A DNA stretch of 36,551 nucleotides from a virus: positions 1 through 36,551 of IMG/VR virus record IMGVR_UViG_3300019926_000038. One strand, 5' to 3'. The position numbers and the translations under genes were made by a program. The notes under the pieces were generated by a model. It searched no databases, was not told the DNA's origin, and saw nothing but the letters and a program-made list of their open reading frames with translations. Of this stretch, positions 1 through 36,551 are shown in pieces; position 1 is the stretch's first letter, and each line of letters starts with the position of its first letter.

Positions 1-2243
1 CTAGGAGGACTATACGACGCAATTTGGTCCCACGAGGGGTCTGTCGTGTTCGGCCACATCGGGTCCCCCCATTCCGTCCCTATCGAGTCCACAAGACTTG
101 AGGGCAGGTCCCCGCTGCTATGGGCGTTGATGAGGTACTGATAATGCGTTTGCCCCTGCTCCTTACTGCTTGTCCACTCGTCTTTCTCCTGGGTCGTGGT
201 TTCAGGATAGTAGAATTCATTGGTTACCTCACGAGGGAAATCAGCGACGTTGAACTGTCGGTGCTGATCCCACCACGAGCGCATCCCCGCCGTCTCAAAC
301 TGACGCTCGACAGTTGCATCCTGTGGATCAATGCGTTCAAAGAACCTCGTTCGACTTATATTTGCGTTCCAATACTTACGATCTGAGGTGATCGTATTTG
401 ATTCGGCGTGCTTCTCCCAAATCTTGATCTCAGAAATGAACATCCGAAACCCGTAGCGGGTGCCGTATAAATCAGTAAACTTGACGTGTCCCCGCTGGTA
501 GCCAACATCAACAGGTTTCTGGTGGGTGGCATTAGGAGGTATACCAGGATTTATTATCATCTGAAGCTGATACCAGACATGGCTCATGTACTTCTCCATT
601 TTCTCGGTCGCGTAAATCCACGGATAGGACTGCTGGCCCCCATTACTGGAAATATGTCCTGCGATGTTGAAAGGCCACCGCTGTTGGATGGGCCATCCAA
701 GGGGCTCACACCACTCGTAGCCACTATTGTCGCACCACGCATCGTCCGCAAGCCCCTCCATCTGATGCTGGTGAAGCTGTTCCCACGTCTTGACTGTGAA
801 CCACTGAATGAGGCCTTGCTGGGCGAGTACCTGCTTGTTTTCGGTAAAAGTGTTCCTATCAAAATACCTCTGTCCATCTTTCCGGACCTGGAACTGCATA
901 TCCCTCGTCGCCTGTTCGAACGCGGACACACTGCGGTCGCGGGCCGCGCTGTGTAGGTCGTTCTCGTAGGTAGTCTGCACTCTGCTCCCCTCCCACGTAC
1001 CATTCGGATCTTGGTCTGCGTGATCGAGAGGGTGAATTTTCGGGAGCCACTGGTTCCAGTCCGGAAACTGCTCTGCAACAGGCGTAGCTCGCAAATTAAG
1101 GGTGGAATCGGTAGACACTTCTCTCCACGGCAACTCCGTTTTGCCTGTTACAGCGTCTGAGTAGGTGTTAACTCCGTTCGGATTGGCGTGGTCGCCACTT
1201 TTGGGAAAGAGCACTGCAAGCATATCTCTTCGCGTGCCGGGGTCCTCTCGCGGCCTTGTAAGTGCCCATTCTAGACCTGCTCCTGCCGCCCAATACTGGT
1301 TGTTTACAGAGTCGGGGTGAGACGTGCCGTTTGGTCCAAACCCCGTAGGCCCAGGCTGGTAGGGCGGGTCCCAGGGGCTCCCGGGCGCATTATAGGGCGT
1401 TCCGTTAGCGAACTTCAACGAATCACGAGACACCGACCGAATAAAGGCCGCAACCTGTCGGGCCTCTTGCCCCGAAAATCCATGCCCCTCGGTGCGTGCC
1501 TCAATCACCTTGTTCGAGTAGTTGAAGTAAGCAAGATCGCGCCCGTTTTCAGCGTGACACGACGAGCAGGATGCCCTGCTACTTGCTCCATCAATTCCAA
1601 CCAGCTTGTTCCCGTCGTCCCACAAAACCTCGCCTGCATTGATGTCGGTGTTGTTGTCGTAGCCCGAAGGGGGCGTTTCCAGCGGAAAGTCCGAGTAGGA
1701 CGAAGTAAGCTGACTGGTATCGTGTGCCCCGTCGCTCAGGGGGTCGAAGTGCTCAACCTGCGGGTCCGAGTCTGTCATAAAGCCAAACCCCAGCACGCGG
1801 AAGCCCGATCGCTGTCCCTTCGTCCCATTCCACCGAAAGTCAATGGTTTGCGTCCCGTTGCTAATAGACACCGGGATTGTGAATCGGATAGTGCTTTGAG
1901 TGCCTGCCACACACGCCTTCGCGCTTGCTGGAAACGCACAGTCTACATTGGCGTCGTTCACGGCAGTATAGCCACCGCCGTTTAGCTGAATATCGACCGC
2001 GCCTTCAGGCTCGAATCCGTCCTGCGCTACCCCGTTGTCCCATCCAGTCTTGACGTTAAACGGTTGATGGGCCTGCACGAACAAGCTATCTACATTCGAG
2101 CCGTTCGACGGCACATCGAGGCTGACCGTTACCGTTGTACTCGAGCGCCCATCGCCAGGGTACACTTCAACCGGAAGGTTAACCTGCGCGAACGTCGGGA
2201 CTGCGAGAAAGACGGTAAGTAAAAATGCTAGAGTAGTACGCAT
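1..2243 (-). CDS. Secreted protein with cytochrome c haem-binding motif (N-terminal 747 codons)
   Basis: I read this frame codon by codon from the ATG at 2243 to base 1 and found no stop. It continues in frame from 36551 to 36386 if the window is a circle, giving about 802 aa. Residues 1-20 form a Sec-type signal peptide (MRTT, a hydrophobic run LAFLLTVFLAVP, then TFA-Q as a likely cleavage site). A CxxCH haem c motif, C226-S-S-C229-H230, is followed by an E-x3-V-x2-FIRS helix like the end of a class I cytochrome c core; M341 (RRDM) is one candidate distal ligand. The rest is rich in Trp, Asn and Pro. The start overlaps the upstream stop (TAATG), so it is co-translated with the tail-fibre genes. 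Either a virion adhesin or a secreted redox protein is possible. The motif is seen; the haem function is inferred. Confidence 0.75.
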   Translation of the reverse strand, partial: MRTTLAFLLTVFLAVPTFAQVNLPVEVYPGDGRSSTTVTVSLDVPSNGSNVDSLFVQAHQPFNVKTGWDNGVAQDGFEPEGAVDIQLNGGGYTAVNDANVDCAFPASAKACVAGTQSTIRFTIPVSISNGTQTIDFRWNGTKGQRSGFRVLGFGFMTDSDPQVEHFDPLSDGAHDTSQLTSSYSDFPLETPPSGYDNNTDINAGEVLWDDGNKLVGIDGASSRASCSSCHAENGRDLAYFNYSNKVIEARTEGHGFSGQEARQVAAFIRSVSRDSLKFANGTPYNAPGSPWDPPYQPGPTGFGPNGTSHPDSVNNQYWAAGAGLEWALTRPREDPGTRRDMLAVLFPKSGDHANPNGVNTYSDAVTGKTELPWREVSTDSTLNLRATPVAEQFPDWNQWLPKIHPLDHADQDPNGTWEGSRVQTTYENDLHSAARDRSVSAFEQATRDMQFQVRKDGQRYFDRNTFTENKQVLAQQGLIQWFTVKTWEQLHQHQMEGLADDAWCDNSGYEWCEPLGWPIQQRWPFNIAGHISSNGGQQSYPWIYATEKMEKYMSHVWYQLQMIINPGIPPNATHQKPVDVGYQRGHVKFTDLYGTRYGFRMFISEIKIWEKHAESNTITSDRKYWNANISRTRFFERIDPQDATVERQFETAGMRSWWDQHRQFNVADFPREVTNEFYYPETTTQEKDEWTSSKEQGQTHYQYLINAHSSGDLPSSLVDSIGTEWGDPMWPNTTDPSWDQIASYSPP

Positions 2244-3412
2244 TAGCTGATCGTTTGGCTCGGAATCTGATTGGGGTCATTGAAAACAGCATTCCCTACT
2301 GAATCGGCACGAGCAACCGACGCGCTCCCATCGGACTGCTCATCCATGTTGAAGTAGTGAACGAGGTCAGCACTAATCTGATCGCCCGATACACCGTTTG
2401 CATCATTCGACGTTGCGTTCTGAAGCTCGCTGTAGGTCGGCGGCACGTTGTTGTCGTTGAGCCACTGGAAGAGGTAGTTTTCCTCGTTGTCGGTAAGCTG
2501 TCGATTCATCACACCGTACCCAGCAGACCATCCAGTAACGTCGGGAGCCTCACCGAATTGTGCATCTACTGGCTGAATATAGGTGCCGTCGGAAACTGTG
2601 TCGGTTTTGAAAGTCCCCCCAACAGGAGCCCACCCAAAGTTCCAGTTACCAGCTCCATCGTGATTCAGAAACCAGAAAAAGCGAGTATTTGTAGTGAGGC
2701 TTGTGGTGTCAACCTTATAGCTATTACTACTGTCCTGAAACACAATAGTGAAATCGTCATTACCGTCTGTTTTGACCGTGAGCCCTCCCGTTGTATTGCC
2801 ATCAATCTCTCTGAAAAACCGTGTACTAAACCCCTCAAGGGCAGTAAGTTCATTGTACCCAAAAATGGCCCACGCTGCGGACGCCCCGCCAAGAAGGGCA
2901 GTATCTTGTTCAAGCCTACCCCCAGAGGCAGAATCAGTAACAACACGACCCGAACTTTGCGTCGAGTTGTTGGTCACGCTCTGGCCGCTGAACGCACCGA
3001 GGTCCGTGCCTACTGAGTCCTCAATCGCGTCAGCACTTCCGGCAAAGTCAAGGGCTACTGTGTCCCCCTGGTTGACCGTCGTCCCAATACTCATCACCCA
3101 CGTCTTCGTCCCGGAGCCCGAGACGAGGGTAAGCGAGTAGGTCGAACCCCCGTTGTTGATGTCCAGCGTCAGGTCGCCGCTGTACCCCGTGCCCTGCGCT
3201 GCTTGGAAATTCCAGTTGATTGTGAGGGTGGTCCCTGCGCTATCCACCGACGCGCTCTCGACCTGCCCTGTAAAGGTCTGAAGACTGAGTGTGTCAGGAA
3301 CGGGGAGATACTGTGCTCCCAGCTTCGGGTCACTCAACGTCTGTGGGGAGTTGACGCTCGTGAGGATAGCACTCGCGTTCCCGCTTGGAATTTCGATTAC
3401 ATTTTCAGCCAT
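2243..3412 (-). CDS. Tail-fibre/adhesin-like protein with lectin-like domain
   Basis: This encodes 389 aa starting at MAENVIEIPSG. ATG 3412 overlaps the TAA of the upstream gene, which decides this start over the longer TTG-type frame. Residues ~40-150 resemble a bacterial Ig/SwmB-type repeat (a VDSAGTTLTINW-like strand, GDTVALDFAG). Residues ~155-310 have the spacing of a LamG/concanavalin-like jelly roll (GGRLEQDTALL, WAIFGYNELT, FTIVFQDSSNSY, FFWFLNHDG). The C-terminal end is acidic. It is probably a host-binding or virion-decorating protein in the adsorption block. The assignment rests on fold-like patterns only. Confidence 0.6.
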   Translation of the reverse strand: MAENVIEIPSGNASAILTSVNSPQTLSDPKLGAQYLPVPDTLSLQTFTGQVESASVDSAGTTLTINWNFQAAQGTGYSGDLTLDINNGGSTYSLTLVSGSGTKTWVMSIGTTVNQGDTVALDFAGSADAIEDSVGTDLGAFSGQSVTNNSTQSSGRVVTDSASGGRLEQDTALLGGASAAWAIFGYNELTALEGFSTRFFREIDGNTTGGLTVKTDGNDDFTIVFQDSSNSYKVDTTSLTTNTRFFWFLNHDGAGNWNFGWAPVGGTFKTDTVSDGTYIQPVDAQFGEAPDVTGWSAGYGVMNRQLTDNEENYLFQWLNDNNVPPTYSELQNATSNDANGVSGDQISADLVHYFNMDEQSDGSASVARADSVGNAVFNDPNQIPSQTIS

Positions 3413-3885
3413 TAGCTCCAAGAGAGGTCGTCAGAAGAAAGCGCTGTTGTCGTTACGCCCGAGCCCTGTGTCCACGAGAGATCGTCAAACGAGAGGGTAT
3501 TGCCCGTCACCGCGTCACTCGCGCTCTGGACGCTGATCTGGTCCGGGGTGTTGTTCAGGTCCTCGTCGGAGCGCTGCACTGAGGGGCCGCTCGTGACCTC
3601 GAAGGCGGCCTCGAAGTAGTAGTCGCCCTTTGTGTTAAACGTCTGATCGACGGTCGGCTGCGTGCCGAGGCTTGACCGTACCGCCTCTTGTACCCGATTT
3701 CCAGTAGTGTCCGTCTCGTAGATCACCAGCTCGCCCTGAACAGGCTGCGCGGTCGACATGGACCACGTGATCGTGTCCCCCTCTGTCGGGGACCCGTCCG
3801 AAGGGCTGATGCCGAACGCATTGAGCAATATGGTCGGGGGCCGCGTCCCGACTAGGGCCGGGCGCGGGCCGACGCCAACGGGCAT
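3412..3885 (-). CDS. Hypothetical tail/adhesin-region protein with Ig-like domain
   Basis: This 157-aa protein starts MPVGVGPRP. Its core (DTITWSMSTAQPVQGELVIYETD, GDYYFEAAFEV) has the alternating strands of an Ig-like or fibronectin-like beta-sandwich. The C-terminus repeats the phrase DDLSWxQ/DDLSWS (LSFDDLSWTQG, then LSSDDLSWS), a tandem pattern often seen at contact ends of fibre proteins. It lies between two structural-type genes and shares a TAATG junction with the downstream gene. A role as a minor fibre or baseplate component is inferred from position. Confidence 0.5.
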   Translation of the reverse strand: MPVGVGPRPALVGTRPPTILLNAFGISPSDGSPTEGDTITWSMSTAQPVQGELVIYETDTTGNRVQEAVRSSLGTQPTVDQTFNTKGDYYFEAAFEVTSGPSVQRSDEDLNNTPDQISVQSASDAVTGNTLSFDDLSWTQGSGVTTTALSSDDLSWS

Positions 3886-3888
3886 GGT

Positions 3889-4599
3889 CTACTGGTTAAA
3901 TCCGAGGAAGCTAGTGGCGTTGCCTCCGGTGCCCGTCTCCTCAACCGCCATCGGGATGGTGGCGTTGGTCGGGACCGTAATGGTTTGAAGCGAGCCGCCA
4001 GAAGTGGCCTTTAGCTGAATGGTGCGCGTAGCGTTAGAGCCATCTGGAATCATAAAAGCATCACACTGAGGCGTCTGCGTATTTTGTGACGGATCGAAAG
4101 ACGTAGGTTCCGACCGATACGCCTCAAGGTCCTGCACGCTCTGGTCTTGCGCAAGGTCGGCGGATTCGCTTTGCAGGTCGACCCGCAGCTGATCGTCGGC
4201 GTCCTTGCTGCTCAGGGCGCCGCGCAGAAGCGCGAGAACGCCCGCCAGAAGGTCCTGCACCGGCCCAGCGACCGTAGGGTCCTCGATGGCGTTGGCGACC
4301 GTTTCATCGCCCACAGCGTCTTCGAGGGACTGGATGTCGCCCGTCTGCGCCGGGTTGTTCGGCAGCGACGAAACCCCGACCGAGCCAATGTTATTGCCCC
4401 CAGCAGGGATTGAGGGAAGGCTTTGTACGTCAGTCTGAATTTGATCAGATCCGTTGCTGACAAGTGCATCAGCAATTTCCGAAAGCGGGGCCTGAATATC
4501 ACCGAGCGTTGCCCCGCCTGCTTCAGCGGGGTCGTCTGAATCGTAGACGGTAACGGCGTTCCCGTCTTTATCAAGCGCCTGGAATGAGTTTACAGCCAT
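3889..4599 (-). CDS. Hypothetical structural protein of the fibre block
   Basis: This encodes 236 acidic residues from MAVNSFQALDKDGN. The N-terminal half is polar, with helix-prone stretches (DLLAGVLALLRGALSSKDADDQLRVDLQ) after a low-complexity Ser/Pro/Asn region. The C-terminal ~60 residues (RTIQLKATSGGSLQTITVP) look like a beta-sandwich strand pattern. No catalytic motif is visible. Genes on both sides are structural-type and lie 3-4 bases away. A fibre-assembly or fibre-shaft protein is plausible, but I do not recognise the family. Confidence 0.5.
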   Translation of the reverse strand: MAVNSFQALDKDGNAVTVYDSDDPAEAGGATLGDIQAPLSEIADALVSNGSDQIQTDVQSLPSIPAGGNNIGSVGVSSLPNNPAQTGDIQSLEDAVGDETVANAIEDPTVAGPVQDLLAGVLALLRGALSSKDADDQLRVDLQSESADLAQDQSVQDLEAYRSEPTSFDPSQNTQTPQCDAFMIPDGSNATRTIQLKATSGGSLQTITVPTNATIPMAVEETGTGGNATSFLGFNQ

Positions 4600-4603
4600 T
4601 GTC

Positions 4604-5020
4604 TTACACCACTGTCTGCGTTATGGAGTGCGAGCCGTCGTTGAAGCGGAGGTCTAGCTGGCCTGACGTTGATGGGATAGAAGTGCCTGAACCACCGAAC
4701 GGCGGCTGCTTCTCGGCTTGCAATGCATCAATTTCGGCGTATCCTTGTCGGCTACTGGTTTCCGCAAACGCCTGCACGCGGTAGAATCGCGACTCGGAGG
4801 CAGTAATACTGAGTGTAACCGTTCCGTCCGGGCCAGTCGAACCTTTCACCTCTGCATCTTTATTGCGGCTGAGGTCGACCAGCGCAACGGTGACGTCTGC
4901 CCCACTAATTCCAGACCCAGACGGATCTTTTACTGTCACCTCGACCGGCAGCGGGTCATTTACGTACCAGTCTGGGCCGTCAGGAGTGGCGGACCCTGAT
5001 ATTTGTAGGGCGTCGGCCAT
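4604..5020 (-). CDS. Ig-like (carboxypeptidase-regulatory/Big type) domain protein
   Basis: This 138-aa protein starts MADALQISGS. Residues 25-95 show a single Ig-like domain: VEVTVKDPSGSGISGADVTVALVD, then GPDGTVTLSITAS and FYRVQAFAET. This is the usual 'new-antecedent plus G-x-T' pattern of Big_1/Invasin repeats. Such domains decorate phage tails and capsids and bind surface glycans. It is one base from the gene upstream and four from the gene downstream, so all are on one transcript. The domain call is fairly strong; placement in the virion is inferred. Confidence 0.6.
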   Translation of the reverse strand: MADALQISGSATPDGPDWYVNDPLPVEVTVKDPSGSGISGADVTVALVDLSRNKDAEVKGSTGPDGTVTLSITASESRFYRVQAFAETSSRQGYAEIDALQAEKQPPFGGSGTSIPSTSGQLDLRFNDGSHSITQTVV

Positions 5021-5021
5021 G

Positions 5022-5729
5022 CTACCAGCTCGATATTGTTTTTCGCATCGTTACCCGCCCAACGAAGCCACGGCGAACCTGATCCGTGACGCTCAATCCG
5101 TACCCCGCGTGAATGCCGAGCCACCCGACTGACGTGCGTTTCGCGAGGCCGAGCGTGGACGCCGCATGTGCGTATTGTGTGCCCGCCGTGAGGTTGCCGT
5201 TGGCGGTCAAGCGCCACTCAGGTCGCGGTACGTCCCAGCGGTATTCAAGCCCCTGACCGTTCCGAGGATTGACCGCCGACATTATGACCGTTTGGCTCGT
5301 GACGGAGAGGCTTGGGCGCTCGCTCGTCATCGGTGTAATGACGTAGGGCAGGCCACTTCCGTTCAGCAATTCTGTTGTAAAGTCGCTCTGCTGTTCGCCA
5401 GGGTTGCTTGAGGGCACTGTCTCTGAGTCTATAGACGACATCGGCAACCGCTTCTCCGGCTGATTTTCCAAAGTATCCAGCCATGACGGCACCTCCACGC
5501 AATCAGTTCGTGTGTCTATCGAATCGGGCACGCGGTACTTCACGACCGTCTCGGGCTCTGTCGGCTCTACCACGTCAGCGGGCCGCATCACGCGCTGGCG
5601 CATCTGCACCTGCATCATGTCGGACTCCGGCTCAGGAGCCGTTGACCGGCCGCCCCAAAAACTGAGAATGGCGAGTCCGGTAGCTACGAGCGCCCATAGA
5701 ATGTTAAGCGGCGAGAGCCATTCAGTCAT
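5022..5729 (-). CDS. Membrane-anchored protein with C-terminal beta-strand region
   Basis: The best start is ATG 5729 (MTEWLSPLNILW), because the TAA of the 38-codon gene upstream overlaps it. Residues 10-28 form one transmembrane helix (NILWALVATGLAILSFWGG), followed by a proline/acidic linker and, from about residue 135, amphipathic strands (EWRLTANGNLTAGTQYAH, GWLGIHAGYGLSV). This architecture resembles inner-membrane small proteins of Bacteroidota phages and spanin-like envelope proteins. It lies downstream of the holins and endolysin, separated by the phosphoesterase, so a lysis role is possible but unproven. Confidence 0.5.
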   Translation of the reverse strand: MTEWLSPLNILWALVATGLAILSFWGGRSTAPEPESDMMQVQMRQRVMRPADVVEPTEPETVVKYRVPDSIDTRTDCVEVPSWLDTLENQPEKRLPMSSIDSETVPSSNPGEQQSDFTTELLNGSGLPYVITPMTSERPSLSVTSQTVIMSAVNPRNGQGLEYRWDVPRPEWRLTANGNLTAGTQYAHAASTLGLAKRTSVGWLGIHAGYGLSVTDQVRRGFVGRVTMRKTISSW

Positions 5730-5845
5730 TAGTTGGCACTCAGGAAGTACCAATGGGTGTTTTTAGGGGTACGTAAACACAGCGCATGATAGGGGCCATT
5801 CTGAAGGATCAGCACGGTCGTCCCTTTTGGCGCGGTATAAATCAT
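5729..5845 (-). CDS. Small 38-aa protein
   Basis: This frame begins at ATG 5845, overlapping the TGA of the upstream gene (ATGA), and ends with TAA at 5729, overlapping the next ATG (TAATG). Such exact tiling on both sides is strong evidence of a real gene. The product starts MIYTAPKGTTVLILQNG and ends NTHWYFLSAN. It looks like a compact beta-hairpin protein with aromatic residues and one Cys. No family is recognised. Confidence 0.6.
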   Translation of the reverse strand: MIYTAPKGTTVLILQNGPYHALCLRTPKNTHWYFLSAN

Positions 5846-6024
5846 GGCGCTACCACGTCGTTTTTGCGCGTAGTGGTGATTCGTGTAATCGTGGGCGGCG
5901 GCACCTTGGGTTTGTCCACTCTTTCAGCTTGTCCACCATTATTAGACGTACGTCTGCGCGCCAGCAGGTAGCACATGCCACCTGCAATAACTGCCCACAA
6001 AAATGCTGGTGCGAGGCCAATCAT
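5842..6024 (-). CDS. Small single-pass membrane protein
   Basis: This encodes 60 aa. Residues 3-22 (GLAPAFLWAVIAGGMCYLLA) form one transmembrane helix, followed by RRR and a basic, proline-rich tail, consistent with an N-out, cytoplasmic-tail topology. The start overlaps the stop of the phosphoesterase gene (ATGA). It sits between the phosphoesterase and another membrane protein. It could be a spanin-like or holin-accessory protein; sequence alone does not decide. Confidence 0.5.
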   Translation of the reverse strand: MIGLAPAFLWAVIAGGMCYLLARRRTSNNGGQAERVDKPKVPPPTITRITTTRKNDVVAP

Positions 6025-7178
6025 CTGTAAAGAGATTGCATGTATCGCTTTGCGGCCTTTAGGTCGGCCATGCCGTGGAAGCTCCCGTCATCGTGCAAGA
6101 TTACCGCACACGCAGTTGACATGTCATGGTCTGGGTATCCTTGCGTGCGGGCGTAGTCGTCGTGTAGCTTGTAGGTGCCGATTTGCACGGCCGCTTTCCG
6201 CTGGCCCTCGTGTATCATCTCCCGGTACAAAGCGCCCTCATGGGTGTGCGCGCCGACGTAGATGTCATGGTTGGGGTCGTTGAACCGAGCCGCCCGCTCC
6301 TGACCGTGGGTCTGGTTGTAGATGGAGTTTCCGCGCCACTTATGACGAGCCCACACGCTGTATGTGGCGGCCCCAACCGTCACGTCGGCCTGGACATCGT
6401 CCCCGTCGTAAAGCACCCCATCTGGGCAAATGTCACGGCGGTAATCAATCTGTGTCTGTGACATCGTCCAAGCGCCGTGATTTCCGCCGACGAATGCGAT
6501 GATTTGATCATCCCATCTGTCAAGGTACTCCCGAGCAAGCTGCCACTGTTCCCAGATTGGCGCCCCGGGCTTCATATTTTGCTCTTGTAGCTTCCCGACA
6601 ATGAAATTATCAACCACATCCCCCATTATCCAAGCGTAAGCGGCTGGCGTCTTCTTGATGAGGTGCTGCTCTTGGAAGACCCGCCTCACGTTCGTGCCAG
6701 CGTTGCCAATGTGCTGGTCCCCGACAAAAGCGATCATCACCGGGCCAGTGTCGAACCGGATCGTCTGAGACTTCTTTTTGCGCGCCCGGCGGTGCTTTTG
6801 TTTGTAGCGCCGTTGCTGTTCCTTAATAGCCTGCTCCGCATCAAAGTCCGTCTCGGCGGTCGCGCCGTTCACGTCTGGCGTGCCCGGCTCTCCGTACGAG
6901 CCCACGCCATAATCTTCAAGATTATCGGCGGCTACGGCCTGCGGATTGCGCTCTGCATCAGCAGGCCCCGAATATGACTTTGAGCCTGCATCTTCTGTCG
7001 ATTGAACCCACTCTGTAAGCAAAGAAGCCACCTGAGCGCTCGGTTGCCCCTCCCCCTTTCGCAATCTCCTTAGATACCGTTCACTAATGCCTGCGGCCTC
7101 AGCAGCCTCAGCGTATGTCTTCCCCGTAGACTGTACTTTCGCCTCAACTTTTTTGACGACCTTATGCGGATCGCTCAC
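6021..7178 (-). CDS. HTH-calcineurin-like metallophosphoesterase fusion
   Basis: This 385-aa protein starts at GTG 7178, overlapping the holin-like gene by 17 bases. Residues 20-42 (TYAEAAEAAGISERYLRRLRKG) form a helix-turn-helix. Residues 120-137 are a very basic linker (RRYKQKHRRARKKK). The C-terminal domain carries the metallophosphoesterase metal motifs in order: GDQH 153-156, GDVVD 186-190, GNHG 232-235, a lone H near 279 and GAHTH 309-313. The family hydrolyses phosphodiester or phosphomonoester bonds using two metal ions. With a DNA-binding head and a basic linker, a nucleic-acid substrate is likely. It lies between lysis and adsorption genes, an odd place for a replication nuclease, so a packaging or anti-host role is open. 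Confidence 0.8.
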   Translation of the reverse strand: MSDPHKVVKKVEAKVQSTGKTYAEAAEAAGISERYLRRLRKGEGQPSAQVASLLTEWVQSTEDAGSKSYSGPADAERNPQAVAADNLEDYGVGSYGEPGTPDVNGATAETDFDAEQAIKEQQRRYKQKHRRARKKKSQTIRFDTGPVMIAFVGDQHIGNAGTNVRRVFQEQHLIKKTPAAYAWIMGDVVDNFIVGKLQEQNMKPGAPIWEQWQLAREYLDRWDDQIIAFVGGNHGAWTMSQTQIDYRRDICPDGVLYDGDDVQADVTVGAATYSVWARHKWRGNSIYNQTHGQERAARFNDPNHDIYVGAHTHEGALYREMIHEGQRKAAVQIGTYKLHDDYARTQGYPDHDMSTACAVILHDDGSFHGMADLKAAKRYMQSLYR

Positions 7179-7413
7179 GATCTTGGGTGGGAATCAGTCG
7201 AAGAGCGGCAGCGAGCAAAAAAATTCCAGCACCTAAGCCACTTCCGTACAAGACATGAAGTGGCACACCCCAGACGGTCGCAGGCTCAGTAAAGAGGTGC
7301 AGCAGCACACCTGCAACAACGGCCGAGATAATCCCCATACCAGCCTCCCCCATCCACCCACGGGTACGCAAATAAGCGAGCACAGCTTTCGTCTTATCGG
7401 CCTTGTCGCTCAT
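7162..7413 (-). CDS. Putative holin (second small membrane protein of the lysis block)
   Basis: This encodes 83 aa with hydrophobic segments near residues 25-41 (GMGIISAVVAGVLLHLF) and 54-72 (LYGSGLGAGIFLLAAALRL), a short N-terminal charged head and a charged C-terminus. That is the size and topology of class II holins. It overlaps the preceding membrane gene by ATGA, and that gene overlaps the endolysin gene. Either protein could be the holin, with the other an antiholin. Confidence 0.55.
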   Translation of the reverse strand: MSDKADKTKAVLAYLRTRGWMGEAGMGIISAVVAGVLLHLFTEPATVWGVPLHVLYGSGLGAGIFLLAAALRLIPTQDRERSA

Positions 7414-7628
7414 GTCTCTTCCGCCTGCACGGCCTCTTGGTGGGCAAGGTATATGCGGTACATAAGCAGCACAATCGTAAGCGCGGCGACCCCTGCACCC
7501 AGCCCCTCATTCAGCGTTGCTAGATCAAGCCATTGCATCCACGAGACGACGACGCCCCAGGTCAAATATATGAGGTCCACAATGGGATCAGAATGGGGCC
7601 TCTGCGATACTGCGTGAGGTTGCGTCAT
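7410..7628 (-). CDS. Putative holin (first small membrane protein after the endolysin)
   Basis: This encodes 72 aa. Hydrophobic segments lie near residues 17-31 (VDLIYLTWGVVVSWM) and 41-58 (GLGAGVAALTIVLLMYRI), ending in a charged tail (HQEAVQAEET). Its ATG overlaps the TAA of the endolysin gene (TAATG), so the two are translationally coupled, as is usual for holin-endolysin pairs. The role is inferred from topology and neighbours. Confidence 0.6.
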   Translation of the reverse strand: MTQPHAVSQRPHSDPIVDLIYLTWGVVVSWMQWLDLATLNEGLGAGVAALTIVLLMYRIYLAHQEAVQAEET

Positions 7629-7972
7629 TACGCTGGGTCATATTCTACGTGAATATGTGTCCCCTCGTAGACTACGTCCCAGCGGGTGCCGAGGCGCTGC
7701 TGTATTTCGGCCGTCACACGTTTGGCCTCCGCCTCCGTAAGCCCCCACACGCGTAGGTCTATCGCCAAGCCATCGTCGTGGAGGCTCCCTTCTGAGTGCG
7801 TACCGTCGTGCGCCGACGTAATCACGAAGCTCTGAAGGGCGCCACGCTCGGCGTAGGACGGCCGGGCCGCCTCCACGATCCTGTCCAGCACGCCGGGCGC
7901 GACGCTTTCTGCGTCGACGCTGTGGTCCTTGACGCGGACCCGCGTGCCAGACTGGGACTCGTAAATGCGCAT
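7628..7972 (-). CDS. Endolysin, M15-type D,D-carboxypeptidase
   Basis: This 114-aa protein is a minimal M15 (VanY/Hedgehog-like) zinc peptidase. The metal ligands are visible as H65 and D72 in SLHDDGLAID, and H108 in THIHVE, with E110 close by. Such enzymes cut peptide bonds in peptidoglycan stem peptides and serve as phage endolysins. There is no signal peptide, so it needs a holin, and two membrane proteins follow directly. Length suits the single-domain M15_3/M15_4 types. Confidence 0.8.
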   Translation of the reverse strand: MRIYESQSGTRVRVKDHSVDAESVAPGVLDRIVEAARPSYAERGALQSFVITSAHDGTHSEGSLHDDGLAIDLRVWGLTEAEAKRVTAEIQQRLGTRWDVVYEGTHIHVEYDPA

Positions 7973-8107
7973 GAGACTAAGAGATTACGCAAGACTTGGT
8001 GTTTTGCACGTACCCCCAAGCCCAGCGTTCCACAGAACCGGCAACTGTAACGAGCGGGGTGTGTGTGGAGTGGGTAGAAGAATAATCAGGTCGTGAGTCA
8101 TCTCCCG
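7973..8107 (-). other. Intergenic spacer before the endolysin gene
   Basis: These 135 bases hold no well-supported gene. A 38-codon frame starting MTHDLIILLP lies here but is non-acidic and poorly placed. The spacer contains one copy of CTCCACAC (read on the minus strand, near 8065) followed by CCCCGC, as found at other early gene starts. A promoter for the lysis genes could lie here; no clear -10/-35 pair is visible. Confidence 0.3.
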
Positions 8108-8338
8108 CTATAACGAACCGTCAAGCACGCTATTTACGATCCGAATGGTTGCATTCGGGATGTCAGACAGTTCTAGGTCATACCTCCCCGCGAGTGCTTC
8201 AGCGATCCCTTGCTGCTGGTCAGCTATTTTTTTGCCATCCTCTATTGGGATTGCCTCATCACTCCAAAGAGTATCATCTTGCTGTAGGACCTTAGCGGTG
8301 CGTAATGTGGCGATCTTTCGGGCCTCACGCTTCGTCAT
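8108..8338 (-). CDS. Small hypothetical protein
   Basis: This encodes 76 aa, mostly helical. A basic N-terminus (MTKREARKIATLRTAKVL) is followed by an acidic centre and ends NATIRIVNSVLDGSL. It begins 18 bases after the DnaB stop and is on the same transcript. It could be a helicase-associated or host-takeover peptide. No family is recognised. Confidence 0.5.
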   Translation of the reverse strand: MTKREARKIATLRTAKVLQQDDTLWSDEAIPIEDGKKIADQQQGIAEALAGRYDLELSDIPNATIRIVNSVLDGSL

Positions 8339-8356
8339 GGCGTCCGGTGTGTTTGA

Positions 8357-9685
8357 TTAAAAAGGGTGTTCATCGCCGGCGTGTCCATTCGTCGGCGTCG
8401 CCGGATCGCTCGTGTCGTGCTCTGACAGCGGCTCCCAGGCGGCGTGCTCCTTCACGAACGCGAGGTCCACCGCGCCGGTCGGGCCGTTGCGCTGCTTGGC
8501 AATAATCGCCTCGCCGCGCCCGTCTGTCTCGTTCCCCTGTTCGTCAACGGTGATGCCGTAGTATTCGGGGCGGTACAGCCCAATCGCCACGTCGGCCGGC
8601 TCTTCGCCTGCACCGCGAAGATGGTGCAGGCCCGGCCGCTGGCCGGAATTGCGGTCCGGCGAGCGGTTCGTCTGCGACGGCGCAATGACCGGGATCTTGA
8701 GGCTTTTGGCGGTGTCCTTCAGCGCCTCGGCCACGGCCGCCACCTCGTGGTGCTTGCTATCGCGGCTCTCTGCGGGGTGCATCTGCTGTAGATAGTCGAC
8801 CACGGCCAGGTCGATGCCGTAGCGGTACTCAAGCTGCCGCAGGTACGTGCGGTGTTCAAGCGGGGTCATGGACGACTGTTCGCAGACCCGCAGCGGAAGC
8901 GCGTCTAGCCGCTCTTTTGCCTTGTAGAGCCGGTCCATCTCGTCATCGGCGAGGACGGTCTTGCGCGTCGAGACCCGCGCCTCCATGCCCACCATTCGCT
9001 CGGTAACGGGAATCTCGCCCATTTCAAGCGACAGCACCGACGTCGAAAAGCCCTCTTTGGCCGCCTCGATCGCGGAGCGCAGCACAAACGCCGTTTTGCC
9101 CATGCTTGTCGACCCGAACGGAATGATGAGCTCGGCGTCCTGCCAGCCCTTCGTCAGCTTGTCGAGCTCGGGGAAGCCGGTCGGGATGCCCGTCACGATC
9201 TCCCCTTGCCGCTCCTTGATCTTGCCCATCACCGTGTCGGTAAGATCGCTGATGTGCTTGTCTTCCAGGCCGCCGTTTTCGGACGTGACCCGCGTTACGC
9301 GCTCCTGCAATCGGTCGGCCACCTGCAAAAACGCCTCGTCCTTCGCGGGTTCGATTTCATCGGTGATGACGCCGAGCAGTTCGCGGGACCCGTGCGCCTC
9401 GCGGATCTTCTGGATAAAGGTGTCTACGTTCTGCGGTGCCGGCCGCACGTCAAGCACTTCGCCGAGGCGGTCGCCGTCGTACTTCGAGCGCACCGTGTCG
9501 GGGTCCGGCCGGGCCGTCGCGGCGACGGTCAAGACGACGTAGGCCAGGTCCTCGTATCGAAAGAACATCTCGGGAGAGAGCTGTTCAACGGCCCGTTTTC
9601 GCACGTCGCCCCCGCCACGCATCACGCTGGACAAAAGGCACTTCTCGTCTTCGATCGCGGTCGGGTAGTCAGTGGAGTGATCCAT
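8357..9685 (-). CDS. dnaB: Replicative DNA helicase, DnaB family
   Basis: This 442-aa protein starts at ATG 9685 (MDHSTDYPT), overlapping the upstream zinc-ribbon gene by 17 bases; a TTG five codons earlier is less likely. The N-terminal domain (1-110) is the DnaB helical collar (AIEDEKCLLSSVM). The RecA-like motor domain has Walker A GSTSMGKTAF at 191-200 (the usual R of G-R-P-S is replaced), SLEMG near 220 and Walker B LAVVDYLQ. An H2a/arginine-finger region reads RPGLHHLRGAGEEPADVAI, with AKQRNGPTG near the end. It unwinds the phage fork and fits beside the initiator and primase-zinc genes. A bacterial rather than archaeal (MCM) helicase argues for a bacterial host. Confidence 0.92.
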   Translation of the reverse strand: MDHSTDYPTAIEDEKCLLSSVMRGGGDVRKRAVEQLSPEMFFRYEDLAYVVLTVAATARPDPDTVRSKYDGDRLGEVLDVRPAPQNVDTFIQKIREAHGSRELLGVITDEIEPAKDEAFLQVADRLQERVTRVTSENGGLEDKHISDLTDTVMGKIKERQGEIVTGIPTGFPELDKLTKGWQDAELIIPFGSTSMGKTAFVLRSAIEAAKEGFSTSVLSLEMGEIPVTERMVGMEARVSTRKTVLADDEMDRLYKAKERLDALPLRVCEQSSMTPLEHRTYLRQLEYRYGIDLAVVDYLQQMHPAESRDSKHHEVAAVAEALKDTAKSLKIPVIAPSQTNRSPDRNSGQRPGLHHLRGAGEEPADVAIGLYRPEYYGITVDEQGNETDGRGEAIIAKQRNGPTGAVDLAFVKEHAAWEPLSEHDTSDPATPTNGHAGDEHPF

Positions 9686-9854
9686 TTCGTTCGGCCTCAA
9701 AAAGTTGTTGGACAGTTCGTGTGGAGCAGGTGCACACCGAGCAGGTGTGTTCGGTAATGATGCGGGGCGGGTCGCCTTTGCCCCATTGATCCCGCGTGTG
9801 CAACGTTCGGGACTGACACGTCTCGCAGCGGCGACGGATCACGGGATCGTTCAT
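9669..9854 (-). CDS. Small zinc-ribbon protein
   Basis: This encodes 61 aa. Two knuckles, CETC at 10-13 and CSVC near 38-41 (plus a third Cys at CTC), form a typical four-Cys zinc ribbon. It sits between the initiator-like gene (ATGA overlap) and dnaB (17-base overlap). A role as a replication accessory or helicase-loading factor is possible but not shown. Confidence 0.6.
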   Translation of the reverse strand: MNDPVIRRRCETCQSRTLHTRDQWGKGDPPRIITEHTCSVCTCSTRTVQQLFEAERNGSLH

Positions 9855-10645
9855 TTTTGGATCGGCTTCCCGGTGCGCGGATTGATCTTCACGTTCCCGT
9901 CGTCGTCGCGTGCCGGCTCGCCGTCACCGCTCATTTCGCCGTTGTATTTTCGGTCGTCAATCTTCCATTTCTTCAGTGCAGACGCAACTTTTCGGACGTG
10001 AAAAGGCCACCCTCTCGCATCGTAGTGAAGCCACCACTCTCGACACAATTCCTCCGACACGCCGCACTTCTTTCCCGTTTCGATGGCTTCCTGTAAGCTA
10101 CACGGAGGCTCATCCTTTTCGTCATGCGTCAACTCGCCCGCGCGGGCGCGCTCTCTCTGTGTATTCTCTTGTGTAATCTCTGTGCGCGGGCGCGTAGTAC
10201 CGCGCGCGCGGAATGATTCATCTTGACCGCCCCCCTCGTTCATCTTGACCGAATGGGGGTGTTCATCTTGACCGGATGGGGGGTCATCTTGATCTGGTGG
10301 GTCTGACGTAATTTCCTCAAGCGTCGCGTATCGAATCGAATACCAAACGGTCATGTCCCCCTCGTCCTTTTTCTTCTGCTCCGCAATAATCAAGTCGTCA
10401 TCCTTCAAAGATCGAAGGGTCCGTTTAATTGTGCTTTTCGACCAAAAGGAGAGCTCGTCTTGCCACTCCGAAATAGACTTGTATACCCATCGGCGTTTGA
10501 CCCCTTCGGCATCCTCAACCACGTTTGTGGACCGATGCAGCCAGTAATGAATCTGTTGCAGAACGATCGCCTCGTTGAGCCCAATCTTTTCGGCCAATGA
10601 GGGCAAGACCTGCAGTGGCGGCTCGTTTATCAGCAATTTGCTCAT
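9851..10645 (-). CDS. Replication initiator-like protein (winged-helix N-terminus)
   Basis: This 264-aa protein starts MSKLLINEPPLQVLPSL. Residues 1-95 match the N-terminal pattern of many phage replisome organisers: a helix (EAIVLQQIHYWLHRS), WVYKSISEWQ, and a winged helix (FWSKSTIKRTLRSLKDDDLI). Residues 110-165 are a Gln/Asp/Pro-rich linker whose DNA carries four iterons. The C-terminal part (SLQEAIETGKKCG, RGWPFHVRKVASALKKWKIDD) resembles the DnaD-like end that meets the helicase. The ATGA overlap with the primase-zinc gene and the adjacent dnaB gene support a replication role. Lambda O has the same design: initiator with origin inside its own gene. Confidence 0.75.
   Translation of the reverse strand: MSKLLINEPPLQVLPSLAEKIGLNEAIVLQQIHYWLHRSTNVVEDAEGVKRRWVYKSISEWQDELSFWSKSTIKRTLRSLKDDDLIIAEQKKKDEGDMTVWYSIRYATLEEITSDPPDQDDPPSGQDEHPHSVKMNEGGGQDESFRARGTTRPRTEITQENTQRERARAGELTHDEKDEPPCSLQEAIETGKKCGVSEELCREWWLHYDARGWPFHVRKVASALKKWKIDDRKYNGEMSGDGEPARDDDGNVKINPRTGKPIQK
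10217..10295 (-). repeat. Four iterons: candidate replication origin inside the initiator gene
   Basis: The plus strand has TTCATCTTGACCG at 10217-10229, 10239-10251 and 10262-10274, and a degenerate copy at 10283-10295 (GTCATCTTGATCT). Starts are spaced 22, 23 and 21 bases apart, about two helical turns. They are within the linker-coding part of the initiator-like gene. Moderately AT-rich sequence flanks them near 10148-10185. The arrangement matches lambdoid origins, where the initiator binds repeats within its own gene. Confidence 0.7.
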
Positions 10646-11175
10646 CGGTCTAGTAACGTATTAGGAAGACTCGGCGTGTCGGCGCGGTCTACGGTCCTCT
10701 GCTTCTGCGTAATGCGCTCGGCGGCGACGGCGAAGAGGTCGTCAAGTTTCTGCTGCCATCGGTCAAACTCGTCCCGGTCCCGGGCGACTTGTGCGGCCGC
10801 ACGGCGGTCGCGGTAAGCGTCGCGAAGATACAGTTCCGCCTCGGTCATGCGGCTCCATACGCGGTACTGCTCCCGCTTCTCGGCGTCGCTTTTGTCCGGC
10901 ACAGTCGGCCGGGGCGCCTTTGATTCCTTGCGCTTGAACTGCTGTCGCTTGTCTGAGCCGCTAATGCCGTAAGCGTCCAGCGCCTCGGCGATGCCTACGT
11001 GATGCAGTTCGGCGTATAGCTCGGCCCCGGTCCCGCCCTCTTGGCAACTGAAGCAGTGCCACACGCCGGTCTCACCCTCGTCAGGATCGACGGAGAGGCC
11101 CCGCCGGGCGTCACACAGGGGGCAGCGGTATCGGTCGCCCTGCGTGGCTTCTAGGTCGGCGAGAATGGGGTTCAT
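10642..11175 (-). CDS. Primase-type CHC2 zinc-finger protein without TOPRIM
   Basis: This 177-aa protein has an N-terminal CHC2-like zinc finger: CPLC at 18-21 and WHCFSC at 39-44, followed by GGTGAELYAELHHVGIAEALD, typical of the DnaG/gp4 DNA-binding zinc domain. After residue ~85 it is a charged helical region with no RNA-polymerase/TOPRIM motifs (no EGYMD, no DxD). It may recognise primer start sites for a host or separate primase. It follows the structured leader and overlaps the initiator gene by ATGA. Confidence 0.75.
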   Translation of the reverse strand: MNPILADLEATQGDRYRCPLCDARRGLSVDPDEGETGVWHCFSCQEGGTGAELYAELHHVGIAEALDAYGISGSDKRQQFKRKESKAPRPTVPDKSDAEKREQYRVWSRMTEAELYLRDAYRDRRAAAQVARDRDEFDRWQQKLDDLFAVAAERITQKQRTVDRADTPSLPNTLLDR

Positions 11176-11376
11176 GGCAGATGTGCCAAAAAAGGAAGCC
11201 CGCCTCGGAAGAGCCCTGCGGCTAGCAGTTCGGTGGACAGGGGACCGAGACCGCTAGGGCTCCTCCCAGACGGGCTGGAAGGGGGTTCGTATGTTGTCCT
11301 GTCGCTTTGCGCCCTGCTAGAAGCGCCCCGATGGACGGGAGGAAATGCACGTCAGGGCGCGGGGTGTGTTCCGCTA
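11176..11376 (-). promoter_or_regulatory. Structured 5' leader with terminator directly before the primase gene
   Basis: This 200-base non-coding stretch folds well on the minus strand. The upstream stem pairs 11309-11316 with 11353-11360 (GCGCCCTG/CAGGGCGC) around a CCCG/CGGG hairpin. A second domain pairs 11197-11202 with 11271-11276, 11211-11221 with 11251-11262 (11 bp, one bulge) and 11230-11234 with 11244-11248. Its 3' edge is followed by TTTTTT (11188-11193), as in a Rho-independent terminator, ending 12 bases before the primase ATG. A TATAAT hexamer lies at 11376-11381. This is attenuator or riboswitch-like, or the terminator of the methyltransferase transcript. No known class was recognised. 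Confidence 0.6.
11359..11376 (-). repeat. 18-bp direct repeat, downstream copy
   Basis: TAGCGGAACACACCCCGC (minus strand) is identical to 12696-12713. This copy begins just after (overlapping) the methyltransferase stop; the other lies 33 bases before its start. The pair brackets the gene. Confidence 0.8.
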
Positions 11377-11381
11377 TTATA
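11376..11381 (-). promoter_or_regulatory. Candidate -10 box for the primase/replication operon
   Basis: TATAAT on the minus strand overlaps the methyltransferase TAA stop. It is followed at once by the repeat TAGCGGAACACACCCCGC. No good -35 (TTGACA) is visible 16-18 bases upstream, so this is a weak call supported mainly by the perfect hexamer and its place at the head of the leader. Confidence 0.35.
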
Positions 11382-12663
11382 TCCAATGCTCCACCCACTT
11401 CTTCGCCGCCAGCGGCGGGACGGCATTCCCGATAATGCGGCACGCGAGGGACTTGCTGTCGGGTAGCTCGTACCAGTCGGGAAAGCTCTGGAAACGGGCG
11501 AGGCAGCGGGGCGTCATCTGGACGACGCAGCGATCCACGACAGCCCTCTCATTTACGCCAGCAACACGTTCTGTAAATGCAGGCTCATCCTTTTCTTGCC
11601 AAATATCAGCCCCACTCGTATCGTTGGCATTGTTACCGATTAAAATTGCCCGTCCCGTGCCCTTGTAGGCTGTCGCGTTGATGCTGAATGTGGGCTCATC
11701 ATCGCCCTTCGTAATGATTGTGCGGTCCTTGCGTTTGCCCGATGGCGCGGGATTGGTCTGCTGTCCATGGACAAGCACCGCCCGCAGACGCCCGTCGTCG
11801 TTGGGCCGTTGCATGATTGCAGCTCGCTTCGGGTTGCCTGAAGTATCAACGCAAACAACTGGATCAGCCGTTCCGCGAGCCGCCATCTTGCGTTCATCAC
11901 GGTTAGGGTTTGACTTATCCACGAGCTGCTCGCTAAGGGCAAAACCTCTCTTTGCTCCATGTTTAGGATTGCTAGAAATCATATCACCATCTAGCATATC
12001 ATCTGGCAACCGCTCTTTCTGCCAATCAGCCAACTCCGTCTCTGGGAGGTCGGGGATGAGGTCCTTGACCGCCTCGTACCACCCGACCCACTCGCTTAGG
12101 TCGCCGCCGAACAGCCCGCCGCTAGACGGGTTCTCCGCGTGCGTGGCGGGCGGCTTCTTCGGTCTTGGCCCACCCCTTCGCGCCGCGACGATCATGCGTT
12201 TGCGGGTTTGCGGGACCCCATAATCGGCAGCGTTTAGCTTCCACGCGTTCCAGTCGTAGCCGCTCCGCTGGAGGTGTTCGCGGATGAGCTTCCAGCTCTG
12301 CGACTTGCGGTAGCCCCACACGTTTTCGAGCGTGAACAGAATCGGCTCGTGGCCCGCGATGAACCGCACCGTGGCGCGTGCGAGGCTCACGTCTTCGCCC
12401 GTTTCCTCGGCGCCTGTCTTCGCCACGCTAAAATTGGGGCAGGGCGGCGAGGCGTGGAGCACGTCGGGGGCAGGCCAGTCAGAAGTCTCCTCCTCCACCA
12501 CGTCGGCGGTGTGAAGGTCAAGGTCGTTCTGACGGGCGACCGACGCAATGTCATCGTCGTGCTCAATGCCCCAGAGCACGTCCAGCCCTGCGGCCGAAAG
12601 GCCGATGTCGGCGCCACCGCCGCCGCTGAAAAGTGTCGCTGCTGTTGTCATTGACCTACTCAT
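11377..12663 (-). CDS. C5 cytosine DNA methyltransferase
   Basis: This 428-aa protein carries the m5C methyltransferase motifs in order: motif I LFSGGGGADIGL (11-22), the catalytic motif IV SPPCPNFS with Cys75, motif VI ENV (113-115), motif VIII QTRKRM (152-157), a long variable/target-recognition region (160-360), and motif X near the end (SLACRIIGNAVPPLAA). It transfers a methyl group from S-adenosylmethionine to C5 of cytosine in DNA. No restriction enzyme lies nearby, so it is an orphan, probably protecting phage DNA from host restriction. Starts at 12663 or 12648 are possible. It is flanked by an 18-bp direct repeat. Confidence 0.92.
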   Translation of the reverse strand: MSRSMTTAATLFSGGGGADIGLSAAGLDVLWGIEHDDDIASVARQNDLDLHTADVVEEETSDWPAPDVLHASPPCPNFSVAKTGAEETGEDVSLARATVRFIAGHEPILFTLENVWGYRKSQSWKLIREHLQRSGYDWNAWKLNAADYGVPQTRKRMIVAARRGGPRPKKPPATHAENPSSGGLFGGDLSEWVGWYEAVKDLIPDLPETELADWQKERLPDDMLDGDMISSNPKHGAKRGFALSEQLVDKSNPNRDERKMAARGTADPVVCVDTSGNPKRAAIMQRPNDDGRLRAVLVHGQQTNPAPSGKRKDRTIITKGDDEPTFSINATAYKGTGRAILIGNNANDTSGADIWQEKDEPAFTERVAGVNERAVVDRCVVQMTPRCLARFQSFPDWYELPDSKSLACRIIGNAVPPLAAKKWVEHWI

Positions 12664-12695
12664 CTATAAGGGTGTCACTGTAACTCCGCGCCTCG

Positions 12696-12713
12696 GCGGG
12701 GTGTGTTCCGCTA
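12696..12713 (-). repeat. 18-bp direct repeat, upstream copy
   Basis: This is an identical copy of the repeat at 11359-11376. It overlaps the last codon region of the preceding gene (stop at 12711). It may be a recombination seam around the methyltransferase or a shared operator/leader element. Confidence 0.8.
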
Positions 12714-13142
12714 GTCGTCGGCTCGGGCGGCGTCGAGCATCAAGTCATCTACGATCTCAGACACGTTCTCATCGCCTGCGTCGTCAAGGAACTCAACGAG
12801 ACGGGAAATTGCGCTGCGAATAGCAGGCTCATCCGTGTCGTCTGGCGGACCGTCGAGCAGGTCGATGATTGCGCGGCGAACTCGTTCAAGTCCGGTGGGC
12901 AACGCCTCTACCGCCGCCACGGGATCGTACTCGCTCGGCAGCTCGTGGGCGGCCCTGCCGGCAGCGGCGAACACCTTCGCAATCTTGGCCTTACGGTCGT
13001 TGCCTTTAAGTGCGTGGCGGCCGTGGGAGATAGACCCAACAGACACACCTTCGTCCGTAATAATCCCGTACGGGTTGAAGTTTGATATTTTCATCTTCGG
13101 GATCTCGTCTTCGGTCCTTACTTCGCTCTGCGTGTCGCTCAT
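12711..13142 (-). CDS. Acidic hypothetical protein
   Basis: This encodes 143 aa. The N-terminus (KMKISNFNPYGIITDEGVSVGSISHGRHALKGND) is followed by helical, very acidic sequence (PPDDTDEPAIRSAISRLVEFLDDAGDENVSEIVDDLMLDAARADD). It overlaps nothing but is 4 bases from the upstream gene. It lies in the early block between recombination genes and the methyltransferase. No family is recognised; a DNA-mimic or regulatory role cannot be judged from sequence. Confidence 0.55.
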   Translation of the reverse strand: MSDTQSEVRTEDEIPKMKISNFNPYGIITDEGVSVGSISHGRHALKGNDRKAKIAKVFAAAGRAAHELPSEYDPVAAVEALPTGLERVRRAIIDLLDGPPDDTDEPAIRSAISRLVEFLDDAGDENVSEIVDDLMLDAARADD

Positions 13143-13146
13143 AGGT

Positions 13147-13344
13147 CTATGCGTCTGGTGAAAGGTGCGCGTCGATGTAGTCCTCGGCCCGCTTGAGCGC
13201 CGAGGCCCGCGTATCCGCCTGCAACGCCTTGTCGTGGTCGACCAGGATGGCGCGGTAGCCGGTCAGGGCGAAGACCGTGCGGATGCGGACGCCCTTGTGG
13301 GTGTAACGGAGTTCGTTCGTCTGCTTTGGGGTGTGGTTGGGCAT
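13147..13344 (-). CDS. Small hypothetical protein
   Basis: This 65-aa protein reads RYTHKGVRIRTVFALTGYRAI, then a helical tail KRAEDYIDAHLSPDA. The beta-rich front and helix at the end resemble small phage DNA-metabolism accessory proteins. Its ATG overlaps the stop of the zinc-ribbon gene (TGATG-type junction), so it is translationally coupled to it and to ssb. Confidence 0.5.
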   Translation of the reverse strand: MPNHTPKQTNELRYTHKGVRIRTVFALTGYRAILVDHDKALQADTRASALKRAEDYIDAHLSPDA

Positions 13345-13523
13345 CAGTCTTTCGCTTTGATGGAAGGGACGTGCATGTCGGGGTGCGGCTCGCCTCTACA
13401 CTTCCAGCAGCGCCACACGCCCGGCCGGACCTCCGTCAAATCGGGCTCCCACGACGAGCCCTTGACGTCGACCCAGTCCGAGGCGTGGCGACCGCAGCCC
13501 TCGCAGGTGGGGTAATCGCTCAT
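13344..13523 (-). CDS. Small zinc-finger protein coupled to ssb
   Basis: This 59-aa protein starts MSDYPTCEGCGRH, with CxxC at the N-terminus and CWKC in RPGVWRCWKCRG, giving a four-Cys ribbon. The ATG at 13523 overlaps the ssb TGA. Zinc-ribbon proteins of this size often assist transcription or recombination in phages. The exact role is unknown. Confidence 0.55.
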   Translation of the reverse strand: MSDYPTCEGCGRHASDWVDVKGSSWEPDLTEVRPGVWRCWKCRGEPHPDMHVPSIKAKD

Positions 13524-14017
13524 CAAAATGGGAGCTCGTCGTCCGGCTCAAACGTCTCTTCATCGTCAGACTGCTCAACGCCTGATCCTGGCGCGTGCGA
13601 GCTGTTTGGGCCTGGACCGCTGTGCGTCGGGGTGCCATCACTCGGGTCCTGCCGCTGCGGCTTCTGGCTGCCGCGCTCACGGTCGCCGGTCGGGCTCGAC
13701 AGAAACAGCACACGGCGGGCCACAATCTCCGTCGAGTACCGCGTGATGCCGTCGCCGTCTTCGTACTTCGACGTCTGTAGACGACCGCTCACGTACACCT
13801 GCGAGCCCTTTGACGTGTACTCTGCCGTCGTCTCGGCCTGCCGGCCGAACACCGTCACGTCGTGCCACTCGGTCTGTTCGACCTCCGTGCCGTCGCCTTT
13901 GGTGTAACTCTCGTCGGTGGCGACCGACAACTTGGTGACAGACGTGCCGCTGCCGTCCTTGAGCTCGGGATCGTCCCCGAGGCGGCCGATCAGTTCAACT
14001 TGATTGAGAGAAGCCAT
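13523..14017 (-). CDS. ssb: Single-stranded DNA-binding protein
   Basis: This 164-aa protein starts MASLNQVELIGRLGDDPEL at ATG 14017. The OB fold covers residues 1-105 (SVTKLSVATDES, TEWHDVTVFGRQAETTAEY, GSQVYVSGRLQTSKYEDGDG). The linker is Pro/Ser/Gln-rich and the C-terminus ends DDELPF, the standard acidic tip that recruits partner proteins. An upstream in-frame extension to 14392 is an artefact of the annealing gene's other frame. It covers ssDNA during replication and annealing, and lies 14 bases after the Rad52-like gene. Confidence 0.95.
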   Translation of the reverse strand: MASLNQVELIGRLGDDPELKDGSGTSVTKLSVATDESYTKGDGTEVEQTEWHDVTVFGRQAETTAEYTSKGSQVYVSGRLQTSKYEDGDGITRYSTEIVARRVLFLSSPTGDRERGSQKPQRQDPSDGTPTHSGPGPNSSHAPGSGVEQSDDEETFEPDDELPF

Positions 14018-14031
14018 AGGAATGTGTGTGG

Positions 14032-14436
14032 TTATCCGTTGTAAAGGTGAAGGCCGAGCCCGAACCGGGCGGCGGCGCGGCGAAACGCCATCGACTCGGC
14101 GTTGCTTTGAAAGTCGCCGTAGCTGTCGGTGTCCAACGTCTCCGAGCCGGTCGCCTGGCGGGAGTGGTCCCCGTCCGACGAGTGAATCGTGATCTGAACG
14201 GTGAGGCACAGGCGGTCCTTGATGATCTCCCGACCGACCACCTCGTAATCCCAATACCCGTTCGTGTAGTAGTGCAGAAGGCGCTGGGCCTGATACCAGG
14301 GGATGAACTTCAGCTCGGTGCCGCCCTTGCGCTTCGTGTCGATCTTCGAGGCGGGCACCGGCTTGTGCAGGTCCTCCGAAATGTCGACCCACGACCGGCG
14401 ACCCTCGCCGATCACGGTTTTGAGTTTATCAGGCAT
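14032..14436 (-). CDS. Rad52/Sak-type single-strand annealing protein
   Basis: This 134-aa protein has the pattern of the Rad52/22 phage annealases: an FIPWYQAQRLLHYYTNGYWDYEV-type segment (residues ~44-66), strands LCLTVQITIHSSDGD, and AESMAFRRAAARFGLGLHLYNG at the C-terminus. These proteins anneal homologous strands and drive phage recombination. It pairs with SSB downstream. Length is short compared with full-size Sak proteins but contains the core. Erf-like and Rad52-like families share these motifs; Rad52 is the better match. Confidence 0.8.
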   Translation of the reverse strand: MPDKLKTVIGEGRRSWVDISEDLHKPVPASKIDTKRKGGTELKFIPWYQAQRLLHYYTNGYWDYEVVGREIIKDRLCLTVQITIHSSDGDHSRQATGSETLDTDSYGDFQSNAESMAFRRAAARFGLGLHLYNG

Positions 14437-14504
14437 ATCGTCGTGTGGAGTTTGGATTAGCGCCGCGTTTGCGGCTCTAGTGAAAGCGGGTGTTGGTTAG
14501 CGCC

Positions 14505-14729
14505 CTATCGGCGCGAGCAGTGCTGGTCGCCCACCCAGCTGATCCCGGCGTCTTTCCACTGCTCACGGGTCGGCTTGTGGCCGAGCTTGTCGGTCACGTA
14601 CTCCAAGTCCGCCTCGGTGGGGCGCCACTGGTCGCGGTCGCCCTCAAAGCCCTGCTCGCGGGCGTCGTGAAAGCACTCGTCAAGGGCGGAGATGATGTCG
14701 CGTGCGGTTCCTCGTGCGGTCGTGGTCAT
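14505..14729 (-). CDS. Small acidic hypothetical protein
   Basis: This 74-aa protein starts at ATG 14729 (MTTTARGTARDI). The longer frame upstream is a basic extension that runs into a hairpin, so it is unlikely. The product is helical (ISALDECFHDAREQGFEG, LEYVTDKLGHKPTREQWKDAG). The leader holds the ACACGACCACAC type of A/C-rich sequence seen at other early starts. No family is recognised. Confidence 0.5.
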   Translation of the reverse strand: MTTTARGTARDIISALDECFHDAREQGFEGDRDQWRPTEADLEYVTDKLGHKPTREQWKDAGISWVGDQHCSRR

Positions 14730-14762
14730 GGGCCTGTGTGGTCGTGTGAAGTAAATACCGCG

Positions 14763-14798
14763 ACGGGGCGAGCACAAGCAAAGCTCGTGCGGCCCCGT
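14763..14798 (-). ncRNA. Nested intergenic hairpin
   Basis: Stems pair 14763-14769 with 14792-14798 (ACGGGGC/GCCCCGT), 14772-14775 with 14787-14790 (GCAC/GTGC) and 14777-14779 with 14783-14785, closing on a three-base loop (AAA on plus, TTT on minus). There is no U-tract on the minus strand, so this is not a standard terminator. It separates two early genes and may be an RNA processing or stability element. Confidence 0.6.
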
Positions 14799-14828
14799 TT
14801 CGCCCTGTGGGGGCTCGTCAGGCGGGTT

Positions 14829-15038
14829 CTATACTTTCGGCCCTGAATCGTAGGTCGAAAGGTCTTCGGCTACCTTGCGGGCCAGTTCTGCGTCTCTGAA
14901 AACCATTACCCCGACTATGCCCAAAACCGTATGCTCAAACCGGAACGTCTGGACGGCAGCCCGTGCGTGCTCATCAGCCCCCTCGTGGTGCTGGGGGTTG
15001 ATGACGATTACAGCTGAGCCATCGTGGTCTACGAGCAT
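14829..15038 (-). CDS. Small hypothetical protein
   Basis: This 69-aa protein starts at ATG 15038 (MLVDHDGSAVIVINPQHHEG). The longer upstream frame would read through the repeats at 15040-15095, so it is rejected. Strands and helices alternate (AVIVINP, TVLGIVGVMVFRDAELARKVAEDL), as in a small ferredoxin-like fold. It is preceded by candidate operators and probably autoregulated or controlled with its neighbours. Confidence 0.5.
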   Translation of the reverse strand: MLVDHDGSAVIVINPQHHEGADEHARAAVQTFRFEHTVLGIVGVMVFRDAELARKVAEDLSTYDSGPKV

Positions 15039-15039
15039 G

Positions 15040-15095
15040 GCAAATGTTGATAGCAGTCCGCAAATGTTGAGTGATGCCCCGCCGCTCTCAACATT
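15040..15095 (-). promoter_or_regulatory. Operator-like repeats upstream of an early gene
   Basis: GCAAATGTTGA occurs at 15040-15050 and again at 15060-15070, exactly 20 bases apart. An inverted copy (CTCAACATT) lies at 15087-15095, overlapping the stop of the upstream gene. Two direct copies plus one inverted one within 56 bases, in a spacer before a start codon, suggest binding sites for a regulator such as the HTH protein encoded from 15323. Confidence 0.6.
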
Positions 15096-15288
15096 AGAAG
15101 TCGGTGGCGACGGTGTACTTCTCTTCAATCTGCTCCATCTGCCCCTCGGTCACGCTGTAACGGTTCTGCGGGCCGAAGGTCGTGAACTGCTTCTCGTAGA
15201 GGTGCTCGGCCAGCTCCTGTTCGGTGGCAATCGCAAGCCCTGAGGTGGCGTCAATAATGCGGAACGCGGCTGTCCCCAGAGGGTACAT
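15094..15288 (-). CDS. First gene of the minus arm, small hypothetical protein
   Basis: This 64-aa protein starts MYPLGTAAFRIIDATSG and has a helical, charged remainder (TEQELAEHLYEKQF, VTEGQMEQIEEKYTVATDF). It is divergent from the HTH gene with a 34-base spacer, the usual place for a Cro/cII-type or early regulator, but no HTH is obvious. Its stop overlaps one of the operator-like repeats. Confidence 0.5.
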   Translation of the reverse strand: MYPLGTAAFRIIDATSGLAIATEQELAEHLYEKQFTTFGPQNRYSVTEGQMEQIEEKYTVATDF

Positions 15289-15322
15289 ACACTACGATAG
15301 AAATGCAATAGCCTGCCAGCAA
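15289..15322. promoter_or_regulatory. Divergent intergenic spacer (expected early promoters)
   Basis: On a circular map all transcription diverges from these 34 bases. They are too short for two full promoters, so at least one promoter should overlap a coding region or start near the codon. I cannot identify -10/-35 elements with confidence. Confidence 0.35.
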
Positions 15323-15517
15323 ATGACCACCAAGACCGTGTCACACCGCGAACGGCTGCGCGATCTTATCGAAGACCACGACGTCTCGCCGTGGAAACTC
15401 GCCGACGAGCTGGGCCGGGACCACAAGTATTTTGCCCGCAAGATGAGCGGCGACCGCCCGACCTACCTTACAGACGTGTACGCGGTCGAGCACGCGCTGG
15501 AATGTGAAGAAGTGTGA
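15323..15517 (+). CDS. Cro/C1-type helix-turn-helix regulator
   Basis: This 64-aa protein starts at ATG 15323 (MTTKTVSHRERL). It is a single small HTH domain: LRDLIEDHDVSPWKLADELGRDHKYFARKMSGDRP, with helices 2 and 3 around SPWKLADELGRDHKYFARKM and a C-terminal helix DVYAVEHALE. It heads the plus arm and faces the divergent spacer, so it likely controls early transcription. No integrase accompanies it. Confidence 0.7.
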   Translation: MTTKTVSHRERLRDLIEDHDVSPWKLADELGRDHKYFARKMSGDRPTYLTDVYAVEHALECEEV

Positions 15518-15524
15518 AGACTCT

Positions 15525-15591
15525 CCCCATATGGGAACGGAATAGTCCCCATAGGGTAAGACATAGTGGAGATAGGGGGACAGAGGGGGAC
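15525..15591 (+). promoter_or_regulatory. Repeat cluster, candidate operator or promoter region
   Basis: CCCCATATGGG (palindromic core) lies at 15525-15535, and a related CCCCATAGGG 22 bases further on at 15547-15556. AGGGGGAC then occurs twice, at 15574-15581 and 15584-15591, one helical turn apart. The cluster fills the gap after the HTH gene and before the next supported start. Confidence 0.5.
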
Positions 15592-15621
15592 GCGCTCACG
15601 CTCACACAGACACTCAGGCTC

Positions 15622-15852
15622 ATGACGCACTTCGACCTCACTTACGACGCCGAGACGGAACTGGAAGGCAACCTGAACGACGACACGTTCAACGAGCTGC
15701 ATCCCGAGGGTGGGATCATTGAGGGATTCGTAGAGATGGGCGATTCGGTGTTCGTGCAGGTGTTCGACTTCGCCGAGGGGCAGGTCGTACAAGATGCGGC
15801 TGGCCTCTATAGCGATACGCTGGCGAATGACGTGCGAGACGCTGATTGGTAG
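15622..15852 (+). CDS. Small acidic hypothetical protein
   Basis: This 76-aa protein starts at ATG 15622 (MTHFDLTYDAETELEG). A GTG start at 15514 would add a basic stretch made from the operator-like repeats, so I prefer the shorter form. The product is very acidic and strand-rich (GFVEMGDSVFVQVFDFAEGQVVQDAAG). It ends six bases before the first tRNA-like gene and may share its transcript. Confidence 0.55.
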   Translation: MTHFDLTYDAETELEGNLNDDTFNELHPEGGIIEGFVEMGDSVFVQVFDFAEGQVVQDAAGLYSDTLANDVRDADW

Positions 15853-15858
15853 GACGCG

Positions 15859-15978
15859 GCGGGTGAGGCGAAATGGTACACGCGCCCTAGAGTGCCATGA
15901 AATGCAGTGTGTTGATATCAGCACTGTAACATGGGTGACACCTAGGGAGGCTTGATGGTTCGAGTCCATCCACCCGCT
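15859..15978 (+). tRNA. tRNA-like RNA 1 with a long hairpin in place of the anticodon loop
   Basis: The acceptor stem is perfect over 7 bp (GCGGGTG 15859-15865 with CACCCGC 15971-15977), with T as discriminator. The T arm is perfect (GATGG 15954-15958 / CCATC 15966-15970, loop TTCGAGT). The D arm has GCG/CGC and a GG-containing loop. The anticodon stem (CCCTA 15885-15889 / TAGGG 15943-15947) does not close on 7 bases but holds 53 bases that themselves fold: CCATG/CATGG, then TGCAGTG/CACTGTA and a TTGATAT loop. There is no encoded CCA (TCAA follows). Acceptor and U73 recall tRNA-Gly. Length is 120 nt instead of ~73. It is not a normal decoding tRNA. Confidence 0.75.
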
Positions 15979-15990
15979 CAATATATGACT

Positions 15991-16085
15991 GCGGCCGAGC
16001 TCCCGGCGAGCGCCACCTCTCCTTCTTTTTTGGGCGAAGGGGCGACCGAGGTGGAGGGCAGCTTCGAGTGCTGCCGGCCGCGCCA
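15991..16085 (+). tRNA. tRNA-like RNA 2 with a long hairpin in place of the anticodon loop
   Basis: The acceptor stem is perfect over 7 bp (GCGGCCG 15991-15997 with CGGCCGC 16075-16081), followed by G and an encoded CCA (16083-16085). The T arm is perfect (GCAGC/GCTGC, loop TTCGAGT 16063-16069). The D arm is short (GCTC/GAGC, loop CCGGC). The anticodon-stem position pairs CCACCTC (16013-16019) with GAGGTGG (16048-16054), and the interior holds a second stem CCTTC/GAAGG with loop TTTTTTGGGC. There is no 7-base anticodon loop. It lies 12 bases after tRNA-like RNA 1. A class II tRNA fold with a normal anticodon was tried and failed. Confidence 0.7.
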
Positions 16086-16101
16086 CGCACAACACGAGAC
16101 G

Positions 16102-16278
16102 ATGATTGACCCGCCACGATGGGAAGACGTTCTGGACGAGGAGAGCATCCCTCCCGGCCTCGTGGCGGACTGGATGCGCTATTGGGAATCGGTGCCAGAC
16201 TCCCCCTCGCTCGCACGAGCGGAGGGTTGCGCCGACGATGCAATGGCGCTGCTAGAAGCGACGATGCCTGAGCCGTAG
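16102..16278 (+). CDS. Small acidic hypothetical protein
   Basis: This 58-aa protein starts at ATG 16102 (MIDPPRWEDVLDEESIPPG). A longer frame from 15985 would lie entirely over tRNA-like RNA 2, so the shorter start is chosen. The product is acidic and helical (ADDAMALLEATMPEP). It follows the tRNA-like genes and precedes a hairpin. Confidence 0.5.
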   Translation: MIDPPRWEDVLDEESIPPGLVADWMRYWESVPDSPSLARAEGCADDAMALLEATMPEP

Positions 16279-16300
16279 GCACGACGCTTGCACACAGAAA

Positions 16301-16331
16301 GCCCCTCGCCAGTCCTATGCTGACGAGGGGC
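16301..16331 (+). ncRNA. Intergenic hairpin
   Basis: GCCCCTCG (16301-16308) pairs with CGAGGGGC (16324-16331), and inside CAG pairs with CTG, leaving a 7-base loop (TCCTATG). There is no U-tract on the plus strand; on the minus strand the stem is followed by TTTC. It lies 37 bases before the next start and may be a processing site or a weak minus-strand terminator. Confidence 0.6.
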
Positions 16332-16368
16332 GGAGACGCTACCATACTCCACACATCCATTTCAAGCC

Positions 16369-16746
16369 ATGAAAACAACTGAGGTTTCTCCCATGCGCAC
16401 GCGGTTCTGCATGGTTGACGGCAAGCCCCGTGCTCTCAGCAATCGCGTGCAGAAAATCAACGGCACGCACCGTGGATACCGGATGCTTTTCGGTCCCGAT
16501 GGACTTGAGGACGTGGTGCCGGAAAGCATGTGGAAAGAGATGCTGATGCAGGACCGCGTTGCCCCCTTCCCCGCGAGCGACAAGATCGGCCGCTCCCCTG
16601 ACGACAAGATTGAGCGGCTGTCCGACCGCATCGGCGAGGTGCCCGATGGGGTGGACAAGGACCCCCTCACGCCGCAGAAGGCGCTCAACCGGGCGCTGGC
16701 ACACGCTCGGTACTTGTCCGCGACGGACAAGGGGGGGCACCCATGA
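16369..16746 (+). CDS. Hypothetical protein
   Basis: This 125-aa protein starts MKTTEVSPMRTRFCMVDGKPR. The front half reads like a small basic domain (SNRVQKINGTHRGYRMLFGPDGLEDVVPE); the rest is helical and charged (DDKIERLSDRIGEVPDGVDKD, QKALNRALAHARYLSATDKGGHP). The leader contains ACTCCACACATCC, the motif seen at other early starts. It overlaps the next gene by ATGA. Confidence 0.55.
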   Translation: MKTTEVSPMRTRFCMVDGKPRALSNRVQKINGTHRGYRMLFGPDGLEDVVPESMWKEMLMQDRVAPFPASDKIGRSPDDKIERLSDRIGEVPDGVDKDPLTPQKALNRALAHARYLSATDKGGHP

Positions 16747-16952
16747 GTAGGCCCCACCGCGAGTCCGATCTCGCTGAGTACCGACTAGCCACCTGCCCCG
16801 CCTGCGACGAGGAGAAGATGCACAAGGTTCTCGCCGAGCAGGGGGCACACGCCGGCGCCGACGCCTTCGGATGCTGGCGCGTCGAGTACCTGCTCGAATG
16901 CGCCTGCGGGCACAGGTGGCGTCACAACACCTTCCACAGAGACGAACCCTAG
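16743..16952 (+). CDS. Small zinc-ribbon protein
   Basis: This 69-aa protein has CPAC near residue 18 and CACGH near residue 55 (LLECACGHRW), giving a four-ligand zinc ribbon of rubredoxin/TFIIS type. It is coupled to the upstream gene by ATGA. The many small zinc-ribbon proteins of this genome suggest nucleic-acid or host-protein interactions, but this one is not recognised. Confidence 0.6.
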   Translation: MSRPHRESDLAEYRLATCPACDEEKMHKVLAEQGAHAGADAFGCWRVEYLLECACGHRWRHNTFHRDEP

Positions 16953-16954
16953 AT

Positions 16955-17158
16955 ATGAGCGGCCAGCCCCACACCCTCGGCAGCGGAGGCATTTCGTCGG
17001 AGGCGCAGGACCTTCAGGAAGAGCTCGCGATGCGCATCCAGCAGATCGAGCGGCTGGAAGAAGAGAACCGGCGCCTGCGGGATGAGAACGCCGCTCTGAA
17101 GGCCGAGAATCGTAAGCTGCGCAACGAAAACATGCTCGGAGGTGGTCACGATGAATAG
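16955..17158 (+). CDS. Small leucine-zipper-like coiled-coil protein
   Basis: This 67-aa protein starts at ATG 16955 (MSGQPHTLGSGG). Residues 20-58 form a heptad coiled coil with Leu and Asn at core positions (IQQIERLEEENRRLRDENAA, then LKAENRKLRNEN), much like a bZIP zipper without the basic region. It probably dimerises. Its 3' end carries a strong SD that serves the next gene. Confidence 0.6.
   Translation: MSGQPHTLGSGGISSEAQDLQEELAMRIQQIERLEEENRRLRDENAALKAENRKLRNENMLGGGHDE
17136..17154 (+). repeat. 19-bp direct repeat with SD and start codon, copy 1
   Basis: TCGGAGGTGGTCACGATGA contains GGAGGTG six bases before an ATG. An identical copy lies at 17296-17314, exactly 160 bases downstream. 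Copy 1 serves the 55-aa membrane gene and copy 2 the following one. Most genes here have no SD. Confidence 0.85.
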
Positions 17159-17318
17159 GTTTAATCAGGTGGAGGCTTGGGTTGGAATGTGGGGATCGTT
17201 AATACTTGGCAGATTGACCTACATGGATGATGGCACTACTGTGGAGTTTTGGGTCTGTCATGGGTTTGCGATCATCTGTGCTTTGTTCGTTGTTTTCGGA
17301 GGTGGTCACGATGATTAA
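17151..17318 (+). CDS. Small membrane protein between two 19-bp repeats
   Basis: This 55-aa protein starts MNRFNQVEAWVGMWGSLILG and ends with a hydrophobic segment (FWVCHGFAIICALFVVFGG) and HDD. It has one or two membrane segments. Its ATG overlaps the TAG of the coiled-coil gene. The DNA is visibly less GC-rich than its neighbours and is flanked by exact 19-bp repeats, as if a small module had been inserted or duplicated. Confidence 0.55.
   Translation: MNRFNQVEAWVGMWGSLILGRLTYMDDGTTVEFWVCHGFAIICALFVVFGGGHDD
17296..17314 (+). repeat. 19-bp direct repeat with SD and start codon, copy 2
   Basis: This is identical to 17136-17154. Its ATG (17311) starts the next membrane protein and lies within the last codons of the 55-aa gene. 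Confidence 0.85.
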
Positions 17319-17592
17319 GACCATCGCACTCGCTGCCGCCGGCATCGCCGCTTGGCTCATCGCGGGCGCCATCTTCAGCACCATTGCGCTCGACCTGCTG
17401 GCGACCTACTACGAGCGCACCGAGCAGGACGGGCACGAGCACCGCGAGGTGCCCGACCTCGGGCAGACGCTCACAGGTATCCACATTGACAGCCGCGAGG
17501 AAATGGTGACGCGGCCGCCGCCCGTGCCGACCGAGCAGGGCGTGACACAGGCCGACCTCGACGCTCATTTTCACGACCACAGGCGCAACTAA
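17311..17592 (+). CDS. Single-pass membrane protein
   Basis: This 93-aa protein starts at ATG 17311 (MIKTIALAAAG), chosen because GGAGGTG lies six bases upstream. Residues 3-30 form a hydrophobic helix (TIALAAAGIAAWLIAGAIFS), followed by an acidic, His-rich tail (DGHEHREVPDLG, DAHFHDHRRN). It could be a membrane anchor for exclusion or another accessory function. No family is recognised. Confidence 0.6.
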   Translation: MIKTIALAAAGIAAWLIAGAIFSTIALDLLATYYERTEQDGHEHREVPDLGQTLTGIHIDSREEMVTRPPPVPTEQGVTQADLDAHFHDHRRN

Positions 17593-17594
17593 CC

Positions 17595-17795
17595 ATGTCC
17601 AAGCGCGGATTCAAAAAGATAGAAGTCAAGAGGCAAGCGGTCATCCACCTCGATTCTGAGGATATTGATGACCTTGTGGAGCTGCTTGACCTTGCTCGTG
17701 TTAGGCTGAACCGCAATGAGTGGCCGAGACGCGAAGAGTATGCCGACCGCCTTAGAGGCACCCTTGACCAATACTTCCAAGAACTGACCGAATAG
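17595..17795 (+). CDS. Small hypothetical protein
   Basis: This 66-aa protein starts with basic residues (MSKRGFKKIEVKRQAVIHLD) followed by acidic helices (SEDIDDLVELLDLARVRLN, YADRLRGTLDQYFQELTE). The pattern resembles a ribbon-helix-helix-like or small helical dimer, but the match is weak. It lies 2 bases after the preceding gene. Confidence 0.5.
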   Translation: MSKRGFKKIEVKRQAVIHLDSEDIDDLVELLDLARVRLNRNEWPRREEYADRLRGTLDQYFQELTE

Positions 17796-17797
17796 CC

Positions 17798-18037
17798 ATG
17801 CCATCACAAGACACCGACGAAGCGATTATGGGCAGCCGCCTATCTGACGCACAGGACCGCATCGAAGAGCTTGAAGCCGAGGTGTCGCGGCTGCGGGACG
17901 AGTTTGCTTCCGTGCATACAGGGCTATCTTTTTTCTTGCGGCCGGATGTAAGCCGGAAGCCTCGCAAAGATGAGATTAAACGGTTCATGGAAAGCATTGA
18001 AGACGCCCTCAACGCGGCGGAGGACGGCCATGAGTAG
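17798..18037 (+). CDS. Small coiled-coil protein
   Basis: This 79-aa protein has a heptad segment ([20 protein letters not shown], residues ~15-36), then a basic link ([14 protein letters not shown]) and a helix ([18 protein letters not shown]). It is the second coiled-coil gene in the cluster. It is coupled to the next gene by overlapping start and stop. No function is recognised. Confidence 0.5.
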
Positions 18038-18380
18038 CTTCGACGTCGAACGATCCCACTTCCGCGCCAACGTGCAGAGCATCGGCGAGTACCACTACCT
18101 CGTCGGCTGTGAGCGGCTGTCTGCGACTGGCTGGCGCGAAGAAGAAGGCGTCGGGTGGCACGGCCCCGCCAAGACCGAGGACGCCTTAGAAGACCTCGCA
18201 GACGCCCGTAACGAGGAGGTGCAGCGCCTTATCAACGCGACGCAGATGACGCGGGCGCGGAATCGGCTGCGGAATTTGCATCACGAGCCGGGGCCGAACG
18301 AGCTCGACCCAGGCCAGGTGGAGACGCACACGCGGACTGAGGGCGGGCGGCGGACCTTTCATCACACGATCATTGATTAG
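18030..18380 (+). CDS. Hypothetical protein
   Basis: This 116-aa protein starts at ATG 18030 ([19 protein letters not shown]). It has a beta-rich front ([20 protein letters not shown]), a helical acidic middle ([20 protein letters not shown]) and a His/Arg-rich end ([11 protein letters not shown]). It overlaps the coiled-coil gene. No family is recognised. Confidence 0.5.
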
Positions 18381-18389
18381 CTTTTTCCG

Positions 18390-18599
18390 ATGGACCAGCT
18401 AGAGACCTACATTGAAATTCTTAAAGACCGCCGTGACGGACTACTTCGTCGTGGGAGTGCAAAAGTAAGATCAGCCGCCGAAGAGAACCCAATGACGACG
18501 GCTGATACTGTTGCCAATGCAGCCCTTGAGATTGCTAAGGCGAACGTGCTGCACGACGTGATCCGTAGCCTCAAAGAAATTGAAAATGATGACGCCTAG
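18390..18599 (+). CDS. Small helical protein
   Basis: This 69-aa protein starts MDQLETYIEILKDRRDGLLRR and is nearly all helix, ending VIRSLKEIENDDA. It lies 9 bases after the previous stop and overlaps the next small gene by 14 bases. No family is recognised. Confidence 0.5.
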   Translation: MDQLETYIEILKDRRDGLLRRGSAKVRSAAEENPMTTADTVANAALEIAKANVLHDVIRSLKEIENDDA

Positions 18600-18735
18600 A
18601 CGCATCGGCGCCTACCGGGGCGTGTGGCGCCTCGTGGACCGCCGGCTGGGCGCGGTGTCCGTCGAGTTCTGGTTCGACTGGCGCCGCGCCGAGCGCGCTG
18701 CTCAACGACTTCGACAGACGAGCCTTGACCTATGA
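18586..18735 (+). CDS. Small basic protein
   Basis: This 49-aa frame starts at ATG 18586 or 18589 and reads MMTPRRIGAYRGVWRLVDRR, ending RAAQRLRQTSLDL. It is Arg/Trp-rich, unlike the acidic neighbours, and could bind nucleic acid. It overlaps the genes on both sides (14 bases and 4 bases, the latter ATGA), which favours a real gene although it is short. Confidence 0.45.
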   Translation: MMTPRRIGAYRGVWRLVDRRLGAVSVEFWFDWRRAERAAQRLRQTSLDL

Positions 18736-18917
18736 CCGTCGTAGAGCCGCCACCGCTGGGCAATCGATTCACCTGCGAGAAGTGGGCCGTCGTGCGGTGC
18801 ACGTGCGGCGAGGAGCAGGTGGTGGATGAGTTTCAATACAACGGCGGCGTGGCGATCGAGTGCGGGTGCGGGTGGATTGACTTCGTAGACCTTCGACAAC
18901 ACGCCTCTGGGACATGA
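18732..18917 (+). CDS. Small zinc-ribbon protein
   Basis: This 61-aa protein carries CTCGEE near residue 23 and CGCGW near residue 44 (AIECGCGWIDF), a four-Cys ribbon. It has an ATGA overlap with both the preceding basic protein and the following gene. Unrecognised, but the metal site is clear. Confidence 0.6.
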   Translation: MTVVEPPPLGNRFTCEKWAVVRCTCGEEQVVDEFQYNGGVAIECGCGWIDFVDLRQHASGT

Positions 18918-19207
18918 CCGACAACTTTCCTTCTGCCCCGTGGCACGCCGAGCCCCCGAGCGAAGATGATTACGCGCACGTCTGGGCATCTGATGGCGAC
19001 CTGGTGTGTACCGTGTGCGAGTCGCTGCCGCACGGCGAGACGCACATGGACCGCGCTGAATTGATCGCCGTCGCCCCCGACCTCCTGGCGGCCGCACGCA
19101 AAGCCGAAGATGTACTGTCGTGGGTCGAGGACAAGCCGCCCACCGCCCAGCGCGAGGAGGTGGAGGCGCTTGAGGAACTTCGGGACGCGATCGACAAGGC
19201 CACGTAG
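18914..19207 (+). CDS. Ead/Ea22-like phage accessory protein
   Basis: This 97-aa protein contains AELIAVAPDLLAAARKAEDVL (residues ~48-68), the IAxAPxLL motif found in many phage accessory proteins such as Ead/Ea22 types and related early proteins. The front has CTVCESLPHGETH, a possible half metal site. The function of the family is poorly known. It is coupled to the upstream gene (ATGA). Confidence 0.55.
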   Translation: MTDNFPSAPWHAEPPSEDDYAHVWASDGDLVCTVCESLPHGETHMDRAELIAVAPDLLAAARKAEDVLSWVEDKPPTAQREEVEALEELRDAIDKAT

Positions 19208-19233
19208 ACTCTACACACCTACGCGATTACGTT

Positions 19234-19665
19234 ATGGACCTAGACGAGTACAAAGACGCGCGCGACAGCGCCAGCGAGGAAGAAATACACAAGGCGCTCA
19301 TCAAGTGGGCCGGATACAAGGAAGCGGAGATGCCCGCGCTGCGCCTGCTGCACCACGTCCCGAACGGTGGAAAGATGCCGCCCGGGAGTGCCGGCAAGCT
19401 GAAGGGGATGGGGATGAAGCGGGGCGTGCCGGACCTCGTGTTGCCCGTGCCGCGTGGCAGCTATCACGGCCTATATCTTGAGCTCAAAAGCCCGAGCGGC
19501 CGCGTGCGCCCCACACAGCGGTGGTGGCTACAGGCGCTCGCGGAAGAGGGCTACGCCGTCGAGGTGGCATACTGCTTAGACGACGCAATCGAGGCGGTGG
19601 AGGAATACCTGGCCGGCGAGCACGAGCGGCGCGCTGACCTTTCTGGTAAAACTGAACGGCCATGA
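19234..19665 (+). CDS. VRR-NUC domain nuclease
   Basis: This 143-aa protein fits the stand-alone phage VRR-NUC type. Conserved parts are E-rich helix 1 (EEEIHKALIKW), HVPNGG (41-46), GMKRGVPDLVL (60-70, catalytic Asp67), GLYLELKS (79-86, catalytic Glu83 and Lys85), Q95 and GYAVE. The family cuts Holliday junction-like or flapped DNA, so it may resolve branched DNA before packaging. It lies at the distal part of the plus arm. Confidence 0.85.
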   Translation: MDLDEYKDARDSASEEEIHKALIKWAGYKEAEMPALRLLHHVPNGGKMPPGSAGKLKGMGMKRGVPDLVLPVPRGSYHGLYLELKSPSGRVRPTQRWWLQALAEEGYAVEVAYCLDDAIEAVEEYLAGEHERRADLSGKTERP

Positions 19666-19889
19666 CTGACCGCCTAACCTGGACCGACGAAGCGCCGACC
19701 GAGCCTGGATGGTACTGGCTTCGCACCAATCCCGACGTTGGCATTTCGCCGCGTGTCGTGAAGGTAATAGAGCGTGATGCAAGCCTGCGAGTGAACGACA
19801 CACTAGACGACGCCGGCATTGACCACGAGCTCGGTGAGTACGACAACTACCAGTGGGCCGGCCCCATCCCGCAGCCTGTAGAATCGTAA
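19662..19889 (+). CDS. Small phage protein of the 'PGWYW' type
   Basis: This 75-aa protein contains EPGWYWLRTNPD (residues 13-24) and ends YDNYQWAGPIPQP, a layout common among small phage proteins (DUF551-like). The role of that group is unknown. It overlaps the nuclease gene by ATGA. Confidence 0.6.
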   Translation: MTDRLTWTDEAPTEPGWYWLRTNPDVGISPRVVKVIERDASLRVNDTLDDAGIDHELGEYDNYQWAGPIPQPVES

Positions 19890-19894
19890 CGGAA

Positions 19895-19919
19895 AGGCGC
19901 GGCGTTAGATTCCGCGCCT
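19895..19919 (+). ncRNA. Intergenic hairpin
   Basis: AGGCGCGG (19895-19902) pairs perfectly with CCGCGCCT (19912-19919) around a 9-base loop. There is no U-tract on the plus strand. As with the hairpin at 16301-16331 it is preceded by AAA-type sequence and followed by GGA, about 40 bases before a start codon. Confidence 0.6.
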
Positions 19920-19963
19920 GGATGTGTCTACTTGCGCCCACACGCTCACAACAGCCTGATCCC

Positions 19964-20335
19964 ATGCGCTACCTGCTGCCGCTCCTACTGCTTTTCGTTG
20001 GTTGCGACACGTTGCCAGTCGCCTACGCCCCCGAGAACCCTGAGCCCGCGCACACGCTCGTTCTGAAGGCGCAGGACGGCGAGGGGCTACGTGCCGCCGC
20101 GCTCCGCATCAGCGACGACACGTACATCCGTTGCCCAACGCGGCCGGACAACTACACCTCAAAAGCCGAGCATCACTTCAAGTTCGATGCTGATGAGCAG
20201 CTAGAGGTGTCCTTGCCGGCCGAAACGCCCGTCATTGCTATTGCTGATGGCGACACGCTGCGGGCCACGACGAACGACCTAGGCGGCACGCCCACGCCCA
20301 CGCTGCCGTGCCGGCCGCCCTCGCCGTGGGAATAG
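19964..20335 (+). CDS. Small lipoprotein
   Basis: This 123-aa protein starts at ATG 19964. Residues 1-14 are a lipoprotein signal (MRYLLPLLLLFVGC), with lipobox FVGC and the lipidated Cys at 14. The mature part is beta-rich with two Cys (TYIRCPTRP, TLPCRPP), possibly disulphide-bonded. It is the last gene of the plus arm. Phage lipoproteins at such positions often block superinfection or act as outer-membrane spanins; the choice is open. Confidence 0.7.
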   Translation: MRYLLPLLLLFVGCDTLPVAYAPENPEPAHTLVLKAQDGEGLRAAALRISDDTYIRCPTRPDNYTSKAEHHFKFDADEQLEVSLPAETPVIAIADGDTLRATTNDLGGTPTPTLPCRPPSPWE

Positions 20336-20378
20336 CCCGTCGCTTCACGACCTCAAGGGCAGACGTAACGCTGTCGTT
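20336..20378. other. Convergence point of the two transcription arms
   Basis: The plus arm ends at 20335 and the minus arm at 20379. The 43 bases hold a short GGGC/GCCC pairing and a TCGTTTT run on the plus strand, but no strong terminator hairpin. Confidence 0.4.
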
Positions 20379-21878
20379 TTAAGCCCAATTTGGAAGACCA
20401 GTTGCATCCCGCCCCACGCCAAAGCGCACGCCGCCGGCTTTTCCTGGGGATATGATCTCCACACGCGGGAAGGCGTCAGCAGAACTGATTTCTACCTCTA
20501 ATGTCCAAGTCTTATCTGGTATTGTAAACGTACTGCCGAAAAACCCTGAACTTATAGCTGACCCATTCCATTTACGGGCTGTCAAAAATCCGCTGCCCGA
20601 AGCGCCCTGATTGAATGTAGCACGGACCTCAGCCCCCCAAGCGGGGAAAATAAAGTTAGCAATCGCGTTGTTCGCCTGAGACAGATTTGATTCAGCACCG
20701 AGGACATTAGGAGCGATAGTCTGCGCCGTCGTGGCTGAAGCGCGGCTTGCTGACCATAGGCGCCCGTCCCATCGATGGTTGGGAGAGACGAGTCCGTAGA
20801 GGCGGAAACGGTCAAGTAGACCAGTGTTGCCACCAAGAGCAAGGATGTTGTTAGACACTTCCACACCTGCTGTATATGGGTCGCCGGTCCCGCTCGTGTC
20901 AACTAGGCTGACCGTTCTTTCTAATTCTTCTGGTGTTGTCGTCAGGTCCCATACTTCAAACGTGCCGTCGTCACGGCTCACATAAAGGGCATTGGTGTCG
21001 TGAATGACGCTTTTAATGGGTGTTGAGCTTGCCCCGAAACTCCGTTGTAGCGTGCCCAGACCAGCGGGGTCTACAACGTCAATGCGGTTGTTAGAGCTTT
21101 CCGCTATATAGAGCAGCCCGTTCGTGCTGTCATATGCGGCGTCCTGTGGGCTGAGGCTGGTATTGTGGTAAGTCGTGTTTGTCTCATTTGTGCCGTCCTG
21201 GTCGACGTCCGTGATAGACGGGGTCGCCTGGTCGTGTATCGCGTAGTAGGTCGACCCATCAAAGGCAATGCCCTGCGTATCGCTAGTAGAAAGCGTTACC
21301 TGGACATTCAAAGTTTTAATGTCAAAGATTTCAGTGCCACCGTCTACGCCGCGAACATCGCTCACGCTCGCGCCCACGCTCGTCATATCGGTGGGGTCTC
21401 GCCCACCCAAAATAACGCTACCAAGACTGATCTTCCGGGTCGGCTCGGTTACGGCCCCCTCCCACGGCATCGCCTCCACGATGGACTCAGCTACCTGTGC
21501 GTCGCCGTACTTGGCGCCGTAGACAAGGGTGAATGATTCGCGGCCGACTTCGCCAATACCGGCGTACTGCTCGTTACGGACCAGACGCGCCCTGTAAAAA
21601 TAGAGATGCTGATTGTTGCCAATCACAATGGCGCGGATCGGCAAGTCGACACTGGCCATGTACCGCAGCATCCGAATGGCTGCCCGGTCGGTCACAGTCG
21701 TCGTCAAGGTCCTCTGCTTGGACTGTACCCACTGCGTGGAGTCGTCCATCATCTGCGTCTGCGCCGAAGAGCTGTAGTCCAGCGACTCCACGGAATGTTC
21801 GCCCAAGTCTACGATGTTGCCCGTCTCGGGCTGGGCAAAAATGAGCCGGCGCATCCCGCCGCGCATAAGGTTCGGCAT
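20379..21878 (-). CDS. Tail protein with tube-like N-terminus and beta-propeller
   Basis: This 499-aa protein has three parts. Residues 1-130 resemble the tail-tube-like proteins encoded at 25957-27312 (MLRYMASVDLPIRAIVIG, then YFYRARLVRNEQYAGIGE). Residues ~165-350 contain repeated propeller strands (QGIAFDGSTYYAIHDQ, PQDAAYDSTNGLLYIAESSN, SVIHDTNALYVSRDDGTFEVWD). The C-terminal ~110 residues form a beta-sandwich-like domain (WTLEVEISSADAFPRVEI). It follows the tail hub gene, so a baseplate or tail-tip receptor protein is likely. Confidence 0.6.
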   Translation of the reverse strand: MPNLMRGGMRRLIFAQPETGNIVDLGEHSVESLDYSSSAQTQMMDDSTQWVQSKQRTLTTTVTDRAAIRMLRYMASVDLPIRAIVIGNNQHLYFYRARLVRNEQYAGIGEVGRESFTLVYGAKYGDAQVAESIVEAMPWEGAVTEPTRKISLGSVILGGRDPTDMTSVGASVSDVRGVDGGTEIFDIKTLNVQVTLSTSDTQGIAFDGSTYYAIHDQATPSITDVDQDGTNETNTTYHNTSLSPQDAAYDSTNGLLYIAESSNNRIDVVDPAGLGTLQRSFGASSTPIKSVIHDTNALYVSRDDGTFEVWDLTTTPEELERTVSLVDTSGTGDPYTAGVEVSNNILALGGNTGLLDRFRLYGLVSPNHRWDGRLWSASRASATTAQTIAPNVLGAESNLSQANNAIANFIFPAWGAEVRATFNQGASGSGFLTARKWNGSAISSGFFGSTFTIPDKTWTLEVEISSADAFPRVEIISPGKAGGVRFGVGRDATGLPNWA

Positions 21879-21880
21879 GG

Positions 21881-23572
21881 CTATCTGTAGTCAGGTACAG
21901 TGATGTCAGAAATCTCTGTGTACTCGTTTCGGAGGTTAAGTCTGCGACCATTACCAATAATAAAATGTGACTCACCTGCCTTATCCTTACTTCGGATAAT
22001 TCTGGTGCGTGGACCTAAAATCTTGCCCTTCAAGTTAGACCTTATCGTTTTTGTCCCCTGTGGCTCCAAGGAAAGGCGGGTTCTAGCGCCGTGCTCAGCC
22101 GCTCTATATCTAGTTGAAGATGTTTCTTGGTTCGTGTATCCAGAAGCAGGGACAAGGTTCAGGTTAACCCCAGTGACATCTAGCAACACTTCCGAAGCAT
22201 CATTAAATGACTTTTCAAGGAGCCCCCTTTGTTTTGGCTTATGAACCACGCTATCAATTATAGAATCTGAGTCGTAAACATTCAGCCCAGCAACCTCCAA
22301 CTTTGCATTGGCAAACTCACAAACATCAGTTGCGTCTACATCAACTCGTAACTCAACGGGTTCAGAAAAGCCAATTTCTAACGTCTGCCCATTGCCAGGA
22401 GACGTTGATGTTTGGCTAGTTACAACGGTTGAAGTCCCAGGCTCAAGTGCCTCTAGTTCAACGGTAACATCAGAACCACTCTGGTTTTCTCGGGCATCAA
22501 ATGTTAGTCGGGCGAATAGGGGCGTAATATCACCAGTGTAAAACCTTTCGCTAGTCCAGCCCCCATCTGTTATTTTAACGCCATTATTTACAGGGGATAC
22601 ATCTAGCGTGCCAAAATAATCACCGTATAAGGGCTCGTCGTTACCGTTAGTTAGCTCAAAATTCCCGTCCCGTAGTGCTTGACTCCCATTAACAAATAAC
22701 CCAACGGGGTCATTAGATGAGCTGTCCCCAAGTTGCTCAGTTATGAGCCGAACTGTAGCAGGTTGAATTTCATTGCCATCACGAGTTGATAACGCTCCGC
22801 TATTTTCTTGAATAGTGATAAGCTGACTCGAGACAGTGCTGCCCTTGTGGTTTGTATGTTGCAGGCCAATAATACCGCGAAAGTCTAAGTGCCAGATTGG
22901 GTTGCCGCCTGCATCGTGATGGTATGGATCAAGAAAAGCGCGGGCCTGATACCTTCGACAAATTTCATTAAGCGCATCCCAACGACTCGCAAAGCTCCGG
23001 ACTTGACTATCTGAAAAATAGATCGACCCAAATGACTGGTCCGCAAACCCGCTATACTGTCCGGCCTCGTGCGTAACCCGCAATGCCGCAGATATATTGA
23101 GGTTGGTGTTTGCAGTATCAAACGCCTCGTTGATAATTGTTGTGAATGAGGTTTGCCCACCGTATAAATCGGTGTCGTTTTTTAGCCGAGTCAGCCCATC
23201 ATAGAAATTGAGCTGGATGGTTTCTGGGTAGATCTCTGTACTAATCGGCTTTGTTGTTTGGTCTGAACGGACCCACCCACGCCAATGAAAGGGCGTGCCG
23301 TTTTTCTCTAGCGGTGGCCCCTCAATGCTGACTGGGTAATCGTCCTCAGTGAACGCCCCCTCAAAAAGCGCTCGTAAATCACGATCCTTAGTATCCTCTA
23401 TAATAGCGGAAAAGGTGCTAGGCAAAATCCCACGACCTCGGCCACGCCCCTGTTCGCCAAACTGAGGGTGTAAGCCTGACATTCGGACGCGCGCATTAAG
23501 TGTGCTAGTATTCGTGGCGTCCTCGATAGTTAATGTGTAACGGCCTGCTTTTGCCGTTGCTACAGTGCTCAT
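21881..23572 (-). CDS. Tail hub / distal tail protein
   Basis: This 563-aa protein directly follows the tape measure, the usual place of the distal tail and tail-associated hub protein. Residues 1-130 look like a tail-fold domain (YTLTIEDATNTSTLNARVRM, DLRALFEGAFTEDDYP). The middle (IINEAFDTANTNLNI, WDALNEICRRYQARAFLDPY) resembles hub proteins of gp27/gpD type. A carbohydrate-binding-like sandwich lies at about 330-430, and a basic end follows. Its DNA is clearly more AT-rich than its neighbours, suggesting exchange. Confidence 0.65.
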   Translation of the reverse strand: MSTVATAKAGRYTLTIEDATNTSTLNARVRMSGLHPQFGEQGRGRGRGILPSTFSAIIEDTKDRDLRALFEGAFTEDDYPVSIEGPPLEKNGTPFHWRGWVRSDQTTKPISTEIYPETIQLNFYDGLTRLKNDTDLYGGQTSFTTIINEAFDTANTNLNISAALRVTHEAGQYSGFADQSFGSIYFSDSQVRSFASRWDALNEICRRYQARAFLDPYHHDAGGNPIWHLDFRGIIGLQHTNHKGSTVSSQLITIQENSGALSTRDGNEIQPATVRLITEQLGDSSSNDPVGLFVNGSQALRDGNFELTNGNDEPLYGDYFGTLDVSPVNNGVKITDGGWTSERFYTGDITPLFARLTFDARENQSGSDVTVELEALEPGTSTVVTSQTSTSPGNGQTLEIGFSEPVELRVDVDATDVCEFANAKLEVAGLNVYDSDSIIDSVVHKPKQRGLLEKSFNDASEVLLDVTGVNLNLVPASGYTNQETSSTRYRAAEHGARTRLSLEPQGTKTIRSNLKGKILGPRTRIIRSKDKAGESHFIIGNGRRLNLRNEYTEISDITVPDYR

Positions 23573-23575
23573 GTG

Positions 23576-25264
23576 CTAGTCAAGGTTTTCCACGTTGACC
23601 ACTTTGGGAGCTCCCGTACGACTGCCTTGCCTCACATCATCCTCAATCAAACGCTCACGAGTCCGGCTGATGGGCAAGACCACCTCACGACCTCCGACGG
23701 CACGAATCATTTCGTTCATCATCGCCATCGTGTCGCGGTTACTGCTGACGCGGGTCCCCCGGGGCATCGCCGCAAGCTCGGGGCCAGACTCGCCGACGAT
23801 TTGGAGCGGCGTATCTACAATGCCGCCCGACTGGAACGAGCCGATGAGCTGCCCCCCGCCCGCGATGGCCGCGCCAGCACGGCCACCAAGTACACTTCCC
23901 ACGACACCCAAGATTGAACTGAACGCCTGCTGAAAGGTCAGGCTGCCCTCCTGTGCCGACTGGACGAGTGTAGAGCCTAGCTGACTTGCAAGGCGGATTC
24001 CCTGCTCAAGTTGCAGGTTAATGCCATCTTCTACCTCTTGCCCGGCCTGTTCAAAGTTGCGCGTCATCTCGCGACTGCCCTGCTCAATCATGCCCGAAAG
24101 CTCACGACCAAACTGTTCCGGTCCTCGTGCGCCGATTTGGGGCGCCTGTTGAGTGGCAAGCCCCGGCGAAAGCCCTGCCGCTCGTAGGTTGCGGCGCTGC
24201 CGGGATCGCTGCTCCCTACGCGCAACGATATTTTGAAGGGCTTGGTTAAACCGCTCCTGACGAAACGCAGCCTCGTCAAAGGCCCCGCCTAGCCCCCGCA
24301 CCATCGCGGCAAGGTCTTCTGTCTTTTCGGTGGCCTCGGTCAACCGCTGGGCAAACCCAGACAACGTAAGCTCCCCGAGGCCCGCACTTTCAGCCGGAAT
24401 GATCTGATTTTCAGGCGAGGTCTGCTCGACCTGCATCAAGAGATCGCCCTGCGCGTCTCGAATCAGTTGCAGGGTTTGTGCCCGCTTGTCAAGCTGTGTA
24501 GCTATTTCGCCGAGAATCTGCTGATATCGTTCTAGCCGACTGTTAATCCGGCTGATTTCCTCAGCATCAGGCCCGACAGGTGTGCCGCCACCTCCAGGCC
24601 CAGGAGCCGTTTGACTGAGCTCACGACGACGCTCTTCTAGCCGTGTAATGGCCTGCTGGATACGACCGCGCTGCTGCCGCAACTGTTCGGCTGACGCCTC
24701 CCCCTCAATCTCAATCCCTTCAAGCTCAAAAAACGACTCGGCTGCCGACTTGTACGCCTCACCTGCCTCGCTTGCTGCCCGTCCTGTCTCCTGAAAAAAA
24801 CCAACGATCTCGTCTTGAAAAGTCAGGAGCAAGGTAAAGGCCCCAATAACGCCAACAGGCCCTTTCAGCGCCCCGACAAGGGCCGACAAGGCCCCTCTAG
24901 TGCCTCCTGTCTTTTCCTGCAACCGCGTGAACTGCTCGGTCATGAGCGGGATCTGGTTGGCAAGTCCCGCCATCCCAAACTTCGCGTCCTGCGCCCCCTG
25001 CACCAACTCAAACCCTAGCGCGGACGCCGAGGCGCTGGCCGAGGACCGCATCGTTTGGGCCTTGCCGCTGAACTGGTCCACTTGGCGACCGGCTGACTGC
25101 AATTCGGTGGCAGCGTCTCGTGCCCCGACGCTCATCCGATCAACGCCTTCCCCCGCTTCAACCGCCGCCACGTCCAGCTCTTCAAGCGACGCCTCGAGCT
25201 GCTCGACGCTTGCGCGGCCCTCCCCCGTGTCGACGTCGATTCGTATGACTGCCTGCTCGGCCAT
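23576..25264 (-). CDS. Tail tape measure protein
   Basis: This 562-aa protein starts MAEQAVIRIDVDTGEG. Long helices with heptads (VEQLEASLEELDVAAVEAGE), a hydrophobic stretch at ~130-160 (LVGALKGPVGVIGAFTLLLT), Gln/Arg-rich coiled coil and the C-terminal GGIVDTPLQIVGESGPELAAM motif are typical of tape measures. It sets tail length (roughly 80 nm if 0.15 nm per residue holds). The tail chaperone precedes it, with a terminator in the 39-base gap. Confidence 0.9.
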   Translation of the reverse strand: MAEQAVIRIDVDTGEGRASVEQLEASLEELDVAAVEAGEGVDRMSVGARDAATELQSAGRQVDQFSGKAQTMRSSASASASALGFELVQGAQDAKFGMAGLANQIPLMTEQFTRLQEKTGGTRGALSALVGALKGPVGVIGAFTLLLTFQDEIVGFFQETGRAASEAGEAYKSAAESFFELEGIEIEGEASAEQLRQQRGRIQQAITRLEERRRELSQTAPGPGGGGTPVGPDAEEISRINSRLERYQQILGEIATQLDKRAQTLQLIRDAQGDLLMQVEQTSPENQIIPAESAGLGELTLSGFAQRLTEATEKTEDLAAMVRGLGGAFDEAAFRQERFNQALQNIVARREQRSRQRRNLRAAGLSPGLATQQAPQIGARGPEQFGRELSGMIEQGSREMTRNFEQAGQEVEDGINLQLEQGIRLASQLGSTLVQSAQEGSLTFQQAFSSILGVVGSVLGGRAGAAIAGGGQLIGSFQSGGIVDTPLQIVGESGPELAAMPRGTRVSSNRDTMAMMNEMIRAVGGREVVLPISRTRERLIEDDVRQGSRTGAPKVVNVENLD

Positions 25265-25280
25265 GAGTCTGCGGTGCTAT

Positions 25281-25302
25281 AAAAAAGCGCCCGTCAGGGC
25301 GT
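25281..25302 (-). terminator. Rho-independent terminator before the tape measure gene
   Basis: On the minus strand, ACGCCC-TGAC-GGGCGC is followed directly by TTTTTT (25286-25281). The 6-bp stem, 4-base loop and U6 tract are a complete intrinsic terminator. It starts one base after the chaperone-extension stop and ends 17 bases before the tape measure ATG. Confidence 0.8.
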
Positions 25303-25303
25303 T

Positions 25304-25597
25304 CTATTGCGGCGTCAGGCGGTGCTGCACGACCCACATCGCCGCCCGGGCCATCGGCATTTGGTCAAGGGCCTGCCACTCGCTCGGGCTCTCTGCGGCC
25401 GCCATAAGCGTCGCATCCCAGCCGTGCATCTCGCCTCGTTGGTCCGTCCGCTTCTCGGCGAGCTTGTCGTAATAGCGGTCTAGCGCCCGGCTGTAGTCGC
25501 TGGGTCCTGTGTCTGAGTATTGGTCTCGGTCAGGGCGCGCAGGAACTCCGTCAAGCCGGCTGAGGATTCGGGCTGCTCGTTCCTTCGACCGCCGCAC
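25304..25597 (-). CDS. Tail assembly chaperone -1 frame extension (T part of G-T)
   Basis: This frame of 97 residues (VRRSKERAARILSRLDGVPA…) lies in the -1 frame relative to the upstream chaperone and its first codon is the one reached directly after the slip site at 25597-25603. It is not expected to start on its own. The fusion would be 115 + 97 = 212 residues. The end (MPMARAAMWVVQHRLTPQ) is helical. The lambda gpG-T system has the same design and binds the tape measure during tail assembly. Confidence 0.85.
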   Translation of the reverse strand: MRRSKERAARILSRLDGVPARPDRDQYSDTGPSDYSRALDRYYDKLAEKRTDQRGEMHGWDATLMAAAESPSEWQALDQMPMARAAMWVVQHRLTPQ

Positions 25598-25941
25598 TTT
25601 CCCAAAAAATCTTGGATGCCCTCCATGACGAGCCCGCCCCGAAGGTTGTCCTTTGTTGCCTGCGAAAGTTCGGCGTCGAAGTCCTCAAAGACAATCTGCG
25701 CGGCCTTGACCCTGAATTCCTCTAGGTCCACCTCGTCGGGAAAGTCCCACTCTTCGCCCTCGTCGGTTTCGACCTTGTACTCGTCGGCCCAGCCGTACAT
25801 CTCGGCGATCTGCGCCTTCTGCTCGGTGGTCGCCACGACGGACCGAAGCTGCAAGCGGTTGAACTCCCGCTGCTGTTTGCCGGTCGGGTACTCGACCACT
25901 TTCCATTCGCGTTCGTGACCTGCGAGGAGCGGGTAAGCCAT
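25480..25941 (-). CDS. Tail assembly chaperone (G part of G-T)
   Basis: This 153-aa protein starts MAYPLLAGHEREWKVVEYPT. It is acidic and helical (FRVKAAQIVFEDFDAELSQA), as expected for a tail chaperone, and lies between tail tube genes and the tape measure. A GGGAAAG slip site at codons 114-115 produces the longer G-T form. Without slipping, translation ends at 25480. Confidence 0.85.
   Translation of the reverse strand: MAYPLLAGHEREWKVVEYPTGKQQREFNRLQLRSVVATTEQKAQIAEMYGWADEYKVETDEGEEWDFPDEVDLEEFRVKAAQIVFEDFDAELSQATKDNLRGGLVMEGIQDFLGKCGGRRNEQPESSAGLTEFLRALTETNTQTQDPATTAGR
25597..25603 (-). promoter_or_regulatory. Programmed -1 ribosomal frameshift site GGGAAAG
   Basis: The minus strand reads TTG-GGA-AAG in the chaperone frame, giving the heptamer G-GGA-AAG. 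A -1 slip re-reads GGG-AAA and continues into the 25304-25597 frame with GTG. This is the same heptamer as in phage lambda gene G. Confidence 0.9.
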
Positions 25942-25956
25942 GTATCGATGTCGTTG

Positions 25957-26880
25957 TTATCGGGTAAGGTATGACGTGCCGCCGTCAACGCGGAGGGCTG
26001 GTTTCGTAATCTTGGCTTTTTGGTTGAGGGTCGAGACGCCGTTAATGCTGAAAATATCCACATTCAACTGATAAGTCCCCGGTAAAGCCTCAGCTGAGGC
26101 TGTTACTCTACCTGTAGAACTTGCTATTTGGAACGACGAATCAAGCTCACCAAATCCGTCTGACGTTGCAATTCGAATGCCGTGAAAACCATCATCATGA
26201 AGTTGGTTAATTTCCACTGAAAGCGTCCAGGTTACTCCCTCGATTGGCATTGGGATCACAACGCCACGGCCAACGTCCTGAGAAGTATCCCCAAATGCCT
26301 CGTATACTCCGTTCACAACGTCTTCGGAGGTCGGGGGGTTAGGAAATGTGCGTGTGTAGCCGTCTGGGGTGCCGTCGTTGTCGCGGTCAATAATCGAATA
26401 CTCGGCATCGTACGCCAGCGGATAAAGAGCGTTGCGGCTCACATAGACGCGATGACTTCCGTTTGGGTACCCCATTACAGTCCCGTCCCCATCCGTCCCA
26501 TCCCCGCCACCGATTTGCATTCGTGCATGGAGCGGGTCGACGTCCCCGACAGACGTGTTCGTCGTTTGCGAAGTGCGAACCTGAGTCGGCTCGTACCACT
26601 GCACAATCGTATCGGGACCAATTGCTACCATCTGGATGGGCGTCCCGTCCGTCATCCATTGCTCCATTTGCTGGACATCGGAAAGATCCGGCTCCATCCA
26701 TTCCATGACTGACTCGTACCCAACAAAATAGTCATGGCCTCGCGTGTCCGCCGCTTCGGCCCCAAGCATTTCACGGACGTTCATAGTCGTATCTTCGTGC
26801 GCACGAGTGAACCGCACCGTATCATTCACGCTGCCGTTGGGGTCGAAAAATGCCGCTTTCTCAACGCCAGAGAGACGCAT
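25957..26880 (-). CDS. Second tail-tube-like protein with C-terminal carbohydrate-binding-like domain
   Basis: This 307-aa protein starts MRLSGVEKAAFFDPNG. Residues 1-150 align by eye with the upstream tail tube protein, for example TQVRTSQTTNTSVGDVDPLH against TRVRVSQDTNSNVGSLDPWR. Residues ~180-290 form a separate beta-sandwich (VTWTLSVEINQLHDDGFHGI, YQLNVDIFSINGVSTL). It could be a decorated tube subunit or a tail-tip tube protein. The C-terminal domain resembles the one in the protein encoded at 20379-21878. Confidence 0.65.
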   Translation of the reverse strand: MRLSGVEKAAFFDPNGSVNDTVRFTRAHEDTTMNVREMLGAEAADTRGHDYFVGYESVMEWMEPDLSDVQQMEQWMTDGTPIQMVAIGPDTIVQWYEPTQVRTSQTTNTSVGDVDPLHARMQIGGGDGTDGDGTVMGYPNGSHRVYVSRNALYPLAYDAEYSIIDRDNDGTPDGYTRTFPNPPTSEDVVNGVYEAFGDTSQDVGRGVVIPMPIEGVTWTLSVEINQLHDDGFHGIRIATSDGFGELDSSFQIASSTGRVTASAEALPGTYQLNVDIFSINGVSTLNQKAKITKPALRVDGGTSYLTR

Positions 26881-26898
26881 ATCAAAAGGCCGTAAGGG

Positions 26899-27312
26899 TT
26901 AGCTCCAGTAGAACGGGCCGCTCGTGTCGACGTCGCGGGCCATAATCCGCCAGGGGTCCAAGCTGCCGACGTTGGAGTTGGTGTCCTGTGACACGCGCAC
27001 CCGCGTCTGCGTGAGGACGATCGTGTCCCCGTTCTGCTTCGTAAGCCGAAGCTGGTGGTAGTCGCCGCCCGTCATGAGCGCCACCAAATCCGACTCTCGG
27101 TTCGTGCCGCTGTCGTCATCCAGGTCCGGGAGCACCATCTCAAGCTCAATAAACGAGCCGGTGTAGTACGTGTCGCCTCTGACGTCTTGGTCGTTGTCGA
27201 AGTTCTCCGTGGTGACCTCGGCGTCCTCGTGGATGTCGGAGAACGTGTAATCGTAACTCCCCGTGGCGCCCTCATCCACTTCGAGGGTATCAATTCCTGA
27301 AAGTTCTGGCAT
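26899..27312 (-). CDS. Major tail tube protein
   Basis: This 137-aa acidic protein starts MPELSGIDTLEVDEGATGSY. It is strand-rich (FIELEMVLPDLDDDSG, DYHQLRLTKQNGDTIVLTQTRVRVSQ), in keeping with a siphovirus tube subunit, and lies between the tail completion gene and the tube-like/chaperone genes. No sheath gene exists, so the tail is non-contractile. Confidence 0.65.
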   Translation of the reverse strand: MPELSGIDTLEVDEGATGSYDYTFSDIHEDAEVTTENFDNDQDVRGDTYYTGSFIELEMVLPDLDDDSGTNRESDLVALMTGGDYHQLRLTKQNGDTIVLTQTRVRVSQDTNSNVGSLDPWRIMARDVDTSGPFYWS

Positions 27313-27315
27313 GGC

Positions 27316-27747
27316 TTAGGGGTTGTATTCAGAGTTGCGTGTCACGCGGATTACCAGCGTGGTCAAGTACACTTCGTCGCTCCCGACCGTCATCGTCACG
27401 CGGGCGCGGCGCACCTTTTCAAAGCGGCCGTCCCCATCGGTGCCGTCAATGTCTGCGGCGAGCTGGTCAAGGAAGTCGTCCACGAGCCCGTCATTTGTGG
27501 TGCGCGGGTTGCTTTGGTCCCGCAGGCTCACGACGTGAACCAGAAAGTCAATCTCTTCCCGATATATGTGGTTGCTAATATCAAGCGCGTTGGACTCGTC
27601 TTCGTCCTCGCTTGGGTCAATAACACAGACCGGGAAGCGGGTGTATTCCTGGCTTGGCGATTCCTTTTCCACGACGGCAAAGCTGCCGCTGTTCTCGGCG
27701 GCTTGCCGAAGCGTTTCGGCCGGGTCCGATGGGGTGTGCGTCGCCAT
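27316..27747 (-). CDS. Tail terminator/completion protein
   Basis: This 143-aa protein (MATHTPSDPAETLRQAAENS) has the layout of minor tail terminator proteins (gpU/Gp17-like): FAVVEKESPSQEYTRFPVCVID, a long helix with EIDFLVHVVSLRDQ, and LDQLAADIDG followed by VRRARVTMTVGSDEVYLTTLVI. It lies between the HK97 gp10-like protein and the tail tube, the standard place. The call depends on position and general pattern. Confidence 0.65.
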   Translation of the reverse strand: MATHTPSDPAETLRQAAENSGSFAVVEKESPSQEYTRFPVCVIDPSEDEDESNALDISNHIYREEIDFLVHVVSLRDQSNPRTTNDGLVDDFLDQLAADIDGTDGDGRFEKVRRARVTMTVGSDEVYLTTLVIRVTRNSEYNP

Positions 27748-27759
27748 AACAGGCGCTCG

Positions 27760-28251
27760 CTAGTCAAATGCTTTGGCTACGGCCGACTCAATCCGTTCGG
27801 TAAGGTCGCCCTGAATCTCGCGGAACGCCGCGTCGGTAAATCGGACGCCCGGCGTGCCCCGCCGTGCAATCGACCACGCAGCGCCGTAGGCGATGGACGT
27901 CTTTTCCTGTCCCGTAGCGTTGAACTTCGCCCGCGCCCATCGCTCTAGCGGCTGAATCGGCGGCCAATGCGGCCGCGTCGGTTGGTCGACAAAGTGCGCG
28001 TAGGGGGCGATGTTGCTGCCCGGCTTGGCGTCGGCCCCGATGCGTGCCCGCACGCCCCCGCCCACCAGCTCAACGTATCGCTGGATGGACGATTTGAGGT
28101 CGCCCGTCGCAACCGCGTCCCGCTTGTCGATGACGCGCAGCATCTCGTCCATTCCCTCGTCAGCGATGTCCCCCATCTCCGACTTTACGTTTTCCCGCGC
28201 CTGTTCAAAGGCGCCCTGTAGGTCAATCTGCTCCGAGATGCTGTCGGCCAT
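27760..28251 (-). CDS. HK97 gp10-like head-tail joining protein
   Basis: This 163-aa protein shows the family signature VATGDLKSSIQRYVELVGGG and APYAHFVDQPTRPHWPPIQP (residues ~45-110), then a helical end (AAFREIQGDLTERIESAV). HK97 gp10 family proteins plug the head-tail junction. It is two bases from the upstream connector gene. Confidence 0.8.
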   Translation of the reverse strand: MADSISEQIDLQGAFEQARENVKSEMGDIADEGMDEMLRVIDKRDAVATGDLKSSIQRYVELVGGGVRARIGADAKPGSNIAPYAHFVDQPTRPHWPPIQPLERWARAKFNATGQEKTSIAYGAAWSIARRGTPGVRFTDAAFREIQGDLTERIESAVAKAFD

Positions 28252-28253
28252 GA

Positions 28254-28691
28254 CTAAAGCGCGTACACGGGGTCTTGCTGGGTCGAGGACTCAGGCGCGA
28301 TCTCCTCAAAGATGTCCACCGCCGCGCCAAACCACGTCTCGCGGTAGGCGTCCATCTCCGAATAACTCATAAGGTCGTTCTCGTTGTCGACCAGCCCGGT
28401 GCGCCGGACCGCGCCGCCTTTCTTCGTGACCCGAAGGTTAAGCGCCGGCATCGCGTAGTAGGCGGCCAACAGCCCCTCCGCCTCTTGCAAGTCGGCGTAC
28501 TCCTCCGACTTGCTGCCGCCCTTGTTGGCAACGATATCGTCGTATTCGTCCGACGTGATCTCGCTGCGTGCCTTGCGCTCGGCACGGCGGCCGGCAACGG
28601 TCAGCGCCCGATCGGCAAGCTCAATGTCCAGCTTGCCGTCGCGGTACATGCCCGCCGCCTCCGCTACGTTCTTGACCGTCGCTTCAGGCAT
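28254..28691 (-). CDS. Head-tail connector / gp6-like protein
   Basis: This 145-aa protein starts at ATG 28691 (MPEATVKNVAEA); the TTG at 28712 is less likely. It is helical and charged (GRRAERKARSEITSDEYDDI), with hydrophobic YYAMPALNLRVTKKGG, then DAYRETWFGAAVDIFEEI. The position between the HhH protein and gp10 matches head-completion connectors. It overlaps the preceding gene by 8 bases. The assignment is mainly positional. Confidence 0.55.
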   Translation of the reverse strand: MPEATVKNVAEAAGMYRDGKLDIELADRALTVAGRRAERKARSEITSDEYDDIVANKGGSKSEEYADLQEAEGLLAAYYAMPALNLRVTKKGGAVRRTGLVDNENDLMSYSEMDAYRETWFGAAVDIFEEIAPESSTQQDPVYAL

Positions 28692-29085
28692 CGTAATCGC
28701 TGTGTTCGGCAAGGGCGTCGATTATCTTCTCTTCCGACGCCGAGCCGATCCCGCTCACGTCGGTCAACACGCCACCACGGGCGAGGGCCTTGACGTCCCC
28801 TAAGTCCGTGACGTTCTCGGCCGCTTCAAGCTGGGACCGCTTGGGCAGCCAGTCGGGCAGCGGCTCGACGCCGGCCCGCACCACCTCTGCGCCCTTCTCC
28901 TTCCAGTAATCCGCTACGGCGTCGTCATCGGTCACAACGAGGTCGACGGGGTCGCCCGCGTCGGTGGCCTCAGGGCCGAACTTGGACGTTTTGAACGTCG
29001 TGTCGTAGCCCGCAGCGGCCTCGGCCGCGCCCATCACGTCGTCGGACGGGGCCGAGGTGCTGTGGATCACGTAGGCGGTAGCCAT
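28684..29085 (-). CDS. Head protein with C-terminal helix-hairpin-helix-like motif
   Basis: This 133-aa acidic protein starts MATAYVIHSTSAPSDD. Residues ~104-128 (LARGGVLTDVSGIGSASEEKIIDAL) form a helix-hairpin-helix-like unit with a GIG turn, as seen in DNA-contacting proteins. It follows the capsid gene and is probably a head or neck protein. The function of the HhH is uncertain in this place. Confidence 0.55.
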   Translation of the reverse strand: MATAYVIHSTSAPSDDVMGAAEAAAGYDTTFKTSKFGPEATDAGDPVDLVVTDDDAVADYWKEKGAEVVRAGVEPLPDWLPKRSQLEAAENVTDLGDVKALARGGVLTDVSGIGSASEEKIIDALAEHSDYDA

Positions 29086-29108
29086 AGAGGATGTCCCGTC
29101 TCAGGGGA

Positions 29109-30086
29109 TTAGTCGGAGTCAACGATGACGCCGGACAGGGACTTGTTGTTGTTCGCGGCCTTGTCCCAGTTGGTGCCGGTGCCGAGCGTCGCGGCGTCGG
29201 GGTTGATCCCGCCGTTCGTGGTGTCCCACTTGAAGCCCCGCAGGGACACGTTGAAGGCGTACTCCATCTGCCACTCGCGCTTCAGGTTCTCATTCCCCGT
29301 GATGGTCTCGTCCGCCATCGTGGGGTCCTCGGACTCCTCGGCCGTCGCGGCGCCCTGCTGAAGCAGGATGGTGTGATAGGTGTCCGGCGAGCCGGACGTA
29401 ATCAGCGCCGGCTCGTCGGTCACGATGAGCGTGAGGCCCATTGCGCCGGGAAGGTCGCCCGTGACGATCTGGCTGCCGGCGACGTTCTCGATTTTGTAGT
29501 TGGCGAGCCCGTCGTCCACGAGGTCGTGGAACTTGTCGCCGTGGATGAGCGCCGCCACCAGGTCGGTCGAGCTGTCGCCAAAGAGGCGGCGGCCGGCCGA
29601 GATGTCCTGAAAGCTGAGGGCCGAGCCGGTCTGGTCCGCCACGAGGTCATTCGTGCCAACGCTGCGGATGGCCGCCTCAAGGGAGGTGGCGAGGTTCGAC
29701 ACCATCGCCTGCGCCTGCTTCGCGCCTGACTGCTGCCCGAGCGCAATCGAGGCGTCCTCGGCGGTCATGCCCTTCTTTTTGAAGGCGTCGATGCTGTACT
29801 GGTGCGGTCCCTGACGCCGGTTCAGCTTGACGGACACCTCTTCGTCGTCGCCGATCTTCGTGGCGGTGACGCTGGTGTCGGCCGTGATGTCACGGCGGCT
29901 GTCCGTCAGGGAATCGGTGAAGAACGACTCCTTCTCGTGGTGCCCCTGAAGGTCGCGGGCGCGCATCACCATCGCGCCGGCGCTGTTCTGGTTAAAGACG
30001 TCCACCTCCTGCTGGATCGTCTCCACCCGCTGCGTGTGAAACAGCGCGTCGTAAATCTGAAAGTCGCTTGCGAGGGTCGTGGCCAT
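29109..30086 (-). CDS. Major capsid protein (HK97-fold type)
   Basis: This 325-aa protein starts MATTLASDFQIYDALFHTQRVETIQQEV. It contains NQNSAGAMVMRARDLQGHHE and a VSVKLNRRQGPHQYSIDAF strand/helix pattern, then SAGRRLFGDSSTDLVAALIHGDKFHDL, typical for the capsid group found in siphoviruses with separate scaffolds. The gene after it is a neck protein and the one before is the scaffold, so the order is standard. No protease gene was found nearby. Confidence 0.85.
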   Translation of the reverse strand: MATTLASDFQIYDALFHTQRVETIQQEVDVFNQNSAGAMVMRARDLQGHHEKESFFTDSLTDSRRDITADTSVTATKIGDDEEVSVKLNRRQGPHQYSIDAFKKKGMTAEDASIALGQQSGAKQAQAMVSNLATSLEAAIRSVGTNDLVADQTGSALSFQDISAGRRLFGDSSTDLVAALIHGDKFHDLVDDGLANYKIENVAGSQIVTGDLPGAMGLTLIVTDEPALITSGSPDTYHTILLQQGAATAEESEDPTMADETITGNENLKREWQMEYAFNVSLRGFKWDTTNGGINPDAATLGTGTNWDKAANNNKSLSGVIVDSD

Positions 30087-30108
30087 TGGTCAAAAGTGCC
30101 TTACGGCG

Positions 30109-30855
30109 TTATTGGTCAGGAAGCTGCTGGTATGCCTGCGCCGCTTCCGAGGGAGCGCCATCAAACTCTTTGGCAAACTCCGCGAGATCGGTGTTCTCCT
30201 TCGTCATGCCTTGACTGCCGCCGGACCCCGAGGCTGTGGGCGAGGTGCTGCGCTGGCCGCCCTGCTCGCTCGATTGTTTGTATTTGTCCGGCACCTGACT
30301 CAGCAGCTCGTCCGCCATCGCCTCGGCCGGGTCGTCGGCCTGGACGGGCACCCCGTTCTCAGGGTCCTGAAGAAAGCGCGGCTCAAAGTCGTCGGTGACG
30401 TCGACGCGGCCGTTGAGCTTGGAGTCCACGATGGACTCGGCAAGAAACTCGTCGCCGAGCTCGTCGGCGAGGCGCTTCGCCACCTGCTGCCGCCCTTCTT
30501 GCTTCGCCTTTGACGCGAGCCGGTCCTTGAGCTGCTGATACTCTTCCTTCAGCGGCTCGTATTCGTTTTCGCGGAACGACTCAATGGCCTCGTCTACGCT
30601 GCTATCCTCATCCTTGAGCGTCTGGATCTGCTGATCCTTCTGTTCAAGGTCGGACTGTAGCGAGGCGACTTGGTTTTGCAGGTCGTCAATCGTCTCCGAC
30701 TTCTGGCCGGCAGCCGTCGAGTGGCCGCGATTGAACGGCTCCTGAAAGTAGTCGTGAGCCTCCGACTTCAGGGCGTCGGCAAACGTCTCGGGGTCGTCAA
30801 AGGACGACTTGACGGCGTCGAGGGCGCTTTGCTGCTCGTCAGTAAGGTCAGGCAT
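30109..30855 (-). CDS. Capsid scaffold protein
   Basis: This 248-aa protein starts at ATG 30855 (MPDLTDEQQSALDAVKSSFD). The longer frame to 31002 runs back through a terminator, so it is rejected. Central coiled coil (IDDLQNQVASLQSDLEQKDQ; REN… to …LKDRLA) and a Ser/Gly/Pro-rich C-terminal region before a basic/acidic end are hallmarks of scaffolds. It lies directly upstream of the capsid gene. Confidence 0.85.
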   Translation of the reverse strand: MPDLTDEQQSALDAVKSSFDDPETFADALKSEAHDYFQEPFNRGHSTAAGQKSETIDDLQNQVASLQSDLEQKDQQIQTLKDEDSSVDEAIESFRENEYEPLKEEYQQLKDRLASKAKQEGRQQVAKRLADELGDEFLAESIVDSKLNGRVDVTDDFEPRFLQDPENGVPVQADDPAEAMADELLSQVPDKYKQSSEQGGQRSTSPTASGSGGSQGMTKENTDLAEFAKEFDGAPSEAAQAYQQLPDQ

Positions 30856-30965
30856 AATGTATAAGAACGACCGTTGGAAACGGGTTTTGTCGGTGAACTC
30901 CGAACCGCGCTCTTTTAGGCTGCGCGTGCTTCCTGACCGGCGTTTGCGGCACGCCGAAAAGCCGA
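30856..30965 (-). promoter_or_regulatory. Leader of the scaffold-capsid genes, likely promoter region
   Basis: About 110 bases lie between the terminator U-tract and the scaffold ATG. TTATACAT occurs directly before the ATG and could be a -10 only for a near-leaderless message. No convincing -35. A promoter here is expected because capsid genes need high output; the exact site is not visible. Confidence 0.35.
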
Positions 30966-31008
30966 AAACAAAAACCCGCACACCTCGGCAAAGCCGAGAC
31001 ATGCGGGC
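30966..31008 (-). terminator. Rho-independent terminator between the MuF and scaffold regions
   Basis: On the minus strand the stem GCCCGCA…TGCGGG (31002-31008 with 30975-30980) encloses a second stem CTCGGC/GCCGAG around a TTT loop and is followed by TTTTTGTTTT. It ends transcription from the small genes after MuF. The capsid-scaffold genes would then need their own promoter in 30856-30965. Confidence 0.8.
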
Positions 31009-31084
31009 TATGGTTGGTCCGCGCCGCTATCGGCGGCGAATCGCAAAATGTTACTTAATAACATGCATCACGCGCAGCAAGGTT
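31009..31084 (-). other. Non-coding spacer between the small-gene stop and the terminator
   Basis: These 76 bases carry no start codon with a supported frame. They are part of the 3' untranslated region of the 55-aa gene ending at 31085. Confidence 0.4.
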
Positions 31085-31252
31085 TCAAGTCGCGGTATGC
31101 GACCCACGTTCCTCTGCTGCGATAACTTTCGGCGTGCCGTCCTTTACGCGCACAACAAACAAATTTTCCCCTTGCGGGTGACGGCGTTTCATTTCAGCAA
31201 GAATGTCAAGCCACGCTTCATCTTCAACGCGATCGGTTTCAGTGGCACTCAT
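31085..31252 (-). CDS. Small charged protein
   Basis: This 55-aa frame starts MSATETDRVEDEAWLDILAE at ATG 31252. It is an acidic helix followed by KRRHPQGENLFVVRVKDG and IAAEERGSHTAT, a helix-strand pattern. It lies 22 bases after the preceding small gene and in the same codon style as its neighbours. No family is recognised. Confidence 0.5.
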   Translation of the reverse strand: MSATETDRVEDEAWLDILAEMKRRHPQGENLFVVRVKDGTPKVIAAEERGSHTAT

Positions 31253-31274
31253 CAATGATGGGCAGAATCCAATA

Positions 31275-31442
31275 CTAATTTAAAAACGGCTCTACGATAT
31301 ACGGACCTGCGCTAATCGTGCATTGCACCTCTTGATACGTCACGCCGTCCTGCGGGAAAAAGGCATAGACCACAGCACTCTCAGGACAGTGATCTTCCTC
31401 GACGTGAACAGTTTGCCACCTGCACTCTGCAAGATCCGTCAT
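31275..31442 (-). CDS. Small hypothetical protein between MuF and scaffold
   Basis: This 55-aa frame starts at ATG 31442 one base after the MuF stop and reads MTDLAECRWQTVHVEEDHCP, ending SAGPYIVEPFLN. Three Cys and a His suggest a metal site or disulphide. It is likely translated with MuF. Confidence 0.5.
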   Translation of the reverse strand: MTDLAECRWQTVHVEEDHCPESAVVYAFFPQDGVTYQEVQCTISAGPYIVEPFLN

Positions 31443-31443
31443 G

Positions 31444-32649
31444 TTAGTAGTCTACAAATTCGTCGTAAGCGATGGCGACATGGGTGTTATACGTCCGTGT
31501 CGCCCGACTGATTTTGTTGGCCGTCACGTCGCCGCTTGACGCCGTGATGTTTGACCGGAGGACCGCGCTCATCTCATTGGGCTCCACCTCACGAGGCTCT
31601 GTATTCGGCACCGCGCCTTCGGGGTAGGCCAACTCGCCCCATTCCTCGGGCGGTGCCGGCTGCGGGATGACCGCGCACTCGTCGAACGGATGAAGTAGGG
31701 ACGGCGCCGCGCCTGGGTAATACAGCCCCTCCCCCAGCCCATGCACGTCAAGCTCGGCCGCGCCGTCACAGACGTCGGGACTGCTTTGGAGCGTCGGGTG
31801 TCGTGTTGAGCGTCGCCACCGGAGCGTCTTCACCGCCGGGCTCTCTTCGGCGGTCAGAACGTCGGCCTCGTGCTGCGCTCGGGTCAGCTGGTCGGCCATT
31901 GCACGTTTGCTGTTCACGTACATCGAACGCCCTTCGCGCCCAATCTGATCGCCGGCGACGCCTGCCCGCTGAATGGCGCGGCGCACCCGCTCACCCCGAG
32001 GCCCCTCATCTTCAAGTGCGCGTTGAATGCGAGGATGATCGCCGAGGTCGGACAGCAGTTGCCGTGCCGTCTCTCGCCCCGGGCGGCCGACGTTGTCACG
32101 GATGAACGTCTCTGTGTCGTCTAGCGCCCCGACAAAGCGGCGGCGGATGAGTTGCGGCCCCGTGCCGCCGGGCTGCCGTCCTTGCCGGCGCTCGGCCACG
32201 CGCTCCATCATGTTACGGATTGCATCGTCACTCACCTCAAGGCCCACCTCGGCCGAGGCGCGGCCCAGTGCCCGCTTATGCGCCTGGATGGCCGTTTCCA
32301 TACCCCGGTTCACGCCGCCCGTCAGGGCGCTTTCCGTCGCCTGTGACGCCTGCGCAAAGGCGGGCCGCACTGTCTCGCCGATGACCTCGTCCACGCGGTC
32401 CGGCGTGAGTGGCGCGTCGGGAATGCCGTCGTCAATCGTGATGAGCATGGCGGCGACAGCCTGATCCATCGTCCGCAGCGACTCAGCCCGCTCCCCGACC
32501 TGCTCATTGCCGTCTTCATCCGTCATCTCAGCCGCCACCTCCCGCTCGATCGGGTCAAGCTGATCCCACTGGTCTTGAGGCGGCACGCCGCGCCACGCAA
32601 AACGGGCACGTATCACCTCTTTCTGGTAGAGCTCGATCGGATCAGCCAT
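31444..32649 (-). CDS. MuF-like head morphogenesis protein
   Basis: This 401-aa protein is helical in front; residues ~283-335 carry the MuF pattern: LRWRRSTRHPTLQSSPDVCD…GEGLYYPGAAPSLLHPFDECAVIP, with the Cys pair and HP-x-D-E-C that end the domain. MuF proteins sit at the portal and are minor head proteins ejected or needed for head assembly. It follows the portal, separated by the interrupted small gene. Confidence 0.85.
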   Translation of the reverse strand: MADPIELYQKEVIRARFAWRGVPPQDQWDQLDPIEREVAAEMTDEDGNEQVGERAESLRTMDQAVAAMLITIDDGIPDAPLTPDRVDEVIGETVRPAFAQASQATESALTGGVNRGMETAIQAHKRALGRASAEVGLEVSDDAIRNMMERVAERRQGRQPGGTGPQLIRRRFVGALDDTETFIRDNVGRPGRETARQLLSDLGDHPRIQRALEDEGPRGERVRRAIQRAGVAGDQIGREGRSMYVNSKRAMADQLTRAQHEADVLTAEESPAVKTLRWRRSTRHPTLQSSPDVCDGAAELDVHGLGEGLYYPGAAPSLLHPFDECAVIPQPAPPEEWGELAYPEGAVPNTEPREVEPNEMSAVLRSNITASSGDVTANKISRATRTYNTHVAIAYDEFVDY

Positions 32650-32814
32650 CTAGGCGTCATCGGCCTGCTGGTCGCGGATACGGGCGGCCGCCTCTGCGTC
32701 TTGTCGCGTGTCGTGGCACGACTTCTGTTCTCGGGTGCGCTCGTCAATGACGACCTACGACCCGCTCGTGCCATCGGCCTTGGTGCAATCGCGTTTGCGT
32801 ACAGTTGAGGGCAT
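32650..32814 (-). pseudogene. Small gene between portal and MuF interrupted by an in-frame amber codon
   Basis: The frame starts MPSTVRKRDCTKADGTSGS at ATG 32814, four bases after the portal stop, then meets TAG at 32755-32757. The same frame goes on with VVIDERTREQKSCHDTRQDA and stops with TAG directly before the MuF ATG. The total is 53 sense codons plus one internal stop. Tight spacing at both ends suggests one ancestral gene. A G-to-A change in a Trp codon (TGG to TAG) would explain it. Alternatives: two mini-ORFs, readthrough or a sequencing error. Other genes here end in TAG, so TAG is not recoded genome-wide. Confidence 0.55.
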
Positions 32815-32817
32815 CGG

Positions 32818-34419
32818 TTACTGTCCGCCAAGTCCAAAGTCTTGCTCAACGCTCGCCGCCTGCTGCTGCCGGCTTGCCAACGTGTCGGCAATGGCGGCAA
32901 GCTCGTCCTCGTCAATCTCAATCTCGTTGGTGTCGGCCCAGCGGCGGATGACTTCCTGCGCGATGGACGTGGTCAGGGGCACCTTGCCCATCGGCATCGT
33001 CTGCTCGACAAGCTGGTCCACGCGGTCCTCAATGTCGACGGGGTCGAAGTCCTTATCCGCCGTCCACGTCGCCTGCCCCCACGCCGAAGGCGTCTCCGGC
33101 AGGTAGATTTGTTCGATGCGCCAGAGCGCCTGTTGCATCAGGTTCTCAAGGCTATACGCCAGCAACGTCAAGAACGCCTGCACGCCGCTGCGGGCCTCTT
33201 GCTTGATCTCGGTGGCGGTCTGCTCCTTGGCGCGGTTGCCGAAGCGTTGAAAAAAGGTCTTGTAGAACGCCTCCACCTTCTTCTCGATGCGGTCCATCTT
33301 GATTGATGCGTTGTCGCTGGGCGGCGCCGCGTACTGGTGGCCGGCGCCCGGCAGCAGGTTCGCCCCCTTACGGAAGGCGTCTTGCAGCTCGTCCCACAGG
33401 TCCTCGTTGATCCCGTCTTCGCTGTCGACGTCGGCGAGAAACTTTGCGAAGGACGAGTGCCAGATTTCAAAGTCTAGCGCAGACTCTAGGTTAAATATGG
33501 TGTTGGCGTCTCGGGCTGAGTTGTAGCCAGGGTTGCCCCGGAGCGGCAAGTCCACGCGAAAGATCGGCAGGATGCGGCCGCTTTCTCGCCGGCTCACCGT
33601 GCGGTACAGGTCCATTTCCTGCCTCATCATCTCTTCTTCTCGCACGGACTGATCCCGAGGCGAATCGTCCACCGACAGACGGTACTGCCGAAAGCCTTCG
33701 GGCGTGTAGTAGATGTGCCGAATCTCCCGCGCCTCCGATTGGAGGTCCCGCAGGCTGTCCCGGTCGTCGACGATCGTGCGCAACTTGGCCTCCTTCAAAC
33801 GGTTGTCCTGCTCTAGCCAATTTTCCACGCGGATCGGCGGCTCAGTGACCACGGCCGCCTCTTCAATGACGCTGCCGTTTGGCTCGCCACCGGGCGAGGT
33901 GTCCCGCACGACGCCTTCGACGCGAGGCCACACCGTGCCCATCGCCGTAAGCTGGATCGCAGTGTCCCACAGCCACGCCTCAAAGCTGTTGCCCTTGCCG
34001 TCAAAGTTCTCTTCAAGGGCGCCCGTCACGTCGCGGTCAAAGCTGGACTCTAGCCCTTCGGTCGCGTCTTCAGGCTCCCACGTCGGCGTGAGTTCGCCCT
34101 GTGCGTCGAAGAACATGCCGACGAGGGACGACACCGCAAACGGAAAGTGGGGCGTGTAGCTGCTGATCTTGCGCCGCTCTTTGTACGCCGCGTTGAGCTC
34201 GCCCTGCTCCTTCTGGATCAGATAGTCCCGATCAATGCAGCTCATCTCCCGCAGGTGCCCCACCTGGTGGTGCAGGTGCCCCGGCACGATAGACTCAATA
34301 ACGCCGACGTCGCCCTCTTCCTGCCCGTAGACCTCGGCGCGCAGGTGGTCCCAGCTATAGAGCCACTTTTCAAACTCTTCCCTGAACTCGGGGTGGAACG
34401 TGAGCAAGTAATGAGCCAT
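32818..34419 (-). CDS. Portal protein
   Basis: This 533-aa protein starts MAHYLLTFHPEFREEFEKWL. The size, position between TerL and MuF, and portal-like segments such as VWPRVEGVVRDTS, a core with DLPLRGNPGYNSARD, and the C-terminal helical crown (EQTATEIKQEARSGVQAFLT, ADTLASRQQQAASVEQDFG) agree with a dodecameric portal. DNA passes through it during packaging. No frame break is visible. Confidence 0.85.
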   Translation of the reverse strand: MAHYLLTFHPEFREEFEKWLYSWDHLRAEVYGQEEGDVGVIESIVPGHLHHQVGHLREMSCIDRDYLIQKEQGELNAAYKERRKISSYTPHFPFAVSSLVGMFFDAQGELTPTWEPEDATEGLESSFDRDVTGALEENFDGKGNSFEAWLWDTAIQLTAMGTVWPRVEGVVRDTSPGGEPNGSVIEEAAVVTEPPIRVENWLEQDNRLKEAKLRTIVDDRDSLRDLQSEAREIRHIYYTPEGFRQYRLSVDDSPRDQSVREEEMMRQEMDLYRTVSRRESGRILPIFRVDLPLRGNPGYNSARDANTIFNLESALDFEIWHSSFAKFLADVDSEDGINEDLWDELQDAFRKGANLLPGAGHQYAAPPSDNASIKMDRIEKKVEAFYKTFFQRFGNRAKEQTATEIKQEARSGVQAFLTLLAYSLENLMQQALWRIEQIYLPETPSAWGQATWTADKDFDPVDIEDRVDQLVEQTMPMGKVPLTTSIAQEVIRRWADTNEIEIDEDELAAIADTLASRQQQAASVEQDFGLGGQ

Positions 34420-34425
34420 CGGCTT

Positions 34426-35628
34426 CTAGAGTTGGACAGAAGCGGCCGAAACGGAGGCGGGGCCTTTTCGTGTCAGCATCAGTTCCGTGAGCGCCCACAC
34501 CAGCGCATCGACGCGGTCGGGCGATTCACTAGATTCTTGCGGGTCCCACGTCGTCATCTGATCTTCGAGGCGGTCATGCTCCCCAACGTGTAGAACCTTG
34601 CCCTGTTCGTAAAGGGCGGCGCAGGGCTCGGCCCGCTGCTGCTTGCCCCGGCTGGCAGAGATGACGTCGACGGGCAGATTGGCGTCCGCAGTGCGGAGCG
34701 TGCTTTGCACCATATCCCCGCCGTAGTTCTTCTCGGCGACAACTCTATCGGCCGCATTGCGCCGGTACGCCGAGACGACGGCTGACGCCCATTCATTCGG
34801 ACTGCCCTTCATGGAGGCGTCGTCTAGCACGTAAGCGCGGTCCCCCGCTTTGCCGACCACGACGATCCCCACCTCGTCAGGGCCGCCACCGGCCGGGTCC
34901 ACGCCGACAACGACGCGGTCCAGCGTCTCGGGGGCCGTCCCGCGTTGGATAGTGGACCACGACCATAGGGCCCCCTCCGGCTCAACAAACTGCGCCATAA
35001 TCTCCCGCTTGTAGGCCTGCTTGGTCATGTCCTTCGTGATGCGGGCAAGCGCCTTTTCAGACAGGTGCGGGTTGTCGTGGCTCGTAAAGCGAAACGCGGT
35101 CCAATCTTCTTCGTCGCCTGCCGATCGGAAACGCTTGGTAAACCAGTTGCGGTTGACGTCGTATTTGGGCGGCGTACTGACGAGCCACGCCGTTCCGTCG
35201 TTGTCAAGAAGCATCGGTTGGCCGACGTCTTCCCACGCATCCTCATCCATGAACGCCGCCTCGTCAAGCACCAAAAAGTCCCCGTAGTCGCCACGCAACG
35301 AATCTGCGTCCCAAGCCGTCTTTGCACGAATGCGGCCGCCAGTTGCACACTCAATGATGCGCCGCGTCTCGTTCTTCGTCATGTACTTGGAATCAAGGGC
35401 ATCATCAAGCCATTCTTTCGCCTTGTCCCAAAACTGATCGGCCTGTTCCTGCGTGGCACTAGCGAGAAGCACGCGGTATCCATGCAGCATCTTGTCAATC
35501 GCGACTTGCGTGGCGAGGGACGTCTTGCCGCCACGACGCCCGGCGCAAATAGCGACACGCTTGCCGCCCTCGGCCTTGATGGCCGACTGCTTGTCGTGGG
35601 GCTCCGGCATGACTACATCAATCTCCAT
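34426..35628 (-). CDS. terL: Terminase large subunit
   Basis: This 400-aa protein has the packaging ATPase motifs: Walker A CAGRRGGKTS at 28-37, Walker B FLVLDEAA at 118-125 and an STPP coupling motif at about 151. The nuclease domain opens with VVVGVDPAGGG (D244) and has the late acidic residues in SPDRVDALVWAL. The product cuts concatemeric DNA and pumps it through the portal. It overlaps terS by 11 bases. Headful packaging would fit the circular permutation of this sequence. Confidence 0.92.
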   Translation of the reverse strand: MEIDVVMPEPHDKQSAIKAEGGKRVAICAGRRGGKTSLATQVAIDKMLHGYRVLLASATQEQADQFWDKAKEWLDDALDSKYMTKNETRRIIECATGGRIRAKTAWDADSLRGDYGDFLVLDEAAFMDEDAWEDVGQPMLLDNDGTAWLVSTPPKYDVNRNWFTKRFRSAGDEEDWTAFRFTSHDNPHLSEKALARITKDMTKQAYKREIMAQFVEPEGALWSWSTIQRGTAPETLDRVVVGVDPAGGGPDEVGIVVVGKAGDRAYVLDDASMKGSPNEWASAVVSAYRRNAADRVVAEKNYGGDMVQSTLRTADANLPVDVISASRGKQQRAEPCAALYEQGKVLHVGEHDRLEDQMTTWDPQESSESPDRVDALVWALTELMLTRKGPASVSAASVQL

Positions 35629-35974
35629 CGGCGCTCTCGTACTTGACGTTGAACGTCACCTCGCCAGTGTTCTCCTGTTCGATCTGCTTCTTTTGCTTTG
35701 GCTCCCACTTTTCGGGGCGCTGCGTGCGGAGGATCATGCGGATTGCCCATTCCTCATCCTCCCGCATCGCGTCGAACAGGCGTCCCTCTGCCTCGGTTAT
35801 GGCCGTCTCCCGCCACTTGTGCAGCTCTTTTTTCACCGTCTTGTAGCGGCGGATAGCGTCATAGACAGCCGTTCGCGACACACCCATAGCCTCGGCTGCC
35901 TCCGTCACGTTGCCCTTTGCCTGACGAATGGCGTCCCGGTACTCGCTGGCATTGAAGCCCTTTGGTGCGGCCAT
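35618..35974 (-). CDS. terS: Terminase small subunit
   Basis: This 118-aa protein starts MAAPKGFNASEYRDAIRQAKG. The N-terminal HTH (NVTEAAEAMGVSRTAVYDAIRRYK) is typical of TerS DNA-recognition domains, followed by a helical oligomerisation part and an acidic strand tail (EVTFNVKYESADGD). It selects the packaging site, often within or near its own gene. TerL follows with an 11-base overlap. Confidence 0.8.
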   Translation of the reverse strand: MAAPKGFNASEYRDAIRQAKGNVTEAAEAMGVSRTAVYDAIRRYKTVKKELHKWRETAITEAEGRLFDAMREDEEWAIRMILRTQRPEKWEPKQKKQIEQENTGEVTFNVKYESADGD

Positions 35975-36001
35975 ATGCGCGTGAGTGTTAATGTTGTCAA
36001 G

Positions 36002-36373
36002 CTACGCCCCCAGCGTCCAGCAGAAGCCGCCGATCAGCAGGCTCGCCACCAGCAGCGCCAGCGACGAGTACCACTCTAGCGGCAGCCACTGAGGATAGCG
36101 CAGGCTTGCCGCAAAAATGCCCCACCCGAGCCACACGACCACAGCGACCTCCGTGAGCTCCCCCACCTGCCCGGCTAAGGTGTACCGCGCTGGAGGCTGG
36201 ATGAAAAAGTGACCGGGCAAGACGCCTAGCAGGTATTGCGCGAGCAAATTCCACTCCTGGCCCAGATACTTCGCTGCACTAGACCACGTCCACACGCCCT
36301 CCGTGGCGAGGGCATAGGCTTCGTACCCGAGGGCGGGGGCGACCAGAATGGCGAGGATGTAGACGGTCTGCAT
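36002..36373 (-). CDS. Multi-pass membrane protein
   Basis: This 123-aa protein starts MQTVYILAILVAPALGYEAY. At least three transmembrane segments are visible (4-17, 75-91 VAVVVWLGWGIFAAS, and 100-119 SSLALLVASLLIGGFCWTLG) plus a weaker one near 42-57. It lies between the secreted haem-motif protein and the terminase, the end of the lysis/adsorption block. It may partner the cytochrome-motif protein at the membrane, or be a further holin. No family is recognised. Confidence 0.6.
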   Translation of the reverse strand: MQTVYILAILVAPALGYEAYALATEGVWTWSSAAKYLGQEWNLLAQYLLGVLPGHFFIQPPARYTLAGQVGELTEVAVVVWLGWGIFAASLRYPQWLPLEWYSSLALLVASLLIGGFCWTLGA

Positions 36374-36385
36374 GGCGTTTTCCAG

Positions 36386-36551
36386 CTACCCCGTCACCTC
36401 AACGTAAATCGGATCGCCGCCGGCACCAGTGATTTCGATGCGGTAATGTCCAGCAGTAAGACCTGTCAGTCCGTCGGACGTGGTTTCTGTGTAGCTGGCT
36501 CCACTTAGCGGGGAATACGGATCGGACTCTCCAGCATCATCGGCGAGATTG
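36386..36551 (-). CDS. C-terminal end of the secreted cytochrome c-motif protein (joins 1-2243 across the window ends)
   Basis: An open frame enters at 36551 and stops at TAG 36386-36388. Its phase matches the frame that leaves at base 1: bases 2 and 1 plus 36551 form one Ser codon. The combined length is 2409 nt, exactly 803 codons. The 55 residues here (GLTAGHYRIEITGAGG, IYVEVTG) look like the last strands of a small beta-sandwich. The next gene starts 12 bases further on. If the window is not circular, this is the C-terminus of an unknown protein. Confidence 0.7.
   Translation of the reverse strand, partial: NLADDAGESDPYSPLSGASYTETTSDGLTGLTAGHYRIEITGAGGDPIYVEVTG

Follow-up and report, generated by a model that had tools for sequence, protein, structure and literature searches.

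The described RNAs nearest to the element reported here are the species 1 and species 2 RNAs of phage T4 and, in logic, tmRNA (SsrA). The T4 RNAs (rnaC, 139 nt; rnaD, 119 nt) are small, stable, and encoded beside the phage tRNAs, and rnaC ends in a tRNA-like T arm (CCGGG-TTCGAAT-CCCGG); for these two RNAs, too, we know of no function. In tmRNA, a tRNA-like end without an anticodon is joined to pseudoknots and functions without codon recognition; the D arm of tmRNA is reduced, its identity is alanine, and a reading frame for the tag lies within its several hundred nucleotides. Bacterial Y RNAs, the partners of Ro60/TROVE proteins, are non-coding tRNA mimics with a tRNA-like module at the far end of the Ro60-binding stem. 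TROVE proteins, whose cellular work involves a tRNA-like partner, can also be encoded by jumbo phages (PMC7824862). ROOL and GOLLD of phages and prophages, for which structures are available (PMC12286853), are structured non-coding RNAs found near tRNA genes.

The DNA analyzed here is a 36,551-bp viral record from IMG/VR, referred to as a whole as the window. A tRNA-like RNA of 120 bases (RNA 1; 15859–15978, + strand) was delimited by its fold, a structural scan, and a covariance model, and runs from the acceptor stem to the discriminator U73, with no CCA encoded. The first-pass annotation had placed the RNA at these coordinates and had described its arms correctly. The acceptor strands GCGGGTG (15859–15865) and CACCCGC (15971–15977) form seven of seven Watson–Crick pairs, and the T arm GATGG-TTCGAGT-CCATC (15954–15970) is paired in five of five positions, so that the 7-bp acceptor and the 5-bp T arm with its TTCRANT loop are canonical tRNA features. 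Position 8, a near-universal U in tRNAs, is an A (15866). The D arm GCG-AAATGGTACA-CGC (15868–15883) is of the leucine type, with A14, A15, G18, and G19, and its 3-bp stem is formed by GCG/CGC (15868–15870/15881–15883). U48 is also found. The first-pass annotation had mentioned neither U48 nor A8, U73, and the missing CCA.

The canonical 5-bp anticodon stem with a 7-nt loop, U33, and a purine at position 37 is absent in RNA 1. The stem in this position extends into a predicted hairpin of 63 nt (15885–15947), and the D and T arms are 70 nt apart with no anticodon arm between them. A 6-bp stem, CCCTAG/CTAGGG (15885–15890/15942–15947), is followed by GTG/CAC, CCATG/CATGG, and an 8-bp terminal helix, which closes on a loop of 10 nt. 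A folded insert with TTGATAT in its terminal loop had been proposed, and both features were found, while the length enclosed by the 6-bp stem is 51 nt and not the 53 nt first given. RNA 1 has a minimum free energy (MFE) of −51.6 kcal/mol vs. −37.1 for shuffles (z −3.8; one of 200 shuffles was as good). The explicit cloverleaf reaches −49.1, and the MFE structure deviates from it around the T arm only. For the inserted domain, a nested fold (−28.1) was favored over the best pseudoknot (−16.9). RNA 1 is a structure without a usable anticodon loop, in agreement with the earlier judgment that it is not a normal decoding tRNA. ARAGORN reported zero tRNA genes and no tmRNA at RNA 1, and an Rfam search with E-values up to 10 gave no match to it, neither to RF00005 nor to the tmRNA model.

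Each of the known systems shares part of this plan. RNA 1 is similar in length to the small T4 RNAs, but the rnaC acceptor contains mismatches, and neither rnaC nor rnaD combines a full acceptor with the leucine-type D arm and the T arm of RNA 1. It shares a tRNA-like end without an anticodon with tmRNA, from which it differs in its length of 120 nt, its leucine-type D arm, and the lack of a tmRNA call by Rfam or ARAGORN. Bacterial tRNA-Leu is alike in D-arm sequence, A14, A15, U48, and G18G19, whereas RNA 1 has no anticodon loop, carries A8 and U73, and places ~73 nt between the D arm and GGTTCRA, compared with ~34 nt in tRNA-Leu. ROOL and GOLLD are several hundred nucleotides long, have no tRNA-like ends, and fold differently. 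Unlike in the Y RNAs, the acceptor of RNA 1 is formed by the ends of the RNA, and the window proteins that were searched included no TROVE protein.

The window encodes a large terminase, portal, tape measure, DnaB-like helicase, SSB, DnaD-like loader, primase zinc finger, and DNA methyltransferase, and its replication genes are of bacterial type (DnaB, SSB, primase zinc finger). The leftmost ORF resembles a secreted bacterial protein with a CxxCH motif; therefore, the record may include host DNA. No relative of this gene was found in the genome contigs, and a separate search gave only a distant Caballeronia homologue at 26% identity. Scans of viral contigs with SSB and DnaB and blastn against phages revealed no close relatives of the phage. 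Its terminase relatives are distant (≤60% identity, over parts of the protein), and a scan for tRNA-like elements at their loci gave chance matches for the most part. One of these distant terminase relatives (G021) carries an RNA of class A, defined below. No integrase was found among the annotated window proteins. A reading of RNA 1 as an integration site (attP) was set aside on this ground and because both tRNA halves are present.

RNA 1 lies with a second tRNA-like RNA in a 249-nt gap between co-directional genes. The upstream ORF (76 aa; 15622–15852, + strand) belongs to no family and ends with its stop codon 6 nt before RNA 1; further upstream, the locus is preceded by a small gene (15224–15517) weakly similar to phage repressors. 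The downstream ORF (58 aa; 16102–16278, + strand) is likewise without a family. RNA 2 (15991–16082, + strand), recovered by the structural scan, begins after a spacing of 13 nt and is followed immediately by an encoded CCA (16083–16085, + strand). Its acceptor is GCGGCCG/CGGCCGC, its D stem CTC/GAG, and its T arm GCAGC-TTCGAGT-GCTGC, and it has G73 and shares A8 and G9 with RNA 1. A 7-bp stem, CCACCTC/GAGGTGG, with an inner hairpin occupies the anticodon position. RNA 2 is less certain than RNA 1 because its cloverleaf (−39.8) differs from its MFE structure (−49.4), and we regard it as a probable second, weaker tRNA-like RNA. The scan for an acceptor and T arm on both strands of the window returned RNA 1 and RNA 2 only, with 0.4 matches per window expected from block shuffles. 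A promoter scan showed no sigma-70-like site close to either RNA. Elsewhere in the window, a sub-threshold match to a hammerhead ribozyme was observed at 14755–14827 on the − strand (22.8 bits, E 0.31).

RNAs with a leucine-type D arm and a long insert were collected with the pattern GGCG-N3-4-TGGTANACGC-N55-85-GGTTCRANTCC, which leaves out the acceptor and covers just part of the T stem. At least 120 viral contigs matched (class A). The spacing between the D and T arms is 55–85 nt in class A vs. ~34 nt in normal tRNA-Leu, and RNA 1, with 73 nt between the D arm and GGTTCRA, falls inside the class A range. Approximately 88% of the listed matches pair in both the acceptor and the T stem (14 of ~121 fail), and this rate is a fairer figure than the 99.2% of stem cells that pair in an alignment of 64 diverse members, since the aligned members were selected for pairing. 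Double changes were found in 260 cells of this alignment compared with 58 in shuffles. The first-pass annotation had suggested a covariance search, with loss of compensatory pairing in relatives to count against its reading; in the wider class, strong compensatory pairing of the acceptor and T arms was observed instead. The expectation that relatives would come from halophilic phages was not borne out, as they are spread across Firmicutes, Bacteroidota, and many metagenomes. Specifically, the insert pattern occurred in five of 395 Bacteroidota genomes, and the reversed control in none.

The D stem is invariant among the 64 members, and T at position 48, A14, G18, and G19 are near-exceptionless in the class A alignment. 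Retention of the T before the T stem and of A14/A15 is consistent with a conserved elbow. The acceptor varies, the most frequent being AGTCAGG/CCTGACT, and the inserts have no common sequence motif (124 of 144 are non-redundant). Class A members often sit in phage tRNA arrays, and several occur within one array in L086, L092, and L176. Among 147 insert-bearing sequences compared, 146 have T8 and RNA 1 is the lone exception; A73 is present in 126 of 147 class A sequences. A pattern allowing A8 matched one other contig (L325), and a stricter pattern modelled on RNA 1 had no match. L325, a viral contig of 124 kb, contains several insert-bearing tRNA-like RNAs one after another (1426–2330, + strand), a locus in which ARAGORN detects one tRNA only.

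Two groups of sequences were set aside, namely tRNA-Leu genes with internal duplications (L226, L256, L265, L297, L308) and RNAs of gammaproteobacteria whose anticodon loop is normal (the L230 group). The latter, from metagenome-assembled genomes (L230, L234, L249, L252, L273, L275, L310, L319), are tRNA-Leu-like with long variable arms, and their anticodon loops read as alanine or serine (GGC, CGC, GGA). The Bacteroidota search also returned a tRNA-Leu-like gene common to L278 (150–259, + strand) and L344, one of which is Chlorobaculum sp. 24CR. It combines an anticodon-arm hairpin with a normal-looking long variable arm and is the nearest nested counterpart of RNA 1.

A covariance model (R1) was built from the 64 class A RNAs with the window excluded. 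R1 detects RNA 1 at 47.3 bits (E 2.3e-10), the next match scoring 10.9. It also scores the T4 tRNA-Leu at 41 bits, so a match demonstrates a leucine-type body with a long insert and not a specific family. The T4 rnaC gave a weak match at 21.4 bits (E 6e-4), which is a match to the model and not a direct alignment with RNA 1. By insert length, RNA 1 groups with class A. It is an outlier of that class, departing from it in A8, U73, and a nested hairpin in place of a pseudoknot. The exact T-arm/acceptor pattern of RNA 1 was unmatched in the viral contigs; the pairing and covariation evidence concerns the wider class, with no close homologue of RNA 1 itself found.

A scan of genome contigs and a search of a phage collection yielded a second class (class B), with the D arm GGCGGAAWAGGTAGACGC, a 6-bp T stem, and a TGCAAAT loop. 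Class B occurs in Firmicutes genomes, where the loci are probably prophages, and was read in sequence in the cultured phages SPP1, Leuconostoc Ln-9, phi3T, and SPG24. In SPP1, phi3T, and SPG24, the RNA is unannotated; in SPP1, it lies between genes 9 and 11. The D-arm search also matched Listeria, Enterococcus, and Lactobacillus phages and others (these are D-arm matches, the whole RNA not being checked in each), and most matches in phages have no annotated feature at the site. A frequent context is between a late transcription activator and HNH/terminase genes, or just before a scaffold gene.

The inserts of both classes are structured in a recurrent manner. A helix ending exactly 2 nt before the T stem is enriched compared with shuffled inserts (z −20.8 in class B, −11.6 in class A), and a second helix tends to cross the helix adjoining the T stem (paired t −5.8 in class B, −3.6 in class A). 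The pseudoknot is a tendency, being strong in 50% of class A and 75% of class B. Six related class B RNAs have three consecutive helices that cross each other and show covariation. Over the whole structure of these six, 16 of 35 pairs change on both sides and 97.1% of cells pair, a covariation score that no shuffle reached; the covarying elements include the acceptor, the T stem, and the crossing insert helices. These are genuine structured RNAs. The acceptor sequence varies freely in both classes. SPP1 (L203) and the herellevirus SPG24 (L328), both phages of B. subtilis, have near-identical inserted domains on different acceptor stems, which suggests exchange or a common host target.

In the relatives, the tRNA body covaries and the inserted domain is variable. 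The conserved part is the target of tRNA maturation enzymes and elbow-binding proteins, and the variable part is what decoding needs; therefore, a scaffold processed as a tRNA is favored. We consider it about an even chance that RNA 1 is a non-decoding RNA matured like a tRNA, in which a leucine-type body carries an exchangeable functional domain. RNA 1 would be co-transcribed with the adjoining genes and excised by host tRNA-maturation enzymes, with RNase P acting at the 5′ end and RNase Z or exonucleases, followed by CCA addition, at the 3′ end. The elbow would be retained for folding, stability, and recognition, and the anticodon arm would have been replaced by the exchangeable domain, which in RNA 1 would be the 63-nt hairpin. 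The most likely role proposed for this domain resembles that of a scaffolded small RNA, namely the binding of a factor from the host or the phage. Of the three early guesses (scaffold, decoy, or intron), the natural tRNA scaffold is the best supported in that the body is kept while the insert changes freely; the function of the insert is a proposal. That the acceptor varies so freely speaks against one fixed aminoacylation identity throughout the class. Members of class A, most of which have A73, could be chargeable, and RNA 1, with U73, is probably not charged.

The same retention of the body could reflect a decoy or antagonist: RNA 1 would imitate a tRNA but resist cleavage, and would engage a host tRNA-acting enzyme (an anticodon nuclease, another tRNA-targeting toxin, or a modification enzyme), with the inserted domain adding specificity. 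The target of anticodon nucleases is gone from RNA 1, the inserts vary strongly among phages as an arms race would predict, and phage tRNAs have already been argued to evade anticodon nucleases through changes in the anticodon loop (PMC10264068). However, these nucleases require the loop that is absent here, so a decoy would have to work via the elbow or the acceptor, and the acceptor sequence is freely variable in classes A and B. Moreover, no defence or counter-defence gene adjoins RNA 1 among its neighbors in the window, and we consider this explanation unlikely. Tight packing of RNA 1 and RNA 2 between co-directional genes, and the recurrence of class B near terminase, HNH, and late-activator genes, would also fit a tRNA shape that merely punctuates a polycistronic early transcript as an RNase P/RNase Z cutting signal, the insert having no further role. 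An acceptor and a T stem suffice for such cutting, yet the D stem is invariant and class B inserts keep covarying crossing helices that punctuation does not need, which makes this explanation rather improbable.

Features particular to RNA 1 bear on two other explanations. Its A8 and U73 are off the tRNA norms, its insert was found in no relative, and RNA 2 is poor as a cloverleaf, all as expected if a captured leucine-type gene had lost its anticodon arm to an insertion and were decaying; recent decay could give the appearance of RNA 1. Against this, no pair is broken in the acceptor or T stem, the insert folds well, the element is one of two arranged in tandem, and selection for pairing acts on the class overall, so we hold a degenerate tRNA to be decidedly improbable. 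An intron-bearing tRNA, also among the early guesses, is possible on paper, as removal of 44 nt would leave a 7-nt valine (GAC) loop, GTGACAC or ATGACAC, and the helices around CCATG/CATGG bear a loose resemblance to a bulge-helix-bulge. Further comparison did not support it. A canonical loop can be obtained in 60% of shuffled inserts as well, the anticodon stem of the product would have 6 bp, or 5 bp preceded by an additional base, and RNA 2 permits no such excision. A group I intron would need more sequence than the insert offers, and Rfam detected none; to our knowledge, bulge-helix-bulge intron splicing does not occur in bacteria, and the replication genes of the phage are bacterial in type. 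We therefore judge an intron very improbable indeed.

Returning to the tRNA-processed scaffold, it seems that phages put the tRNA body to a use other than decoding, because many of them, familiar laboratory phages included, carry RNAs on the same plan. More broadly and more tentatively, tailed phages of many hosts may share an unnamed class of non-decoding RNAs in which a tRNA-Leu platform bears fast-changing, often multiply pseudoknotted domains acting on host factors, for example in anti-defence, and of which RNA 1 would be a hairpin variant. In Rfam and the open-access literature (subscription papers and preprints lying outside the search), no named family for this class was found, and the entire class stands a fair chance of being new. 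The tRNA clusters of phages are usually explained by codon supply or by resistance of their tRNAs to nucleases. If many cluster members, and lone genes in small phages, are anticodon-less bodies, an RNA class was missed because tRNA finders discard its members and Rfam has no model for it. The class may also bear on the unexplained stable RNAs of T4, and since the Bacillus subtilis phages SPP1, phi3T, and SPG24 carry it, its function is accessible to direct experiment.

Smaller tRNA-like elements were also observed. L073, a phage contig whose terminase is related to that of the window phage, carries a 55-nt element (66–120, − strand) with acceptor, D, and T arms and no anticodon arm. In SPP1 (L203; X89721), a mini element of <50 nt (~722–770) lies directly downstream of the class B RNA; it has an acceptor and a T arm, at most a tiny D arm, and no anticodon arm, and gives a weak Rfam tmRNA match. 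Finally, an 8-kb prophage-like locus (L258) contains a class B RNA alongside ROOL and skipping-rope RNAs.
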